DNA of 64,000 nt, from the NCBI RefSeq assembly GCF_027568395.1, contig NZ_JANKZL010000001.1:62001-126000 (forward strand), read 5' to 3'. Position 1 is the stretch's first letter; the number at the start of each line of letters is the position of its first letter. Positions 1 through 64,000 of the stretch are shown piece after piece. Source of the stretch: Aminobacter sp. HY435 (GTDB lineage: Bacteria; Pseudomonadota; Alphaproteobacteria; Rhizobiales; Rhizobiaceae). A model generated the notes under the pieces. It had not been told where the DNA came from and ran no database searches. It saw only the letters and a program-made list of their open reading frames with translations. The translations under genes and the position numbers were made by a program.

Positions 1-901
1 TGGCGAAGTCCTTCTCGCCGAGCGCGTCGCCCGGGCAGTAGGTCATGCCTTCGAACTGCACCGAATAGACACCCTCGAACGGCTCGGTGCCGATGGTTGC
101 GGCGTTGCCGACCGCGTAGTTGGTCATGGTCAGGCTTGCCAGCACCGGCACGTCCCAGCCGATGTCATAGCGGTTTTCCAGCATCTTGCGCGAATCGTCG
201 CCGATCGAGTTGATCAGCAGAACAGCCTCGGCTTCGGAATTGCGCAGCGAAAACAGCTGCGGCGTCATGTCCTCGGTGCGGAAGGCGAATTCCTGCACGG
301 CGACCGGCTCGACGCCCTTGCCCTTCATGTAGTTGACGATATCGGCGACAGCCGCTTTCGACATGCCGCCATTGTCCGAGATCAACGCCAGCTTGGTGAG
401 CTTCAGCACGTCGAGAGCGTAGGTGATATTGGGGATCATCTGGTTCTCGCCGATCGGCGAGGTCGAGAAGTGATACGGACCGACCTGCGGCGTCAGCTGG
501 GTAGAGGCGGCGCTGGAAATCTGGGCGATGTTGGCTTCGGTGCCGATCGGCATCAGCGGCGTTGTTTCCTGGCTGGTCGCAGGGCCGACAACCGCCTGCA
601 CCTTTTCGCTTTCGATCAGGCGACGCATTTCGCTGACGCCGTGCGTCGGATCGGTCATTGTGTCGGCAAGGACGAGCTCGACCTTCTTGCCCAGGATGCC
701 GCCGGAGGCATTGATATCTTCGATCGCGCGCTTCCAGGCGATCTCGGCGTTCTTGCCGATTGAAGCGCCAGCACCCGTCAGCGACATGATGCCACCGATC
801 TTGATTGTCTCCTCGGCGTGCGCGGCAGTCGCGCCAGCCAGGGCGGTGAAGGACATCAGGGCGGCTGCGAGGGTGCGCCGGCTGCGGATGCTGGTAGTCA
901 T
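1..901 (-). CDS. LIV-type ABC transporter substrate-binding protein (3' end outside window)
   Basis: This is a periplasmic binding protein of the leucine/amide family (type 1 periplasmic fold). Read on the minus strand it begins MTTSIRSRRTLAAALMSF, and a signal peptide ends near AHA-EE at about residue 29. It continues with IKIGGIMSLTGAGASIGK and VVGPATSQETTPLMPI, which are typical of LivK-like proteins. About 300 codons are visible before the window edge, against a usual 380-410, so the C-terminus lies outside. The ATG at 901 is preceded by GAGGAG at a good distance. It faces the same way as the permease/ATPase genes at 13.5-16.9 kb and probably serves them, since no other LIV binding protein is in view. 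The likely ligand is the substrate of the intervening acyl-CoA pathway rather than an amino acid (inference). A palindrome shared with the other cluster promoters lies 57 bases upstream. Confidence 0.9.
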   Translation of the reverse strand, partial: MTTSIRSRRTLAAALMSFTALAGATAAHAEETIKIGGIMSLTGAGASIGKNAEIAWKRAIEDINASGGILGKKVELVLADTMTDPTHGVSEMRRLIESEKVQAVVGPATSQETTPLMPIGTEANIAQISSAASTQLTPQVGPYHFSTSPIGENQMIPNITYALDVLKLTKLALISDNGGMSKAAVADIVNYMKGKGVEPVAVQEFAFRTEDMTPQLFSLRNSEAEAVLLINSIGDDSRKMLENRYDIGWDVPVLASLTMTNYAVGNAATIGTEPFEGVYSVQFEGMTYCPGDALGEKDFA

Positions 902-957
902 GAACTTACTCCTCGGAAATCGGAAGCCGCCCTGTCCGCCTAACGATCCGCCTCCGC

Positions 958-977
958 ATCGTCCATAAGGACCATTG
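958..977 (-). promoter_or_regulatory. Cluster operator site A (GTCC-N4-GGAC palindrome) upstream of the binding-protein gene
   Basis: The top strand reads ATCGTCCATAAGGACCATTG. Read as the minus strand it contains GTCC-TTAT-GGACGAT, matching the other four sites of this window in the GTCC/GGAC core and in the GGACGAT arm. It lies 57 bases upstream of the start codon at 901. Operator function is inferred from recurrence at the promoters of one cluster; the binding protein is unknown. Confidence 0.6.
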
Positions 978-1070
978 GATTGGGCCAGCGCCATCTGGCA
1001 GCAGGCTGACGCAACGTCGTGGACCAATCATGCCCTGATCTTCCAATCAGCTTTCCGGGAGCAATGCCTC

Positions 1071-1505
1071 TCACCCGATCGAACGATGAAGAAAGCAGCT
1101 GCGTAGCCGACACTCCGGACAATGCCAGGGCGGCATTTGTATCCGCAGCGGAGGAGCCTGCCAGCCGGAGCCGGTCATGAACTCCGAGCGCGAAAAACCC
1201 TCTTCGCCTACAAGCTCCGCCAGGGTCGTGACCTTGCCCAGCGGCAGGTCGATGAACGGATCTTCGGCATAGAGGGCATTGTAGCGCGCGATCCGCTCCT
1301 CGGACGCAGTGGCCGAATAGATGGCTCCGGGACGGTCCCGGCGCTGCCGCTCGATGATGAGCGTGCTGCTCTCGGCGTCGACCGCCGTGCGCAACGCCTT
1401 GAGAAAGCCGTCGAACGGCTTTGTTTCGGTGATGCCGGCATAGAGCAGTTCTGCCAGGCGGTCGTGGTCGGGCCAGGCCGTGGATGTTTCGGCCCGGTTG
1501 GCCAC
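1071..1505 (-). pseudogene. Truncated LuxR-type transcriptional regulator fragment
   Basis: The first roughly 115 residues (MANRAETSTAWPDHDRLAEL, then SSTLIIERQ, then YALYAEDPFIDLP-like and TTLAELVGEEGFSRSEF) resemble the N-terminal sensory half of LuxR/HTH regulators found in rhizobial genomes. After SEF the reading becomes Pro/Cys/Arg-rich and stops at residue 144. Only about 170 bases separate it from the next gene, too little for the missing half and the helix-turn-helix domain of the usual 350-380 residues. The start is a GTG three bases after the stop of the dehydrogenase gene, so the two were probably cotranscribed. I interpret it as the relic of a regulator lost by deletion; a working short protein is less likely. 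The family call is from memory of the sequence pattern. Confidence 0.6.
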
Positions 1506-1508
1506 GCG

Positions 1509-2315
1509 TCAGCTCTGGTCGGGCTTGGCGTAGCGCTTGATCAGGTCCAGGAACAGCGGGGTTTCGCCGCCGCCGTGAACTTCAAGCTGCGCGCCGGTGA
1601 CAAAAGTCGCGGTCGGGTTGGCGAGGTACAGGGCGGCGCGGGCGATGTCTTCGCCGCGGCCCATGCGCTTCATCGGCACGGAGGCGGCGATCGCCTCCTG
1701 CGCCTCGAGCGATCCGTAGGTCTCTTCGGCCTTCTCGGTCTCGATCAGGCCGACGATGATGGCGTTGACCCTGACCTTCGGCGCCCATTCCTGGGCAAGG
1801 CTGGCGGTCAGGCTCAGAAGCCCAGCCTTGGCCGCGCCATAAGCAGCGGTGCCCGGCGACGGTCGGCGGCCCGAAACGCTGGCAATGTTGATGATGTTGC
1901 CGCCCTCCGGCAGCTTCGCCATCCACCGGTAGGCTGCCTGCGACAGATAGATCGGCGCCATCAGGTTGAGGTTGATGATGGCGTCGGAGAAGCGCGGCGA
2001 AACTGTTGCCGCGTCGACATGGGGCGAACCGCCGGCATTGTTGACCAGAACGTCGACGCGGCCATGCTCTTCTCCGACCCTGTCGAGCAGGTCGATGCAG
2101 GCTGCGGCCGTGCGCACGTCGCATTGCATGAAGATCGCCTTGTTGCCGTTGGCATGCGGCAGGCTGTCCGGCTCGGTGCGCGCGCACACCACGACGACTG
2201 CCCCTGCGCCCAGGAAACCCTCGGCTATGGCGCGCCCGATTCCCTTGGTGCCGCCGGTCACAATGACCACGCGTCCCACGAAATTGGTCGAAGCCGGTAG
2301 CGTCGCGCTGCTCAT
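1509..2315 (-). CDS. SDR family NAD(P)-dependent oxidoreductase
   Basis: This is a classical short-chain dehydrogenase of 268 residues. The nucleotide-binding TGGTKGIG is at residues 20-27, NNAGG follows, the catalytic Ser is in IINIASVSG, and the YGAAK Tyr/Lys pair is near residues 159-163. I chose the ATG at 2315 (MSSATLPA) because GGAG lies six bases before it; an in-frame GTG at 2327 has no such signal. The likely role is oxidation of a 3-hydroxyacyl-CoA or ring hydroxyl in the surrounding CoA-ester pathway, as inferred from the neighbouring ligase, dehydrogenases and thiolase. The gene is divergent from the acyl-CoA ligase at 2519, and a shared 203-base gap holds operator site B. Confidence 0.92.
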   Translation of the reverse strand: MSSATLPASTNFVGRVVIVTGGTKGIGRAIAEGFLGAGAVVVVCARTEPDSLPHANGNKAIFMQCDVRTAAACIDLLDRVGEEHGRVDVLVNNAGGSPHVDAATVSPRFSDAIINLNLMAPIYLSQAAYRWMAKLPEGGNIINIASVSGRRPSPGTAAYGAAKAGLLSLTASLAQEWAPKVRVNAIIVGLIETEKAEETYGSLEAQEAIAASVPMKRMGRGEDIARAALYLANPTATFVTGAQLEVHGGGETPLFLDLIKRYAKPDQS

Positions 2316-2397
2316 TTCATTCTCCACGCTGGTCGTGCGTATCGCGTCTGTCGTTGCGCACAGTCCTACAGGTCTTTAAGTCCATCGATGGCGGCTT

Positions 2398-2417
2398 TAT
2401 TCGTCTCTTCGGACGAT
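2398..2417 (+). promoter_or_regulatory. Cluster operator site B between the divergent SDR and ligase genes
   Basis: The top strand reads TATTCGTCTCTTCGGACGAT. Compared with site C (reverse complement) 15 of 20 positions agree, including the full GGACGAT arm. The left core is GTCT instead of GTCC. It is 82 bases from the SDR start and 102 bases from the ligase start, so one site could control both divergent genes. Confidence 0.55.
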
Positions 2418-2518
2418 GCCTGCCGCTGGCCGGTGCCTATGTTCGCGCCAAACTAGCCCGGCTGTCGCCTTGGTGCACAGCCCTTTGTCGTATCGGCCTC
2501 GCGCCGTCAGGTAGCCAG

Positions 2519-4102
2519 ATGATTGCAGAAGACGCCAACTGGAAGTTCACCACGATCCCCAACCTTTGCGCGCGCGCCGCGGAGGTCTATGGCGACCGGC
2601 CGGCCATTGAGGACGGCATCACCCTGAACTACGTCGAACTCGATGCCGTTCGCCGTCGCGTCGCCAAGGCGATGATCGCTGCCGGCGTCCAGAGGGGCGA
2701 CCGGATCATGATCTGGGCCCCCAACACCTGGAAGTGGTTCGCCACCGCACTCGGCCTTGTCAGCGCCGGTGCGGTGCTGATCCCCGCCAGCACCCGCTTC
2801 AAGGGCGCGGAGATCGCCGAACTGGTCAAGCGCAGCGGCACCTCGATGCTGTTTTCGGTCGGCGAATTCCTCGGCGCCTACTATCCCGATCAGCTCAAGG
2901 CTGAGACGCGCGAAATCCTGCGACAGGTCGTCGTCATCGGCGAGCCGCGCGGCGGCGATCTCGACTGGGACAGCTTTGTCGCCAGGGGCGACAGCATCAG
3001 CGACGCGGAGCTCGCCGAGCGCGAAGCGACGGTCGGCCCCGATGATCTCTGCGACATGCTTTTCACCTCGGGTACGACCGGCTACCCCAAGGGCGTCATG
3101 TACGGTCACCAGCAGTGCCTCAAGGCGATCGACGCCTGGGCAACGCGCGTCGGCATCCGCGAACATGACCGCATCCTGGTCATCCCGCCCTTCTTCCATG
3201 CCTTCGGCTACCGCTCGGGCGCCATCGTCTCGATGATGCGCGGCGCCGTCCTCATGCCGCATCTGACATATGACGCAGGCGAAATCCTCAAGCGCGTCTC
3301 CGAGGAAAAGATCAGCGTCATTCCCGGACCGCCGGCCATCTTCCACGGCATGCTGCAGCATCCGGAACTGGCGAAGTTCGACACCAGTTCGCTGCGTCTC
3401 GGCGTGACCGGTGGCGCGGTGGTTCCCTCGATCCTCATCCGCCGCATGCGCGAGGAGCTTGGCTTCGCTGGCGTGGTCAATGGCTACGGCCTGACCGAAT
3501 GCGGCGGCTACGGCACCATGTGCCTGGCGACCGATCCCGACGAAGTCATCGCCAACACCGCGGGCAAGGCCGCGGCCGGTGTGGAAGTCCGCATCATGGA
3601 CGACGACAGGAACTTCCTGCCCGACGGCCAGCCAGGCGAAGTGGTGATCCGTGGCTACATTGTCATGAAGGGCTACTTCAACGATCCGGAATCGACCGCC
3701 AAGACCATCGACTCCGAGGGCTGGCTGCACACCGGCGACGTCGGCTATTTCGACGCCGATGGCAACCTGCGCATCGAAGACCGTCTCAAGGACATGTACA
3801 TCACCGGCGGCTTCAATTGCTATCCGGCCGAGATCGAGCGCATGCTGAGCACGCATCCGGCGATCGGCATCGTCGCCGTAATCGGCGTTCCCGAAGAACG
3901 CCTCGGCGAGGTCGGGAAGGCCTATGTTGTGCTGCGTCCCGGCACAGCGGCGACGGAAAAGGAAATCATCGACTGGTCGCGCGCCAACATGGCCAACTAC
4001 AAGTGCCCGCGCTTTGTCGAAATCCGGTCTTCGCTGCCCACCAGCCCGCAGGGCAAGGTGCTGAAGAACCTTTTGCGGGATGAGGCTCCCCAAGACGCCT
4101 GA
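2519..4102 (+). CDS. AMP-binding acyl-CoA ligase, FadD3-like
   Basis: An ANL-superfamily acyl-CoA synthetase of 527 residues that would activate a carboxylic acid to its CoA ester. The AMP-binding P-loop motif LFTSGTTGYPKGV is near residues 180-192, FFHAFGYRSG follows, YGLTEC is near 322, the hinge/A8 region DRLKDMYITGGFNCYPAEIE is near 420-440, and the C-terminal catalytic lysine motif PQGKVLKN is near 509. Several stretches (PFFHxFGY, LIPH/LMPH, PGPPAIF, DMYITGGFN) recall mycobacterial FadD3, the ligase for steroid C/D-ring propionate; this is a remembered similarity, not an alignment. Sequence upstream of the ATG at 2519 is open to 2354 but reads as non-family, Cys/Arg-rich sequence, so the shorter start is preferred. 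It is the only cluster gene on the plus strand. Confidence 0.9.
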   Translation: MIAEDANWKFTTIPNLCARAAEVYGDRPAIEDGITLNYVELDAVRRRVAKAMIAAGVQRGDRIMIWAPNTWKWFATALGLVSAGAVLIPASTRFKGAEIAELVKRSGTSMLFSVGEFLGAYYPDQLKAETREILRQVVVIGEPRGGDLDWDSFVARGDSISDAELAEREATVGPDDLCDMLFTSGTTGYPKGVMYGHQQCLKAIDAWATRVGIREHDRILVIPPFFHAFGYRSGAIVSMMRGAVLMPHLTYDAGEILKRVSEEKISVIPGPPAIFHGMLQHPELAKFDTSSLRLGVTGGAVVPSILIRRMREELGFAGVVNGYGLTECGGYGTMCLATDPDEVIANTAGKAAAGVEVRIMDDDRNFLPDGQPGEVVIRGYIVMKGYFNDPESTAKTIDSEGWLHTGDVGYFDADGNLRIEDRLKDMYITGGFNCYPAEIERMLSTHPAIGIVAVIGVPEERLGEVGKAYVVLRPGTAATEKEIIDWSRANMANYKCPRFVEIRSSLPTSPQGKVLKNLLRDEAPQDA

Positions 4103-4165
4103 CCGCCCGCCGCCTGCCCTTCAGCCTCCCGGCCGAAGCGGCAGGCCTCCAATCGCTGAACTGAA

Positions 4166-4192
4166 AACGGGATGGCTTTTCGCCGTCCCGTT
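4166..4192 (+). terminator. Possible terminator of the acyl-CoA ligase gene
   Basis: The inverted repeat AACGGGA / TCCCGTT (4166-4172 with 4186-4192) encloses a GGC/GCC inner stem and a T-rich loop. It is followed by TGTCGTTT, a weak U tail. It lies 64 bases after the ligase stop. Confidence 0.4.
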
Positions 4193-4254
4193 GTCGTTTG
4201 GCGGACCATTGATCGCGGACATCGCCCCAGGTTTCGCCGGCAGCGGGCCAAAAT

Positions 4255-4285
4255 GCAAAAGGGCGCCGGTTTCCCGGCGCCCTCG
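4255..4285 (-). terminator. Rho-independent terminator of the catabolic operon
   Basis: A perfect 9-bp stem GGGCGCCGG / CCGGCGCCC (4261-4269 with 4274-4282) has a 4-base loop. AAAA precedes it on the plus strand, giving a U run when read as minus-strand RNA. It lies just after the stop of the last operon gene (4307). Confidence 0.85.
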
Positions 4286-4306
4286 AGCAACAGACTTGGC
4301 TGGCGT

Positions 4307-5212
4307 CTATGCGCCGTAGACGGACTTCGGCGCCGGCCGCGCGGCGACCAGGTCCTTGATCTTGTCGCCGAGCGCAGCCGCGTCCCAGCGGCTGCCCTTG
4401 TCGAACTCCGGACCATCGTTCCAGCCGAGGCAGACGCGGATCTTGCCGCCGATCAGCTCGAAGACCTGTCCGGTGACATCGGCCGACGCCGAGCTGCACA
4501 GCCAGGCAACCAGCGGCGCGGTGTTTTCCGGGGCGAAGATGTCGAACTCGCCGTCCTTGGCCTGCATCGCCTCGGCAAACGCCGTCTCGGTCATGCGCGT
4601 GCGGGCGTTGGGAGCGAGGCCGTTGGCGGTGATGCCGTAGCGGCGCAGTTCCGCAGCCTGGACCAGCGTCAGCGAGGCGATGCCGCCCTTGGCCGCCGAG
4701 TATGCGCTCTGGCCGACGCTGCCCTGCAGGCCGGCACCCGACGAGGTGTTGACGATGCGGGCGTCGATCTGCTTGCCCGCCTTCTGCTGGGCGCGCCAGT
4801 AGTCGACGGCGTGCCGGCTGACGCAGAAATGGCCGCGCAGATGCACGCGAAGCACCGCGTCCCACTCTTCCGGGGTGCAGGACACGAACATGCGGTCGCG
4901 TACGAAACCGGCATTGTTGACCACTGCGTGCAGATCGCCGAACGCGTCGAGCGCGGCCTTGACGATGCGACCGCCGGCCTCGAAATCGGTGACGTCGTCA
5001 TAGTTGGCGACGGCCTGGCCGCCCATGGCCTTGATTTCGTCGACCACCTGCTGCGCCGGCGTCTCCGTCGTCGCATCGCCATGGGTGCCGACGCCGAGAT
5101 CGTTGACCACCACCTTGGCGCCCTCGGACGCCAGTCCAAGCGCATAGGCGCGGCCCAGGCCGCGGCCTGCCCCGGTGACGATGACAACCCTGTTTTCGCA
5201 AATACCCGACAT
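4307..5212 (-). CDS. SDR family oxidoreductase, Hsd4/FabG-like
   Basis: A 301-residue short-chain dehydrogenase. TGAGRGLGRAYALGLASEG (residues 13-31) is the cofactor loop, VVVNDLG follows beta-2, NNAG and NTSSGAGLQ follow, and YSAAK is near residues 171-175. The VVNDLG element and the long C-terminal tail after the Rossmann core are typical of SDRs in actinobacterial steroid and acyl-CoA catabolism, for example IpdF or 17beta-HSD4-like enzymes (family knowledge). The start at 5212 (MSGICENRVV) puts the glycine motif at the usual place; the open frame upstream to 5311 is the tail of the neighbour read in another frame. It is the last gene of the minus-strand operon, 11 bases after the PaaY-like gene, with a terminator beyond. 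Predicted substrate: a 3-hydroxyacyl-CoA. Confidence 0.92.
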   Translation of the reverse strand: MSGICENRVVIVTGAGRGLGRAYALGLASEGAKVVVNDLGVGTHGDATTETPAQQVVDEIKAMGGQAVANYDDVTDFEAGGRIVKAALDAFGDLHAVVNNAGFVRDRMFVSCTPEEWDAVLRVHLRGHFCVSRHAVDYWRAQQKAGKQIDARIVNTSSGAGLQGSVGQSAYSAAKGGIASLTLVQAAELRRYGITANGLAPNARTRMTETAFAEAMQAKDGEFDIFAPENTAPLVAWLCSSASADVTGQVFELIGGKIRVCLGWNDGPEFDKGSRWDAAALGDKIKDLVAARPAPKSVYGA

Positions 5213-5223
5213 TTTGGTCTTTC

Positions 5224-5826
5224 TCACTTTGTCTTTGTGGACAGCCGCACCGCGCGTGCCTGGCCAGCGTTGCGCTTGCGGTTGGGCTCCACTGAACGGA
5301 GCGGTTCGCATTCGACGAGGTCGGCGAGCGACCTGTCCGCCAGTCGCTGATACTCACCGTCGCCATTGTTGCGCCAGCGGATCGCCTCTTCCGGCATTTC
5401 CTTGATGACTTTCGCCGGATTGCCTGCAACCAGGCTGCGCGCCGGCGTCACCGTGTCGTTCTTGACCAGGCTGAGGGCGGCCACCAGGCTGTCCTCGCCG
5501 ATGACAGCGCCGTCCAGCACGACAGAGTTCATGCCGACAAGCGCATTTTCGCCAACGTGACAGCCATGCAACACCACGCCATGCCCGATGGTCGCGCCGC
5601 GGCCGACGATGCAGTCCGAACCCGATCCGGTGTGCAGGGTGCAGTTGTCCTGCACGCTCGAGTCTCCGACCACCGTGATGCGGCCGAAATCGCCGCGCAG
5701 CGCCGCTCCGGGACCGATGTAGCAGCGCGGACCGATGGTCACGTCGCCGATCAGAACGGCCGTAGGGTGCAGGTAGGTGGTCGGATCGACGACAGGGACG
5801 ATACCCTCGAAGGCGTAGCAAGGCAT
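5224..5826 (-). CDS. Gamma-carbonic anhydrase-like / PaaY family hexapeptide-repeat protein
   Basis: A 200-residue left-handed beta-helix protein with many hexapeptide repeats: VLIGDVTIGPRCYIG, then GAALRGDFGRITVV, then SVQDNCTLHTG, IVGRGATIGHGVVLHGC and ALVGMNSVVLDGAVIG. The His residues in CTLH and GHGVVLHGC match the metal ligands of the gamma-carbonic anhydrase/PaaY/CaiE family. A non-repetitive, charged C-terminal tail of about 40 residues follows. In phenylacetate and carnitine pathways such proteins act as thioesterases or accessory factors that rescue CoA (family knowledge). Here, between the thiolase and an SDR, it may do the same for this pathway. Its ATG at 5826 is two bases from the thiolase stop, indicating translational coupling. 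Confidence 0.87.
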   Translation of the reverse strand: MPCYAFEGIVPVVDPTTYLHPTAVLIGDVTIGPRCYIGPGAALRGDFGRITVVGDSSVQDNCTLHTGSGSDCIVGRGATIGHGVVLHGCHVGENALVGMNSVVLDGAVIGEDSLVAALSLVKNDTVTPARSLVAGNPAKVIKEMPEEAIRWRNNGDGEYQRLADRSLADLVECEPLRSVEPNRKRNAGQARAVRLSTKTK

Positions 5827-5828
5827 GG

Positions 5829-6980
5829 TCAGAGCCTTTCGATGATGGTCACGTTGGCCTGGCCACCGCCTTCGCACATGGTCTGCAGCGCATAGCGGCC
5901 GTTGCGGCGCTCGAGTTCGTTCAGCATCGTGGTCATCAGACGTGCGCCGGTGGCGCCAAGCGGGTGGCCAAGAGCGATCGCCCCACCGTTCACATTGACC
6001 TTGTCGTGCGGGATGCCGAGTTCCTTCATCCAGGCGAGCGGGATCGAGGCGAACGCTTCGTTGCATTCGAACAGGTCGATGTCGTCGACCTTCAGGCCGG
6101 TCTTCTCGAGCGCATGGCGGGTCGCCGGGATCGGTGCTGTCAGCATCCAGACCGGGTCGTCGCCGCGCACGCTGATGTGATGGATGCGGGCGCGCGGCTT
6201 CAGGTTGTGGTCCTTCACGGCGCGCTCGGAGGCAATGAGCAGCGCAGCCGAAGCGTCGGCGTTCTGGCTGGCCACGCCCGCATGTACGCGGCCGCCTTCG
6301 ATCAGGGTCTTCAGCGTTGCCATCTTCTCCATCGACGTGTCGCGGCGCGGCGTCTCGTCGACGGCGAAGTCGCCGACCGGCACGATCTCGCCGGCGAAGC
6401 GGCCTTCATCGATCGCCGCCACCGCACGTCGATGGCTTTCATAGGCAAAGCGTTCCATCTCTTCGCGGCTGCACTGCCACTTCTCGGCAATCATCTCGGC
6501 TGAACGGAACTGGCTCACTTCCTGGTCGCCGTAGCGTGCGTTCCAGCCCGGCGAGGTGCTGAACGGATCGGGAAAACCGAACTGCGGCCCGACCAGCATG
6601 GCCGAAGCCATAGGGATCATGTTCATGTTCTGGACGCCACCGGCCACCACCAGGTCCTGCGTGCCGCTCATCACAGCCTGCGCCGCGAAATGCACCGCCT
6701 GCTGCGCCGATCCGCACTGGCGGTCGACTGTCACGCCAGGAACGTGGTGAGGCAGGCCTGCCACCAGCCAGCAGGTGCGGGCGATGTCGCCGGCCTGCGA
6801 ACCGATGGTATCGGTGCAGCCGTAGATGACATCATCCACCGCATTCGGATCAATACCGGTGCGCGCCATCAAGGCCTTGATAGGCTGGGCGCCGAGATCG
6901 GCGGAATGAAGGCCTGCGAGCGAACCCTTCTTGCGTCCGACAGGCGTGCGGACGGCGTCTACGATGTAAGCTTCAGGCAT
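5829..6980 (-). CDS. Acetyl-CoA C-acyltransferase (thiolase)
   Basis: A 383-residue degradative thiolase that would release acetyl-CoA or propionyl-CoA from a 3-ketoacyl-CoA. It starts MPEAYIVDAVRTPVGRKKG. The nucleophilic Cys is in VDRQCGSAQQAVHFAAQ near residue 90. The C-terminal block NGGAIALGHPLGATGAR carries the catalytic His, and CEGGGQAN carries the second Cys. Length and motifs fit FadA/PcaF-type enzymes; FadA6 of steroid catabolism is the comparison I would test. ATG at 6980 overlaps the end of the acyl-CoA dehydrogenase gene by 8 bases (ATGCCTGA), a tight operon junction. Confidence 0.95.
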   Translation of the reverse strand: MPEAYIVDAVRTPVGRKKGSLAGLHSADLGAQPIKALMARTGIDPNAVDDVIYGCTDTIGSQAGDIARTCWLVAGLPHHVPGVTVDRQCGSAQQAVHFAAQAVMSGTQDLVVAGGVQNMNMIPMASAMLVGPQFGFPDPFSTSPGWNARYGDQEVSQFRSAEMIAEKWQCSREEMERFAYESHRRAVAAIDEGRFAGEIVPVGDFAVDETPRRDTSMEKMATLKTLIEGGRVHAGVASQNADASAALLIASERAVKDHNLKPRARIHHISVRGDDPVWMLTAPIPATRHALEKTGLKVDDIDLFECNEAFASIPLAWMKELGIPHDKVNVNGGAIALGHPLGATGARLMTTMLNELERRNGRYALQTMCEGGGQANVTIIERL

Positions 6981-8037
6981 TTTCGGCCTCCCTGGCAAAA
7001 GTGTGTTCGGGTCCAAGCGCGGCGCCGAAAACGCGAGCGGAGACGCGCCCGCGATGGAAGGCGGGGCCGCCCCACCAGTTGGTCAGCGCGATGCCGCGCT
7101 TCAGGAAAAAGTGGACGTCGACCTCCCAGGAATAGCCCATGGCTCCATGCACCTGGATCGAGGTACGAGCGGCGACGTCGGACGCGTCGGCGCAGGCAAG
7201 CTTCGCCTGCGAGATGCGAGCGCGGCTGTACAGGTCACCCTGCTCCAGCTGGGCAGCGGCGGCATGCAGCACCGGCCTGGCGAATTCGATCTTGACCTGC
7301 GCGGTGGCAAGATGGTGCTTCACCGCCTGATACGAGCCGATCGGCTTGCCAAACTGCTGCCGCTCCTTGGCGTAGGCCACGCCGAGATCGACGCAACGCT
7401 GCGCCATGCCCTGCATCTGGGCCGCGGCAAACAGCGCGCCGCGATCTAGGGCTGCCGCGAGCGGCGCTTTGGCCAGGGTTGCGTCGGCCAACAGCGTTTC
7501 GGCACTCGGCTCGAACTCGACGGTGAACAGACGACGGAACGGGTCGACGCTCGGCTGGGCAACGAGCGTCGCCTTCACCGTCTCGACCAGATGCACCGCG
7601 CCATCACGGACAACGATAATGGCCTCAGCGGTATCGGCATCAGCCACGAACGGATTGGCAGGGTGCGCAACGGTGACCGTCACCTCGCCCGCCAGCGCCC
7701 GCTCGAGCAGAGCCCCAACGCGCGGGTTCCCGGCAAACGCGGCGAGCAACGGCAATGCAACGCCGGCATTTTCGACCAGCGGCTCAGGCAGTCCAGCATA
7801 GCCGCAAGCTTCGGCGATCTGCACGAAATCGACAGCCTTGAGGCCGAGGCCGCCCTGCTCTTCGGCGACAAGCGCCCCGGCAAGGCCCATCTCGACGATC
7901 TTGGCCCAGCGGACCTCGTCGCGCGCGGCACCCTCGCCCATCAGCCGGCGCAGGTCGGCCGGCTGGCAAACGTCGGCGAGCAGCTCGCGCACGACGTCTG
8001 ATGTCATCGTCTGTTCTTCGGAGAAACGGAAATCCAT
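6973..8037 (-). CDS. Acyl-CoA dehydrogenase family protein (smaller partner)
   Basis: A 354-residue FAD-dependent acyl-CoA dehydrogenase-like protein. Its N-terminal helical part is DFRFSEEQTMTSDVVRELL, its middle part is divergent, and a recognisable C-terminal FAD/adenine-binding segment reads AYAKERQQFGKPIGSYQAVKHH then SIQVHGAMGYSWEVDVHFF. It is encoded directly before a larger dehydrogenase. Such pairs form alpha2beta2 heterotetramers in steroid side-chain and ring degradation, where one subunit often lacks catalytic residues (family knowledge). The weak middle region supports this being the less canonical partner. ATG at 8037 follows GGGGAGGG. It overlaps the thiolase by 8 bases at its 3' end. 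Confidence 0.92.
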   Translation of the reverse strand: MDFRFSEEQTMTSDVVRELLADVCQPADLRRLMGEGAARDEVRWAKIVEMGLAGALVAEEQGGLGLKAVDFVQIAEACGYAGLPEPLVENAGVALPLLAAFAGNPRVGALLERALAGEVTVTVAHPANPFVADADTAEAIIVVRDGAVHLVETVKATLVAQPSVDPFRRLFTVEFEPSAETLLADATLAKAPLAAALDRGALFAAAQMQGMAQRCVDLGVAYAKERQQFGKPIGSYQAVKHHLATAQVKIEFARPVLHAAAAQLEQGDLYSRARISQAKLACADASDVAARTSIQVHGAMGYSWEVDVHFFLKRGIALTNWWGGPAFHRGRVSARVFGAALGPEHTFAREAENA

Positions 8038-8052
8038 GTGTCGTCCCTCCCC

Positions 8053-9216
8053 TTAGGCGCGCGGCAGCCCGAGCATGCGCTCGGCGATGATGTTGCGCTG
8101 GATTTCGTTCGATCCCGCATAGATCGGTCCGGCCAGCGAGAAGAAGTAGCCGTCCAGCCAGCGCCCGATATCGCCGGCTTCCGGCGCGCTGCGCAGCAAT
8201 TCGGCGCGAGCCCCCAGAATGGAGAGTGCCGCCTTGTGCAGTGCTATGTCCATTTCGGACCAGAAGATCTTGTTGGTGCTGGCCTCGGCGCCGATATGGC
8301 CGCCGGCGGCGAGCCGCGAGGCAGTGGCGTAGATCGACAGGGCATAGGCCTCGGCATCCATCCAGGCCTGCAGAACAGTCGCGCGGACTGTCGGCTCGAC
8401 CTCGGCTTCATGCGCCTTGAACAGCTCGACCAGCTTGCGCGCCGCCACCTGGAAGCGGGCCGGACTGCGCAGCATCAGGCCGCGCTCGAAGCCGGCAGTC
8501 GCCATGCAGATGTTCCAGCCTTCGCCTTCGCCACCGAGACGGTTGAACGCAGGAACGCGAACGTCGTCGAGGAAAATTTCAGCGAAGCCGGTTTCGCCGT
8601 CGATCTGCGGAATCGCCTGCACCCGCACCCCCGGAGCGTTGAGCGGAAAGAAGATCAGCGACAGGCCCTTGTGGCGCTGCGAGGCAGCGTCGGTGCGGAA
8701 CAGGCCAAAGGCCCAGTCGGCGAAGACCGCGCGCGACGACCAGATCTTGTGGCCCTTGAGAACATAGTCATCGCCTTCGAGCACGGCGGTGGCGCGCACG
8801 GCAGCAAGGTCGGAACCCGCCTGCGGCTCGGACCAGGCTTGCGCCCAGATTTCGTCGCCCGAAGCCATGGAGGTCAGGAAGCGCGCCTTCTGTTCGTCCG
8901 TGCCGTATTCCATCAGCGTCGGGCCGAGCAGGAAGATGCCGTTCTGGTTGACGCGCAGCGGTGCGCCGGCACGGTAATACTCTTCCTCGAAGATCAGCCA
9001 CTGGATCAGGTCAAGGCCGCGGCCGCCGTAGCTTTCCGGCCAGGTGACCATACCCCAGCGCCCTTCGTTGAGCACACGCTCCCAGGCGCGGTGCGCCTCG
9101 AAGCCCTCGCGGCTTGCATCGAAGGACGGCAGCGGCGTGCTCGGCACGTGAGCTTCGAGCCAGGAGCGCACTTCCAGGCGGAAGGCCTCTTGCTCTTCGG
9201 TGTAGTTCAGATCCAC
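8053..9216 (-). CDS. Acyl-CoA dehydrogenase family protein (larger partner, FadE30-like)
   Basis: A 387-residue acyl-CoA dehydrogenase. MDLNYTEEQEAFRLEVRSWL opens the N-terminal domain, WAQAWSEPQAGSDLAAV is the FAD-binding signature of the middle domain, and IYAGSNEIQRNIIAERMLG closes the protein. The signature and ending resemble mycobacterial FadE30 and ScdC-type subunits by memory. The start is a GTG at 9216; the next Met is past the first helix, and AGGA lies about 11 bases upstream. It is 15 bases from the next dehydrogenase gene and probably forms a heteromer with it. Predicted reaction: alpha,beta-desaturation of an acyl-CoA with electrons passed to ETF. Confidence 0.94.
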   Translation of the reverse strand: MDLNYTEEQEAFRLEVRSWLEAHVPSTPLPSFDASREGFEAHRAWERVLNEGRWGMVTWPESYGGRGLDLIQWLIFEEEYYRAGAPLRVNQNGIFLLGPTLMEYGTDEQKARFLTSMASGDEIWAQAWSEPQAGSDLAAVRATAVLEGDDYVLKGHKIWSSRAVFADWAFGLFRTDAASQRHKGLSLIFFPLNAPGVRVQAIPQIDGETGFAEIFLDDVRVPAFNRLGGEGEGWNICMATAGFERGLMLRSPARFQVAARKLVELFKAHEAEVEPTVRATVLQAWMDAEAYALSIYATASRLAAGGHIGAEASTNKIFWSEMDIALHKAALSILGARAELLRSAPEAGDIGRWLDGYFFSLAGPIYAGSNEIQRNIIAERMLGLPRA

Positions 9217-9256
9217 GCTTGGAAATTCCTGTTTGGTCGTCTGGCGGCGAGAAGGC

Positions 9257-10153
9257 TCAGCCTTCGCCGGCCTGCTTCTTGTTGGCGGCGGCCATGCTCT
9301 TGGCGTCCTGGCCGCCGAGCGTGTTGCCGGTGGTCAGGTCGTTCTGGGCATGGGCGAAGTGGTGCATGTGGTAGTGGGCGTCCATCGCCGTGCGCTTGCC
9401 GCGCAAATCCTCGACGTGATTGATCGCCTGCTTGGAAAGCCAGAGCCCGAGCCGCGGATACTGCGCCAGCTTCTCTGCCATGGCCCGGCCAGCCCCTTCG
9501 AGTTCGTCACGGGTGACGATCTTGTTGACCATGCCATACTGTTCGGCACGCGCGGCCGGCATGCGCTCGCCCAGCATCAGGAACTCTTTTGCCACGCGCG
9601 GCGGCAGTTCAAAGGCATGGGCGAAATATTCGACACCGGGAATACCCATCCGCACGACCGGGTCCTGGAAGAACGCGTCGTCGGTGGCGACGATGAAATC
9701 GCAGACCCAGGCCAGCATCAGCCCGCCGGCAACGCAGGCGCCCTGCACCAGCGCGATGGTTGGCTTGGGGATGTCGCGCCAGCGCCGGCACATGCCGAGA
9801 TAGACCTCGTGCTCCCTGGTGTAGAGCATCTCGGCCGCCGGCTTGTTGGTGTGGTCGGACCACATCAGGCGGCGGTCGAAGGTCTTGTTGACGTCACGTC
9901 CCGGGGTGCCGATGTCATGACCGGCCGAGAAATGCTTGCCTGCACCGCGCAGGATGATGACCTTCACCGCGTCGTCGTCGACAGCGCGCTTGAAGGCGTC
10001 GTCGAGCGCATAGGTCATCTGAGAATTCTGGGCATTGTTGAACGTCGGCCGGTTCATCGTCACCCAGGCGATCGGCCCTTCGGTTTCGTACAGAACCGGC
10101 TGGTCGGTCTCATAGGTAATATCAGCCGTGCGCGGCTCTACCAGATCGCTCAT
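9257..10153 (-). CDS. Crotonase/enoyl-CoA hydratase family protein lacking both classical catalytic Glu
   Basis: A 298-residue crotonase-fold protein. It has the oxyanion-hole segment GKHFSAGHDIG and the second loop GACVAGGLMLAWVCD. In rat enoyl-CoA hydratase the catalytic Glu144 lies in GGGCELA and Glu164 in QPEILLG. The aligned segments here read AGGLMLA and DPVVRMG, so the two glutamates are Met and Val. Hydration of a simple enoyl-CoA is therefore unlikely, and a ring-opening, isomerising or hydrolytic crotonase reaction is plausible (inference). A short insertion near residues 75-105 (RDVNKTFDRRLMWSDH) is unlike short hydratases. ATG at 10153 is preferred to an in-frame TTG at 10174. It is the first gene of the 10.15-4.3 kb operon, with operator site C 70 bases upstream. 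Confidence 0.9.
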   Translation of the reverse strand: MSDLVEPRTADITYETDQPVLYETEGPIAWVTMNRPTFNNAQNSQMTYALDDAFKRAVDDDAVKVIILRGAGKHFSAGHDIGTPGRDVNKTFDRRLMWSDHTNKPAAEMLYTREHEVYLGMCRRWRDIPKPTIALVQGACVAGGLMLAWVCDFIVATDDAFFQDPVVRMGIPGVEYFAHAFELPPRVAKEFLMLGERMPAARAEQYGMVNKIVTRDELEGAGRAMAEKLAQYPRLGLWLSKQAINHVEDLRGKRTAMDAHYHMHHFAHAQNDLTTGNTLGGQDAKSMAAANKKQAGEG

Positions 10154-10222
10154 GTTCGGTTTTTCCGCTGACAATTCAAATTCGTAGCTGACGGCAAACT
10201 ATGGCTCCCCGCAAGGGGTGCA

Positions 10223-10242
10223 ATCGTCCAAAGGGACTAACG
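10223..10242 (-). promoter_or_regulatory. Cluster operator site C upstream of the crotonase operon
   Basis: The top strand reads ATCGTCCAAAGGGACTAACG, 70 bases upstream of the crotonase start. It matches site D at 17 of 20 positions and has the exact GTCC-N4-GGAC core. It sits just beside an 11-bp inverted repeat at 10246-10277, suggesting a compact promoter and operator region within the 185-base gap. Confidence 0.62.
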
Positions 10243-10245
10243 CAA

Positions 10246-10277
10246 CGGCCCGAAAACCACTTTCGATTTTCGGGCCG
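10246..10277. repeat. Perfect 11-bp inverted repeat between aldo-keto reductase and crotonase genes
   Basis: CGGCCCGAAAA (10246-10256) pairs exactly with TTTTCGGGCCG (10267-10277) around a 10-base loop. On the minus strand no U run follows, so it is a poor intrinsic terminator. It may be an operator, an mRNA-processing hairpin, or an attenuator between the upstream transporter genes and the crotonase operon. Confidence 0.7.
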
Positions 10278-10338
10278 GAACGGCTCTGTGGCGGCGCTGC
10301 ACATCAGGACGCAGCGGGCATATCCAACGCTCGCGGCG

Positions 10339-11283
10339 TCACTTGCAGATGGTGTCGATTTCCGCCAGTTCTTCGGCGGAAAGCTTCCAGCTGGCAGCGG
10401 CCGCGTTGGCCACGACCTGCTCGGGCCGGGTCGCGCCGGCAATCACGCTCGACACGATCGGCTGCGCCGCCAGCCACGAGAACGCCAGCTCGAGAATGGT
10501 CTTGCCACGCGCATCGCTGAAGGCGATCAGCTTTTCCACCTTGTCTAGATTGGCGTCAGTCAACCCAGCCTTGAAGTAAGCCATGTTCATACGCGTATCG
10601 GCCGGAATTTCCTGGCCCTTTCGGTACTTGCCGGTCAGCAGGCCGCTGGCGAGCGGGAAATACGGCAGCAGCGTCATGCCGGTCTTGCGCATTGCCGGAA
10701 ACAATTCCGTCTCGGCCGAACGCGAAATGAGATTGTATTCGGTCTGCGTCGACAACAGGCTATGGAGCCCGTGGTGGCGCGACGTCCAGCTGGCATCGAC
10801 CAGTTGCCATGCCGGCAGATTGGAGCAGCCCAGGTAGCGCACCTTGCCCTGCCTGACGAGGTCGTCGAGCGCCCGCAGCGTCTCTTCGATCGGGGTCAGC
10901 GGATCCGGGAAATGGTACTGGTAGACGTCGATGTAGTCGGTCTTCAGGCGTCGCAGGCTGGCTTCCACCGCACCCATGATGTAGCTGCGCGATCCATTGT
11001 AGCGAGTGCTCTTCTCGCGGTTAAGCGGCGAAGCGAACTTCGTGGCCAGCACCACATCCTTGCGGCGGTCGCCGAGGATGTCGCCGAGCGTGCTCTCCGA
11101 GCCGCCGTTGATGCCATAGGAATCCGACGTGTCGAGAAGGGTGATGCCTGCGTCGAGGGCAGCGAACACAACCTTGCGCGCGCCGTCGGCGTCGAGGGCC
11201 TTGATCATGCCGCCGAAGTTGTTGCAGCCGAGGCCGACCACGGAAACCTCAAGGCCGGAATGGCCCAATACGCGCTTTTCCAT
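10339..11283 (-). CDS. Aldo/keto reductase
   Basis: A 314-residue NADPH-dependent aldo/keto reductase with a TIM barrel. MEKRVLGHSGLEVSVVGLGCNNFGG is the beta-hairpin and first strand. The catalytic Asp/Tyr are in LLDTSDSYG near residues 50-55, Lys is in VVLATKF near 80, and His is in DVYQYHF. The C-terminal cofactor site reads IVSSVIAGATRPEQV. It is closest in pattern to the YajO/Tas-like (AKR11/12) group. ATG at 11283 has GGAG eight bases upstream. In the cluster it could reduce an aldehyde or ketone intermediate; no substrate can be assigned. It lies 55 bases from the GMC oxidoreductase gene. Confidence 0.94.
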   Translation of the reverse strand: MEKRVLGHSGLEVSVVGLGCNNFGGMIKALDADGARKVVFAALDAGITLLDTSDSYGINGGSESTLGDILGDRRKDVVLATKFASPLNREKSTRYNGSRSYIMGAVEASLRRLKTDYIDVYQYHFPDPLTPIEETLRALDDLVRQGKVRYLGCSNLPAWQLVDASWTSRHHGLHSLLSTQTEYNLISRSAETELFPAMRKTGMTLLPYFPLASGLLTGKYRKGQEIPADTRMNMAYFKAGLTDANLDKVEKLIAFSDARGKTILELAFSWLAAQPIVSSVIAGATRPEQVVANAAAASWKLSAEELAEIDTICK

Positions 11284-11338
11284 CTCGTCTACTCCATCAT
11301 CTCTGTTCGCTAACTATTTGCAATTGTTGTGGATTGCC

Positions 11339-12955
11339 TCACGCCGCAGCCTTGATGAGGTCGGCGGCCTTTTCGGCGATCATCACGGTCGCCGCGTAGG
11401 TATTGCCGTTGACCAGAACCGGCATGACCGAGGCATCGGCGACGCGAAGCCGCTCGACGCCACGCACCCGAAGCTGCGGATCGACCACCGAACCCATATC
11501 CGCGCCCATCCGGCAGGTGCCGGCCGCGTGGTAGTGCGTGACAGTGGTCGCCAAGATATCTGCCTTCAAATCCTCGACCGACCGGATCGGCCCTGACGGC
11601 AACAGCTCCTGGCCGAGCGCGCCGCGCAAGGCAGGGCGATGAACCATGGCGCGCACCCGATCAGCCCCTTCCGCCAGAGTGCGCAGATCGCGCGGATCGG
11701 AGAAATAGTTGGGCGAGATCGCCGCGTGGGTGAGCGGGTCCGCCGACTTCAGCGTCACGCGACCTCGGCTGTAGGGCGAACCATGATTGAGCAGCAGCGT
11801 GAAGCCGTGCTCTTTCGGCAATATGCCGAGCACGCCCGGCCCGCGCCGGATCACCAGCGCCGGCGCCATGCACACCTGGATTTCCGAACCGGCGTCGCCG
11901 CTGTCCGTGCGAAAAAAGCCGCTCGTCGGAAACAGGCCGCGGCTCAGCACGCCGCGTCGAGCGAACACATACTCGGCGCCGGCTTTCAAAGCGCCCCACG
12001 GCCTGACGTGCGAATAGGCGCTGACCGGCATGGTGGTCTTGTACATCAGCCTGTACATCGGATGGTTCTGCAGGTTCTTGCCGACTTCGGGCCGATCAGC
12101 AGCAACGGTGATGCCCAACTGGTTGAGCCGCCTGGCATCGCCGATGCCCGACAGCATCAGCAGTTGTGGCGAGTTCACCGCCCCTCCGCTGAGGATTATC
12201 TCCTTCGCCGCGCGCGCCACCTTGGTTCGCCCGGCGTGGACGAACTCGACACCTGCGGCAACGCCCGCCGCGACGACAACACGAAGAACGGGCGCATCGA
12301 CGATCAGGGTCAGGTTGCGGCGCTTCAGGGCCGGATGCAGGAACGCAGCCGATGTGCTTGAGCGCCTGCCCCGCCCGATCGTCAGATCGACATGGCCGAT
12401 GGCTTCCTGCGCGTCCTTGTTGAGGTCGTCGCTGACCGGCAGGCCCTCTTGCCCACCCGCCGCCACGAACATGTCGCAGACGGGCGCGGTCCCTGCCCCC
12501 TTGGAAACCTGGAGCGGCCCGTTGTCGCCATGGATGTCGTTGGCGCCGCGTTCATTGGTTTCGGATCTCTTGAAATAGGGCAACACGTCGTCGTAGCCCC
12601 AGCCATCGCAACCCAAATCGCGCCAGTTGTCGTAGTCGCTGCGATGCCCGCGCATGTACATCATGCCGTTGATCGAGCTCGAGCCGCCAACGACACGGCC
12701 TTGGGCCCAATACAGCTTGCGGCCGCCCAACGCCTGGACCGGCTCTGTTTCGTAGCTCCAGTTGTAGGCAGGGCTCGTTCCCGTCACGACGTTCGCGCCG
12801 GGGATCTTGAGCAGCAACGCCTTGTCCAGCCCACCAGCCTCGATCACCGCGACGCGCATGTTGGGGTTCTCGGACAGACGGGCGGCGAGCACGCAACCAG
12901 CCGCGCCTGCGCCAACGATGACGTAGTCGAATTCCAGGTCGTTCAGGTCGGTCAC
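11339..12955 (-). CDS. GMC family FAD-dependent oxidoreductase (choline dehydrogenase-like)
   Basis: A 538-residue glucose-methanol-choline oxidoreductase that would oxidise an alcohol to an aldehyde or ketone. The dinucleotide fold VIVGAGAAGCVLAARLSE is near residues 12-29, GRVVGGSSSINGMMYMRG is GMC signature 1, and GAVNSPQLLMLSGIG is signature 2. The active-site His is in THYHAAGTCRMG and the His/Asn pair partner is in VNGNTYAA. The frame is open far upstream, but family homology starts at the GTG at 12955 (MTDLNDLEFDYVIVG), two bases after the thioesterase stop. Longer versions would only read through the thioesterase gene in another frame. The substrate is unknown. Confidence 0.92.
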   Translation of the reverse strand: MTDLNDLEFDYVIVGAGAAGCVLAARLSENPNMRVAVIEAGGLDKALLLKIPGANVVTGTSPAYNWSYETEPVQALGGRKLYWAQGRVVGGSSSINGMMYMRGHRSDYDNWRDLGCDGWGYDDVLPYFKRSETNERGANDIHGDNGPLQVSKGAGTAPVCDMFVAAGGQEGLPVSDDLNKDAQEAIGHVDLTIGRGRRSSTSAAFLHPALKRRNLTLIVDAPVLRVVVAAGVAAGVEFVHAGRTKVARAAKEIILSGGAVNSPQLLMLSGIGDARRLNQLGITVAADRPEVGKNLQNHPMYRLMYKTTMPVSAYSHVRPWGALKAGAEYVFARRGVLSRGLFPTSGFFRTDSGDAGSEIQVCMAPALVIRRGPGVLGILPKEHGFTLLLNHGSPYSRGRVTLKSADPLTHAAISPNYFSDPRDLRTLAEGADRVRAMVHRPALRGALGQELLPSGPIRSVEDLKADILATTVTHYHAAGTCRMGADMGSVVDPQLRVRGVERLRVADASVMPVLVNGNTYAATVMIAEKAADLIKAAA

Positions 12956-12957
12956 GT

Positions 12958-13494
12958 TTACTTCTCGAAATCTCGCCGCGCGACGCCCTTGGGCCAGGGC
13001 AGATGCGCGTGTTCGGCGGCAAGAACCGTCAATCTGTCGGCGACGTCGGGGGTGACGATCTTGGCGGCTCGGCGGACGCGCAGGTCGACATGGATCGACA
13101 GTCCTTCGACCGTCGCCGCCCTGTAGTTTTCGTCGACATTCCACAATTCGTGGAAATGGTGCACGCGCTTGAGGTCGGTCCACAGCACGCGGCTGCGCGC
13201 CTCCAGCCGCGCGTCGGGCATCAGCTCGCGTTCGTAGCGAACGATCTTTTCCAGCCGGAAGAAACTGTAGCTGGACGCCCTGATGTAGTCGTCGTGGATG
13301 CCGAACACCTCGAACAGGTCGCATTCGGCAATATCGAAGACCCGGTCGTACCACGACACGTTCATGTGCCGGTTCACGTCGAGCCAATGCGGCTCGACCG
13401 TTCCCTTGAAGCTGATGTAAGGGCGCGGTTCAGCCTCGAGCACCTCGGCAACATCGCCATGTGTGCCGTCGGTCGCCGCGCCCTGTCCAGCCAT
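12958..13494 (-). CDS. Hotdog-fold thioesterase (YbgC-like)
   Basis: A 178-residue acyl-CoA thioesterase-like protein. The segment VEPHWLDVNRHMNVSWYDRVFD matches the D-x-N-x-H-M-N active-site region of the 4-hydroxybenzoyl-CoA thioesterase/YbgC and betainyl-CoA thioesterase groups. It probably hydrolyses a CoA ester to recycle CoA, perhaps of a dead-end intermediate (inference). It lies between the ATPase gene livF-like (6 bases upstream) and the GMC gene, so transport and catabolism are linked in one transcript. ATG at 13494 follows GGAGTAGGCAGG. Confidence 0.85.
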   Translation of the reverse strand: MAGQGAATDGTHGDVAEVLEAEPRPYISFKGTVEPHWLDVNRHMNVSWYDRVFDIAECDLFEVFGIHDDYIRASSYSFFRLEKIVRYERELMPDARLEARSRVLWTDLKRVHHFHELWNVDENYRAATVEGLSIHVDLRVRRAAKIVTPDVADRLTVLAAEHAHLPWPKGVARRDFEK

Positions 13495-13500
13495 TCCTGC

Positions 13501-14208
13501 CTACTCCGCCGCAGTGGCCGACGGTGCGTTCAGCTTCTCGTCCAGTTCCGAGGCAAGGCAGGAGAACTTGACCTGGCCGCGCTCGATGATCATCGCGCGG
13601 TCGGCATAAGGTGCCGTCACCGCCAGGTGCTGCTCGACGATGACTACCGCGGTGCCGGTCTGCGCCCAGCGGCGCAGGAAGGCGAGGATCGGCGGCAACA
13701 GCGCCTGTGCCAAACCCATCGACGGTTCGTCGCACAACAGCACCTTGGGCTGCGCGATGAACGCCTGGCCGAGCGCCAGCATCTGCTGCTGGCCACCCGA
13801 CAGGTCGCGAGCGTAGAGCTTCTGCTTTTCCTTCAGGATCGGGAAAACCGCGTAGATTTCCTCGACCGCGTTGTTGAATCCGGCGCGGTCGCCACGGCGC
13901 GCCGCAGCTCCCATTCGCAGATTGTCGTAGACGCTGAGTTCGGGAAACACGCGGTGCCCGTCGAGCACCAGACGCAACCCGGACTGCGCCACCTTTTCCG
14001 GGGCGGTTCCGCCGATCGACTTGCCGTCGAGCAGGATCTGTCCGCTGTCGGGCTTGTTGAAACCGGCGATTGCCCGCATCAAGGTTGACTTGCCCGCACC
14101 GTTCTCGCCGCCGATCAGCAGGATTTCGCCTGCCTTGGCGGTTAGCGACACGTCCCGCAACACCGGGATGGTGCCATAGCCTGCAACCAGATTCTTGACC
14201 TCAAGCAT
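13501..14208 (-). CDS. LIV-type ABC transporter ATP-binding protein (LivF-like)
   Basis: A 235-residue ABC ATPase. MLEVKNLVAGYGTIPVLRDVS opens it, the Walker A GENGAGKST is near residues 37-45, the signature is LSGGQQQMLALGQAFI and the Walker B is VLLCDEPSMGLA. The start at 14208 (ATG) overlaps the 3' end of the fused permease/ATPase gene by 8 bases. It is the second ATPase of the importer, which pairs with the ATPase half of the fusion. The variable H-loop region VVIVEQHLAV is present. Confidence 0.93.
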   Translation of the reverse strand: MLEVKNLVAGYGTIPVLRDVSLTAKAGEILLIGGENGAGKSTLMRAIAGFNKPDSGQILLDGKSIGGTAPEKVAQSGLRLVLDGHRVFPELSVYDNLRMGAAARRGDRAGFNNAVEEIYAVFPILKEKQKLYARDLSGGQQQMLALGQAFIAQPKVLLCDEPSMGLAQALLPPILAFLRRWAQTGTAVVIVEQHLAVTAPYADRAMIIERGQVKFSCLASELDEKLNAPSATAAE

Positions 14209-16006
14209 GGCGCGACCCCACGAACATATGCTGCACTGCCGGGTCCTTGGCGACCACATCAGGCTTGCCAGAAGATACCACGCGACCCTGTTCGAGGACG
14301 GTGATCGTGTCGGCGATTCCCCACACCAGATCGAGATCGTGCTCGACGAGGATGACGGTCTTGCCCATCTGGCGGCTCAGGAACTTGACGAGATTGGCGA
14401 AGTTGGTGCGCTCGCTCTGCGAAAGGCCGGCTGCCGGCTCGTCGAACAGCACGATCGTTGCCTCCTTGAGCACCGTACGCATCACTTCCACCAGACGGCG
14501 CTGGCCGTGCGACAGAAGATTGGCGCTGTCCTGGCCGAACTCGCTCTCCATCGCGTTGGCGAGCGCCGTGATGTCAGGGCTGGCAGGACCGACGCGGGCG
14601 TCGATGCCGATCTTCAGATTGTCCCACAGCGACAGCTGACTGAAGATGCGCGGCGCCTGGAAGGTCCGGCCAAGGCTCATGTTGGCGATGCGGTCTGCGG
14701 CCATGTTGGTCGCGTCGACACCATTGATCATGAACGAGCCGGTGTTCAGGCGGGACAGACCGCTCAACACGTTGAGCAGGCTGGTCTTGCCCGAGCCGTT
14801 GGCGCCGATCAGGCCATGCACCTCGCCCTTGCGGACCTTGAGGTCAACGGCGCTGACAGCAACCACTTCGCCGAACTTCTTGGTGCCGTTGCGCACCTCG
14901 ACAGCGATCTCGTTGCTCGGCTCGTGAGCAACCTTGCCGGACTGCAGGTCCGCTAGGTAGCCGTCGATCCTGAATGCCTGTTCGCCGCCGCCGGTCTGCT
15001 TGCGCTTGGCGCGCAGGCGCTCGATCGAGCCGACGATGCCGTCCGGGAAGATCAGAACCGCGAGCAGCGTCAAGCAACCGTACATCAGCAGGCGATATTC
15101 GACGAATTGCGCCAGCAGGATGTTGGGCAGGATGAAGACGATCCAGATGCCGATGACCGGTCCGAGCATCTGTCCACGGCCGCCGACGACGACGGCGAAG
15201 AAGAACACGAACGACAGCTCGATGTTGAAACCTTGCGGGCTGACGAAGGCGACGGTCGGCAGGTAGAGGATGCCGCAGATGCCGGTACCGATCGACGCGA
15301 CGATGAAGGCGGTGAAGCGCATCACGCCGGGCTTGATGCCGAGCGAGCGCGCCGCCTCGGGGCTCAGCGCCGCGACGAACATGCTGCGCCCAAGTTTCGA
15401 CCGGCGGATCGAATAATGGGCAAACAGCGCGATCATCGGGAACACGGCGACAGCGATCGCCAGCGGCGACATGCCGAAGACCACAGGATTGGTCAGCGCA
15501 GGGACGGTGACGCTGATGCCGTTGATCCCGTTGGTCCACTTGTCGAGCGTGACCAGGAGTTGCGGGAAGACGATCGCCGCACTCATGGTCACGAAACCGA
15601 GATGAAAACCTTGCACGCGCAGTGCGGGCAGCGCAAACAGCAGGCCGCCGAGCACGGCCGCCACGACGCCACCGACCGAAGCAGCGGCGAACGACCAGCC
15701 ATGCAGGCCATAGAGGATTGCCGCACCATATGCGGCAAGTCCGAGGATCGCGCCCTGGCCGAATGACTTCTGGCCGGCATCGACGAACAGCATGTTCTGG
15801 AAGATCGCTGCGGCGATATAGATGTTCACCAGCTGGAACGTGTGGATCCAGTAGGAGTTTCCGAGGATAACAGGCCCGAAGCCGGTGATGGCGATCAGCG
15901 CGACGCCGATCCACACCTGCGTCAGGTCGGAGTTGAAGCGGCCTTTCGGCTTGGTTTCAGCGGCCATGGAAATAGGTCCGGTCTGTACGTTTGTCGCAGT
16001 CTGCAT
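14201..16006 (-). CDS. Fused LIV-type ABC permease/ATP-binding protein (LivM-LivG)
   Basis: A 601-residue fusion. The N-terminal 320 or so residues are a LivM-type membrane domain with repeated hydrophobic segments and the conserved GQKSFGQGAILGLAAYGAAI, and GRGQMLGPVIG before the last helices. A linker of about 30 residues (KRKQTGGGEQAFRIDGYLAD) leads to a LivG-type ATPase with Walker A GANGSGKTS, signature LSHGQRRLVEVMRTV and Walker B IVLFDEPAAGLS. Fusions of this kind are known in LIV importers. The start is the ATG at 16006 (MQTATNVQTGP), two bases after the livH-like stop. The signature is LSHGQ rather than LSGGQ, a common LivG variation. Confidence 0.93.
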   Translation of the reverse strand: MQTATNVQTGPISMAAETKPKGRFNSDLTQVWIGVALIAITGFGPVILGNSYWIHTFQLVNIYIAAAIFQNMLFVDAGQKSFGQGAILGLAAYGAAILYGLHGWSFAAASVGGVVAAVLGGLLFALPALRVQGFHLGFVTMSAAIVFPQLLVTLDKWTNGINGISVTVPALTNPVVFGMSPLAIAVAVFPMIALFAHYSIRRSKLGRSMFVAALSPEAARSLGIKPGVMRFTAFIVASIGTGICGILYLPTVAFVSPQGFNIELSFVFFFAVVVGGRGQMLGPVIGIWIVFILPNILLAQFVEYRLLMYGCLTLLAVLIFPDGIVGSIERLRAKRKQTGGGEQAFRIDGYLADLQSGKVAHEPSNEIAVEVRNGTKKFGEVVAVSAVDLKVRKGEVHGLIGANGSGKTSLLNVLSGLSRLNTGSFMINGVDATNMAADRIANMSLGRTFQAPRIFSQLSLWDNLKIGIDARVGPASPDITALANAMESEFGQDSANLLSHGQRRLVEVMRTVLKEATIVLFDEPAAGLSQSERTNFANLVKFLSRQMGKTVILVEHDLDLVWGIADTITVLEQGRVVSSGKPDVVAKDPAVQHMFVGSRHA

Positions 16007-16008
16007 GG

Positions 16009-16887
16009 TTACACCCGCCTTGCGCTGACGCGCCCGAACAGGCCCTGCGGCCTGAACATCAGGATGATGACCAGCACCAGCAGCGAAGCGAGATCCTGAT
16101 AGGCGCCACCGACCTTGTATGCGGTGAGCATGGCGACGACACCAACAAGCGGACCGCCAATCAGCGTTCCGGCATTGGAGCCGATGCCGCCGACCACTGC
16201 CGCGACAAAGCCGTTGAGCACGTATTTCAGGCCGGCGTCGGGGCTGACGGAGATCACCGGAGCGACGAGGAAGCCGACGGTGCCCACCATCAGGCCGCTG
16301 ATCGCAAAGGAGATCAGTTGCAGGCGGCGAACCGGCAGGCCGGCGGCACGCGCCGCGTCGAAATCCTGCGACAGCGCACTGATGGCGAGGCCGATGAAGG
16401 TGCGACGCAGGAAGAAGCGCAGTGCGAAGAACCAGAAGAACATGGCAGCGATGGCAAGCGCATAGGCGCCCGGCGTGCGGGTGCCCAGGATGCGGAAGCT
16501 CGGTACGATGCTCTGGACCGAATAGGCGAACGGCCCCTGGGTAATCATCAGCAATGCTGCGACGATGACGGAAACCGAGACAGTCGAGATCAGCCAGCTG
16601 TCCTGCTCGACCGACGAGCGCAGCGGCAGAAGCGTGATGTAGCCCTGAATGGTCACAACGGCCGCGATCAGCAGGCCGGTGACAAGGAGCATCAGCGTCC
16701 ACTGCCCGAGGCCAACCTGGTTGGCCAGGAAGTAGGCCGCGAAGCCGCCCAGGATGAACATGTTGCCCTGGGCGAAATTGAAGATATTGGTCGCCCCATG
16801 GACGATATTGAAGCTCATCGCGATGGTGGCGAAGATCGACCCGATGGCCATTCCTCGTATCACGATGATCAGTATTTCACTGAGCAT
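16009..16887 (-). CDS. LIV-type ABC transporter permease (LivH-like)
   Basis: A 292-residue inner-membrane permease. It opens MLSEILIIVIRGMAIGSIFA and carries the LivH hallmark NIVHGATNIFNFAQGNMFILGGFAAYFL. Later it has NGFVAAVVGGIGSNAGTLIGG, the conserved cytoplasmic loop that contacts the ATPase. About eight hydrophobic segments are visible. ATG at 16887 follows GGGAGG. It is the first gene of the operon that runs livH-like, livMG-like, livF-like, thioesterase, GMC and aldo-keto reductase. Operator site D lies 120 bases upstream. Confidence 0.94.
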   Translation of the reverse strand: MLSEILIIVIRGMAIGSIFATIAMSFNIVHGATNIFNFAQGNMFILGGFAAYFLANQVGLGQWTLMLLVTGLLIAAVVTIQGYITLLPLRSSVEQDSWLISTVSVSVIVAALLMITQGPFAYSVQSIVPSFRILGTRTPGAYALAIAAMFFWFFALRFFLRRTFIGLAISALSQDFDAARAAGLPVRRLQLISFAISGLMVGTVGFLVAPVISVSPDAGLKYVLNGFVAAVVGGIGSNAGTLIGGPLVGVVAMLTAYKVGGAYQDLASLLVLVIILMFRPQGLFGRVSARRV

Positions 16888-17006
16888 AAGCTCGCCTCCC
16901 TGACCTCACTTATGGCACCAGACCCGCATCCATCGGGCGAACCCGGCCTGATGACGAGGATGGCGTATTTTGGCGAGAGCTTATGCGTAGCGAAGGCCGC
17001 CGCAAC

Positions 17007-17026
17007 ATCGTTCGAACGGACTAACG
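17007..17026 (-). promoter_or_regulatory. Cluster operator site D upstream of the transporter operon
   Basis: The top strand reads ATCGTTCGAACGGACTAACG. It contains the 10-bp perfect palindrome CGTTCGAACG and matches site C at 17 of 20 positions. It lies 120 bases upstream of the livH-like start, in a 248-base gap that otherwise holds no gene. Confidence 0.6.
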
Positions 17027-17135
17027 ACAAATACCAGCAAACGCGGCGTTTGGTCGCCTGGCAGCCTGTCGTGTTTTCAGCGCGGCAGTTCCGGCACTGC
17101 CAGAAATGTATTTCCCTGTCAGGCGATGGCAACAA

Positions 17136-17975
17136 CTATATCGCAAAGCAGTTCCGGGCAGTCGTTAGAGACGTAGAGGCCACATACTCGAGTTCCCGAT
17201 CTGCCAGATCGGGTGAAATGACTTCCACGCTGAGCGGTGCAACCACTCCCATCACATCGAGCACGGCAACGAAAGCTCTGAGGTCGAAGGCGCCCTGCCC
17301 GCAAAGCTTTCGATGCATCGTGTCAGCCGCCAGCGTCCCCTCGATACGCGCATTGGCGTCGTTGACCTGGACACACAAGATTCGCTCGGCAGGAATACGC
17401 TTCAGGTCTTCGAGCGGCACTCCCGCGCGGAAGACGTGCCACGAATCGACCACAAGGCCGGCGTTGCGAATGCCATCGATGATTGGCAGTGCCGTATCGA
17501 CACTGCGCACGTTGCCCCAGGCAACCAGCTCAAGTGCCATAGACAGCCCCTGTTCTTCGGCGCGGCTGCAAAGCTCCACGAACTTGCGGCGCATGGTCTC
17601 GGCGGAAATGCCACGCTCGCCGAGGTCGGGACCGACATTGACCACCGTCGCACCGAGCGCCCGCGCGGCCTCGAAGGCGATCGCCTCGTTGCGCCGGGAA
17701 AGTTCACCGGCATCGCCATCCATGAACCAGTCGGTGAGGAACTCGATGGAGACGTACTTCATGCCGTTGCGATCGAGGATCGCTCGCAGTTCGGCATTGC
17801 TCATGCCTTCCTGTCGTTGCTCGGCATAGTCACGAAAATGCAGGCACATGCCCCTGTAACCCGCCGCCGCGCACGCCTCTACGCGTTGCACAAAACCATG
17901 GCGCGAGGCGATCGGCGAGCCCGGAATGACACCGCTGATGGTGTGTGAACTGCAGACAAATTCTCTGGCTGCCAT
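17136..17975 (-). CDS. Sugar phosphate isomerase/epimerase-like TIM-barrel protein
   Basis: A 279-residue protein of the xylose isomerase-like / AP endonuclease 2 superfamily. It has the expected pattern of metal-binding acidic and His residues: SIEFLTDWF near residues 75-83, VVNVGPDLGERG, ALELVAWGN (Glu), VVDSWHVFRAG (Asp/His), VQVNDA and LSVEVISPDL. The reaction cannot be assigned: isomerases, epimerases and dehydroshikimate dehydratase-like lyases share this fold. ATG at 17975 follows CAGGAACGAT. The GTCC-N4-GGAC palindrome 63 bases upstream suggests it belongs to the catabolic regulon to its left rather than to the nucleoside-type transporter to its right, from which a strong terminator separates it. 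Confidence 0.87.
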   Translation of the reverse strand: MAAREFVCSSHTISGVIPGSPIASRHGFVQRVEACAAAGYRGMCLHFRDYAEQRQEGMSNAELRAILDRNGMKYVSIEFLTDWFMDGDAGELSRRNEAIAFEAARALGATVVNVGPDLGERGISAETMRRKFVELCSRAEEQGLSMALELVAWGNVRSVDTALPIIDGIRNAGLVVDSWHVFRAGVPLEDLKRIPAERILCVQVNDANARIEGTLAADTMHRKLCGQGAFDLRAFVAVLDVMGVVAPLSVEVISPDLADRELEYVASTSLTTARNCFAI

Positions 17976-18037
17976 ATCGTTCCTGAGCTGATTGGAGCTT
18001 GTTTCTCCTCACAAAGCTCCCGTCATAGCGCTACTTA

Positions 18038-18057
18038 CAGGTCCGTTTGGACTAAAA
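18038..18057 (-). promoter_or_regulatory. Cluster operator site E upstream of the sugar isomerase-like gene
   Basis: The top strand reads CAGGTCCGTTTGGACTAAAA. It has the exact GTCC-N4-GGAC core and the GGACTAA arm found at sites C and D, but its outer left arm differs. It lies about 63 bases upstream of the ATG at 17975. Confidence 0.5.
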
Positions 18058-18083
18058 CGACAGCCGTCACCGGCGGTAGGCAA

Positions 18084-18114
18084 CAAAAAAAGCCCCCGGA
18101 AACCGGGGGCTTTT
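18084..18114 (-). terminator. Bidirectional rho-independent terminator after the BMP-family gene
   Basis: GCCCCCGG (18092-18099) pairs with CCGGGGGC (18103-18110) around an AAA loop. A run of A precedes it and TTTT follows it, so it can work on either strand. It ends the transcript of the binding-protein gene at 18149. Confidence 0.9.
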
Positions 18115-18148
18115 CGGCGCACCTTGCGGTACGCACGATCGATGTCGC

Positions 18149-19219
18149 TTACTGCGGCAGCTTGTCGTCCACGCCCTTGACGTAGAAGTTCAGGCCGAGC
18201 AGCACACCGTCCTGTGCCACTTCGCCGGCCTTCAGCCACTCGGTGCCGTCCTGCTTGGTAACCGGGCCGGTAAACGGGTTGAACGAGCCCGACTTGATCT
18301 TGGCTTCGGTTTCCTCGGCCAGCTTCTTGGTCTCGTCCGACATGTTGGCGTAAGGCGCCATCACGACGTGGCCTTCCTTCATGCCGCCCCAGATGTCGCT
18401 CTGCTTCCAGGTGCCGTCAATGACTTCCTGGATGCGCTCGATGTAGTACGGACCCCAGTCGTCGACGATCGACGTCAGCTGGGTGGTCGGGCCGAACTTG
18501 ATCATGTCGGAAGCCTGGCCGAACGCCTTGATGCCGCGCTCGGTCGCAACCTGCATCGGAGCGGTCGAGTCGGTGTGCTGCGTGATGATGTCGACCCCCT
18601 GGTCGATCAGCGCCTTGGCAGCATCAGCTTCCTTGCCGGCGTCGAACCAGGTGTTGGCCCATACGACCTTGACCTTGAAGTCCGGGTTGACCGACTGCGC
18701 GCCGAGCATGAACGAGTTGATGCCCATCACAACTTCCGGGATCGGGAAGGATGCGATGTAGCCGGCGACGCCAGCCTTCGATTCCTTGGCGGCGATCACG
18801 CCCTGGATGTAGCGGCCTTCATGGAACTTCGAATTGAAGGTCGCGACATTCGGATGCTCGCGCTTGTAGCCCGTGGCGTGTTCGAACTTCACGTCCGGGA
18901 ACTTGCCGGCGACCTTGTTCAGCGGATCCATGTAGCCGAACGATGTTGCGAAGATGATGTTGCAGCCCGAACGCGCGAAACGCTCGATGGCGCGCTCGGC
19001 GTCAGCGCCTTCCGGTACGCTTTCCAGATAGGCCGTCTCGAGTTCGTCGCCAAACTTCTCCTTCGCATGCAGCAGCCCCTGGTGGTGCTGGTAGGAATAG
19101 CCGAAGTCGCCGATTGGGCCGACATAGATCCAGCAGGCCTTGACCTTGGCTTCCGCCGCCACCGTGCCGAACGACATCACGGCTGCGGCGGCCGCCAACG
19201 ACAATATTGTCTTCTTCAT
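18149..19219 (-). CDS. BMP family ABC transporter substrate-binding protein
   Basis: A 356-residue periplasmic binding protein of the basic membrane protein (BmpA/Med) family. It opens MKKTILSLAAAAAVMSFGTV with a signal peptide cut near AEA-KVKA at about residue 25. The family motif VGPIGDFGYSYQHHQG (the aspartate and aromatic residues that bind nucleoside in PnrA/BmpA proteins) is near residues 33-48. GVDIITQHTDSTAPMQVA follows. Family members bind purine nucleosides or related compounds. ATG at 19219 follows AGAGGAACATGAA. Its permease and ATPase genes lie directly upstream, in the same direction. Confidence 0.93.
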   Translation of the reverse strand: MKKTILSLAAAAAVMSFGTVAAEAKVKACWIYVGPIGDFGYSYQHHQGLLHAKEKFGDELETAYLESVPEGADAERAIERFARSGCNIIFATSFGYMDPLNKVAGKFPDVKFEHATGYKREHPNVATFNSKFHEGRYIQGVIAAKESKAGVAGYIASFPIPEVVMGINSFMLGAQSVNPDFKVKVVWANTWFDAGKEADAAKALIDQGVDIITQHTDSTAPMQVATERGIKAFGQASDMIKFGPTTQLTSIVDDWGPYYIERIQEVIDGTWKQSDIWGGMKEGHVVMAPYANMSDETKKLAEETEAKIKSGSFNPFTGPVTKQDGTEWLKAGEVAQDGVLLGLNFYVKGVDDKLPQ

Positions 19220-19333
19220 TTCATGTTCCTCTTACTGGTTGCCCGGGGCACTATCCCATCAACGTTTTTTATAGTCCCAGAAGCGCAATCCCTTGCCGCC
19301 CCCGCCTTAGGGACGCGACTCAAAATCTTGCCC

Positions 19334-20248
19334 TTAGCGATCTGGCACAAACGGCCGCCCCAATGAAGCCGGAGTGTTCACCATCGTCAGTCGCCTGTTG
19401 CGTGAGATTAGAACAAGCACCACGACGGTAGCCAGATAGGGTAGCGAAGAAAGCAGCTGCGACGGCACGCCGATGCCCAGCGCCTGGGCATGAAGCTGGC
19501 CGATCGAAACCGCTCCGAACAGATAGGCGCCCGCCAGCACCCGCCACGGGCGCCATGAGGCGAAGACCACCAGCGCCAGCGCGATCCAGCCGCGGCCGGC
19601 GGTCATGTTTTCATTCCACTGCGGGGTGTAGACGAGCGACAGGTAGGCACCGGCAAGACCGGCACAGGCGCCGCCGAACATCACCGCCATGTAGCGGATG
19701 GCAATGACCTTGATGCCAAGCGCATGGGCCGAGGTGTGGTTGTCGCCGATCGAACGCAAGGTGAGGCCTGCGCGCGTCTTGAACAGGAAGTAGGCGACGC
19801 CGCCGGTCAAGACGATCGAGACGTAGAACAGCGGATCCTGGCCGAAGAACAGCCTGCCGACCATCGGCAGGTCGCTGAGACCGGGAATGTAGACGTAGTC
19901 CATCTTGACACCCGGCAGGCCAACGAAACTTTCGCCCATCATGCCGGCCAGGCCGAGGCCGAGCAGCGTCAGCGCCAGGCCGGTGGCGACCTGATTGGTG
20001 ACCAGCGTCAGCGTCAGGAAGCCGAACAGCAGCGAAAACAGCGCGCCGACCATGATTGCCGCGAGCACGCCGAGCCATGGCGAGCCGGTGGCCAGTGCCA
20101 CGCCGAAGCCGGTCACCGCGCCCATCACCATCATGCCTTCGACGCCGAGATTGAGAACGCCGGAGCGCTCGACCACGAGTTCACCGACGGCTGCGATCAG
20201 AAGCGGGGTCGCCGCCGTCGCGATCGTAAGAAGAATGCCTTCAAACAT
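19334..20248 (-). CDS. ABC transporter permease (nucleoside/BMP type), second subunit
   Basis: A 304-residue inner-membrane permease of the BPD_transp_2 family. MFEGILLTIATAATPLLIAAVGELVVERSG is followed by VLNLGVEGMMVMGAVTGF, the conserved cytoplasmic NLGVEGMM motif of the RbsC/NupQ group. About eight to nine hydrophobic segments are visible. The start at 20248 overlaps the preceding permease gene by 8 bases (ATGTTTGA), so I reject the longer frame that reads back into that gene. A 114-base gap separates it from the binding-protein gene, which probably also has its own promoter. Confidence 0.93.
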   Translation of the reverse strand: MFEGILLTIATAATPLLIAAVGELVVERSGVLNLGVEGMMVMGAVTGFGVALATGSPWLGVLAAIMVGALFSLLFGFLTLTLVTNQVATGLALTLLGLGLAGMMGESFVGLPGVKMDYVYIPGLSDLPMVGRLFFGQDPLFYVSIVLTGGVAYFLFKTRAGLTLRSIGDNHTSAHALGIKVIAIRYMAVMFGGACAGLAGAYLSLVYTPQWNENMTAGRGWIALALVVFASWRPWRVLAGAYLFGAVSIGQLHAQALGIGVPSQLLSSLPYLATVVVLVLISRNRRLTMVNTPASLGRPFVPDR

Positions 20249-21341
20249 TTTGCGTGGCCTCCACGGTCTTTGCAGCGGAGGTGCCGACAAAGCGGATGCG
20301 ATAAAGGATGAGCGTGTCGCAGGCGAGCACGAAGAACAAAAGCATGCCCTGGAAGGCGCGAACCACCTTGTCGGAGACGCCGATGGAGATCTGCGCCGCC
20401 TCGCCGCCGAGATAGGACAGCGCAAGCACGAGGCCGGCGGCAATGATGCCGAGCGGGTTCAGGCGGCCAAGGAACGCCACGATGATGGCGGCAAAGCCGT
20501 AGCCGGGCGAAATGGTCGGCCGCAGCTGGCCGATGGCTCCGGACACTTCCGAAATGCCGGCAAGCCCTGCCAGACCGCCCGAAACCAGGAACGCGAAGAA
20601 CACCATGCGCGACTGCGAGAAGCCCGCGAAGCGACCGGCGCGCGGGCTCTGACCCAGGACCTGGACCTCAAAGCCCTTCAGTGTCCGCGACAGCATGAAC
20701 CACAGCGCGATCGCCGCAACGATGGCGAAGACAAAGCCCCAGTTGGCGCGACCGGAAGCCGACCAGACTTCGGGCAATGTCGCGGCAGCGCTAAAGGTCC
20801 GCGTTTCCGGGAAGTTCATGCCGGCCGGGTTGCGCCAGGGGCCGCGCACCATCCAGTCGAGAAACAGCTGCGCCACATAGACCAGCATCAGGCTGGTCAG
20901 GATCTCGTTGGTGTTGAAGCGAACCTTGAGATAGGCCGGGATGGCGGCATAGGCGGCTCCGCCGGCAATACCCATGAGCAGCATCAGCGGCAGAACGATC
21001 CACGACTGGAAGTCCGGGAACATGACCGGCAGGATCGAGCCGACGATGGCGCCGACCACAAACTGGCCTTCGGCGCCGATGTTCCAGTTGTTGGAGAGGT
21101 AGCAGATCGAAAGGCCGACGGCGATGAGGATCAGCGGCGCTGCCTTGATCGCCAGTTCATGCAGCGACCAGACCTCGCGCAGCGGATCGATGAAATAGTA
21201 ATACAGCGCCTCGACTGGGCTCTTGCCGAGCAGCGAAAACATGATCGCACCGGCGACAAGGGTCAGTCCAAGGGCGATGAACGGCGACAATGCCGCAAAC
21301 AGCGCCGAGCGCTCGGGACGCTTGATAAGTTCGATCCGCAT
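20241..21341 (-). CDS. ABC transporter permease (nucleoside/BMP type), first subunit
   Basis: A 366-residue inner-membrane permease, the longer partner of the pair. It has a hydrophobic N-terminus (FIALGLTLVAGAIMFSLL), then IGLSICYLSNNWNIGAEGQFVVGAIVG with the NIGAEGQ motif, and EILTSLMLVYVAQLF. The usual nine to ten membrane segments are visible. ATG at 21341 overlaps the ATPase stop (TGATG); an in-frame GTG three bases upstream is also possible, since AGGAGG lies before both. Family members import nucleosides with the BMP binding protein. Confidence 0.93.
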   Translation of the reverse strand: MRIELIKRPERSALFAALSPFIALGLTLVAGAIMFSLLGKSPVEALYYYFIDPLREVWSLHELAIKAAPLILIAVGLSICYLSNNWNIGAEGQFVVGAIVGSILPVMFPDFQSWIVLPLMLLMGIAGGAAYAAIPAYLKVRFNTNEILTSLMLVYVAQLFLDWMVRGPWRNPAGMNFPETRTFSAAATLPEVWSASGRANWGFVFAIVAAIALWFMLSRTLKGFEVQVLGQSPRAGRFAGFSQSRMVFFAFLVSGGLAGLAGISEVSGAIGQLRPTISPGYGFAAIIVAFLGRLNPLGIIAAGLVLALSYLGGEAAQISIGVSDKVVRAFQGMLLFFVLACDTLILYRIRFVGTSAAKTVEATQNV

Positions 21342-22924
21342 CACGCGACCTCCTTGCCGTGCTCTGCATGACCGGGCTCGGCGCCGCCCATGAGCAGGCC
21401 GATACGTTCCAAAGTGGCTTCAGCGATGGGGATTGGCTTCGACAGCTCGCCATTGTGCATGACCGCGATCGAGTCCGAGATTTCGAACAGCTCGTCGAGA
21501 TCCTGGCTGATCACCAGCACCGCCGAGCCGCTGCGGGCGAGCTCGATCAGCGCCTGGCGGATACGCGCCGCAGCACCCGCGTCGACGCCCCATGTCGGCT
21601 GGTTGACCACCATCACCGATGGATTGCGGTCAAGTTCGCGGCCGATGATGAACTTTTGCAGGTTGCCGCCCGAGAGGGCTGCGGCCTCTGGGTCGGGCGC
21701 GCTCTTGCGCACGTCCATTTCGGCGATGATGCGCTGCGACGCCTGCTGGATGGCGCTGGTCTTGATGACGCCGGCGGTCCCGACAAACGCCTTGCCATCG
21801 GTCTTGTGCCTCGACAGCAGCAGGTTGTCCGACAGTCGCATGCGCGGCGCAGCACCATGGCCAAGACGCTCCTCCGGCACGAAGGCCGCCCCCAGTAGCC
21901 TGCGCTGCGAAATGCCCAGCTTGCCGGCAGCCTTGCCGCGAATCTGGATGGCGTCGGCGCTTTCCTGCAGGGCTTCGCCGGAAATCGCCTCGAACAACTC
22001 GCCTTGGCCGTTGCCGGCAACACCGGCGATGCCGATCACCTCACCACCGGCCACGCTGAGCCAGATGTCCCTGAGCGGCATCGAGAAGGGTCCCGCCGGC
22101 TTGCGGCTCATGCCACGGATGCCGAGCAACTCCTCGCCGCGCACCGCAGCCGTCGTCCGCTCGGCGTTCTTGACGTCGGTCCCCACCATCATCCGGGCGA
22201 GCGAAGCCGGCGTTTCCTGGCGCGGATCGCAATGACCGACCACCTTGCCGTGGCGCAGCACCGTGGCGCGGTCGCACATGCGCTTCACCTCTTCGAGGCG
22301 ATGCGAGATGTAGAGGATCGACTTGCCTTCGGAGCGCAGCCGTTCGAGCGTTTCGAACAGCTTGTCGGCCTCCTGCGGCGTCAGCACCGATGTCGGCTCG
22401 TCGAGGATGATGAGCTCGGGCGTCTGCAGCAGGCAGCGGATGATTTCGATGCGCTGGCGTTCGCCGACCGAGAGATCGCCAACCAGGGAGTCCGGGTCAA
22501 GCGGCAGGCCATAGGAATAGGACAGCGCCCGCGCTTTGGCGGCAATGGTACCGATGGCGGTGTCGTCGGCCAGGGAAAGCGCAATGTTTTCGGCCGCAGT
22601 CAGCGCCTCGAACAGTGAAAAGTGCTGGAAAACCATGCCGATGCCGAGCTTCTTGGCAACGCCTGGGCTGGTGATGCGGACAGGCTGGCCGTTCCAGCGG
22701 ATTTCGCCGCCATTCGGTTCCAGCGAGCCGAACAGCATCTTCACCAGCGTCGATTTGCCGGCGCCGTTCTCGCCCAGCAAGGCATGTATCTCGCCCTTGG
22801 CGATAGTCAGGTCGACCCGGTCGCAGGCAGTCAGCGTGCCAAAGACCTTCGTCAGACCACGAACCTCAAGCAGGTTCGGCCTGTCGGCTAAAGGGGTTGT
22901 GTCCACAACGCCTCCCATTGTCAT
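21341..22924 (-). CDS. ABC transporter ATP-binding protein with two ATPase domains (nucleoside/BMP type)
   Basis: A 527-residue tandem ABC ATPase. Domain 1 has Walker A GENGAGKST near residues 53-61, signature LSVGERQRIEIIRCL and Walker B LIILDEPTSVLT. Domain 2 has a degenerate P-loop (GVAGNGQGEL near residues 295-305), as is usual for the second half of RbsA/NupO-type proteins, then LSGGNLQKFIIGREL and MVVNQPTWGVDAGA. The Walker B glutamate of the second half is Gln (VNQPT), which fits one catalytically weak site. The start at 22924 is ATG; a second ATG at 22918 is possible. No strong ribosome site is visible before either. Confidence 0.93.
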   Translation of the reverse strand: MTMGGVVDTTPLADRPNLLEVRGLTKVFGTLTACDRVDLTIAKGEIHALLGENGAGKSTLVKMLFGSLEPNGGEIRWNGQPVRITSPGVAKKLGIGMVFQHFSLFEALTAAENIALSLADDTAIGTIAAKARALSYSYGLPLDPDSLVGDLSVGERQRIEIIRCLLQTPELIILDEPTSVLTPQEADKLFETLERLRSEGKSILYISHRLEEVKRMCDRATVLRHGKVVGHCDPRQETPASLARMMVGTDVKNAERTTAAVRGEELLGIRGMSRKPAGPFSMPLRDIWLSVAGGEVIGIAGVAGNGQGELFEAISGEALQESADAIQIRGKAAGKLGISQRRLLGAAFVPEERLGHGAAPRMRLSDNLLLSRHKTDGKAFVGTAGVIKTSAIQQASQRIIAEMDVRKSAPDPEAAALSGGNLQKFIIGRELDRNPSVMVVNQPTWGVDAGAAARIRQALIELARSGSAVLVISQDLDELFEISDSIAVMHNGELSKPIPIAEATLERIGLLMGGAEPGHAEHGKEVA

Positions 22925-23019
22925 TTTTTATATGTTCCCGAGAGCATGGTAGGCGCGTCCAGCTCCGAGCGCAAAGCATGCCACAAGTTGAAAGAGCTTC
23001 AAGAAATTCAGTGAAGACG

Positions 23020-23997
23020 TTAGGGTACAAGTACAGTTGTCCCGGTCGTTTTACGCCCCTCGAGGTCGGCATGGGCCTTTGCGGCGTCGCGCAAGGCATA
23101 GCGCTGGTTGATCCTGATGTTGACAGCTCCCTTGAGCACCACATCGAAAAGCGCATCCGCCGAACGGACCAGGTCGTCGCGTTTGGCGTTGTAGGCGAAC
23201 AAGGTAGGCCGCGTCGCATACAGCGATCCCTTCTGCGCCAGCAGGGAAATGCTGAACGGCGGGATCGGACCCGACGACTGGCCAAAACTGACGAATGTCC
23301 CAAGCTGGCGCAGGCAATCCAGTGAACCTGGGAAGGTGTCGTTGCCGACGGAATCGTAGACCACGTCGCACTTCTTGCCACCGGTGATGGCCGCGACTTC
23401 GGCGACGAAATCCTGGTCGCGATAGTTGATGATGTGATCGAAGCCGTGCGCCTTGGCGAGTTCGCCCTTCTCCCTTGATCCGACGGTGCCGATCACGGTC
23501 GCACCGAGGTGCTTGGCCCATTGCCCGAGAATGAGGCCCACGCCGCCGGCAGCGGCGTGGTAGAGCACGGTGTCACCAGCCTTGACCTTGAACGTGCGCA
23601 GCAGCAGGTATTCGGCGGTCATGCCCTTCAGCATCATTCCCGCCGCCTGTTCGTCGGAAATGCCATCGGGCACCTGAACCAGCCTGTCGGCTGCAATGAC
23701 CCGCTGTTCGCAATAGGCGCCGGTGGGAACGGCATAGGCGACGCGGTCGCCGACCTTCAGCCAGTCGACGCCCTCGCCCAGTTCGAGCACCACGCCGGCT
23801 GCCTCGCCACCGGGAATGACCGGCATGCCTGCCGGAGCCGGGTAAAGGCCGGTGCGGAAATAGACGTCGATGAAATTGAGCCCGATGGCCGTCTGGCGGA
23901 TCAGCGCCTGGCCTGGGCCTGGACGTCCTGCGTCGATCTCTTCATAGACCAGCGCCTCGGGGCCGCCGTGGCTGTGAACGCGTATGGCTTTGGGCAC
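23020..23997 (-). CDS. Quinone oxidoreductase (zeta-crystallin / QOR family)
   Basis: A 325-residue MDR-superfamily NADPH:quinone oxidoreductase without zinc-binding cysteines. It opens PKAIRVHSHGGPEALVYEEIDAG and has LNFIDVYFRTGLYP, GGEAAGVVLELGEGV and the NADPH site HAAAGGVGLILGQWAKHLGA. ATG is absent; the GTG at 23997 matches the family start (V/MPKAIRVH) and follows AGGGAAAG. It lies 4 bases after the phosphatidylcholine synthase gene, so they are likely cotranscribed, though no functional link is known. Role: one- or two-electron reduction of quinones or an alkenal in the cytoplasm. Confidence 0.93.
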   Translation of the reverse strand: MPKAIRVHSHGGPEALVYEEIDAGRPGPGQALIRQTAIGLNFIDVYFRTGLYPAPAGMPVIPGGEAAGVVLELGEGVDWLKVGDRVAYAVPTGAYCEQRVIAADRLVQVPDGISDEQAAGMMLKGMTAEYLLLRTFKVKAGDTVLYHAAAGGVGLILGQWAKHLGATVIGTVGSREKGELAKAHGFDHIINYRDQDFVAEVAAITGGKKCDVVYDSVGNDTFPGSLDCLRQLGTFVSFGQSSGPIPPFSISLLAQKGSLYATRPTLFAYNAKRDDLVRSADALFDVVLKGAVNIRINQRYALRDAAKAHADLEGRKTTGTTVLVP

Positions 23998-24001
23998 GGG
24001 T

Positions 24002-24742
24002 TCAATCTTTCCCTGTTCCGAGCTCCGGTTTGCCCCCAAGATTGGGGAAAAGCTGCATCACACCACCGATGAAGAACAGATAGATGCCGCTGACCGCGAT
24101 GCCGATCTTGATCCATTCGCTGGCGTTCATGCCCTGGGCCAGCGCCAGGCCGCCGAAGGCGCACCAGATCAGCGTCATCGGCAGGTTGATGCTGCGCAGC
24201 CGCACGACGCGCACTGGATGCAGGAAGTTCATCGGCACGAAGGTCAGGATGCCGGCGATCATCACGACGGCGAACGACACCCATTGCCCCGGTTCGATGA
24301 CAAACAGCGTGAACACAACCATGTTCCAGACCACTGGGAAGCCCTTGAAGAAATTCTCCTTCGTCTTCATTCCGGTGTCGGCGTAGTAGATCGCACTCGA
24401 CACGACGATGATCGCGCCCGACAGGAACGACAGCCCCTCGCCCATGAAGCCACTCTGGTAGAGCGCAAAAGCCGGGATCAGGACGTAGGTGACGTAGTCG
24501 ATGATGTTGTCGAGAAGTTCACCCGACCAGGTCGGCAGGATCTCCTTGACCTCGAGCTTGCGCGCGATCGGACCATCGATGCCGTCGACGAAAAGCGCCA
24601 ACCCCAGCCACCAGAACATCGCCGTCCAGCGTTCCTCGCTGGCTGCGACAAGCGACAGGAAGGCCAGGAACGAGCCGGACGCGGTGAGAAGATGGACCGA
24701 AAAGGCGCGTGCCTGCGGCCACGTAACTTTCTTGGGCTTCAC
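24002..24742 (-). CDS. pcs: Phosphatidylcholine synthase
   Basis: Makes phosphatidylcholine from CDP-diacylglycerol and choline in the inner membrane; this pathway is characteristic of rhizobia and relatives. The 246 residues include the modified CDP-alcohol phosphotransferase motif: DGPIAR, a longer spacer than usual, then GELLDNIID with the metal-binding aspartates (residues about 58-83). About six to eight hydrophobic segments follow. I chose the GTG at 24742 (VKPKKVTWPQARAFSVHLLTASG), since known Pcs proteins start close to the ARAFSVH block. Longer frames to 24886 add 48 residues unlike the family. The gene is divergent from the flavin monooxygenase at 25121. Confidence 0.93.
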   Translation of the reverse strand: MKPKKVTWPQARAFSVHLLTASGSFLAFLSLVAASEERWTAMFWWLGLALFVDGIDGPIARKLEVKEILPTWSGELLDNIIDYVTYVLIPAFALYQSGFMGEGLSFLSGAIIVVSSAIYYADTGMKTKENFFKGFPVVWNMVVFTLFVIEPGQWVSFAVVMIAGILTFVPMNFLHPVRVVRLRSINLPMTLIWCAFGGLALAQGMNASEWIKIGIAVSGIYLFFIGGVMQLFPNLGGKPELGTGKD

Positions 24743-25120
24743 GATCCCCGACCGATCAATTTGACAGAAATGACTGGATGAAACCAATTGTGCAGCACAT
24801 CCGCAAAAGCTCTGCGCAAGGAATAGCCACCTTCCCCATCGCTTGAACCTGCTTGCAACTGCCAATCTCCCCTTTGTTCCTGACACTTAATAGCAGCGCC
24901 GCTTTCCATACAAGCCGAAAGCCGCGCCGGAGCGCGGAACGCAACGTCAACGTCGCTCCTCGCACCGGCCTGCGGGCGCCATCGCGCGACGCCAACAGCA
25001 CCAGCATGGCCGCCTGGCGCAGCGAATGAGCTAAATCGCCGCGTTGATCAATGGCTTAGGCCTGCAATATACCGGGATAACTGAGGTCACATCGCACCTC
25101 GCAGAGTTGGACGGCGGCCG
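24743..25120. other. 378-base divergent intergenic region
   Basis: This gap lies between the divergent phosphatidylcholine synthase and flavin monooxygenase genes. I see no supported gene: the short open frames have no ribosome site and odd composition. It should hold the promoters of both neighbours. I cannot point to a clear operator. Confidence 0.4.
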
Positions 25121-26350
25121 ATGAGCGTCAACGACAGCACCCGCATTCTGGTGGCCGGCACGGGACCGGTTGGCCTGCTCTCCGCGCTGGCCTTCGCCCA
25201 GGCCGGCTTCGGCGTCGTCATTGCCGGACCACCGGCCCGCGCCGACGACGGCCGCACGACGGCCCTGATGGTGCCGGCACTGAAGGTTCTCGACCGCATC
25301 GGCGTCCTCGGCGAATTGTCGAAGGATGCGGCGCCGCTCAAGACCATGCGCATCATCGACGGCACATCCCGTCTGATCCGTAGTCCCATCGTCACCTTCC
25401 GTGCCGGCGAGATCGGCGAGGATCATTTCGGCTACAACTTCCGCAACAGCGTGCTGAACGCCGTGCTTGAGAGGGCCGTCACCGGGCACTCGGGCATCGA
25501 ATGGCGCCGCGCCCTGGTCGAGCACTGGCAGCTTGGCCCGGACCTGGCCACGGCAACCCTGTCCGACGGGACATTGGTACAGTCGGCGCTGGCGGTTGCC
25601 GCGGATGGACGCGGTTCGCCGGCACGGCAGGCAGCCGGCATATCCTCGTCCTCGCGCGCGCTGCCGCAAGCGGCGCTTGTGCTGAACTTCGCCCATAGCC
25701 GCGACCACGCATTCACCTCGACGGAGTTTCACACCGAAACCGGTCCGTTCACAGTCGTTCCACTGCCAGGCCGCCGCTCCAGCCTCGTCTGGGTGGTGCG
25801 GCCAGAGACGGCAAGACAACTGGCCGACCTCGACGACGCCGCCCTGTCCGTGCGGATCGAACGCCAGATGCAGTCGATGCTCGGCCGCGTCACGGTCGAC
25901 GGCGGCCGGCAGATCTATCCGCTGTCAACGTCGCTGCCCCAGCGTTTTGGCCAAAATCGCATCGCCCTCGTCGGTGAAGCCGCACACGTCTTTCCGCCGA
26001 TTGGCGCGCAAGGGCTCAACCTGGGCATCAGGGATGTCGATCAGCTGGTTGAAATCGCAGCGAAACATGCCGCAGACCCCGGCAGCGCGGCAGCCCTCGC
26101 AGCTTATGACTCGTCGCGCCGGCCAGATATCCTGGCGCGCACGGGCGCGGTCAATCTGCTCAATATGTCGCTGCTCTCGGACATGCTGCCGGCGCAAATG
26201 GCGCGTGGCCTCGGCCTCAATGTGCTCGGTGGCTTTTCGCCGATCCGCGCCTTCTTCATGCGCGAAGGCCTGCGCCCGGGCAGCGGTTTTGCAGCCATTG
26301 CCGCCTCGCTGAGAGCGCCGGGCCGCATCCGCGACACGAGGCACGACTGA
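25121..26350 (+). CDS. UbiH/UbiF/COQ6 family FAD-dependent monooxygenase
   Basis: A 409-residue class A flavoprotein monooxygenase. It opens with the FAD fold TRILVAGTGPVGLLSALAFAQAG (residues 7-29), has the DG motif region ALAVAADGRGSPARQAAG near residues 160-176, and the second FAD motif ALVGEAAHVFPPIGAQGLNLGIRDVDQLVE near 283-312, with GE in place of GD. These are family hallmarks of ubiquinone ring hydroxylases. Whether it hydroxylates a ubiquinone precursor or another aromatic is not settled by sequence. ATG at 25121 follows a GGACGG segment. It is convergent with the AEC transporter, 3 bases away. Confidence 0.9.
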   Translation: MSVNDSTRILVAGTGPVGLLSALAFAQAGFGVVIAGPPARADDGRTTALMVPALKVLDRIGVLGELSKDAAPLKTMRIIDGTSRLIRSPIVTFRAGEIGEDHFGYNFRNSVLNAVLERAVTGHSGIEWRRALVEHWQLGPDLATATLSDGTLVQSALAVAADGRGSPARQAAGISSSSRALPQAALVLNFAHSRDHAFTSTEFHTETGPFTVVPLPGRRSSLVWVVRPETARQLADLDDAALSVRIERQMQSMLGRVTVDGGRQIYPLSTSLPQRFGQNRIALVGEAAHVFPPIGAQGLNLGIRDVDQLVEIAAKHAADPGSAAALAAYDSSRRPDILARTGAVNLLNMSLLSDMLPAQMARGLGLNVLGGFSPIRAFFMREGLRPGSGFAAIAASLRAPGRIRDTRHD

Positions 26351-26353
26351 CCC

Positions 26354-27316
26354 TCAGGGAAAAAGGTCCGGCGGCAGGATGCCGTGCTGGATCATGTAGA
26401 GAAGCGCTGTCACGGTCACGACCGACACGCAGGTCGTGACGAGCACGCTGGCCGACGCGCGCTCGACCCAAACGCCATACTGCTGGGCGATGACAAACAC
26501 GTTCGTCGCTGTCGGAAGCGCCGCCAGCAGCACCGCCGAAAACAGCCAGACCGGCGAAAAATCGCCGATCCAGCTCAACATCACGTAGCACAGCAGCGGA
26601 TGCGCGATCAGTTTGAGCACGGCGATCGGCGCCATCTCGCGCGGTACGCGCTTCAGCGGGCGTAGCGCCAGCGTCACCCCCATGGCAAACAAGGCGCAAG
26701 GTGCGGCCGCGCGCGACAGATACTCGAGCAGACGTTCGGCAGGCAGCGGCGGCCGAAACTCCACGTACGCGGCCAGAACGCCCAACGCGGTCGCGACGAT
26801 GAAGGGATGAAAGACGATCTTGCTGATGACATATCGGGCTACCTTCATGGCCGGACGCGGCTCGTCGCCTGCCAGCGCCATCAGCATCGGCGCGATAGTG
26901 AAATGCATGATGTTTTCGAAGCAGAAGATCAGCGCCACGGGCACGGCGGCTTCTTCGCCGAAGGCCAGGAGCGCCAGTCCGGGACCCATGTAGCCGATAT
27001 TGCCATAGGCCGAGGCCAGACCCTTGATCGTCGATTCGGCGATCTCGCCGCGGCCCTTGATGAAGGAGGCCGTGAACATCACGGTGAAGATGACGAAGGT
27101 CGAGAACACCGCGCCGAAGATATAGCTCCACTCGGTCAGCCGCTCGAAGGGAGTCTTGGCGAGAAGCTGGAAGAACAGGGCCGGCAAGGCGACATAGACG
27201 ATGAATGTCGTCATCCAGCCGAGCGCCTCGACCGGCTGGCGGGTGATGCGCGCGACGACGAAGCCGACGAAGATCAGCCCGAAGAACGGAAGCACCAGGC
27301 CGATCACGTCAGACAT
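26354..27316 (-). CDS. AEC family transporter (auxin efflux carrier-like)
   Basis: A 320-residue membrane protein with about ten hydrophobic segments in the two-bundle AEC pattern. It opens MSDVIGLVLPFFGLIFVGFVVARI, then GWMTTFIVYVALPALFFQLL. The stretch GLASAYGNIGYMGPGLAL is the conserved GN(I/V)GY motif, followed by ALIFCFENIMHFTIAPMLMAL. Members export small organic anions such as malonate or malate in bacteria; the substrate here is unknown. ATG at 27316 precedes a region that faces hspQ divergently. Confidence 0.92.
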   Translation of the reverse strand: MSDVIGLVLPFFGLIFVGFVVARITRQPVEALGWMTTFIVYVALPALFFQLLAKTPFERLTEWSYIFGAVFSTFVIFTVMFTASFIKGRGEIAESTIKGLASAYGNIGYMGPGLALLAFGEEAAVPVALIFCFENIMHFTIAPMLMALAGDEPRPAMKVARYVISKIVFHPFIVATALGVLAAYVEFRPPLPAERLLEYLSRAAAPCALFAMGVTLALRPLKRVPREMAPIAVLKLIAHPLLCYVMLSWIGDFSPVWLFSAVLLAALPTATNVFVIAQQYGVWVERASASVLVTTCVSVVTVTALLYMIQHGILPPDLFP

Positions 27317-27569
27317 AGCTCTGTTCCCGGATAAGATTGGCGGGCGCGGGCCGGACAGGCCTTCCGCAACGCATCGGACCCTGCTGCGGGTATCGTGCGT
27401 GTTTGGCCGCAGTCAAGCGCCACGCCATTGAATTCCTTGACCTGCTGCGCCAAATAGGTTCCGAGAGGGCACCAACAGGGCAGTCATGCGCCATTGCCTC
27501 TCCTGTTTGCCCTAAACAGTTGATCTTGCGCGTAATCAGGCAGTTGCTGCCTGACTGATGGTGACGAAC

Positions 27570-27893
27570 ATGAAGACGGCCAAATTTTCGATCGGACAGG
27601 TGGTGCGCCACCGGGTGTTTCCGTTCCGTGGCGTCATTTTCGACGTCGATCCGGAATTCGCCAACACCGAGGAATGGTACGAGGCCATCCCTGCCGAGGT
27701 TCGCCCGCGCCGCGATCAGCCCTTCTACCATCTTCTCGCCGAGAACGCCGAGACCGAGTACGTCGCTTATGTTTCCGAGCAGAATTTGCTCGAAGACAGC
27801 ACCGGCGAGCCGATCCGCCATCCCCAGGTTGGCGACTATTTCGACAAGACGCCCGACGGGCGCTACGCGCCTAAGCACGGCACCAGCCACTGA
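27570..27893 (+). CDS. hspQ: Heat shock protein HspQ
   Basis: A 107-residue hemimethylated-DNA-binding-like protein (YccV/HspQ). In E. coli HspQ modulates Lon protease and is heat induced. The family block KFSIGQVVRHRVFPFRGVIFDVDP starts at residue 4, then EEWYEAIPAEV, QPFYHLLAEN and YVAYVSEQNLLEDSTGEPIRHPQV follow. I chose the ATG at 27570 (MKTAKFSIGQ) because E. coli HspQ starts just before the same segment; an upstream ATG at 27558 would add four residues. A strong terminator follows. Confidence 0.93.
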   Translation: MKTAKFSIGQVVRHRVFPFRGVIFDVDPEFANTEEWYEAIPAEVRPRRDQPFYHLLAENAETEYVAYVSEQNLLEDSTGEPIRHPQVGDYFDKTPDGRYAPKHGTSH

Positions 27894-27930
27894 ACCAGCC
27901 GCCCCTCGAAGCGCAACTCATGGCCTGAAA

Positions 27931-27963
27931 CAAAAAAAGCGGAGCCCAGGCTCCGCTTTTTTT
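27931..27963 (+). terminator. Bidirectional rho-independent terminator after hspQ
   Basis: AGCGGAGC (27938-27945) pairs with GCTCCGCT (27950-27957) around a 4-base loop. It is preceded by a run of seven A and followed by TTTTTT, so it serves hspQ on one strand and the IalB-family gene on the other. Confidence 0.9.
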
Positions 27964-27985
27964 CGGTGTTCGCTGGAACGCGGGA

Positions 27986-28618
27986 TCAGTTGGCCGTCTT
28001 GGCCTTGTCCTGCTCTTCCTTGAGCTTCTTGGCGAAGTCTTCGTTGTTCTTCGAGACGAACTCCTGAAGCTTCTTCTGGCGATCCTCAAGATCCGACTGC
28101 TTCATCGGCTCGCCGTCGAAGGCGCCGGTGAAGCCCTGCAGCGAAACCTTGATCGGGTTCGGCTGGTTCTGGAAGTTGATCGAGGTCAGGGTCAGATCGG
28201 TGCCCTTCTTGAACGAATTGACCAATGCGTCGGTCAGCGCGATCTCGGCGACGCAACGGTCAGGGAAGCAGATCACGTAGTCGAGCTTCTGCGCCTTGGC
28301 GCCGTCGACCTGCAGGCCGATGCCCGGAGGGATGAGACGGCCGCTCGGCACGGTGACCTGGAACACCTTGCGGTTGACCTTGCCCTTGAGCTCGATCATC
28401 GAGATGCCGGTGACCAGCTGGCCGTTGGACGCGGTGAGGATGTTCTGCACGTTGCAGATATCGACGTCAGCCTGCTTGGAACAGGCCTTGAACCAGCCTT
28501 GCGGGACCTGCTGCTGCTGTGCTGCAGCGGGCGACAGGCTCGACGCCACAACGCCGGCGACACCAGCCGCCAGGAGGGACAGACGGAAACCGTCGAATTT
28601 CTGGCTCGTGAACTTCAT
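27986..28618 (-). CDS. Invasion-associated locus B (IalB) family protein
   Basis: A 210-residue exported protein. A signal peptide (MKFTSQKFDGFRLSLLAAGV to about SPAAA) ends near residue 33. The mature part carries the IalB domain: GWFKACSKQADVDICNVQNI, GISMIELKGK, then VPSGRLIPPGIGLQVDG and YVICFPDRCVAEIALTD, with paired cysteines. The last 30 residues are Lys/Glu-rich and probably helical (QKKLQEFVSKNNEDFAKKLK). The family is named from Bartonella but is widespread in free-living Hyphomicrobiales, so no virulence role is implied. It is separated from hspQ by a shared terminator. Confidence 0.93.
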   Translation of the reverse strand: MKFTSQKFDGFRLSLLAAGVAGVVASSLSPAAAQQQQVPQGWFKACSKQADVDICNVQNILTASNGQLVTGISMIELKGKVNRKVFQVTVPSGRLIPPGIGLQVDGAKAQKLDYVICFPDRCVAEIALTDALVNSFKKGTDLTLTSINFQNQPNPIKVSLQGFTGAFDGEPMKQSDLEDRQKKLQEFVSKNNEDFAKKLKEEQDKAKTAN

Positions 28619-28845
28619 GAAATCCTCTCAAGCAATTCCGGATCCGGCCCGGAGCCGTGTGTCGACGCTACCTGTTGGGCAAATAAGGCAACAGCATGAC
28701 TTCGCCGCGCGTGTTACACCGCCCCGACGCGTGAATCCAGCCCGCTCAACTGCATTTCTTGTGACATGAGCCGGCAATGGACGGCCGATGCGTGGCTGCG
28801 CTACCCTTCGAATCAACTGGCTCCCCCAATTCGTGGAGAATCGTC

Positions 28846-30666
28846 GTGAGACGCACCCTTTCGTTGCTGGCCGCCGTGGCCGCAATTGCCCTGCTCGCCC
28901 CGCGCGCCGCCACCGCCGAACCGGTCCATGGACTGTCGATGCATGGACTACCCGCGCTGCCAGCCGACTTCAAAAGCTTCCCATACGTCAACTCGGACGC
29001 CCCCAAGGGCGGCAAGATCACCTATTGCGTCATCGGCAGCTTCGACAACCTCAACCCGTTCATCATCAAGAGCCTGCGCACCACCGCCCGAGGCGTGATC
29101 GACACCATCTACGGCAACCTGGTGTTCGAATCGCTGATGCAGCGCAGCGCCGACGAACCCTTCAGCATCTACGGGTTGACCGCGAAATCGGTCGACATCG
29201 ATCCGGAGCGCAAATGGATCGAGTTCAACATCGACCCCAACGCCAAGTGGTCCGACGGCCAGCAGATCACGCCCGACGATGTCATCTTCACCTATGACGT
29301 GTTCACCGAAAAAGGCCGCCCGCCCTACAGCGACCGCATGGCCAAGATCGAAAAGATCGAAAAGACCGGCGATCTCAGCGTCCGCTTCACTTTCAACGAC
29401 AAGGCCGACCGCGAGTTTCCACTTATCATCGCGCTGACGCCGATCGTGCCGAAGCACTTCTTCGACAAGGAAACCTTCGACAAGACGACGTTGAGGCCTG
29501 TCATTGGCAGCGGCCCCTACACCATTTCAGACGTCAAGCCCGGCGAACGAATCGTCTTCAAGCGCAATCCCCAGTACTGGGCGCGCGACATTCCTTCCAA
29601 GCGCGGTTTCGACAACTACGATCAGATCACCATCGAGTATTTCCTCAACACGGCAGCTCTGTTCGAGGCCTTCAAGAAAGGCATTTGCGACACCTTCACC
29701 GAGGCCGATCCGGTCAAGCGCGAGCGCGGCTTCGATTTCCCCGCATACAAGAACGGCGATATCGTCGCCGAGACCTTCAAGAGTGGCCTGCCGCCCGTCG
29801 TTACCGGCTTCATGTTCAACACCCGTCTGCCCAAGTTTGCCGACCCTGCGGTCAGGCAGGCGCTCGGAATGCTCTACGACTTCGAATGGGCCAATCGAAA
29901 CCTATTCGGCGGCAAATATGAGCGCACCGTCAGCTACTGGCAGAATTCCGAACTGTCGGCCTTCGGCGTGCCTGCCAGCGACAAGGAAAAGGCCTTGCTG
30001 GCACCCTTCGCCGGCGCCGTACGCCCTGACGTGATGGACGGAACATACCGTCCACCGGTCACGGATGGTTCGGGCCAGGACCGCAAGGCGCTGAAGGCCG
30101 CATTCGACCTGTTCAGGAGCGCCGGCTACACGCTGAACGGCGGCAAGATGATGGACAAGCAGGGCAAGCCATTCGGCTTCGAGATCATCACCTCGTCGGA
30201 AGCCGAACAGCGTCTCGCAGCCCTCTACCAGCGGACGCTCGAAAAGCTCGGCATCGCGGTCACCATCCGCGCATTGGAGGCGGACCAGATCCAGTCCCGC
30301 AAGCAAGCCTTTGATTTCGATGCGCTGATAGGCGTCACCGGCTTCAGCGGCACGCTCTCGCCGGGCATCGAGCAGATCGGGCGCTGGGGTTCGGCCGCGG
30401 CCAACAAGGAAGGCTCCTTCAATCTCGCCGGGGTCGCCAGTCCGGCGGTCGACGCCATGATCGAAGCCATGCTCAAGGCGCGCGAGAAGGACGATTTTGT
30501 CGCCGCCGTACGGGCGCTCGACCGTCTGCTGATCTCCGGCGCCTACATGGTGCCGATGCAGCACAACTCCGAACAATGGATCGCCTATTCAAAAAGGCTG
30601 AAACATCCGGAAAAGACCCCCATATTCGGGTATCAGTTGCCGGTCTGGTGGAGCCAGGGCGGTTAA
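28846..30666 (+). CDS. Extracellular solute-binding protein, family 5 (YejA-like)
   Basis: A 606-residue periplasmic binding protein of the oligopeptide/microcin C type. The signal peptide (RRTLSLLAAVAAIALLAP) is cut near ATA-EPVHG at about residue 25. Family stretches are DAPKGGKITYCVIGSFDNLNPF, LVFESLMQRSADEPFSIYGL, AKWSDGQQITPDDVIFTYDVF and GSGPYTISDVKPGERIVFKR. The start is a GTG at 28846 with GGAG nine bases upstream; an open frame from 28777 has no leader-like sequence. No cognate permease or ATPase genes are adjacent, so it is an orphan subunit here and probably works with YejBEF-type genes elsewhere. Confidence 0.93.
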   Translation: MRRTLSLLAAVAAIALLAPRAATAEPVHGLSMHGLPALPADFKSFPYVNSDAPKGGKITYCVIGSFDNLNPFIIKSLRTTARGVIDTIYGNLVFESLMQRSADEPFSIYGLTAKSVDIDPERKWIEFNIDPNAKWSDGQQITPDDVIFTYDVFTEKGRPPYSDRMAKIEKIEKTGDLSVRFTFNDKADREFPLIIALTPIVPKHFFDKETFDKTTLRPVIGSGPYTISDVKPGERIVFKRNPQYWARDIPSKRGFDNYDQITIEYFLNTAALFEAFKKGICDTFTEADPVKRERGFDFPAYKNGDIVAETFKSGLPPVVTGFMFNTRLPKFADPAVRQALGMLYDFEWANRNLFGGKYERTVSYWQNSELSAFGVPASDKEKALLAPFAGAVRPDVMDGTYRPPVTDGSGQDRKALKAAFDLFRSAGYTLNGGKMMDKQGKPFGFEIITSSEAEQRLAALYQRTLEKLGIAVTIRALEADQIQSRKQAFDFDALIGVTGFSGTLSPGIEQIGRWGSAAANKEGSFNLAGVASPAVDAMIEAMLKAREKDDFVAAVRALDRLLISGAYMVPMQHNSEQWIAYSKRLKHPEKTPIFGYQLPVWWSQGG

Positions 30667-30690
30667 GCCGCGACATCAAGGGACTTCTCC

Positions 30691-31368
30691 ATGAACATCG
30701 ACAACAAAGTAACCATCGACGTCGTCTCGGATGTCGTCTGCCCGTGGTGTTTCCTCGGCGCCAAGCGGCTGCAAAGCGCCTTGGCGGCACTTCCGGACCT
30801 CGACGTCGAAGTGCGTTGGCGTCCGTTCCAGCTCGATCCGACCATTCCGCCGGAGGGCAAGGAGCGCAAGGCGTACATGCTCGCCAAATTCAACGATGAG
30901 AACCGCTTGAAACAGGCCCATTCCACCCTCGTGTCGCTCGGCGCCGTGGAAGGCATTTCGTTCGATTTCGAGGCGATCACGGTTGCGCCGAACACGCTCG
31001 ACGCACATCGCGTCATCCGCTGGGCGGCAGCTTCCGGCGACGGCGTCCAGGGCAAGCTGGTGAGCGCGCTGTTCAGCTACTACTTCGAGCAGGGCAAGAA
31101 CATCGGCGACCACGCTGTCCTGATCGAGGCCGCCCGCGAAGCCGGCATGGACGCAGCCGTCGTCGAGGCGCTGCTGCCGACCGACACCGACCGCCCCGAA
31201 GTCTCCAACGAAATTGTCACCGCGTCGCGCATGGGCATCACAGGCGTGCCGTGCTTCCTGCTCGACGGCAAATACGCAGTCATGGGCGCGCAGGAGACCG
31301 CGACGCTTGTCGACGCCATCCGTCAGGTGGCCGCAGAGATCGGCGCCGACGAACCGACTCTGAACTGA
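30691..31368 (+). CDS. DsbA family oxidoreductase (FrnE-like)
   Basis: A 225-residue thioredoxin-fold protein. VTIDVVSDVVCPWCFLGAKRLQSAL has the CPWC active-site motif at residues 18-21. The DsbA-like helical insertion follows, and the cis-Pro loop is GITGVPCFLL near residue 183. The lack of a signal peptide and the family pattern match FrnE/YwbO cytoplasmic oxidoreductases. ATG at 30691 lies 24 bases after the binding-protein stop and may be cotranscribed. The in vivo partner is unknown. Confidence 0.93.
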   Translation: MNIDNKVTIDVVSDVVCPWCFLGAKRLQSALAALPDLDVEVRWRPFQLDPTIPPEGKERKAYMLAKFNDENRLKQAHSTLVSLGAVEGISFDFEAITVAPNTLDAHRVIRWAAASGDGVQGKLVSALFSYYFEQGKNIGDHAVLIEAAREAGMDAAVVEALLPTDTDRPEVSNEIVTASRMGITGVPCFLLDGKYAVMGAQETATLVDAIRQVAAEIGADEPTLN

Positions 31369-31460
31369 CCGGGCGGCGGGGCATCGGCGACAGCTTGATG
31401 TCTCGCGGGCGCTGTCCGCGCTATCGGAAGCCGATCTCCGCTTCTGTGCGGCCTCGGGAG

Positions 31461-31491
31461 CCCTCATGGTGAGCTTGTCGAACTACGAGGG
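31461..31491 (+). repeat. REP-like palindromic repeat, copy 1
   Basis: CCCTCATGGTGAGCTTGTCG continues with AACTACGAGGG. Its outer arms CCCTC/GAGGG pair. It is the reverse complement of copy 2 with two mismatches in the right arm. Such GTTCGACAAGCTCACCATGAGGG-type repeats are, from memory, common between genes in alphaproteobacteria. Confidence 0.8.
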
Positions 31492-31600
31492 CGCTAGGCT
31501 GCGCCTGCTCACCTCTATGCTCCAAGACAGAAGGATCGACCTGCCGCTGCTGCGTTTGGCCACGCCAGCGGGCGCACTTGAACGCAAGGCCAGCCCAGCG

Positions 31601-31631
31601 CCCTCATGGTTCGACAAGCTCACCATGAGGG
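31601..31631 (-). repeat. REP-like palindromic repeat, copy 2 (inverted)
   Basis: CCCTCATGGTTCGACAAGCT continues with CACCATGAGGG. The ten outer bases CCCTCATGGT pair exactly with ACCATGAGGG around an 11-base centre. It is inverted relative to copy 1, so the pair looks like a mosaic element of two head-to-head REP units. Confidence 0.85.
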
Positions 31632-31723
31632 CTACTGATACGTAGCCGCACGACCTTCAAGAAGACAGCAGAGCACTCTGTTGACCGCCCTTGCCAGCCG
31701 GCGCGAAGGCGTACGCCCTCGCG

Positions 31724-34700
31724 CTACATGGCCTGCTCGGCCAGTTTCGCCAGTTGCGTCATGATGACGGCGGAGCCGGCGAGACGCTTCTCGGCGTTTG
31801 GCCAGTCGCGCGCGAACACCACGCTGTGGTCGGCCCTGATCTTGGCCAGCGAACCCTGCTCGGCGATGTAGCCCACCAGTCCGGCCGGATTGGCGAACTC
31901 GCGCTTGCGGAACTGCACCACCACGCCCTTCGGTCCGGCGTCGAGCTTCTCGACATTCGCCTTGCGGCAAAGCGCCTTGATGAAGACGATCTTGAGCAGG
32001 TGCTTGACCTCCTCGGGCAGAGGCCCGAAGCGGTCGATGAGTTCGGCGCCGAAGCCATCGATCTCGTCTGTGCTCTCGAGATCGCCAAGGCGGCGGTAGA
32101 GTGCCAGCCTGAGCTGCAGGTCCGGCACGTAGCTCTCCGGGATCATCACCGCGGTTCCGACCGCGATCAACGGAGACCAGCCGGTATCGATTTCCTGGCC
32201 GCTGCCGCGCAGTTCGGCGACCGCCTCTTCCAGCATCTGCTGGTAGAGTTCGAAACCGACTTCCTTGATGTGTCCGGACTGCTCGTCGCCCAGCAGGTTG
32301 CCGGCGCCGCGGATGTCGAGATCGTGGCTGGCGAGCTGGAAGCCCGCGCCGAGCGTGTCGAGCGACTGCAGCACCTTGAGCCGCCGGTCCGCCGTTGTCG
32401 TCAACGTACGGTTGGCCGGCAGCGTGAACAGAGCGTAGGCGCGCACCTTGGCGCGGCCGACGCGCCCACGTAGCTGGTAGAGCTGCGCCAAGCCGAACAT
32501 GTCGGCGCGATGCACGATCAGCGTATTGGCCGTCGGGATGTCGAGACCGGATTCGACGATCGTCGTCGACAGCAGCACGTCGTACTGTCCGTCGTAGAAG
32601 GCGTTCATGATGTCGTCGAGCTGGCCCGGCGCCATCTGCCCGTGCGCCACCGCGACCTTCAGTTCGGGCACCGATTCCTGAAGGAATTGATGCACTTCCG
32701 CGAGATCCGCAATGCGCGGCACGACATAGAAGCTGTGTCCGCCACGGTAACGCTCGCGCAGCAGCGTCTCGCGAATGACCAGCGGGTCGTAGGGCGAAAT
32801 GAAGCTGCGTACAGCCATTCGGTCGACCGGCGGCGTGGCGATCAGCGACAGCTCGCGCACGCCCGTCAGCGCCAGCTGCAGCGTGCGCGGGATCGGCGTC
32901 GCCGACAGCGTCAGCACATGCACATCGCTCTTCAGCTCCTTGAGGCGTTCCTTGTGCTTGACGCCGAAATGCTGCTCCTCGTCGATGATCAGCAAGCCCA
33001 GGTTCTTGAACGAGATCGACGCGCTGAGCAGCGCATGGGTGCCAACGACGATATCGACGGTGCCTTCGGCAACGCCCTTCTTGGTCTCGGCCAGCTCCTT
33101 GGTGCCGACCAGCCGCGAAGCCTGCCGCACGACGACCGGCAATCCGGCGAAGCGCTGCGAGAACGTCTTGAAGTGCTGGCGTGACAGAAGCGTCGTCGGC
33201 ACCACCACCGCCACCTGGAACCCTTCCATGGCGGCGATGAAGGCCGCGCGCAGCGCGACTTCGGTTTTCCCGAAGCCGACGTCGCCGCAAATCAGCCGGT
33301 CCATCGGCTTGCCGGCGGAAAGGTCTTCCATCACCGAATCGATGGCGCCCTGCTGGTCGTCGGTCTCTTCGTAAGGGAACCGGGCGGCGAATTCGCCGTA
33401 GACGCCTTCCGGCGGGCTCATCGCCGGCGCTTCGCGCATCTGCCGTTCGGCTGCCAGCCTGATCAGCTGCCCCGCCATCTCGAGCAGGCGACGCTTGAGC
33501 TTGGCCTTGCGCGACTGCCAGGCCCCGCCGCCGAGCCTGTCGAGTGGCGCTTCGGCCGAATCCGAGCCGTAGCGCGACAGAAGTTCGATATTCTCGACCG
33601 GCAGGAACAACCTGCCGTCCGCGGCATAGTGGATTTCCAGGCAATCGTGCGGCGCACCGGCCGCCTCGATGGTTTTCAACCCGACGAAGCGGCCGATGCC
33701 GTGGTCGGCGTGCACGACGATATCGCCCGACGAAAGGGCGGACGCTTCGGCGATGAAGTCGGCGGCGCGCTTGCGCTTCTTCGAACGCCGGATCAGGCGG
33801 TCGCCAAGGATGTCCTGTTCGGCGACGAAGACCAGCTCGCCAGCCTCGAAACCGGCTTCGATCGGCAGCACGGCAAGACCCGCCTCGCCCGCCTTCAGCG
33901 CCTCTATGTCGGCAAGACTTGCCACGCGCTTCAGGTTGCCGAGATCGTGCTCGTCGAGGATCTGCGCCAGCCTGTCGAGCGACCCCTCGGTCCAACCGGC
34001 GACGACAACGCGCCGTTTGGCGGCGCGCTGGTCGGCGATGTGCCTGACAACCACGTCGAAGACGTTGGCGTTCGGATCGGCGCGCTCCTCGGCGAAACTG
34101 CGACCGGCGTGCGAGCCGGCATGCAGAACCTTGCGAGCGCCGGCATCCGGCGCATCGAACGGCGTGAACTCGGCGTTGGCCTCGTCGGCCAAGGCCATCG
34201 TTACCTCATCGGGCGACAGATACATCAGCTCCGGCGCGACCGGCTTGTAGGGGACCGCATCCTTCAGCCCCTTGCCTTCGGCCTGCTTGCGGCGGGCCTC
34301 GTAGTGGTCGACGATCAGGGCGTGACGTTCGCCCAGCGCCTCGCGCGCCAGATGGTCGAACACCACCGGCGCCGCAGGCAGGTATTCGAAAACCGTCTCC
34401 ATGTGGGGGTAGAAGAACGGCAACCAGTGCTCCATGCCGGCGAAGCGGCGGCCTTCGCTGACGGCGGCATAAAGCGCGTCGTCGCGCGACGGCGCGCCAA
34501 ATGCGTCGATATAGCTGCGGCGGAACTTGCTGATTGTTTCCGGTATCAGCGCAACCTCGCTCATCGCCTGCAGGACAACCAAATTGCGGCTGCCCGTCGT
34601 GCGCTGTGTGGCGACGTCGAAGGCGCGAATCGTCTCCAGCGTGTCGCCGAAGAAATCGAGCCTCAGCGCATCGGCCGCACCCGGCGCGTAGAGATCGAGT

Positions 34701-35224
34701 ATGCCGCCGCGCACGGCGAACTCACCGACGCCGCGCACTGTCGGCACCCGCTCGAACCCTGCGCGCTCCAGCCGCGCCACCAGCCCATTCATCTCGACCT
34801 GGTTGCCCGGCTTGGCACGGAACTCCTGCGCCTCGATGGCGGCGGCAGGCGGCACGCGCTGCAGCAGCGCATTGGCAGTGGTCAGCACGATCGCCCTGTG
34901 CGGCGCCTTGCGCAGTGCAATCATCGCCGCCAGTGCATCGAGACGCCGTGCCGCGGCGTCGGAACCTGGCGAAACGCGGTCGTAGGGCAGGCAGTCCCAC
35001 GCCGGCAGTTCCAGCACCGGCAGATCCGGCGCGACGAAAGCCAGCGCTTCGGCGATCTGCGGCAATCTTTGACCGTCGCGCGCAACGAAGATGATCGGCC
35101 CATCCGGCGCCAATTCGGCTGCCGCCACGGCCAGTGCAAAGGCCTCATAGCCGTCGGCGACGCCATCGACGATGAACTGTCCGGCACGGCCATTCGGCAG
35201 GCCAATGGGTTTCAGCACGCTCAT
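31724..35224 (-). CDS. mfd: Transcription-repair coupling factor Mfd
   Basis: Removes RNA polymerase stalled at DNA damage and recruits the UvrABC machinery. The 1166-residue protein has a UvrB-like N-terminal part (VARDGQRLPQIAEALAF onward), an RNA-polymerase-interaction domain (SGDIVVHADHGIGRFVGLKTIE near residue 500), and an SF2 motor with Walker A CGDVGFGKTEVALRAAF and motif II IIDEEQHFGVKHKERLK. It ends with the TRG motif region and the C-terminal D7 domain. ATG at 35224 is the natural start: sequence upstream of it in the same frame is the sdhE gene in another phase. It lies 8 bases after the sdhE stop and is likely cotranscribed with it. uvrA is also present at the window's right edge. 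Confidence 0.97.
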   Translation of the reverse strand: MSVLKPIGLPNGRAGQFIVDGVADGYEAFALAVAAAELAPDGPIIFVARDGQRLPQIAEALAFVAPDLPVLELPAWDCLPYDRVSPGSDAAARRLDALAAMIALRKAPHRAIVLTTANALLQRVPPAAAIEAQEFRAKPGNQVEMNGLVARLERAGFERVPTVRGVGEFAVRGGILDLYAPGAADALRLDFFGDTLETIRAFDVATQRTTGSRNLVVLQAMSEVALIPETISKFRRSYIDAFGAPSRDDALYAAVSEGRRFAGMEHWLPFFYPHMETVFEYLPAAPVVFDHLAREALGERHALIVDHYEARRKQAEGKGLKDAVPYKPVAPELMYLSPDEVTMALADEANAEFTPFDAPDAGARKVLHAGSHAGRSFAEERADPNANVFDVVVRHIADQRAAKRRVVVAGWTEGSLDRLAQILDEHDLGNLKRVASLADIEALKAGEAGLAVLPIEAGFEAGELVFVAEQDILGDRLIRRSKKRKRAADFIAEASALSSGDIVVHADHGIGRFVGLKTIEAAGAPHDCLEIHYAADGRLFLPVENIELLSRYGSDSAEAPLDRLGGGAWQSRKAKLKRRLLEMAGQLIRLAAERQMREAPAMSPPEGVYGEFAARFPYEETDDQQGAIDSVMEDLSAGKPMDRLICGDVGFGKTEVALRAAFIAAMEGFQVAVVVPTTLLSRQHFKTFSQRFAGLPVVVRQASRLVGTKELAETKKGVAEGTVDIVVGTHALLSASISFKNLGLLIIDEEQHFGVKHKERLKELKSDVHVLTLSATPIPRTLQLALTGVRELSLIATPPVDRMAVRSFISPYDPLVIRETLLRERYRGGHSFYVVPRIADLAEVHQFLQESVPELKVAVAHGQMAPGQLDDIMNAFYDGQYDVLLSTTIVESGLDIPTANTLIVHRADMFGLAQLYQLRGRVGRAKVRAYALFTLPANRTLTTTADRRLKVLQSLDTLGAGFQLASHDLDIRGAGNLLGDEQSGHIKEVGFELYQQMLEEAVAELRGSGQEIDTGWSPLIAVGTAVMIPESYVPDLQLRLALYRRLGDLESTDEIDGFGAELIDRFGPLPEEVKHLLKIVFIKALCRKANVEKLDAGPKGVVVQFRKREFANPAGLVGYIAEQGSLAKIRADHSVVFARDWPNAEKRLAGSAVIMTQLAKLAEQAM

Positions 35225-35232
35225 GATTGGAC

Positions 35233-35520
35233 TCAGGCTATGAAGGCGGTGCGCGACGCGACGATCTGCTGATAGACCTCGCTGTCGACGGCGGCCGGCA
35301 CCGGCGCCTCGCCGATGATCCACGACAGCAGCTCCTTGTCAGTGATGTCGAGCAGCACTTCGTAGAGGTCGAGCTGCTCATCGCTCAGCTTGTCGATGTT
35401 GACGTCGGCGAAGCTTCCAAGGATGAGATCCATCTCGCGCATGCCGCGGTGCCAGGAACGGAACAGGAGCTTGCGCCTGCGCGTGTCCAGTCCTTCGCTC
35501 GAGCGTGTCGTACCGGTCAT
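35233..35520 (-). CDS. sdhE: Succinate dehydrogenase assembly factor SdhE
   Basis: A 95-residue YgfY/SdhE/Sdh5 protein required for covalent FAD attachment to succinate dehydrogenase. RRKLLFRSWHRGMREMDLILGSFAD (residues about 15-39) contains the flavinylation motif RGxxE. YEVLLDITDKELLSWI is the second conserved part. I chose the ATG at 35520 (MTGTTRSSEG), preceded by AGAGGAATTGCAGAA; an upstream start at 35550 would enter the recG promoter. The pairing with mfd is common in alphaproteobacteria. Confidence 0.93.
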   Translation of the reverse strand: MTGTTRSSEGLDTRRRKLLFRSWHRGMREMDLILGSFADVNIDKLSDEQLDLYEVLLDITDKELLSWIIGEAPVPAAVDSEVYQQIVASRTAFIA

Positions 35521-35613
35521 TTCTGCAATTCCTCTGGTGTCGGGGCGCATATAGCGTGGATAGCCGCCCCTGTCAGCCTTTGCCCGGGCAACTGCAACGC
35601 ATAAGCTGACATC

Positions 35614-37722
35614 ATGCGTCCCTCATTGCTCGATCCCCTCTTCTCGCCCATCACGACACTTGCCGGCGTCGGTCCGAAGGTGGCGGTGCTGATCGAAAAG
35701 GTGGTGCCAGCGGATTTGGGTGATCGGTCGGCCCGTGTCGGCGATCTCTTGTTCGTGCTGCCGAATTCGGTCATCGACCGGCGCAACCGGCCGGGCATCG
35801 CCCTTGCGGCCGAAGGCGCAATCGTCACGCTGGAAGTCCGCATCGATCGCCATCAGCCGGCGCCACGCGGCAACCGCGCGGCGCCCTATCGGGTGTTCGC
35901 CCATGACGACACCGGCGAGATCGCGCTGACCTTCTTCCACGCCCATGCCGCCTATCTCGAAAAGGCGATGCCTGAGGGCGAGAGGGTCATTGTCTCGGGG
36001 CGCATGGAATGGTTCAACGGCCGTCCGTCGATGGTCCATCCCGATCACATCGCGCTGGCCAGCGAAGCCGACAAGCTGCCGCTCATCGAACCGGTCTATC
36101 CGCTGACCGCGGGGCTATCGACCAAGGTGCTGCGGCGGGCCATCGGCCAGGCGCTGGAGCGGGTGCCGACATTCCCTGAATGGCTCGATCCCGACGTCAT
36201 GAAGCGACAGAGCTTTCCAGCCTTCGCGCCTGCCCTCCAGCGCATCCACAATCCGTTGGATCCCATCGATGCCTCGCCCGAGAACGCCGCCTGGCGCCGC
36301 CTCGCCTATGACGAGTTCCTCGCCGGACAGGTCTCGCTGGCGCTTGTCCGTGCCCGCGTGCGCAAGTTGCATGGCCGCCCGCTGACCGGTGACGGCAGGA
36401 TCGTCGAGGTGCTGCGCGCGGCCCTGCCTTACAAGCTGACCAATTCGCAGGCGCACGCCCTGGCGGAAATCGATGCCGATCTTGCCAAACCCGAACGCAT
36501 GCTGCGGCTGCTGCAGGGCGATGTCGGCTCAGGCAAGACGGTGGTCGCGTTGCTGTCGATGGCGCGGGCGGTGGAGGCCGGTGGCCAGGCGGCTTTGATG
36601 GCGCCGACCGAAATCCTTGCCCGCCAGCATCTGGCGACTATCTCACCGCTCGCTGAACGTGTGGGCATGAAAGTGGCCGTGCTGACTGGACGCGAAAAGG
36701 GCCGCGAACGGGTGCAGATCCTCGCCGGCCTCGAAAGCGGCGACATCGACATCGTCATCGGCACGCACGCCCTGTTCCAGGAAACAGTGGTGTTCCGCGA
36801 TCTCGCGCTCGCTATCATCGACGAGCAGCACCGCTTCGGCGTCCACCAGCGCCTCGCCATGACCGCCAAGGGCGATGCGCCCGACATGCTGGTGATGACC
36901 GCGACGCCGATCCCCCGCACGCTGGTCCTCACGGCGTTCGGCGACATGGACGTCTCGCGCCTGACCGAAAAGCCGGCGGGCCGGCAACCGATCAAGACTG
37001 TGACTCTGCCGCTCGAGCGCATCGACGAGCTCGTCGGCCGCATCCGCGACGCTGTCGCCGAGGGCCAGAAAGTCTACTGGATCTGCCCGCTGGTCGAAGA
37101 GTCCGAAGAAATCAAGCTGATGTCGGCAGAGGATCGCTTTGCCTCGCTGCAGCCTGTCTTCGGTGCTCGTATCGGCCTCGTCCACGGCCGCATGAAGGGG
37201 GCAGAGAAGGACGAGGCGATGCGCGCCTTCAAGGACGGCGAAACGCGCGTGCTGATCGCCACCACCGTCATAGAGGTCGGCGTCGACGTGCCGGACGCCA
37301 CCATCATCGTCATCGAGCATGCCGAGCGTTTCGGCCTCGCGCAGTTGCACCAACTGCGCGGCCGCGTTGGCCGCGGCTCGAAGCCTTCGACCTGCGTGCT
37401 GCTCTACAAGGATCCGCTCGGCGAAACGGCCAAGCGCCGCCTTTCGGTGATGCGCGACACCGAGGACGGCTTCGTCATCGCCGAGGAGGATCTGAAGCTG
37501 CGTGGCGAAGGCGAATTGCTGGGGACCCGCCAGTCCGGCACGCCGGGTTTCCAGGTCGCGCGCATCGAGGCGCATGCCGACCTGCTCGAAATCGCCCGCG
37601 ACGACGCGCGGCTGATCCTGACGCGCGACCCGGACCTCATCTCGCCGCGCGGCGAGGCGCTGCGGCAGTTGCTCTACTTGTTCGGGCGCGACGAGGCGGT
37701 CAGGCTGCTGAGGGCCGGCTGA
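35614..37722 (+). CDS. recG: ATP-dependent DNA helicase RecG
   Basis: Branch-migrating helicase that reverses stalled replication forks. The 702 residues have an N-terminal wedge domain (GDLLFVLPNSVIDRRNRPGI region, then the OB part VTLEVRIDRHQ), Walker A LQGDVGSGKTVVALLSM near residues 303-319, motif II IIDEQHRFGVHQR near 399, and motif VI QLHQLRGRVGRGSKPSTC. It is divergent from sdhE-mfd. Its last 49 bases overlap the end of the DUF502 gene tail to tail. Confidence 0.97.
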   Translation: MRPSLLDPLFSPITTLAGVGPKVAVLIEKVVPADLGDRSARVGDLLFVLPNSVIDRRNRPGIALAAEGAIVTLEVRIDRHQPAPRGNRAAPYRVFAHDDTGEIALTFFHAHAAYLEKAMPEGERVIVSGRMEWFNGRPSMVHPDHIALASEADKLPLIEPVYPLTAGLSTKVLRRAIGQALERVPTFPEWLDPDVMKRQSFPAFAPALQRIHNPLDPIDASPENAAWRRLAYDEFLAGQVSLALVRARVRKLHGRPLTGDGRIVEVLRAALPYKLTNSQAHALAEIDADLAKPERMLRLLQGDVGSGKTVVALLSMARAVEAGGQAALMAPTEILARQHLATISPLAERVGMKVAVLTGREKGRERVQILAGLESGDIDIVIGTHALFQETVVFRDLALAIIDEQHRFGVHQRLAMTAKGDAPDMLVMTATPIPRTLVLTAFGDMDVSRLTEKPAGRQPIKTVTLPLERIDELVGRIRDAVAEGQKVYWICPLVEESEEIKLMSAEDRFASLQPVFGARIGLVHGRMKGAEKDEAMRAFKDGETRVLIATTVIEVGVDVPDATIIVIEHAERFGLAQLHQLRGRVGRGSKPSTCVLLYKDPLGETAKRRLSVMRDTEDGFVIAEEDLKLRGEGELLGTRQSGTPGFQVARIEAHADLLEIARDDARLILTRDPDLISPRGEALRQLLYLFGRDEAVRLLRAG

Positions 37723-38429
37723 GGCATTTCGCCGACCGGCGGATTGCCGACCGGGCCGTCGACGACCTTGCCCTTGGCCGCAGTCTTCCGCCTGGTTTCG
37801 GGCGCCACCAGTCCCGCTGAAACGATCAGCTTGGCGCCGTCCTCGATGCTCATGTCGAGCAGCACGATCTCGGACCTGGGCACATACATCAGGAAACCGG
37901 TCGTCGGGTTAGGTGTGCACGGCATGAACACGGCGACCAGCGGATCGCCTTCCGGATCGAGCTTTTCGTTGATCTCGGTGTGTTTTTCATTCGCGACGAA
38001 GACGATCGACCAGACGCCCTTGCGCGGATATTCGACCATGCCGACGGTGCGGAACATCTCGTTCTTGTTCGACAACGCGGTCTCGAACAATTGCTTCAAT
38101 GCCCGGTACAGCCCGCGCACCAGCGGCATTCGTCCCAGCAGATGTTCGCCGAAGGAAACGATGGCGCGGCCGATGAAATTGGCCGTCAGGAACCCGATCA
38201 GCGTGATCAGCACCAGCGCCACGATGAGCCCGAACCCGGGAATCCTGACCGACAGATAGGTGTCGGGGTTGTAGGAGCTCGGCAGGTACGGCTTGACCCA
38301 CGAATCGACCCAGCCGACGAACGACCAGACGATGTATACGGTCAGCGCCAACGGCGCGCAGACGACAAACCCGGTCAGGAAGTAGTTCCTCAACCGTGTC
38401 ATGGCCGATGTTCTGGACTGGTCCGTCAT
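37674..38429 (-). CDS. DUF502 family membrane protein
   Basis: A 251-residue protein with two hydrophobic hairpins near the N-terminus (LTGFVVCAPLALTVYIVWSF and PGFGLIVALVLITLIGFLTA, residues about 18-90). The conserved DUF502 stretches GRMPLVRGLYRALKQLFETAL and VGMVEYPRKGVWSIVFV follow, then VFMPCTPNPTTGFLMYVP. A Pro/Thr-rich C-terminal tail of about 30 residues varies among homologues. Function is unknown. Its 3' end overlaps recG by 49 bases; the conserved part ends before the overlap, so the overlap encodes only the variable tail. Confidence 0.92.
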   Translation of the reverse strand: MTDQSRTSAMTRLRNYFLTGFVVCAPLALTVYIVWSFVGWVDSWVKPYLPSSYNPDTYLSVRIPGFGLIVALVLITLIGFLTANFIGRAIVSFGEHLLGRMPLVRGLYRALKQLFETALSNKNEMFRTVGMVEYPRKGVWSIVFVANEKHTEINEKLDPEGDPLVAVFMPCTPNPTTGFLMYVPRSEIVLLDMSIEDGAKLIVSAGLVAPETRRKTAAKGKVVDGPVGNPPVGEMPQPALSSLTASSRPNK

Positions 38430-38511
38430 GTCTCACCGCAATGCTCTTTGCAGCGCAACATTAGTGAACCGCGCAAGGCTTTGGAACCGGGAACTTCGTA
38501 GGGGCCGCGCC

Positions 38512-40335
38512 CTACTCCACCGTTACCGACTTGGCCAGGTTGCGCGGCTGATCGACGTCGGTGCCCATGAAGACGGCGGTGAAATAGGCCAGCATCTGGA
38601 TCGGCAGGGCGTAGATGATCGGCGCGATGAATTCCGGGACGTCCGGCAGGATGATCGTCTCCATCGTGTCGACGGTTGCCTGGGCTGCGCCCTTCCGATC
38701 GGTGATCAGGATGATCTTGCCGCCCCGCGCCGCCACTTCCTGCATGTTCGACACGGTTTTCTCGAAGATACGGTCATGCGGAGCGATAACGATGACCGGC
38801 ATGTTCTCGTCGATCAGCGCGATCGGCCCGTGCTTCAGCTCACCCGCCGCGTAGCCTTCGGCGTGGATGTAGGAGATTTCCTTGAGCTTGAGCGCGCCTT
38901 CCATGGCGAGCGGGAAACTGGTGTCGCGGCCGAGATAGAGCACGTGCTTGTAGTGCGACAGGTCGCGCGCCACTTTCTCGATCTGCTTGTCGAGCTTGAG
39001 CACCTGTGCGGCGTAGCGCGGCGTCTCCGACAGGCTGCGCACCAGCGCCTGCTCTTCATCCGCGGTGATCGTGCCCCGCTGCGAAGCAGCGCGAATCGTC
39101 AGCGCCGCAAGCACCGAAAGCTGGCAGGTAAAGGCCTTGGTCGAGGCGACGCCGATCTCGGGCCCGGCCAGCGTCGGCAGCGTCACGTCGGATTCGCGCG
39201 CGATGGTCGATTCGCGCACGTTGACGATGGCGCCGATCGGCACGCCCTCCTTGCGGCAGTAGCGCAGCGAAGCCAATGTGTCGGCGGTTTCGCCCGACTG
39301 CGAGACGAAGAACGCCGCACTTTTCTTCGAGATCGGCATTTCGCGGTAGCGAAACTCCGAGGCGACATCGATGTCGACCGGCAGCCGCGCATGGCGTTCG
39401 AACCAGTATTTGCCGACCAGTCCTGCAAGATAGGCGGTGCCGCAGGCCGAGAACGCCAGCCGGTCGATGTCGGCGAAATTGAACGGCAGGTCGAGCGGTT
39501 TGGACGTTCCTTGCGTGAAGTCCAGGTAATGCGCCAGGGTGTGGGAGATTACCTCCGGCTGCTCATGGATTTCCTTCTCCATGAAATGCCTGTGGTTGCC
39601 CTTGTCGACGAGGTAGCTGCTGCCGACCGATTGGCGCCGCTGCCGCTCCACTGGCTTGCCGTCGATGTCATAGACTTGGAATTCGTCGCGGCGCACCACT
39701 GCCCAGTCGCCATCCTCGAGATAGGTGACCGAGTTGGTGAAAGGCGCAAGCGCGATGGCATCCGACCCCAGGAACATCTCGCCTTCGCCATGACCGATGG
39801 CGAGCGGCGGTCCGTTGCGCGCGCCAACAATCAGATTGTCGTCGCTGGCAAACATGATGGCGAGCGCAAACGCACCGTTGAGCCGCTTCAACGCGACATG
39901 CGCCGCCTCGACAGGCTTCACTCCACGCGCCAGCTCGCGCGCGATCAAATGGGCAACGACCTCTGTGTCGGTCTGCGACGTGAACTCGTAGCCGTCGCCC
40001 TTGAGCTCCTGGCGCAGCTCGGCGAAGTTTTCGATGATGCCGTTGTGGACGATCGCCACTCCGTTGGAGAAATGCGGATGCGCATTGGTCTCGTTAGGCA
40101 CGCCATGGGTCGCCCAGCGGGTGTGGCCGATGCCAATCATGCCGTCGAGCGGCTCGTTCTTGAGCCGGCGTTCGAGGTTGACCAGCTTGCCTTCGGCGCG
40201 GCGGCGCGCAAGCTCTCCATTCTCGATGGTGGCAACGCCGGCAGAATCATAGCCGCGGTATTCGAGGCGCTTCAGCGCATCGACGATCAGCGGCGCAACC
40301 GGCGTCTGGCCGACGATTCCGACAATTCCGCACAT
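38512..40335 (-). CDS. glmS: Glutamine-fructose-6-phosphate aminotransferase (isomerizing) GlmS
   Basis: Makes glucosamine-6-phosphate, the first amino-sugar step toward peptidoglycan and lipopolysaccharide. The 607 residues start MCGIVGIVGQ, where Cys2 is the N-terminal glutaminase nucleophile. HTRWATHGVPNETNAHPH is the glutaminase signature. Two SIS sugar-isomerase domains follow: SQSGETADTLASLRYCR near residue 345 and LGRDTSFPLAMEGALKLKEISYIHAEGYAAGELKHGPIAL near 470-510. It ends in LAKSVTVE, the usual C-terminus. It lies downstream of glmU on the same strand, so both steps of UDP-GlcNAc supply are linked. Confidence 0.98.
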   Translation of the reverse strand: MCGIVGIVGQTPVAPLIVDALKRLEYRGYDSAGVATIENGELARRRAEGKLVNLERRLKNEPLDGMIGIGHTRWATHGVPNETNAHPHFSNGVAIVHNGIIENFAELRQELKGDGYEFTSQTDTEVVAHLIARELARGVKPVEAAHVALKRLNGAFALAIMFASDDNLIVGARNGPPLAIGHGEGEMFLGSDAIALAPFTNSVTYLEDGDWAVVRRDEFQVYDIDGKPVERQRRQSVGSSYLVDKGNHRHFMEKEIHEQPEVISHTLAHYLDFTQGTSKPLDLPFNFADIDRLAFSACGTAYLAGLVGKYWFERHARLPVDIDVASEFRYREMPISKKSAAFFVSQSGETADTLASLRYCRKEGVPIGAIVNVRESTIARESDVTLPTLAGPEIGVASTKAFTCQLSVLAALTIRAASQRGTITADEEQALVRSLSETPRYAAQVLKLDKQIEKVARDLSHYKHVLYLGRDTSFPLAMEGALKLKEISYIHAEGYAAGELKHGPIALIDENMPVIVIAPHDRIFEKTVSNMQEVAARGGKIILITDRKGAAQATVDTMETIILPDVPEFIAPIIYALPIQMLAYFTAVFMGTDVDQPRNLAKSVTVE

Positions 40336-40473
40336 GATTCAGCCCCGTCAATGTCCCAAAAACCCTGTCGGCCTTTTAGGCAGAGCAAGGTTCAAGCGGA
40401 AGTCACATTCCGTTTCGTTGCGTATCAGCCGTCCAGCCTTGCGCCACAGTGGCATACGGGAATTGAAATGCGG

Positions 40474-41835
40474 TTACTTGGCCTTCTTCGCCGCGGCCGC
40501 CGAGGCAAAGCGTTCGCGCAATTCCTTGCCCTTGCCGGGCAGAGTTTTCTGCCGTGCACGACCAAAGGCCAGCGCATCCTCCGGCACCTCGTCGGTGATG
40601 ACGCTGCCCGATGCGATGTATGAACGCGCGCCGATGGCAATCGGCGCCACTATCGAGGTGTTCGAGCCGATGAAGGCGCCCTCGCCGATGTCGGTGAAGA
40701 ACTTCGAATAACCGTCGTAATTGCAGGTGATCGTGCCTGCCCCGATGTTGGCGCCGGCGCCGACGCGCGCGTCGCCGATATAGGTCAGGTGGTTGACCTT
40801 GGCGCCCTTCTCGACCGTTGCCTTCTTGACCTCGCAGAAATTGCCGACCTTGGCCTTTTCATGCAGCTCCGCGCCCGGCCGCAGCCGGGCAAACGGTCCG
40901 ATCTCGGCGCGCGGTCCAACCGAAGCCCCCTCGAGATGGCAATAGGCGTGGACCAGCGCCCCGTCGGCGATTGTCACGCCGACACCGAACCAGACGTTCG
41001 GTTCGACCACCACATCCGCGCCGATCTCCGTGTCATGCGAAAAATAGACGGTTTCAGGCGCAATCAGCGTCGCCCCGCCGAGCATCGCGGAGCGGCGGCG
41101 GCGCTGCTGCCAGATTGCTTCGGCCTCGGCCAGTTCGACCCGGTTGTTGATGCCGAGCACGCTTTCGAAGCCGGCCTCGGTCGCCACGACGTTCAATCCG
41201 GTCCTGTCGGCGATCTCGACGATGTCGGTGAGATAGAATTCACCCTTGGCATTGGCGTTGCCGACCTTGCCGAGCAGTTCGAGCGCCACAGCCCCCGAAA
41301 TCGCCATCAGGCCGGCATTGCAAAAGCTGATCATGCGCTCTTCGTCGCTGCAGTCCTTGTCCTCACGGATGGCGACAAGCTTGCCGTCCTTTTCGATCAG
41401 GCGACCATAGCCCGCGGGATTGGGCGTGCGGAAACCGATGACAACGACGGCAGCGCCTTCCGCGAGCTTTTGCCGCGCCGACGCCAGTGCGCCGGCCTCG
41501 ATCAGCGGCGTGTCGCCAAACATCACCAGCAAATCATCGTAACCGCGTGCGATGGCGGCCCGCGCCGCAAGCACCGCATGGGCGGTGCCCAAACGCTGGG
41601 ACTGGACGAAGATTTCGGCCTCCGGCGCAAAACCCTGTGCTGCTTTCTGCACCTCCTCGCCACCGTGACCGACAACGATCCCCAGGTCGCCGGCACCCGC
41701 CGCTTCCGCGGCACGGGCGACATGGGCAACCATGGGCAGGCCGGCGATCTTGTGCAGCACCTTTGGCGTCGCGCTTTTCATGCGCGTGCCCTCGCCGGCG
41801 GCGAGGATGATCGACAGGCAGGATCGTGCGGTCAT
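40474..41835 (-). CDS. glmU: Bifunctional UDP-N-acetylglucosamine diphosphorylase/glucosamine-1-phosphate N-acetyltransferase GlmU
   Basis: Acetylates glucosamine-1-phosphate and couples it to UTP to give UDP-GlcNAc. The 453 residues have the nucleotidyltransferase signature [12 protein letters not shown] (residues 10-21), then [10 protein letters not shown] and GDTPLI. The left-handed beta-helix half carries hexapeptide repeats and the acetyltransferase region [34 protein letters not shown]. It is 138 bases upstream of glmS on the same strand. Confidence 0.97.
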
Positions 41836-42022
41836 GGAATATTCCGGATGTTCGGAGCGGATTCGGTGCGATTATTAGCATCGCTGCCATAGCGCGCCAA
41901 AGCGGTCAATTCCGTGGCGCTCCGCGCTACGCGCCGCTGCACGCGGCGGGCTTGGACTTGCGCCTTGTCCAACTTTGCGCCTCGCAGCCGGTGCCACGAA
42001 AGCCGAAAGGCTATCCCTTGCC

Positions 42023-42769
42023 TCAGCCAAGTTGTCCGAGGATCGGAAAACGCTCGAGCAGCCAGTACGACGCCGTCTGGATGCCACCGGTCAGGAACAG
42101 CACGCCTGCAACCACCAGCAGGGCGCCGATGGCCTTTTCCACCTTGCCGAGGTGGACCTTGAACTTGCCGAGGAAGCGCATGAACGCGCCCGAGAACATC
42201 GCCGCGATCAGGAACGGAATGCCGAGCCCAAGCGAATAGACCGCCAGCAGCAGCGCGCCCTCGCCCACCGTCTCGCGCCCGCCGGCGAGCGTCAGGATGG
42301 GACCGAGCACCGGGCCGATGCACGGCGTCCAGCCAAAGGCGAAAGCAAGGCCCATCAGGTATGCGGCGAGGTTGCTCGCCGGTTTACCCTGCGACTGGAA
42401 GCGCGCCTCGCGCGACAGCAGCGGAATGCGCAGCACGCCGAGAAAATTGAGCCCCATCAGGATGATCAGCACGCCGGCGGCCATCGCCAGCGGCTCCTGC
42501 CACACCCGCAGCAGCTGGCCGATTGTCGAGGCGCCGGCGCCCAGCGCCACGAAGACGGTGGAAAACCCAAGCACGAACGACGCCGACGCCGCCATCAGCG
42601 CACCGCGCGCCGGAGTGACCGTTGCTGCGTTGCCCTCGGCCCGGAAATCCTCGACCGAAACGCCCGCCATGTAGCAAAGGTAGGGCGGCACCAGAGGCAA
42701 CACGCAAGGCGACAGGAACGACAGCGCTCCCGCTCCCAATGCACTCAGGTAACCGATATCCAACGCCAT
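42023..42769 (-). CDS. ccdA: Cytochrome c biogenesis protein CcdA
   Basis: A 248-residue DsbD-type transmembrane electron carrier that passes reducing power from cytoplasmic thioredoxin to periplasmic thiol proteins of cytochrome c maturation. Family marks are GALSFLSPCVLPLVPPYLCYMAG (first conserved Cys) near residues 14-36 and AFAFGWTPCIGPVLGPILTLA (second Cys) near 143-163. About six membrane segments are visible. It lies 187 bases upstream of glmU on the same strand, with no known functional link. Confidence 0.93.
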   Translation of the reverse strand: MALDIGYLSALGAGALSFLSPCVLPLVPPYLCYMAGVSVEDFRAEGNAATVTPARGALMAASASFVLGFSTVFVALGAGASTIGQLLRVWQEPLAMAAGVLIILMGLNFLGVLRIPLLSREARFQSQGKPASNLAAYLMGLAFAFGWTPCIGPVLGPILTLAGGRETVGEGALLLAVYSLGLGIPFLIAAMFSGAFMRFLGKFKVHLGKVEKAIGALLVVAGVLFLTGGIQTASYWLLERFPILGQLG

Positions 42770-42852
42770 GCCATACAGCTCCGCTCAAAATCCAGCCGCC
42801 GCATATAGCCGGACAATTTCGAGGGCACCAATCACCATTCCGTGGCAGGAAA

Positions 42853-42880
42853 AAAGGGCCGGCGCTATCGCCAGCCCTTT
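42853..42880 (-). terminator. Rho-independent terminator of the small exported-protein gene
   Basis: AAAGGGC (42853-42859) and GGCG (42861-42864) pair with CGCC (42869-42872) and GCCCTTT (42874-42880), with one C/A mismatch and a CTAT loop. A run of A precedes it, giving a U tail on the minus strand. Confidence 0.82.
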
Positions 42881-42923
42881 GACGCCCGGAGCAATGGCCT
42901 GGCGTCGATCTGCCCGCGCAGCA

Positions 42924-43262
42924 TTATTCGTGGATGGTGTACTCCCCGAGTTCGCACAGATTCTGCTTGTCGGTGGTGGTGTCGAGGTCGGAGCCTTCTT
43001 CGAACTCGAAACGCATGTCGTAGTCGCAGGTGCGACGGCCATCGGCGATGGTGATTTGCATCGTTTCACCGGGAGCCAGCGTATCGCGGCCGAAAATGTC
43101 GTCCTCCCACTGCTCGACGCCAACAGGCGACGCGTAGAAATTGGTGAGCACCGACTGCGTGCCGTTCTTCAACGTGAAGACCAGGTCGTCTGCCTTTGCG
43201 GCGACGGTAAGAGCAGACAGGGTCACGGCCGAAGCAAACGCGATCTTCAAAAAAGTATGCAT
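42924..43262 (-). CDS. Small exported protein of unknown function
   Basis: A 112-residue protein with a signal peptide (MHTFLKIAFASAVTLSALTV, cut near AKA-DDLVF at about residue 24). The mature part reads FTLKNGTQSVLTNFYASPVG, then WEDDIFGRDTLAPGETMQI, IADGRRTCDYDMRFEFE and NLCELGEYTIHE. Two Cys could form a disulfide. Related proteins occur in rhizobia and are sometimes wrongly named argininosuccinate lyase; there is no such enzyme domain here. The ATG at 43262 is chosen since it starts the leader. Function is unknown. Confidence 0.82.
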   Translation of the reverse strand: MHTFLKIAFASAVTLSALTVAAKADDLVFTLKNGTQSVLTNFYASPVGVEQWEDDIFGRDTLAPGETMQITIADGRRTCDYDMRFEFEEGSDLDTTTDKQNLCELGEYTIHE

Positions 43263-43480
43263 TATGTATGTCCACAACGATGGGCAGCCCGATATTGGGC
43301 GACATCGTTTACCAGTGGGCCATGAACCCAGCAATATGATGCGGTTGTAATATTCGCCCCCTCGCCGGTGCTCGACAGGAGCAAAAACACCAAGCTAGGG
43401 AGAGGCTGTTTTTCCGGTTGACCCGCACCGGCACTCTCCCTATGTTCCGCCGCAATTCCCGGCCGCCGCGCGGCCTTCGG

Positions 43481-43556
43481 GAGCGCGTAGCTCAGCCGGT
43501 AGAGCAACTGACTTTTAATCAGTAGGTCCAGGGTTCGAATCCCTGCGCGCTCACCA
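43481..43556 (+). tRNA. tRNA-Lys (anticodon TTT)
   Basis: A 76-base cloverleaf with the CCA end encoded. Acceptor arms GAGCGCG (43481-43487) and CGCGCTC (43546-43552) pair perfectly. The anticodon stem ACTGA/TCAGT encloses the loop CTTTTAA with TTT at 43514-43516. The T arm reads GGTTCGAATCC. Confidence 0.98.
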
Positions 43557-43716
43557 ATAATATCAAGAAAATCAAGACATTACACTCTAGCAACGGTCGA
43601 GCCATGTCTGCAGCTCAGGCCGAGTCCGCACAGTGTCCGAATTTGTTCACGGGGCTCGACAACACCGTGTCCGTGTGGAAGCTGTGCTACGCAGAGGATG
43701 TGCACGGGGGCTGAAA

Positions 43717-44133
43717 ATGGCATTGACCAATCGCGAAATAGGGAACGCTTGGATTAGCTACATTCTTGGCGAACTCTACGATGAGTGGCCGCGCAGAAGA
43801 GATTTCGACGCGTCGGAATTGGCCACTAAGACCGGCGTATCCCCCAAGAGCGACGAAGATGACCTTTTCGATCACACGGTCGATTGGCTACGAGAGAACG
43901 GCTACATCCGCGTCGGCAGCCAATCCGCGCCAGAAGGAACCGCTTTCGACGTAGGGCTTACAGACAAAGGCTACGCCGTTCTGGGCTCGTCACCCGAGAG
44001 CCTTTCGAAGCCGATAGGGATTCGCATGAAAGAGGTTGCAGCCGCCGGGGCGTCCGAAGGGGGCAAAGCAGGTGTTGCCGAAGCGGTCGGTGCACTGGTC
44101 GGCTTTGCGTTTAAGGCCGCACTAGGGTCGTGA
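43717..44133 (+). CDS. Hypothetical protein downstream of tRNA-Lys
   Basis: A 138-residue protein that I do not recognise. It starts MALTNREIGNAWISYILGEL, has a charged middle (DFDASELATKTGVSPKSDED and DHTVDWLRENGYIRVG) that could be a small winged-helix-like unit, and ends with a Gly/Ala-rich, hydrophobic tail (GKAGVAEAVGALVGFAFKAAL) that resembles a glycine-zipper or membrane-inserting segment. GGGGG lies seven bases before the ATG at 43717. Codons such as ATA and AGA and a lower GC content than the neighbours suggest acquisition, and the position after a tRNA gene fits. No integrase is nearby. Confidence 0.6.
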   Translation: MALTNREIGNAWISYILGELYDEWPRRRDFDASELATKTGVSPKSDEDDLFDHTVDWLRENGYIRVGSQSAPEGTAFDVGLTDKGYAVLGSSPESLSKPIGIRMKEVAAAGASEGGKAGVAEAVGALVGFAFKAALGS

Positions 44134-44434
44134 ATTACTCGTTACCCCCACGGCTCGACAGAAGCGGCAATAGCGGCGTTTTTCGCGGCTGAGGTTAGGA
44201 CTCCGAAAGAAGTCGGTGGGATCAGCGTCGGCAAACCGAACGCATTACAGTCACAATCGAAGTTGAAGGCGGTAGCACTGTTCGTTGCATTTGCCGGTCA
44301 ATCGCCCTGCGACTTGACGGGCTAGGTTCTGTGAACCGCAGCTTGATGCGCGCAGGAACATTTCCCCCGCTCCACCCGTTTACCTCACGAGCACCAGTGC
44401 TTTACATCAAGAGCCCCTTTGCGAGGAGACGATC
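44134..44434. other. 301-base intergenic region
   Basis: This gap lies between the hypothetical gene and the BA14K gene. No reading frame of the right kind, strong terminator or repeat is visible, and no second copy of the tRNA 3' end was seen. The ribosome site GCGAGGAGACG for the BA14K gene is at its right end. Confidence 0.5.
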
Positions 44435-44929
44435 ATGAACAGGATTTTGTCTGGTTTGACGGCAGGCGCCGTCGCAGTATCGCTTGCAGCCGGCGCGGCC
44501 GTGCCCGTCCTGGCCGCGCCGCTGCCGCTGATCAAGGAGCCTGCGGCACAGAACCCTGTGCAGCAGGTGCAATATGACGGGTATTGGAAAAAGCGATTTC
44601 CGAGTCGGATAAATAGGGAGAACGATCGCTATCGGGTTATGCGCCGTGGCGACGACTATTATCTGAATGGCCACCGTGGCTACCGCGACTACCGACCGGG
44701 CTATCGGCGCCACAACGACTTCTGGTTCCCCGCAGGCGCCTTCATCGCCGGCGCAATCATCGGCGGCGCGCTGAACCAACCGCGTTATGTCGCGCCGCGC
44801 TATGCGCAACCGGCCTATGGCAATGCCCATGTCCAGTGGTGCTACGACCGTTACCGCTCGTATCGCGCATCCGACAACACGTTCCAGCCCTACAACGGGC
44901 CGCGCCGGCAGTGCTATTCGCCCTATTGA
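44435..44929 (+). CDS. BA14K family protein
   Basis: A 164-residue exported or surface protein. The signal peptide reads [20 protein letters not shown] and is cut near VLA-AP at about residue 27. A Tyr/Arg-rich part ([14 protein letters not shown]) is followed by one hydrophobic stretch ([18 protein letters not shown], residues about 95-112). The C-terminal BA14K-like motif reads [19 protein letters not shown] then [14 protein letters not shown]. The family was first described as a Brucella 14-kDa immunoreactive lectin-like protein. ATG at 44435 follows GAGGAGACGATC. Confidence 0.93.
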
Positions 44930-44962
44930 GGCTGGCGGCTGAACGTTGAAACTGGCCGGCGC

Positions 44963-45739
44963 CTACATCGGCGCGGGCCTTTTCGTTTCGATCAGCTGCA
45001 CGTCGGATTCTGCGCAGATCTTGCGGATGCTCGGAATGTCGCAGTGATCGGTGATGAAGGTGTCCATCTGCGACAGATGCGCGATGCGCACCGGGGCAGT
45101 GCGTTCAAACTTGGTCCGGTCGGAGACCAGGATGACGTGACGCGCATTGGCAATGATTGCCTGCGCCACTTTCACTTCGCGGAAATCGAAATCGAGCAAT
45201 GCGCCGTCATGGTCGATCGCCGAAGCGCCGATGACGGCGTAGTCGACCTTGAACTGCCGGATGAAATCGACGGCAGCCTCGCCGACGATGCCGCCATCGG
45301 AGCCGCGCACCACGCCGCCGGCGATCACCACCTCCATCGAGGGATAGACGCGCATACGGTTGGCGACGTTGATGTTGTTGGTGATGACCATCAGGCCCTT
45401 GTGGTCGAGCAGCGCCTTGCCCACCGCCTCCGTCGTCGTGCCGATATTGACGAAAAGCGAGGCGTTGTCGGGAATTAGCTGCGCTGCAGCCTGGCCGATC
45501 GCATCCTTCTCATCGGCTGCGATCTTGCGCCGCGCTTCGTATTCAAGGTTTTCGATGCCGGAGGGAAACAGCGCCCCGCCATGGATGCGGCTCAGCAAGC
45601 GCTGATCGCAAAGGTCGTTCAGATCCTTGCGGATCGTCTGGGGCGTGACCTGGAAATGCGCCGCCAGATCGTCGACCAGTACCCGCCCGTTGTCTTTGGC
45701 AAGCTGGATGATTTCCGATTGGCGCGGCGAAAGATACAT
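44963..45739 (-). CDS. DeoR/GlpR family transcriptional regulator
   Basis: A 258-residue repressor of the DeoR family, which senses phosphorylated sugars. The N-terminal helix-turn-helix is SPRQSEIIQLAKDNGRVLVDDLAAHFQVTPQTIRKDLNDL (residues 4-43), followed by SRIHGGA. The C-terminal DeoRC sensor has DNASLFVNIGTTTEAVGKAL near residues 92-111, ITNNINVA, and DYAVIGASAIDHDGALLDFD. The pattern is near GlpR (glycerol-3-phosphate) repressors, but no glp gene is in view. It is convergent with the BA14K gene and follows the Anbu operon's opposite end. Confidence 0.92.
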   Translation of the reverse strand: MYLSPRQSEIIQLAKDNGRVLVDDLAAHFQVTPQTIRKDLNDLCDQRLLSRIHGGALFPSGIENLEYEARRKIAADEKDAIGQAAAQLIPDNASLFVNIGTTTEAVGKALLDHKGLMVITNNINVANRMRVYPSMEVVIAGGVVRGSDGGIVGEAAVDFIRQFKVDYAVIGASAIDHDGALLDFDFREVKVAQAIIANARHVILVSDRTKFERTAPVRIAHLSQMDTFITDHCDIPSIRKICAESDVQLIETKRPAPM

Positions 45740-45844
45740 GCTGGTGGTTCCCCGAATTTCGTTTTGGCAAACGATAGGGGAAAACGAAAGCAGTGAAAAG
45801 CCGCTTCGAAAAGAACTGCGAAACTGGAGCGTCCAGCCGGCAGT

Positions 45845-46576
45845 CTATTCCGGGAAGTCAGGCAGGCTCTGGAACGCCACCTTCAGGGCGTTCGACCAGC
45901 CATCGGAGATCGTCTTGTAGTAAGGATCGTCGGCACCGATGCGCTTCTTCAGGCCGGCCTTGAGTGCATCCTTCTCATAGAACAGCAGGTCGAGCGGCAA
46001 CCCAACCGACAGGTTCGATTTCAACGTCGAATCGAACGAGACCATCAAGAGCTTCACCGTTTCGGCAAAGCTCATCGACCTATCATAGGCGCGCACGATG
46101 ATCGGCTTGCCGTATTTGGTCTCGCCGATCTGGAAGAACGGCGTGTCTTCGCCGCTCTCGATGAAATTGCCTTCCGGATAGATCATGAACAGCCGGGGCT
46201 CGCTGCCCCTGATCTGTCCGCCGAGGATGAACGAGGCATTGAAGCTCGAATCGGCCGTCTGTCCGGCAGGCGCGGATTGGGCGATCACCTCCTTGACCGT
46301 ATTCCCGACAAGGCAGGCGGTCTGGTACATGGATGGTGTTTCAAGCAGCGTCGGCGCGCGCTCGGCAACCGCCTTGGTGCGTTCGTCGAGCAGGCTGACC
46401 ACGGCTTGCGTGGTAGCAAGGTTGCCCGCCGACATCAGCACGATCACCCGCTCGCCCGGCTCTTCCCATACCTTCATCTTGCGGAAGGTCGAGATGCTGT
46501 CGATCCCGGCATTGGTCCGGGTGTCCGACATGAACACGAGTCCACGATCAATCTTCAGGCCGACGCAATAGGTCAT
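45845..46576 (-). CDS. Proteasome-type protease Anbu
   Basis: A 243-residue Ntn-hydrolase of the proteasome/HslV superfamily, the Anbu branch. It starts MTYCVGLKIDRGLVFMSDTR, so Thr2 becomes the catalytic N-terminal nucleophile after Met removal. Asp18 in MSDTRTN and Lys33 in FRKMKVW match the catalytic Asp and Lys positions. VIVLMSAGNLATTQAVV carries the SAGN segment of the oxyanion region. It sits with transglutaminase, alpha-E and ATP-grasp genes, the known genomic partners of Anbu. Its substrate is not established; the operon is thought to make or process a peptide-like tag. Confidence 0.94.
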   Translation of the reverse strand: MTYCVGLKIDRGLVFMSDTRTNAGIDSISTFRKMKVWEEPGERVIVLMSAGNLATTQAVVSLLDERTKAVAERAPTLLETPSMYQTACLVGNTVKEVIAQSAPAGQTADSSFNASFILGGQIRGSEPRLFMIYPEGNFIESGEDTPFFQIGETKYGKPIIVRAYDRSMSFAETVKLLMVSFDSTLKSNLSVGLPLDLLFYEKDALKAGLKKRIGADDPYYKTISDGWSNALKVAFQSLPDFPE

Positions 46577-46609
46577 CGATTCCAGTCCGGGAGATGCTTA
46601 CCAGGCCGA

Positions 46610-47404
46610 TTACTGCTCTACAGTGATATGGACTGCAAGCCGTTCCTGCGCCTGACCGATCAGGATCCCCGATATCGGCATGGCCTCGCGGTAATCCCGG
46701 CCGACCGCCACCCGCACATAGCGCTCGTCCGGTGAAATACCGTTGGCGGCGTCGAAGCCGACCCAGCCGAGCCCGTTGAGATAGGCCTCCGCCCAGGCAT
46801 GGCTAGCCACTTGCTCGATGGTGTCGTTCATCATCAGGTAGCCGCTGACATAGCGCGCCGGAAATCCGAGCAGCCGCGCCGATGCGGCAAATACATGCGC
46901 ATGGTCCTGGCAAACGCCGGTGCCCTTGTTCAGCGCCTGCTCGCCTGTCGTCGTCGTATCCGTCGTTCCCGGCACATAGGCGACACGTTCACGGATCGTC
47001 GCCATCAGTGCATGCAATCTGTCGAGTTCGCCGCCCTGCCCGATACCGGCTGCAAGGTCGCGGATCGCAGCACCGGGCGCCGTCAGCGGCGTCTGGTGCT
47101 CGAACAGCCACAGCGGCGCAAAGCCCCGGTTCGGCCCGGAAATGCCGGCGACGTCGTTGGTGTCGACATCGCCTTCTGCGACGATGCTGATCGTGTGCGG
47201 ATCGCCGTCGATGCTGAGCAGACGCGTGTCGTTGCCGAACTGGTCGACGAAGCGCACCTCCTCGCGCGCGCCCTCGATGCGCAGCGACCATGTCAGAACG
47301 GTCTGCGCCGGGCCGCTCAGCGGCCACAGGCGCAGCCGCTGCAACCCATAACGGATCGGCTCGTCATAGTTATATTCGGTCCGGTGGGTGACCTTGAGGC
47401 GCAT
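46610..47404 (-). CDS. Transglutaminase family protein (Anbu operon)
   Basis: A 264-residue transglutaminase-like cysteine peptidase. The N-terminal half (MRLKVTHRTEYNYDEPIRYG) is the bacterial transglutaminase N domain. The catalytic triad is Cys in GTGVCQDHAHVF near residue 163, His in ASHAWAEAYLNG near 199, and Asp in WVGFDAANG near 213. It is encoded 33 bases upstream of Anbu and 12 bases downstream of the alpha-E gene. Family context suggests peptide-bond formation or cleavage in one pathway with the ATP-grasp enzyme. Confidence 0.94.
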   Translation of the reverse strand: MRLKVTHRTEYNYDEPIRYGLQRLRLWPLSGPAQTVLTWSLRIEGAREEVRFVDQFGNDTRLLSIDGDPHTISIVAEGDVDTNDVAGISGPNRGFAPLWLFEHQTPLTAPGAAIRDLAAGIGQGGELDRLHALMATIRERVAYVPGTTDTTTTGEQALNKGTGVCQDHAHVFAASARLLGFPARYVSGYLMMNDTIEQVASHAWAEAYLNGLGWVGFDAANGISPDERYVRVAVGRDYREAMPISGILIGQAQERLAVHITVEQ

Positions 47405-47416
47405 CGCCTTGTCCGC

Positions 47417-48358
47417 TCAATAGAAGCCGAAATCCTGGGCGATCTGATCGCCCAACCGATTGTTGTCGCGAATGAAGTCAGCCAGGAACTCGTGCAGGCC
47501 GGTGTCGAAGATATCCTTGATCTCGGTGCCGCGCAGCTTGGCGTAGGTGCGTTCGGCGATGTCCTGCGCCGCATGCCTGGCGCCATAGTCCTCGCCGAGA
47601 AACTTCAGGTGCTCGGCGAGGAAACGGTAGCTGAAGGTCAGCGAACGCGGCATGCGCACATTTAGGATCAGGTATTCGGCGATGTTCGTCGGCTTGTATT
47701 CTGCCTCATAGACCCAGCGATAGGAGCGATGGGCGGCCACCGAGCGCAGGATCGACTCCCATTGATAGTTGTCCAGCGACGACCCCACCCAGGAGATCGA
47801 CGGCAACAGCACGTAGTATTTGACGTCGAGGATGCGCGCGGTGTTGTCGGCGCGCTCGACATAAGTGCCCAACTGGGCGAAGTCGAAGATCTCGTTGCGC
47901 AGCATCGTGCCGTAAAACGAGCCGCGGATCAGCGCCGTCTCACGCTTGATGGCGTCGAGGACTGCCGGCAACTCGCGCTGGTCGATCGGCTCGGCCAGCA
48001 TGCGTTTCAGCGACATCCACGCTTCGTTGATGCTTTCCCAGGTTTCGCGCGTCAATGCGGTGCGCACCATGCGGGCATTGTTGCGCGCCGTTTCGATCGC
48101 GGCGGCCGCACTCGAAGCGTTGGACATGTCGCGCAACAGGAAGTCGGCGACGTTTTCGGCGGTGTAGTCGCTGTGCCTTGCCGCAAACGCAGCCGCCGCT
48201 CCGGCAGACAGCAGCACCGAGTTCCACTCTTCCGATGCGTCTTGGCTGCGCGTCAGCGCCATGCGCAAGCCGGCGTCGATCAGCCTCGCCATGTTTTCGG
48301 TCCGCTCGATATAGCGGTTCATCCAGTAGAGGCCGTTGGCTGTGCGTCCGAGGAGCAT
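47417..48358 (-). CDS. Alpha-E domain-containing protein (Anbu operon)
   Basis: A 313-residue all-helical alpha-E (DUF403) protein. It opens MLLGRTANGLYWMNRYIERTENMARLIDAGLRMAL, the family hallmark. Later conserved points are FYGTMLRNEIFDFAQLGTYVERADNTARILDVKYY and WESILRSVAAHRSYRW. It is always encoded near circularly permuted ATP-grasp proteins (family knowledge). ATG at 48358 is 20 bases from an inverted-repeat-flanked element that now separates it from the ATP-grasp gene, so its expression may depend on read-through. Confidence 0.95.
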   Translation of the reverse strand: MLLGRTANGLYWMNRYIERTENMARLIDAGLRMALTRSQDASEEWNSVLLSAGAAAAFAARHSDYTAENVADFLLRDMSNASSAAAAIETARNNARMVRTALTRETWESINEAWMSLKRMLAEPIDQRELPAVLDAIKRETALIRGSFYGTMLRNEIFDFAQLGTYVERADNTARILDVKYYVLLPSISWVGSSLDNYQWESILRSVAAHRSYRWVYEAEYKPTNIAEYLILNVRMPRSLTFSYRFLAEHLKFLGEDYGARHAAQDIAERTYAKLRGTEIKDIFDTGLHEFLADFIRDNNRLGDQIAQDFGFY

Positions 48359-48378
48359 GTCAGAGGGACCTGCGGATG

Positions 48379-48414
48379 AGCGAATAGGGCATAGCGAATA
48401 GCGAATAGCGAATA
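48379..48414 (+). repeat. Left inverted repeat of heptad (GCGAATA) units
   Basis: AGCGAATAGGGCATAGCGAA is followed by two further TAGCGAA units and TA. It pairs with the right end in inverted orientation. The tail CGAATATTCG (48409-48418) is itself palindromic and ends beside the gene's stop codon. Confidence 0.8.
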
Positions 48415-48418
48415 TTCG

Positions 48419-48793
48419 TCATGATTTCTGCTGCAGGCTCCTGATCATGGAACGAACCATCCTGCCGATCTCGTCAGCTTGTTCGAGCAACTTCTTCGTC
48501 TCGACTTCACGCATCAATCCAACTCGGCCGCTCAGGTTCAGATGTGTTTCCAACTCTTTGAGCGAGCCTTGGGCCACTATGAGAAACTAGAAGAACGAAC
48601 CTGTACTCTCTCGACCATGTCCTTCCGCAATGTTCGCTGCGATGGAGGTCGCGGATCGTCTGATTTGCGAGGTCATCCCGTAGGTTTCGCTTGTAGGAAT
48701 CGCCTTGGTGGCAGAATAGCAGTCCACCGCCAGTTCGACCGAGGCTCTCCAAACAACCAGATCCTTGTATGAGTTGATCGTCGACGACAGCAT
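48419..48793 (-). pseudogene. Four-helix-bundle protein (23S rRNA intervening-sequence type), interrupted by one amber codon
   Basis: The 124-residue frame reads MLSSTINSYKDLVVWRASVE, then MTSQIRRSATSIAANIAEG HGRESTGSFF, a TAG at 48587-48589, then FLIVAQGSLKELETHLNLSG and on to SMIRSLQQKS. The family normally has a V-Q-F-L-R-I-A-Q type continuation here, and the frame stays in register across the stop, so a single CAG-to-TAG change fits. These small proteins occur inside rRNA intervening sequences and at other loci; their biochemical role is unknown. GGAGGA lies just before the ATG at 48793. A sequencing error or suppression cannot be excluded. Confidence 0.85.
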
Positions 48794-48800
48794 TTCCTCC

Positions 48801-48840
48801 CTATTCGCTATTCGCTACTCACTATTCGCTATTCGCCCTC
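48801..48840 (-). repeat. Right inverted repeat of heptad units
   Basis: CTATTCGCTATTCGCTACTC is followed by ACTATTCGCTATTCGCCCTC. Its reverse complement resembles the left end through repeated GCGAATAGC units, with an interruption (GTGAGTA). It abuts the ATP-grasp stop codon directly. Confidence 0.8.
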
Positions 48841-50253
48841 TTAGTCATCCAGCACCCACGTATCCTTCGTCCCGCCACCTTGCGACGAGTTGACGACAAG
48901 CGACCCCTCTTTCAGTGCAACCCGCGTCAGTCCGCCCGGCACGATGCGGATGCGGTCGGACACCAGCACGAACGGCCTGAGGTCGACATGGCGCGGCGCC
49001 AGCCCCTTCTCGGTCAGGATCGGACAGGTCGACAGCGACAGAGTCGGTTGCGCGATATAGTTTGCCGGTCTCGCTGCGAGCTTTTTCGAGAAATCTTCGC
49101 GTTCTTTCTTGGAAGCCGCCGGGCCGACCAGCATGCCGTAGCCGCCGGACCCGTGCACTTCCTTGACCACCAGTTCGGCCAGATGCTCCTGGACATATTG
49201 CAGGCTGTCGGGCTCCGAGCAGCGCCATGTCGGAATGTTGCCGAGGATCGGCTTGCGGCCGGTGTAGAACTCGATGATCTCCGGCATGTAGGAATAGATC
49301 GCCTTGTCGTCGGCGATGCCCGTGCCCGGCGCATTGGCGATGGTGATGTTGCCGGCGCGGTAGACGTCCATGATTCCAGGAACACCGAGTGCCGAGTCCG
49401 GCCTGAAGGTCAAAGGATCGAGATAGGCGTCGTCGACACGACGGTATAGCACGTCGATCTGCTTGTAGCCCTCGGTCGTACGCATCGCCACGCGCCCGTC
49501 GACGACGCGCAAATCTTGCCCCTCGACCAGTTGCACGCCCATCTGATCGGCAAGGAATGCGTGTTCGAAATAGGCCGAGTTGAAGCTGCCAGGTGTCAGA
49601 ACCGCGATCGTCGGCGCGCCGTGAACGCCGTTGGGTCGCACCGCCGACAGCGATTGCCTGAGCAACTGCGGATAGTTCTCGACCGGATGGACCTTGATAC
49701 GCTGGAACAGCTCGGGGAAGAGCTGGAGCATCGTCTCGCGGTTTTCCAGCATGTAGGAGACGCCCGACGGGGTCCGCGCATTGTCCTCGAGCACGTAGAA
49801 CTCGTTCTCAGAGATACGCACGATGTCGACGCCGATGATGTGGGTGTAAACGCCGGCCGGCGGCCTGACGCCGATCATCTCCGGCAAGAACGCCTCGTTG
49901 CCCGCGATCAGCTCGCGCGGCACGCGGCCGGCGCGCAGGATTTCCTGGCGGTGATAGATATCGTCGAGAAACGCGTTCAGCGCCTGGACGCGCTGTTCGA
50001 TGCCCTGGGTCAGCCGTCGCCATTCATTGCCCGAGATAATGCGCGGCACGATGTCGAAAGGGATCAGCCGTTCGGCGGCTTCCGCCTCGCCGTAGACGGC
50101 AAAGGTAATACCCGTCTTGCGGAACACCCTCTCGGCGTCACGCATTTTTTCGGCAAGCCGCGCGGGATCCTGGTTCTTCAACCAGCCATCATAGGCCTCG
50201 TACGGTCTTCTCAGGCCGGCTTGATCCGGAAGCATCTCATCGAAGGCGACCAC
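48841..50253 (-). CDS. Circularly permuted ATP-grasp protein (Anbu operon)
   Basis: A 470-residue circularly permuted type 2 ATP-grasp enzyme (DUF404/DUF407), predicted to ligate amino acid or peptide units using ATP. Marks are GITFAVYGEAEAAERLIPFDIVPRII, ILRAGRVPRELIAGNEAFLPEM, SENEFYVLEDNARTPSGVSYMLENRE, and near the C-terminus VVKEVHGSGGYGMLVGP with HVDLRPFVLVSDRI. The start is uncertain: the GTG at 50253 lies seven bases after GAGGGGAG, which I prefer to a TTG at 50259. It begins the Anbu operon. A 78-residue AsnC-type protein is encoded 150 bases upstream. Confidence 0.93.
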   Translation of the reverse strand: MVAFDEMLPDQAGLRRPYEAYDGWLKNQDPARLAEKMRDAERVFRKTGITFAVYGEAEAAERLIPFDIVPRIISGNEWRRLTQGIEQRVQALNAFLDDIYHRQEILRAGRVPRELIAGNEAFLPEMIGVRPPAGVYTHIIGVDIVRISENEFYVLEDNARTPSGVSYMLENRETMLQLFPELFQRIKVHPVENYPQLLRQSLSAVRPNGVHGAPTIAVLTPGSFNSAYFEHAFLADQMGVQLVEGQDLRVVDGRVAMRTTEGYKQIDVLYRRVDDAYLDPLTFRPDSALGVPGIMDVYRAGNITIANAPGTGIADDKAIYSYMPEIIEFYTGRKPILGNIPTWRCSEPDSLQYVQEHLAELVVKEVHGSGGYGMLVGPAASKKEREDFSKKLAARPANYIAQPTLSLSTCPILTEKGLAPRHVDLRPFVLVSDRIRIVPGGLTRVALKEGSLVVNSSQGGGTKDTWVLDD

Positions 50254-50406
50254 TGGCAAACTCCCCTCTCGGCCAGTGAAATGACCTCGAAAGGGAAAAT
50301 CAAGCGCAATCGCCCAATTCGGGCGAAGCCGGCTTCATGTTCGGAATTTTGCCCGCCATTTGGGCAGCGAGCTGCGGCTTTGGGCACGGGACTGCCTTTG
50401 CCGCGC

Positions 50407-50643
50407 TCAGAACGCGCGGAAGGTCACCGTGGTGAAGGTGTCCTTGATGTTGCCGATCGCATGGACTCGCTGGTTGACGAAATGGCCGATGTCTTCCTCG
50501 TCATCGACATAGAACTTCACCAAAAGGTCATAGTTGCCGGCAGTGGAGTAGATCTCCGAGGCAATTTCGGCATCGGCGAGAGCGCTCGCAACCTCGTAGG
50601 CCTTGCCGAGTTCGCATTTGATCTGGACGAAAAAGGTCTTCAT
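50407..50643 (-). CDS. Stand-alone Lrp/AsnC ligand-binding domain protein
   Basis: A 78-residue protein consisting only of the RAM (Lrp/AsnC effector-binding) domain: MKTFFVQIKCELGKAYEVAS, then ALADAEIASEIYSTAGNYDLLVKFYVDDEEDIGHFV and VHAIGNIKDTFTTVTFRAF. There is no helix-turn-helix. Such single-domain proteins assemble as oligomers and bind amino acids (family knowledge). Upstream in-frame sequence to 50754 does not look like a DNA-binding part, so the ATG at 50643 is chosen. It is divergent from the DUF4864 gene and 150 bases before the ATP-grasp gene on the same strand. Confidence 0.88.
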   Translation of the reverse strand: MKTFFVQIKCELGKAYEVASALADAEIASEIYSTAGNYDLLVKFYVDDEEDIGHFVNQRVHAIGNIKDTFTTVTFRAF

Positions 50644-50810
50644 AGCGCTGTCCATTCCGGCACTGCCACTGTTGCCGGTCTTGTCGCAGAACGCGGCGGC
50701 GCTTTCAAGCCGAACCGGCAAATCGCCCTCGCCGTGAAACCACAGCGGCCGCATCAGCGTATGTTACAGTGTCGGCATCGGCCGGCGCCGTGCGAACGGG
50801 AGCGGACATC

Positions 50811-51224
50811 ATGCGCCGTACCGCTGTTTTCTTCGCGAGCCTGTTGCTGGCATTCCCGTCGCTTGCCGGCGAAGCCCAAATCAAGGCCGCCCAAAGCAGC
50901 ATTTCCGGCCAGCTTCATGCGTTCCGCGCCGACGACAACGCAACCGCCTACAGCTATGCCGCGCCCAATGTGAAGCGCATATTCCCGACCCTCGACACCT
51001 TCATGGGCATGGTATCCGGCGCCTACAAACCGGTGCACAAGCCGCAGAGCTTTTCGTTCGGCAAGTTCCAGGAAATGAGCCCGAATTCGATCGTCCAGCA
51101 GGTGATCATCGTCGGTGCCGACGGCAAGGATTATGAGGCTCTGTACACGCTCGAGCTGCAGCCCGACGGCGTCTGGCGCATCACCGGCGTCAGCTTGCGG
51201 GCGGCGAACTCGCTGAGCACGTAA
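50811..51224 (+). CDS. DUF4864 family exported protein
   Basis: A 137-residue protein with a signal peptide (MRRTAVFFASLLLAFPSLAG, cut near residue 20). The mature part has QIKAAQSSISGQLHAFRADDNATAYSYAAPNVKRIFPTLDTFMGMV, matching the SnoaL-like DUF4864 opening, then QEMSPNSIVQQVIIVGADGKDYEALYTLELQPDGVWRITG. The tyrosine- and aspartate-lined pocket is typical of NTF2-fold proteins. Function is unknown. GGGAGCGGACATC precedes the ATG at 50811. Confidence 0.9.
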   Translation: MRRTAVFFASLLLAFPSLAGEAQIKAAQSSISGQLHAFRADDNATAYSYAAPNVKRIFPTLDTFMGMVSGAYKPVHKPQSFSFGKFQEMSPNSIVQQVIIVGADGKDYEALYTLELQPDGVWRITGVSLRAANSLST

Positions 51225-51435
51225 AGGCACCGACGCTCCCACCGGCTTGAACGCCCTGCGCTCATGAACCGCCCAGATCGATCCGCCTTGGCGGCATCGG
51301 TCCGGAACATGGTCGCGGATCGAGGCATTGCCATCGAGCAACCCAACGGGCTGTTCAGTCTCCATGGCTTCCGGTCAATCTAGCCGGTCGCGGGACAAGC
51401 CAGAAGGGCGCAGGCGACTGCGGCGCGCTGTTTGT

Positions 51436-52575
51436 TCAGCGCGCGGAATGGACCGGCAGATCACCCCGCTGCCAGCCTTCAGCGATCTCGGCCGTTCGCT
51501 CGACGAACCGCCCTGCCTCGATCGCGGCGCGGATCTCGCCCATCAGGTGCTGGTAGTAGGACAGGTTGTTCCAGGTCAGCAGCATCGCGCCAAGGCTTTC
51601 GCCCGACTTGACCAGGTGATGCAGATAGGCCCGGCTGTAGTCGCGCGCTGCCGGGCAATCGCTCTCCTCGTCGAGCGGGCGCGGATCGTCGGCGTGGCGC
51701 GCGTTGCGCAGGTTGACCTTGCCGCGCCTTGTGTAGGCGAGGCCGTGGCGGCCGGCGCGTGTAGGCATCACGCAGTCGAACATGTCGATGCCGCGCGCCA
51801 CCGACTTGATGATGTCGTCGGGCGTGCCGACGCCCATCAGGTAGCGCGGCTTTTCCTCGGGCAGTTCCGGACAGGTGATGTCGAGCATGTCGAGCATCAC
51901 CTCCTGCGGCTCGCCGACGGCCAGGCCGCCCACAGCATAGCCCTTGAGGTCGAGCCCCTTCAGCGCCTGCGCCGAACGCACCCGCATGTCGGGGATGTCG
52001 CCGCCCTGGACGATTCCGAACATCGCCTTGCCCGGCTGGTCGCCAAACGCCGTCTTGCAGCGCTCGGCCCAGCGCAGCGACAACTCCATGGCGCGCTGAA
52101 TCTCCTTCGGCGTCGACGGCAACGCCGTGCATTCGTCGAGCTGCATCTGGATATCGGAATCGAGCAGGCCCTGGATCTCGATCGAACGCTCCGGCGACAT
52201 TTCGTAGGCAGCGCCATCGATATGCGAGCGGAAGGTCACGCCTTTTTCGCTGAGCTTGCGCAGCTTCGACAGCGACATCACCTGGAAACCGCCTGAGTCG
52301 GTCAGGATCGGGTGCGGCCAGCGCGCGAATTCATGCAGGCCGCCGAGCCGCGCCACGCGTTCGGCGCCGGGGCGCAGCATCAGATGATAGGTGTTGCCCA
52401 GGATGATGTCGGCGCCGACGCCGCGCACCTGGTCCATATACATCGCCTTGACAGTGCCACCGGTGCCCACGGGCATGAAGGCCGGCGTGCGGATCGTGCC
52501 GCGCGGCATGGTGATCTCGCCGCGCCGCGCTTTGCCCTGCGTGGCCAACACCTTGAACTTGAACTCTGTGCTCAT
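51436..52575 (-). CDS. tgt: tRNA guanosine(34) transglycosylase Tgt
   Basis: Exchanges guanine 34 of Tyr, His, Asn and Asp tRNAs for preQ1. The 379 residues include [20 protein letters not shown] (the substrate-pocket region with Asp) near residues 92-111, GIVQGGD with the base-binding Gln, [31 protein letters not shown] with the nucleophilic Asp, and [17 protein letters not shown]. In E. coli and Zymomonas a CxCxxC motif plus His bind zinc; here the aligned segment reads SDCPAAR, so only the middle Cys remains with the His. The gene overlaps queA by 4 bases (ATGA). Confidence 0.96.
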
Positions 52576-53648
52576 TGGTCGTCCCTGAACAGCAGGCTGG
52601 CGTCGCCGTATGAATAGAAGCGGTAGCCGCTGGCGATGGCGTGCGCATAGACTTCGTGCATGCGCTCCAGCCCGGCAAAAGCCGAAACCAGCATGAACAG
52701 CGTCGAGCGCGGCAGGTGGAAATTGGTCATCAGCGCGTCGACGAACTTGAAGCGATAGCCCGGCGTGATGAAGATGTCGGTAGGGCCTGACCAGGCGGCC
52801 AGGGTGCCGTCGGCGCGCGCCGCACTTTCCATCAGCCGCAGCGAGGTCGTGCCGACGGCAACCACCTTGTTGCCGCGCGCCCTTGCAGCGTTCAGCACGG
52901 CCGCCGTCTCGGCCGAAACGTGGCCGATCTCCGAGTGCATCTTGTGGTCGGCCGTGTCGTCGGCCTTGACCGGCAGGAACGTGCCGGCGCCGACATGCAG
53001 CGTCACGAACTGCTTCTCGACCCCGCGCGCCTCGAGCGCCGCAAACAGCTCCGGCGTGAAATGCAGGCCGGCGGTAGGGGCAGCGACAGCGCCCTCTTCC
53101 CGGGCATAGACGGTCTGGTAGTCCTTGCGGTCGCGCTCGTCGTCGGCGCGCTTGGAAGCGATGTAGGGCGGCAGCGGAATGTGGCCGACGGCATGCAGCG
53201 CCTCGTCCAGCGCCGGTCCGGCGAGATCGAAGGCCAAAAGCGCCTCGCCGCCCTCGCCCTTCTCCAGCACCGTGGCGTCGAGCTGGCCGAGCATGCAGGC
53301 TTCGGCATCGTGGCCGAACTGGATGCGGTCGCCGACCGCCACCCGCTTGCCGGGCCGCATGAAGGCGAGCCAGCGGTCGGGTGCCGTGCGCATATGCAAC
53401 GTCGCGTCGACATGGGCGACGGCCTCGCCGCGCACCCGGCGACCCTTGAGCTGTGCGGGGATGACACGCGTGTCGTTGAGGACCAGCACATCACCATGGT
53501 TCAGCAGCGACGGCAGGTCGCCGACGCTCATATCGGCAAGCGTTTCACCGGACCGCACCACCAGCATGCGCGCGGAATCGCGCGGTTCGGCCGGACGCAG
53601 CGCGATGCGTTCCTCAGGCAGTTCGAAATCGAAAAGGTCAACGCGCAT
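52572..53648 (-). CDS. queA: S-adenosylmethionine:tRNA ribosyltransferase-isomerase QueA
   Basis: Converts preQ1 on tRNA to epoxyqueuosine with the ribosyl group of S-adenosylmethionine. The 358 residues start [19 protein letters not shown] and contain [30 protein letters not shown] and [27 protein letters not shown], all conserved. The end reads FNLPRST-like ([18 protein letters not shown]). It overlaps tgt by 4 bases and the upstream DMT gene by one (TGATG), forming a compact queuosine operon. Confidence 0.97.
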
Positions 53649-54097
53649 CAGTAGATACGGATCATCAGTGCTCCGACGAGCAGCAACATGGCGCCGGCGA
53701 TGCGGCCCATGGAAATTTCACGAACGGCGACGCCGAGGTAACCAGCCTTGTCGATCAGCATTCCCGCGAGCAACTGCCCCGCCACCAGGAACGCCATCAG
53801 CGCTGCGGCGCCGATGCGCGGCGTGAGCAGCACAGAGCTCGTCACATAGACCGCACCAAGCGCACCGCCGGCCATGAACAGCCAGGGCGCCGGCGCTTTC
53901 CAGTCGATGACCAGGCCTTGGGTGCGGGTGGTGAGGAAGGTGATCGCGCCAAGCACGATCGCGCCCGACAGGAACGAGATCGCAGCCGCCGCGACGGGCA
54001 CGCCAAGCCCGCGCGCCAGCTGCGCATTTATGGGAGCCTGTATGGCAATGAAGGCGCCCGCCAGAACGCCGAGCAGCGACCAGAGAACGCCAGCCAT
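53648..54097 (-). CDS. DMT superfamily transporter (YdcZ/DUF606 family)
   Basis: A 149-residue membrane protein of the DUF606/YdcZ family, a small relative of the drug/metabolite transporters. It opens [43 protein letters not shown] with the conserved Q-x-x-x-N-A-x-L segment. Four to five hydrophobic segments are present ([57 protein letters not shown]). The substrate is unknown. It precedes queA with one-base overlap and may belong to the same transcript. Confidence 0.9.
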
Positions 54098-54103
54098 TGT
54101 CAG

Positions 54104-54619
54104 TTATTCCGCAACGTCGGCCGCGACCTTGAGCGACACGATCTTGTCGGGATCCTGCACCGGCTCGCCGCGCTTGATCTTGTCGACATTGTCCATGCCT
54201 TCGATGACCTGGCCCCAGACGGTGTACTGGCGGTTCAGGAATCCAGCGTCCTCGAAGCAGATGAAGAACTGCGAGTTGGCCGAGTTCGGGTTCTGTGAAC
54301 GGGCCATCGAGCAGGTGCCGCGGCCGTGGTTCATGTTGGAAAATTCGGCCTTCAGGTCCGGCTTGTCCGAACCGCCCATGCCCGCACGCGACGGGTTGAA
54401 GTCCTTGCCGCCCGACTTGCCGAACTTGACGTCGCCGGTCTGGGCCATGAAGCCGTCGATGACGCGGTGGAACACAACGCCGTCATAAGCGCCTTCACGC
54501 GCCAGTTCCTTGATCCGGCCGACATGGCCAGGCGCCAGGTCGGGGAACAGTTCGATGACCACGTTGCCCTTGGTGGTTTCCATGATCAGCGCGTTTTCGC
54601 GGTCCTTGATCTCGGCCAT
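54104..54619 (-). CDS. Peptidyl-prolyl cis-trans isomerase, cyclophilin type (cytoplasmic)
   Basis: A 171-residue cyclophilin without a signal peptide. TTKGNVVIELFPDLAPGHVGRIKELAREGAYDGVVFHRVIDGFMAQTGDV contains the catalytic Arg of FHRVIDGFM near residues 52-60. CSMARSQNPNSANSQFFICFED has the Gln/Phe substrate-pocket residues. A 10-residue insertion (GKSGGKDFNPSR) before GSDKPDL is typical of bacterial PpiB types. It lies downstream of a second, exported cyclophilin, with which it shares most core motifs. Confidence 0.95.
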   Translation of the reverse strand: MAEIKDRENALIMETTKGNVVIELFPDLAPGHVGRIKELAREGAYDGVVFHRVIDGFMAQTGDVKFGKSGGKDFNPSRAGMGGSDKPDLKAEFSNMNHGRGTCSMARSQNPNSANSQFFICFEDAGFLNRQYTVWGQVIEGMDNVDKIKRGEPVQDPDKIVSLKVAADVAE

Positions 54620-54644
54620 GGTGAAAATCCTTCCTTGCTTCAGG

Positions 54645-55232
54645 TTACTTCTTGTCCGCGGCGATGCGGACCTTGATCATGCGGTCGGGGTCGCTGACGA
54701 CGCCGTTCTGGGCCGCATCGCCCTTCTTGATCGCGTCGACATGTTCCATGCCGCTCTCGACATCGCCAACGATCGTGTACTGGCCGTCGAGCGACGGCGA
54801 GGCGTCAAACATGATGAAGAACTGCGAGTTCGCCGAGTTCGGATCCTGCGAGCGGGCCATGCCGACAACGCCGCGCTTGAAGTTCTCCTGCGAGAACTCG
54901 GCCGGCAGGTCGTCCAGCTTCGAGCCGCCGGTGCCGGCGCGGGCGGCATTGTAGCCGTCCTTCATGTCGCCGAATTCGACGTCGCCGGTCTGGGCCATGA
55001 AGCCGCCGATGACACGGTGGAATGCAACGTTGTCATAGGCGCCTTCGCGCACCAGTTCCTTGATCTGCGCCACATGCTTGGGTGCGAGATCGGGACGCAG
55101 CGCGATCGTGACGTCGCCGTCCTTGAGCGTGATGACCATGGTGTCTTCCGGTGCGGCGGCAAATGCTGCAACCGATCCGGCAAGCAGGCCGGTGAGGACG
55201 ACGAACGACGAGGCGAGCTTCCTGAGCTGCAT
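54645..55232 (-). CDS. Peptidyl-prolyl cis-trans isomerase, cyclophilin type (exported)
   Basis: A 195-residue cyclophilin with a signal peptide (MQLRKLASSFVVLTGLLAGS, cut near AFA-APED at about residue 25), so it acts in the periplasm. The core VAFHRVIGGFMAQTGDVEFG and GMARSQDPNSANSQFFIMFD match the catalytic region. It ends KVRIAADKK. It is 25 bases upstream of the cytoplasmic paralogue and 17 bases downstream of coaD, all on one strand. Confidence 0.95.
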   Translation of the reverse strand: MQLRKLASSFVVLTGLLAGSVAAFAAAPEDTMVITLKDGDVTIALRPDLAPKHVAQIKELVREGAYDNVAFHRVIGGFMAQTGDVEFGDMKDGYNAARAGTGGSKLDDLPAEFSQENFKRGVVGMARSQDPNSANSQFFIMFDASPSLDGQYTIVGDVESGMEHVDAIKKGDAAQNGVVSDPDRMIKVRIAADKK

Positions 55233-55249
55233 TTTTCGATACTCCGGGA

Positions 55250-55750
55250 TTATTTCGCGAACTTGGCCTTGAGTGCGCCGGCGACTGCCGCCGGAACAAA
55301 CGGGCGAATGTCACCGCCCATGGCCGCTATCTGGCGGACAAGTGTGGCGGTAATCGTGCGAACCGAGGGGCTGGCCGGCAGGAAAACAGTCTGCAGTTCC
55401 GGCGCCATGGTCTCGTTCATGCCGGCCATCTGCATCTCGTAATCGAGGTCTGTGCCGTCGCGCAGGCCGCGGATCATGATCGAAGCGCCCTGCTTGCGCG
55501 CCGCGTCGATCACCAGCCCGTCGAAGGCAACGACCTTGATGCGGCCGCCATCCTTGCCGAACTCGGATCTGCTCGCCTCCTCGATCAGCGCCACGCGCTC
55601 CTCAAAGGAAAACAGCGGCTGCTTGCCGGGATGGATGCCAATTGCGGCATAGACGAGGTCGGCCACAGCCAGCGATGCCTTGAGCACGTCGAGATGGCCG
55701 TTGGTGAGTGGGTCGAACGACCCGGCGTAAATGGCGATACGATCAGTCAT
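55250..55750 (-). CDS. coaD: Pantetheine-phosphate adenylyltransferase CoaD
   Basis: Catalyses the fourth step of coenzyme A synthesis, making dephospho-CoA. The 166 residues open [20 protein letters not shown], with the (T/H)xGH nucleotidyl-transfer motif at residues 15-18. The C-terminal signature [31 protein letters not shown] contains the conserved ISSTxVR-equivalent with Thr/Arg. Length is typical (about 160). It leads a transcript with the two cyclophilin genes. Confidence 0.97.
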
Positions 55751-55948
55751 GGCCTGCTTCTAGAACATCGGCGTCGAAGGTGGAAGCGCACTTTGCCGCG
55801 AACTTCAGCGGCTTGGCGTGGTTCACGAAATGAATGCGCGATGAACGGCAATCTCAGCATCCGTTCAAGCGGATGTGAATAAACCATCTTTATGGTCTGT
55901 GAAACCAAAAGCCCGTTCGACCGTTATTTGCAGCAGGAGAACAGCGCC

Positions 55949-56101
55949 ATGATGATCTACGTGCTCGCCGCGGCCATGACTCTGGCCATGCTCGTTGCAA
56001 CTGCCTTCAGCCTCCACCACGAGGCTCACCGCGCCCGCACCAAGATGCAGACGGCGCGCATACAGTTGCCGGGCTGGAGCAATCCGCGCGCCCCGCGCTG
56101 A
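55949..56101 (+). CDS. Small membrane protein of unknown function
   Basis: A 50-residue protein with one membrane segment (MMIYVLAAAMTLAMLVATAF) followed by a basic, His/Arg-rich tail (HHEAHRARTKMQTARIQLPG). AGGAGA lies nine bases before the ATG at 55949. A longer frame from 55892 would add 19 residues before that site and is less likely. A terminator follows 25 bases downstream, supporting a real transcript. Confidence 0.6.
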   Translation: MMIYVLAAAMTLAMLVATAFSLHHEAHRARTKMQTARIQLPGWSNPRAPR

Positions 56102-56122
56102 ACAATTTCTGCCCCTCCAGGC

Positions 56123-56155
56123 AAAAGCGGCGCCCGAAGGCGCCGCTTATTTTCT
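56123..56155 (+). terminator. Rho-independent terminator between the small membrane protein gene and gyrA
   Basis: AGCGGCGCC (56126-56134) pairs with GGCGCCGCT (56139-56147) around a CGAA loop, followed by TATTTTCTTC. It serves the plus-strand small gene; AAAA on the left may help terminate gyrA. Confidence 0.85.
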
Positions 56156-56219
56156 TCAACTCTCAGCCACAATCCTAGGAACAAGCACGCTTTTTTCCGA
56201 AAGCGATATTCACGGGATG

Positions 56220-58997
56220 CTAGCCTTCCTCGTTGACTGGCTCGTCCCCGTTCGGCGCTTCGTCGCCTTCGTCCTCGCCCTGCGGCTCGGAGATGCGTTC
56301 GACCGAGACGACCTTCTCGCCCTCCGCCGTATTGAAGATCGTCACGCCCTTGGTGGCGCGGCTGGCCACGCGAATGCCATCCACCGGCACGCGAATGACC
56401 TGTCCGCCGTCGGACACCAGCATGATCTGGTCTTCGTTGCCGACCGGGAAGGTCGCCACCAGCTTGCCGATTTCCGTCGCCTTTGAGACATCGGTGGCGC
56501 GGATGCCCTTGCCGCCGCGATTGGTCAGGCGGAAATCGTAGGACGACGACCGCTTGCCATAGCCATATTCGGTGACCGTCAGCACGAATTGCTCGTGCTG
56601 ACCCAGGAACTGGTAGCGCTCCTCGGAAATGTCGGCTTCTTCGCCAACGTCCTCATTGGTCAGCGCGATATCCTCGTCCTCGCCGGCGGCAATGCCCGCT
56701 GCCAGCCGCCGTTCGGCGACGGAGCGCTTGAGATAGGCGGCCCGCTCGGCCGGGCTTGCCTCGACATGCTCGATGATCGCCATCGAGATGACACGGTCGC
56801 CATCGGCCATGCTGATGCCGCGCACGCCGACTGAATTGCGGCTCTGGAACACGCGCACGTCATCGACGCGGAAGCGTATGCACTGGCCGGAATTGGCGGT
56901 CAAAAGCACGTCATCGTTGTCGGTGCAGGTTTCCACGCCGAGGATCTCGTCGCCTTCCTCCTCGAGCTTCATCGCGATCTTGCCGTTGCGGTTGACCTGC
57001 ACGAAGTCGCTGAGCTTGTTGCGGCGCACGGTGCCGCGTGTCGTGGCAAACATCACGTCGAGTTCGCCCCAGCTTGTTTCGTCCTCGGGCAGCGGCATGA
57101 TCGTGGTGATGCGCTCGCCCTGTTCGAGCGGCAGCAGGTTGATCAGCGCCTTGCCACGCGACTGCGGATTGCCGATCGGCAGGCGCCAGACCTTTTCCTT
57201 GTAGACGATGCCACGCGATGAGAAGAACAGAACCGGCGTGTGCGTGTTGACCACGAACAGGCGGGTGACGAAATCCTCGTCCTTCGTCGACATGCCGGAG
57301 CGGCCCTTGCCGCCGCGGCGCTGCGCCCGGTACAGCGACAGCGGCACGCGCTTGATGTAGCCGGAATGGCTGACGGTGACGACCATGTCCTCGCGCGGGA
57401 TCAGGTCCTCGTCTTCCATGTCGGAGCCGGCATCGGTGATCTCGGTCCGGCGCGGAACGCCGAATTCGTCACGCACCGCGACCAGTTCGTCCTTGACGAT
57501 CTGCTGGATGCGGGCACGTGACGACAGGATCCCGAGATAGTCGGTGATCTCGGCGCCGATCTTGTTGAGTTCGTCGGCGATTTCGTCGCGTCCGAGCGCT
57601 GTCAGGCGCTGCAGGCGCAGCTCGAGGATGGCGCGCGCCTGCTCTTCCGACAGGTTGTAGGTGCCATCGTCGTTGATGCGATGGCGCGGGTCATCGATCA
57701 ACTGGATCAATGACTCGACGTCCGATGCCGGCCAGCGCCGCGTCATCAATTGCTCGCGCGCCGTCTGCGGATCGGGCGCAGTGCGGATCAGCTTGATGAC
57801 TTCGTCGATGTTGGCGACAGCGATCGCCAGACCGACCAAGACATGCGCGCGGTCGCGCACCTTCCTGAGCAGGAACTTGGTGCGCCGGCTGATCACCTCT
57901 TCGCGGAACGCGACGAAGGCCCTCAGCATGTCGAGCAGCGTCAGCACTTCCGGCTTGCCGCCGTTGAGCGCCACCATGTTGGCACCGAACGAGGTCTGCA
58001 GCGGCGTGAAGCGATAGAGCTGATTGAGGATCACCTCGGCATTGGCGTCGCGCTTCAGCTCGATGACGACGCGGTAGCCCTGACGGTCGGACTCGTCGCG
58101 AATGTCGGAGATGCCCTCGATGCGCTTGTCGCGCACGAGTTCCGCCATCTTCTCGATCATCGAGGCCTTGTTCACCTGGAACGGCACTTCGGTGATGATG
58201 ATCGCTTCGCGGTCGCCGCGGCTTTGCTCGATATTGACCTTGCCGCGCATGACGACCGAACCGCGCCCGGTCGAATAGGCGTTGTAGATGCCCGAACGTC
58301 CGAGGATCAGGCCGCCGGTCGGAAAATCCGGACCGGGAATGATCTCCATCAGGTCGGGCAGTTCGATACCAGGGTTTTCCATGACGGCGATGGCGCCGTT
58401 GCAGATTTCGACGAGATTGTGCGGCGGAATGTTGGTCGCCATGCCGACGGCGATGCCGCCGGCGCCGTTGACCAGCAGCGCCGGGAAACGCGCCGGCAGG
58501 ACGCGCGGTTCCTGGCCGGAAGCATCGTAGGTGTCCTGGAAATCGACGGTGTCCTTGTCGATGTCCTCGAGCAGTTCGTGCGCAACCTTGGTCAGGCGGG
58601 CTTCGGTGTAGCGCATCGCCGCGGGCGGATCGCCGTCGATCGAGCCGAAATTGCCCTGCCCGTCGATCAGCGGCACGCTCATCGACCAGTCCTGGGCCAT
58701 GCGCACCAAGGCATCGTAGATCGAGGCATCGCCGTGCGGGTGATACTTACCCATCACGTCGGCGACTGGGCGGGCCGACTTCACATATTTGCGGTTCCAG
58801 TGGTAGCCGCTCTCATGCGAGGCGAACAGAATGCGGCGATGAACCGGCTTCATGCCGTCGCGCACATCGGGCAGCGCACGGCTCACGATCACGCTCATCG
58901 CGTAGTCGAGATAGGAGCGCTGCATCTCCTCGATGATGGAAATCGGCTCGATGCCGGAAGGACCGTCAGGTCCGCGCGGTGATTTCTGGTCGGTCAA
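56220..58997 (-). CDS. gyrA: DNA gyrase subunit A
   Basis: The breakage-reunion subunit of gyrase, 925 residues. The N-terminal core begins [32 protein letters not shown]. The active-site Tyr is in [12 protein letters not shown] near residue 128. The quinolone-determining stretch reads [17 protein letters not shown], so Ala replaces the Ser83 of E. coli numbering while Asp87 is kept. The GyrA box is [11 protein letters not shown] near residue 560, and C-terminal beta-pinwheel repeats follow, then an acidic tail ([19 protein letters not shown]). The only plausible start is a TTG at 58997 because TGA lies in frame nine bases upstream. Confidence 0.97.
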
Positions 58998-59247
58998 CTC
59001 GGATCACGCATGTTGGGAATCATTTACCCTTTATATAGGAACGGTTGCCGAATGACCAATTTTGGACGCGCTTTTCCAGCGTTGTTTTCATACGGAATAT
59101 CAATTAGATAGCTGGTGCGTCCCGGTCCGCGACAGTCTGTCCGGTCGGTCGCCGGGCCGAGAAACGGCCGCGCGCGGCAATTGCACGCAAGAGCTCTGGC
59201 GTCGCAGGGGCTCTCGGGTTAGCCTGCGCGCGACGGAGGGATGCCGC

Positions 59248-59877
59248 ATGCCGCTTTTCGACACTGTGTTCAACGCCTTCGTCACCATTCTCGTTACCAT
59301 CGACCCCCCCGGCCTGGCGCCATTGTTCCTGGCCGTCACGCGCGGCATGAACCGTCAGCAGCGCCAGCAGGTGTCGGTGCGGGCGAGCATCATCGCCTTC
59401 GCCGTCCTTGCGCTTTTCGCCATTGCCGGCGCGGCGATCCTGACCGTGTTCGGCATCACCCTGCCCGCCTTCCGCGTCGCCGGAGGCTTCCTGCTGTTCT
59501 TCATCGCCTTCGAAATGGTCTTCGAAAAGCGGCAGGACCGGAAGGAAAAGATTTCGGATGTCGCGATCACCCGCGACCACATCCACAACATCGCCGCCTT
59601 CCCGCTCGCCATTCCGCTGATTGCCGGCCCGGGCGCGATCTCGGCGACGGTTCTGCTGTCCGGTTCGTTTCAGGGCTGGGCCGGCCAGGCAGCGCTGGTG
59701 CTGATCATCCTGTCGTGCCTGGCGTTGACCTACCTGGTCTTCGTGCTAGCCGAACGCATCGACCGTTTCCTGGGTCAGACCGGACGGTCGATCCTGACGC
59801 GACTGCTCGGCGTCATTCTGGCGGCTCTCGCCGTGCAGTTCGTCGCCGACGGCATCAAGGAACTTGCAGCGATGTAG
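59248..59877 (+). CDS. MarC family membrane protein
   Basis: A 209-residue inner-membrane protein with about six hydrophobic segments. FVTILVTIDPPGLAPLFLAVTRGMN is the conserved N-terminal MarC block, and AFPLAIPLIAGPGAISATVLL near residue 115 is the second. The family was once linked to multiple antibiotic resistance, but the E. coli protein has no such role. ATG at 59248 follows GGAGGGATGCCGC; the frame is open to 59062 upstream without a leader-like sequence. It is divergent from gyrA. Confidence 0.92.
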   Translation: MPLFDTVFNAFVTILVTIDPPGLAPLFLAVTRGMNRQQRQQVSVRASIIAFAVLALFAIAGAAILTVFGITLPAFRVAGGFLLFFIAFEMVFEKRQDRKEKISDVAITRDHIHNIAAFPLAIPLIAGPGAISATVLLSGSFQGWAGQAALVLIILSCLALTYLVFVLAERIDRFLGQTGRSILTRLLGVILAALAVQFVADGIKELAAM

Positions 59878-59925
59878 GGCGCCGGGGGCAGACGAGGCGC
59901 GGCGCCCACCTACCCCTGACCAAGG

Positions 59926-60348
59926 TCAGATCGACGTGTCAACGACCTCGAAGTCGTGGGTGATGGTGGCGGTCTTCGCCATCATCGCGGACGCCGAGCA
60001 GTACTTCTCGATCGACAGGTCGATGGCGCGCTTGACCTTGTCGTGCGACAGCGCGCGGCCCTTGACCACGAAATGCATGTGGATGCGGGTGAACACCTTG
60101 GGCTCGGTGTCGGCACGATCCGCATCGAGCTCGACCGACACATCTTCGACAGCCTCGCGGCCCTTTTCAAGGATGTGGACGACATCGTAGGCCGAGCAGC
60201 CGCCGGTGCCGATCAGCATCAGTTCCATCGGGCTCGGCCCGGGCGTCTTGCCTTCGGCGCCGGAAGCAGTGCCCAGAACCAGCTTGTGACCGCTGCCGGA
60301 TTCACCGACGAAGGTGCGGTCCTCGACCCATTTCACGCGTGCTTTCAC
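59926..60348 (-). CDS. OsmC family protein
   Basis: A 140-residue OsmC/Ohr-type peroxiredoxin-like protein. GPSPMELMLIGTGGCSAYDVVHIL contains the first redox Cys near residue 51, and DLSIEKYCSASAMMAKTA the second near 115, with Arg/Glu supporting residues. It opens with MKARVKWVEDRTFVGESGSGHKLVLG, a hallmark of the YhfA-like OsmC subgroup. The likely role is reduction of organic hydroperoxides or oxidised thiols in the cytoplasm. It is convergent with the MarC gene. Confidence 0.93.
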   Translation of the reverse strand: MKARVKWVEDRTFVGESGSGHKLVLGTASGAEGKTPGPSPMELMLIGTGGCSAYDVVHILEKGREAVEDVSVELDADRADTEPKVFTRIHMHFVVKGRALSHDKVKRAIDLSIEKYCSASAMMAKTATITHDFEVVDTSI

Positions 60349-60812
60349 GACAAGACTGTCCTTCCAGTTTCAAATCGAACAAACCCGCAGACATCCCGCA
60401 GGCGCAGAATGTCAGCTAGCGCGGCTGCACGCCATGTGCAAGGCGCTGGGTCCTCTGGCCACACGCCGACTGTCCGCGCCTGGCTGAGTGCGGGCATGGC
60501 TCATTGCAGTGTCTGCTTTGCCACCAAGGGCCGCCGACAACGAAAGTCTCCTCGTTCGCCTCCTGCGGTGGCCGTGAAACCCTTTACGTTTCGACGGCCT
60601 GGGGCTCCGCCACACATCTGCCGCGCAGCGTCCGGGGCATGATCCGGTTAGGAAGCAAGTACCAACATCTCAGCCATGGCGCCGGCTGCGCCTGCCACAG
60701 CCCCGAACTCCTCATGGCGACGAGACGGCTGGAAAACATCAGCCGCCGCGGCGTGCCCGCCGGACTCGCTGCCACCCTCTTTGCGGCAGCCGCGCCATCG
60801 TCGGCGACGGCA

Positions 60813-60935
60813 CGGGTTGTTTGCCGTATCTACCGAGGTAATCGTGTTGCCTTCCACCAGGACCTGCGCACCGGCCTGGAGCGTGTTGGACGTTCCACCG
60901 AACAGCCGCGCCTGCCAGAACAGCACGCGATCGCT
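60813..60935 (-). pseudogene. Amidohydrolase N-terminal relic
   Basis: The minus-strand frame reads SDRVLFWQARLFGGTSNTLQ then AGAQVLVEGNTITSVDTANNP, which matches from memory the N-terminal beta-sandwich of imidazolonepropionase-like amidohydrolases (usual pattern: LFDGTSNTL, QVLVEGN, V-T-A-N-N-P). After NNP the frame turns into Arg/Cys-rich sequence and no metal-binding HxH or later domain is present. The upstream end runs into the ssb terminator, so the frame lacks its own promoter and start. It is a fragment of a gene about 400 residues long. Confidence 0.55.
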
Positions 60936-61014
60936 CTTGCCGCCGCCAAACGGCGCGCCATCGTGATTGATTGCGGCGACCGTACGCTCAGCAAATGCCT
61001 CGGACGATAGCGCA

Positions 61015-61048
61015 AAGAAAAAAGGCACTGCAAAGCAGCGCCTTTTTT
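61015..61048 (-). terminator. Rho-independent terminator of ssb
   Basis: A-rich 61015-61023 plus GGC and CTGC (61024-61031) pair with GCAG and GCC (61035-61042) and a T run (61043-61048), with one A/C mismatch and an AAA loop. The A run gives the U tail on the minus strand. Confidence 0.85.
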
Positions 61049-61073
61049 CATCGATCCGAAGTTTCGAGACGGC

Positions 61074-61658
61074 TTAGAACGGGATTTCGTCGTCGAGGTC
61101 GCGCGAACCGCCGCCACCCATGCCGCCGCCGCCCTGGCCGCCACGACCACCGCCGCCGTAACCGCCACCGCGATTGCCGCCGCCATAGCTGTCGGTCGGG
61201 CTCGACTGGCCAAAATCGGAACGGCCGCCGCCGCCATAACCACCGCCCTGGCCGCCACCATAACCGACCTGGCCACCGCCGCCGCTATAGCCGGCGTCGC
61301 CGCCCTGGCCACGCGCGTCGAGCATCTGCAACTCGCCGCGGAACTTCTGCAGCACGATTTCAGTAGTGTAGCGCTCGATGCCGTCCTTTTCCCATTTGCG
61401 GGTCTGCAACTGGCCTTCGATATAAACCTTCATGCCCTTCTTGAGGTACTGCTCGGCGACCTTGGCAAGGTTGTCGTTGAAAATGACGACCTGGTGCCAC
61501 TCGGTCTTTTCCTTGCGTTCGCCCGAATTCTTGTCGCGCCAGCTTTCGGAGGTCGCGATCCTCAGATTGACGACAGGTTCGCCCGAATTGAGACGGCGAA
61601 TTTCAGGATCCGCACCCAGATTGCCGACCAGAATGACCTTGTTGACGCTACCTGCCAT
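61074..61658 (-). CDS. ssb: Single-stranded DNA-binding protein Ssb
   Basis: Coats single-stranded DNA in replication, repair and recombination. The 194 residues begin [43 protein letters not shown], the OB fold. [27 protein letters not shown] follows. The tail is glycine-rich with many repeated GGG/GYGGG units and ends in the conserved acidic tip DLDDEIPF, which binds partner proteins. An SOS box lies 126 bases upstream, on the same strand. Upstream frame to 61772 lacks family sequence, so the ATG at 61658 is used. Confidence 0.97.
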
Positions 61659-61783
61659 GACACCGCTCCGCGCTCGTCCGAAACCAAATTCCAAGAAATT
61701 ACAAGGGCGCACACTAGCCCAAAGCACCGTCCGCCCGCGCCCCCTGCCGGCGGAAAACCTCGTGCAGTCCACAAGTCATTTTT

Positions 61784-61798
61784 GTTCTCATTTTGTTC
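61784..61798 (-). promoter_or_regulatory. LexA/SOS box of ssb (GTTC-N7-GTTC)
   Basis: The top strand reads GTTCTCATTTTGTTC, an exact match to the alphaproteobacterial LexA direct repeat GTTC-N7-GTTC. It lies 126 bases upstream of the ssb start and would let LexA repress ssb until DNA damage. Confidence 0.85.
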
Positions 61799-61935
61799 TA
61801 TCGTCAATTACGGCGATTTGCAAGAGGTCTTGTACTGGCGCAAACGCCCGCCCTGCCACCAAGGCGGGACTGCGCGTCCATGAGGCGACCGCGTGCCGGA
61901 GAGCCGGGGTGAGCGATGTTCGCTTTCGCTGACGT

Positions 61936-62376
61936 CTAACGCGGCCGGTCTGTGCGCGGGCCGGCGCCCTTCCGCTGGTGATAGGTAAGAGCCGAACGCA
62001 GGCAGAACGCCAGGGCAGCCTCGGGAATGGCCGCGTCCGCGGGTAAGATCACTGCCCTGTTGCCTTCGAACTCAAGCTCGCCGCCGAGATGCGAGCGGAA
62101 GGTCTCGACCAGCGTGGTGTTGCAGGTGAAGAACACGGCGCACCTGTCGGGAAAGGATCTGGTCGCGCCCAACCTCACCGTCGAGCCGCTGCCGCTCGCT
62201 TGCGTCAGGTAGGCCGGTTCGCCCCATTTGAGCGTTTCGGTCAAAGGGCCGACGCCATCGACTTCCGCCGCGACCTCGAAGATCAATCCGCGGATGTCGA
62301 GCAGACGCGTCCGTACCTGCTCGGGATGACGCGAAAGCGCGTCCAGGATCGGTCGCGGTACGAGCGGCGTTGCCAT
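61936..62376 (-). CDS. DUF1801 domain-containing protein
   Basis: A 146-residue YdhG-like protein of the DUF1801 family. ATPLVPRPILDALSRHPEQVRTRLLDIRGLIFEVAAEVDGVGPLTETLKWGEPAYLT contains the family pattern E-x-L-K-W-G-x-P, and the C-terminal half has FFTCNTTLVETFRSHLGGELEFEGNRAVILP. Function is unknown, though it resembles a small ligand-binding barrel. ATG at 62376 is 10 bases after the racemase-like stop and the two are likely cotranscribed. Confidence 0.87.
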   Translation of the reverse strand: MATPLVPRPILDALSRHPEQVRTRLLDIRGLIFEVAAEVDGVGPLTETLKWGEPAYLTQASGSGSTVRLGATRSFPDRCAVFFTCNTTLVETFRSHLGGELEFEGNRAVILPADAAIPEAALAFCLRSALTYHQRKGAGPRTDRPR

Positions 62377-62386
62377 CTCCGCGCCC

Positions 62387-63112
62387 TCAGCCTTGTTGCT
62401 CCGCGCCGACGAGCGCCAGTTCGACCGCCGCCTCGGCATGCAGTTTGACCACGTCATAGGCCGATATCGGATAGTCCTCCATGGCCAGAACCAGCGGCAG
62501 CTCAGTGCAGGCGAGCATGATCGCTTCCGCTCCGCGTGCCCGCAAGCCGTTCGCCAGGCGCAGCAGCAGCGATTTCGCCTCCGGCCTGACGATGCCGAGC
62601 GTCAGTTCATCGATGATGAGGCGATGCAACACGGTGCGGTCATCCTCTGGAGGCACGAGCAGCTCGATGCCGAATTTCCGCTGCAGCCGCTCGGCCAGGA
62701 AGCCCAGCTCCATCGTGTAGCGCGTGCCGAGCAGCCCCACCCGCTTGTGCCCGGCCGCCTGCAACACCTTGCCCGTCGGATCGGCGATATGCAGCAGCGG
62801 GATGCTGATGGCGGCGGCGACGGTGTCGGCGACGTAATGCGCAGTCACCGCCGTCAGCATGGCGAAGGCAGCACCGCCGGCCTCCAGATGCCGCGCCGCC
62901 TTGGTTATCACCTCGGCCACCCGATCCCAATCGCCCTTGGCGGCGAGATCGTTCAGTTCGTCGAAGTCGAGCGAATACATCAGCGAGCGTGCATTGTGGT
63001 GCCCGCCCAGCCTGTCATGTGCCGCCTGATTGATGAGGCGATAATAGAGCGCGCTGGATTCCCAGCTCATGCCCCCAAGCAATCCGATCAACTGCGTCTG
63101 GCGTCCCGACAC
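62387..63112 (-). CDS. Aspartate/glutamate racemase family protein
   Basis: A 241-residue protein of the Asp/Glu racemase superfamily. RQTQLIGLLGGMSWESSALYYRLINQ opens it with the G-G-M-S-W-E-S motif. IMLACTELPLVL near residue 205 keeps the second catalytic Cys. The first catalytic site, usually C-N-T-x-H, reads AVTAH, so Ala replaces the first Cys. The start is GTG; two adjacent GTGs at 63115 and 63112 are possible, and the second has GAGGGGAG at five bases. YgeA of E. coli also varies at the first cysteine. Substrate unknown. Confidence 0.88.
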   Translation of the reverse strand: MSGRQTQLIGLLGGMSWESSALYYRLINQAAHDRLGGHHNARSLMYSLDFDELNDLAAKGDWDRVAEVITKAARHLEAGGAAFAMLTAVTAHYVADTVAAAISIPLLHIADPTGKVLQAAGHKRVGLLGTRYTMELGFLAERLQRKFGIELLVPPEDDRTVLHRLIIDELTLGIVRPEAKSLLLRLANGLRARGAEAIMLACTELPLVLAMEDYPISAYDVVKLHAEAAVELALVGAEQQG

Positions 63113-63946
63113 CACCGCTCCCCTCGCCTCGTTGCACTGTTATTCTGCACGAACGGCCCGTTCCACCTGCTCCCTGTTTGGCGAAATCCAGGGTCACAAG
63201 GCAACTGGCAAAAACCATGTCTGCAAACAATGGCCAACTCGGGACCCGCCAGAAGCGAACCTGCACAACGACAACAGATGGCCCCGCCGCTCCCAGGAGC
63301 GCACGGGGCCTTGTGTCGGGTTATACCCTTGACTGCCGGGAGTGGTTTACCGGCTTGCTCTCTCGGATGCTGCGTGGCTTACAGCCAACGATCCGACCAA
63401 TGGTTTCAAATTGTCGGGGGATCAACAGGTCGGGGTTTGCGAGAGGCTTTTCACAAAGGGAAAGCCGGGCACCTGCGCCTGCTGCGGTTCCGTCCTGTTA
63501 GCGGAACCCTTTGGGACTGTCCGGTGGAGTCATGCCTAGCTCCTTCGTCAGTTGCGCCATCTGTCCGCCTGCTGCTCAACTCGCGTGTCTGCGGCGTCTC
63601 GCAGACCGACCGTAGCATGGTGAGGAGCCCTCAAGGGAGGCTCGGCCTCAGGCGACACCAGCACTTTGCATCCCTGATTCGGCCACGTCAACCACAACAT
63701 TGTTAGAGGGAAAAAATGTGATCGAAGGCCGGATTCGAGGCCTCGGAATCATCCAATGCTCCTGCCATGACGTTGTCAGGAGCGCGTTCGGCCTTTGTTC
63801 TTTCCACTTGCCCCTGCGCGCCAAAGGCGCTTAAACGCATCTGGTTGTGACGCCTCTCGATCAGGCGTCGAAAGTACCTACATGAGGGGATGGTCGGGCT
63901 AGCCCGCCACTCCAAGCAATTCCAGATTTGAGGCGGCGGCGCGGCA
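63113..63946. other. 834-base region upstream of uvrA
   Basis: No recognisable gene. A 65-codon frame from 63342 (GTG start, CACC cysteine pattern, but no ribosome site at proper distance) is the only candidate and is not convincing. The region includes a LexA box 147 bases before uvrA and probably a long leader. Confidence 0.5.
63786..63800 (+). promoter_or_regulatory. LexA/SOS box of uvrA (GTTC-N7-GTTC)
   Basis: GTTCGGCCTTTGTTC is an exact GTTC-N7-GTTC direct repeat 147 bases upstream of the uvrA start. It matches the LexA box of alphaproteobacterial uvrA genes. Confidence 0.85.
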
Positions 63947-64000
63947 ATGGCCGATCACAAGTACATTTCCATTCGCGGTGCGCGTGAGCACAATCTCAAG
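63947..64000 (+). CDS. uvrA: Excinuclease ABC subunit UvrA (5' end only)
   Basis: The last 54 bases give MADHKYISIRGAREHNLK, the conserved N-terminus of UvrA that leads into the first ATPase domain. Everything further lies outside the window. UvrA recognises DNA damage for nucleotide excision repair and works with Mfd, encoded at 31.7 kb. The ATG at 63947 follows a GGCGGCGGCGCGGCA stretch that is only a weak ribosome site. Confidence 0.9.
   Translation, partial: MADHKYISIRGAREHNLK

Follow-up and report, generated by a model that had tools for sequence, protein, structure and literature searches.

A 23S_rRNA_IVP gene between inverted heptad arrays in an Aminobacter Anbu operon, probably related to the 23S rRNA intervening sequence and borne on mRNA

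The window, i.e. the whole 64,000-nt stretch of Aminobacter sp. HY435 DNA that was analysed, contains an Anbu operon in which the ATP-grasp gene (48841..50259, minus strand; CP_ATPgrasp_2, PF14403, E 2e-167) is the upstream and the alpha-E gene (47417..48358, minus strand; PF04168, E 4e-90) the downstream cistron. Transglutaminase-like and proteasome-like (Anbu) genes were identified beyond alpha-E with Pfam. The gap between ATP-grasp and alpha-E is about 460 bp long and holds two inverted arrays of GCGAATA-type heptads which enclose a gene of the 23S_rRNA_IVP family (S23p, PF05635; hereafter IVP). The ATP-grasp stop codon TAA (48841-48843) is followed by a 4-nt spacer, GAGG (48837..48840, minus strand), which was 4 nt long also in loci L014-L016. 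The adjoining 5' array of 40 nt (48797..48836, minus strand) reads (GCGAATA)2 GTGAGTA (GCGAATA)2 GGGAG, and its final unit overlaps the likely Shine-Dalgarno sequence of the IVP gene. The IVP gene (48419..48793, minus strand) starts with ATG at 48793, is interrupted by an in-frame TAG (48587-48589) and ends with TGA (48419-48421). The 3' array (48379..48414, plus strand) is an inverted copy of the 5' array with the same period of 7. The 20-nt leader (48359..48378, minus strand) from the 3' array to the ATG of alpha-E is of the length that is typical of the ATP-grasp/alpha-E site, the median being about 20 nt.

The arms of the window element are 35 nt long and 89% complementary, and form terminal inverted repeats around the S23p ORF. 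A period of 7 was determined for the arrays with TRF. With up to 2 mismatches, GCGAATAGCGAATA matched 8 times in the window, all in the insert (0.33 expected; 0 of 100 shuffles). The score of the IVP gene against PF05635 was 72.1 bits for the open part and 116 bits with read-through of the TAG, the cut-off being 33.8. A sequence-only reading had described an insert of about 460 bases with inverted heptads and an IVP-family gene in the Anbu operon, which is confirmed by the PF05635 match and the arms. The broken state of the four-helix-bundle gene, also claimed, is due to the single in-frame TAG. The right repeat was said to abut the ATP-grasp stop codon exactly, which has to be corrected, as the four nucleotides GAGG intervene. 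The profile search found no other IVP gene in this genome. The same heptads were detected at three IVP-less sites of it, C5:65466 (L164), C11:312065 (L006) and C24:392746 (L007). At the last site (L007 1435-1521, G000:C24) the heptad arms flank a terminator-like hairpin between convergent genes and start no more than 8 nt from both stop codons.

The predicted fold of IVP (pLDDT 95) matches 2gsc and 2rld, the S23-family structures of Xanthomonas (XCC0516) and Bacteroides. According to Pfam and the predicted fold, IVP is a small four-helix bundle in which no nuclease or transposase domain was recognised. The fold is common also with Avd of diversity-generating retroelements (DGRs; TM about 0.8), the identity being about 12%; among the Pfam-annotated genes adjoining the window IVP gene there is neither a reverse transcriptase nor a transposase. 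By the same annotation the neighbours of the element are ATP-grasp and alpha-E, and the element does not lie inside a 23S rRNA gene. Elsewhere, an IVP-like gene resembling the Avd gene of DGRs (L021, G034:C99:19845-23147) adjoins repeated segments of the GVFSLxLxxARSN..GFRPA type; heptad arms are not apparent at this locus, and it would be suited as a natural control.

The comparison covered 137 non-redundant IVP loci, mostly from Alphaproteobacteria, which were drawn from a set of 80 loci with a bias to relatives of the query and from searches with the Pfam model. At least two in-phase GNSART units were detected on both sides of the gene at 125 of the 137 loci and in 0 of 122 control windows. 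The heptad termini, which the sequence-only reading had proposed to seek around other four-helix-bundle genes, were found at nearly all of the other IVP loci. The modal number of heptads was four per side, and the unit consensus over 170 arrays was G-[CGT]-[CG]-A-[AG]-T-[A>C,G] (GNSARTN). The two arms had the major unit in common at 76 of 104 loci, compared with 25 expected by random pairing. Other units (e.g. AGTTAAA, AGGGATG, GGGATTC) were found in a phylum-wide sample, in which cyanobacteria and planctomycetes were represented by few loci, some of them from MAGs. The period was still 7 far outside the order; the best lag was 7 or 14 in 31 of 39 upstream and 33 of 38 downstream flanks (controls, 17 of 150). 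The architecture of the element family was thus observed directly: inverted arrays, each of about four to five units of 7 nt, stand on either side of a small IVP (S23p) gene. One IVP locus with period-7 heptad arms (L308) lies within an LSU rRNA gene.

Several loci deviated from this pattern. An octad period was determined on both sides for the IVP clade of the glnA site (L011, L012, L022, L123, L134, L141, L144, L153, L157, L161), and the period itself is therefore a clade trait. In the high-GC genome of L296 (G794:C17), the IVP gene is situated between apparent accB and accC genes and has GGGATTC-type arms which are similar to the Xanthomonas repeat. The upstream array of L295 (G759:C1) has grown to about 14 GTAGCGA units and the downstream counterpart array is absent. 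At L288 (G801:C6), a small SRP RNA gene is found in the vicinity of the element.

The loci were assigned to a few operon junctions by marker genes. The nuoC/nuoD junction accounted for 83 of the 137 loci, with 3 more where one of the two markers was identified, and ATP-grasp/alpha-E for 21. The numbers for glnA/FAD-oxidoreductase (with octad arrays), acyl-CoA dehydrogenase/HIBADH and other nuo junctions were 9, 7 and 4, respectively, and 10 loci were unclassified. Both neighbours were co-directional with IVP at 107 of the first 116 loci. The start of the left array was mostly at -8 to +13 nt relative to the stop codon of the upstream gene, and the next start codon followed the element after about 20 nt. 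The recurrence of this package across many bacteria, at a handful of operon junctions and in one case within a 23S rRNA gene, gives it the appearance of a selfish element that is widespread and has been overlooked. A GGAG-containing micro-hairpin of the right leader, seen at nuo sites, was considered as a general part of the element and was dropped: it was present at 37 of 117 loci versus 21 of 65 empty Anbu junctions, and was absent at two sites.

The heptad type changed 41 times on the IVP tree, while the shuffles never gave fewer than 76 changes, indicating that the arms go with the gene. The correspondence of arm type and IVP clade is a direct observation and was found even within one genome, where the different IVPs of L042 and L098 carry different units. 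The site changed only 5 times on the same tree, each of the few sites being mostly occupied by its own IVP clade. A large part of the pattern may therefore be ancient and result mainly from vertical inheritance with loss. Covariation of the arms at the base-pair level was tried and rejected: the own arms of a locus matched only slightly better than arms of the same unit type from other loci, and little pair-by-pair covariation was found beyond the common unit type.

At the Anbu site, occupied and empty junctions were observed directly among close relatives. Of 10 congeneric genomes, four are occupied (gap 469-482 nt) and six are empty (gap 17-19 nt), the empty spacers all being of one type, GGGGACGCTGAGACTTC and variants. 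Most of the about 110 ATP-grasp/alpha-E junctions in the family are also without the element. The element is thus not shared by all relatives at this position, which would have spoken against mobility if it had been the case. In the alpha-E tree of 109 sequences, the junction switches between occupied and empty at least 12 times, and the empty genomes of the genus group with occupied ones. The element may be actively mobile. No clean target duplication, as left by MITEs or IS-derived elements, was seen between filled and empty sites, the flanks being too diverged to show one. The arm type and the tree hint at two separate insertions of IVP at the Anbu site, but the AU test does not reject a single clade comprising all copies of this site (p 0.38, with a tree from 116 columns), and IVP elements may have colonised it once or more often. 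Short heptad elements without IVP were found at the ATP-grasp/alpha-E junction of 4 genomes and were of the GCGAATA, GTGAATG (two) and GTGAGTA/GCGAGTA types. The dN/dS of IVP among relatives at the Anbu site was about 0.03-0.11, which shows that the protein is maintained.

Such strong purifying selection would be expected also if IVP and its arms served the host as a gene of the operon, e.g. in control of the nuo or Anbu transcript, and had been inherited vertically and lost repeatedly, the heptads being a cis-regulatory stem. The small number of fixed sites with their site-specific IVP clades and the nearly constant co-direction with the operon fit this explanation as well. However, the gene is patchy in distribution (43 of 397 genomes of the order), 8 of the 137 IVP copies, the window copy and seven others, are frame-broken, and the empty congeners have a single type of 17-19 nt spacer. 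Furthermore, the Anbu-site junction holds also IVP-less heptad elements of other types, and IVP-less arrays are scattered over genomes. A host function is therefore considered unlikely, although it is the strongest of the alternatives to a selfish element.

Short heptad hairpins without IVP occur beside stop codons and are numerous in IVP-bearing genomes. One arm lies mostly a few nt from a stop codon, and the arms were convergent in the examined short elements with both arms found. Among 17 short elements with both neighbours called, the genes were co-directional in 9, convergent in 8 and divergent in 0. The co-occurrence of IVP with heptad arrays was observed in 151 genomes of the family (38 with both, 8 with IVP only, 17 with arrays only, 88 with neither; p 6e-15), and in 16 phylogenetically independent pairs about 12 agreed and 0.1 opposed (p 0.0005).

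REPINs are short palindromic elements which are present in many copies and co-occur with a partner gene. The many-copy short elements with convergent arms described here co-occur with IVP in a similar way, and they could be non-autonomous DNA elements which IVP mobilises as DNA, without any involvement of RNA processing. Unlike in the REPIN/RAYT system, the partner is the PF05635 four-helix bundle and not a REP-associated tyrosine transposase, and the arms are tandem heptads. The absence of a recognised nuclease or transposase domain from IVP speaks against movement at the DNA level, and the anchoring at stop codons and the orientation along the operon point to a constraint on the transcript. 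This explanation is considered somewhat less probable than a host function. Host-driven simple repeats arising by slippage, into which IVP genes land by chance, could account for the arrays in 17 of 105 IVP-less family genomes and for the over-representation of heptamer repeats in several genomes, in the accessible parts of whose reports IVP is unmentioned (PMC4692102, PMC4679880), but are strongly disfavoured and very improbable, given that the arrays are inverted around IVP at nearly all loci with a modal four units on each side, that the unit type follows the IVP clade, and that the two IVPs of the L042/L098 genome differ in their units.

The reading that we favour as probable is that the window insert is related to the 23S rRNA intervening sequence (IVS) and borne on mRNA, and that it belongs to a widespread selfish family with IVP between inverted heptad arms. 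The element closely follows a stop codon and has the orientation of the operon, which allows the IVP gene to be co-transcribed with its host. Pairing of the arms in the transcript would give a stem of about 35 bp and leave the IVP gene in the loop. The stability of a two-arm stem model was calculated to be -49 kcal/mol, and the arm stem was present in both the MFE and the centroid structure of the whole insert, the folding of which was only modestly better than that of shuffles (z -1.85). A large hairpin folding the gene out, as suggested before, is thus plausible in these models. The stem is probably trimmed by RNase III or a similar enzyme, and the cutting would be tolerated because it falls between cistrons. 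We infer that the tolerated locations are those where a transcript may be cut, i.e. rRNA loops and the spaces between cistrons. As the arms and IVP evolve jointly, the protein probably recognises the heptads; it probably also helps the element and its short IVP-less derivatives to spread.

The 23S rRNA IVSs with an S23p ORF in Leptospira and Coxiella encode the same protein family and are of comparable size, 428 nt versus about 460 nt here (PMC4990558). The Coxiella IVS is excised in vitro by RNase III at the stem of its terminal repeats, its ORF is decaying, and tandem GACAGAT heptads, the number of which varies between strains, precede S23p (PMC4990558). The stem-forming terminal inverted repeats, the decaying ORF and the heptads next to the S23p start are akin to those of the window element. 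In contrast to the 23S rRNA IVS, the window element is located between protein genes, both of its arms are full inverted heptad arrays and its processing is predicted.

Heptameric intergenic repeats have been described as GGGAATC in Xanthomonas, GGGGA(T/C)T in Nostoc and TAACTGA in Beggiatoaceae, according to the accessible parts of the reports. As in the GGGANTN class of heptad repeats, the arrays of the window and of other IVP loci consist of tandem 7-nt consensus units and come in convergent pairs. The Xanthomonas unit is likewise of 7 nt and fits GNSARTN, and convergent pairs are noted in the available portion of its description (PMC4692102). No IVP gene is mentioned in those parts of the Xanthomonas, Nostoc and Beggiatoaceae reports, whereas the arrays here bracket IVP. 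XCC0516, a pentamer of four-helix bundles (cited in PMC4990558), comes from the species in which the GGGAATC heptads, often as inverted pairs, are described in the same available portion (PMC4692102). A search of the open-access literature gave no description of inverted heptads in connection with IVP genes that lie outside rRNA.

A more speculative extension, which we regard as rather improbable, is that IVP pentamers form TRAP-like rings in which each subunit binds one heptad of a tandem array, and that the heptad-IVP elements, their short derivatives and the 23S IVSs are one RNA-spreading family which inserts at translation stops and in rRNA loops that tolerate a cut transcript. If true, this would explain also the heptads of Xanthomonas, Nostoc and Beggiatoaceae. 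The element joins two things that have been unexplained, namely the orphan S23p/IVP genes, whose structures are solved and which have no known function, and the intergenic heptad repeats. The results also indicate that, in many bacteria, an insert of selfish appearance occupies one exact junction of operons such as nuo.
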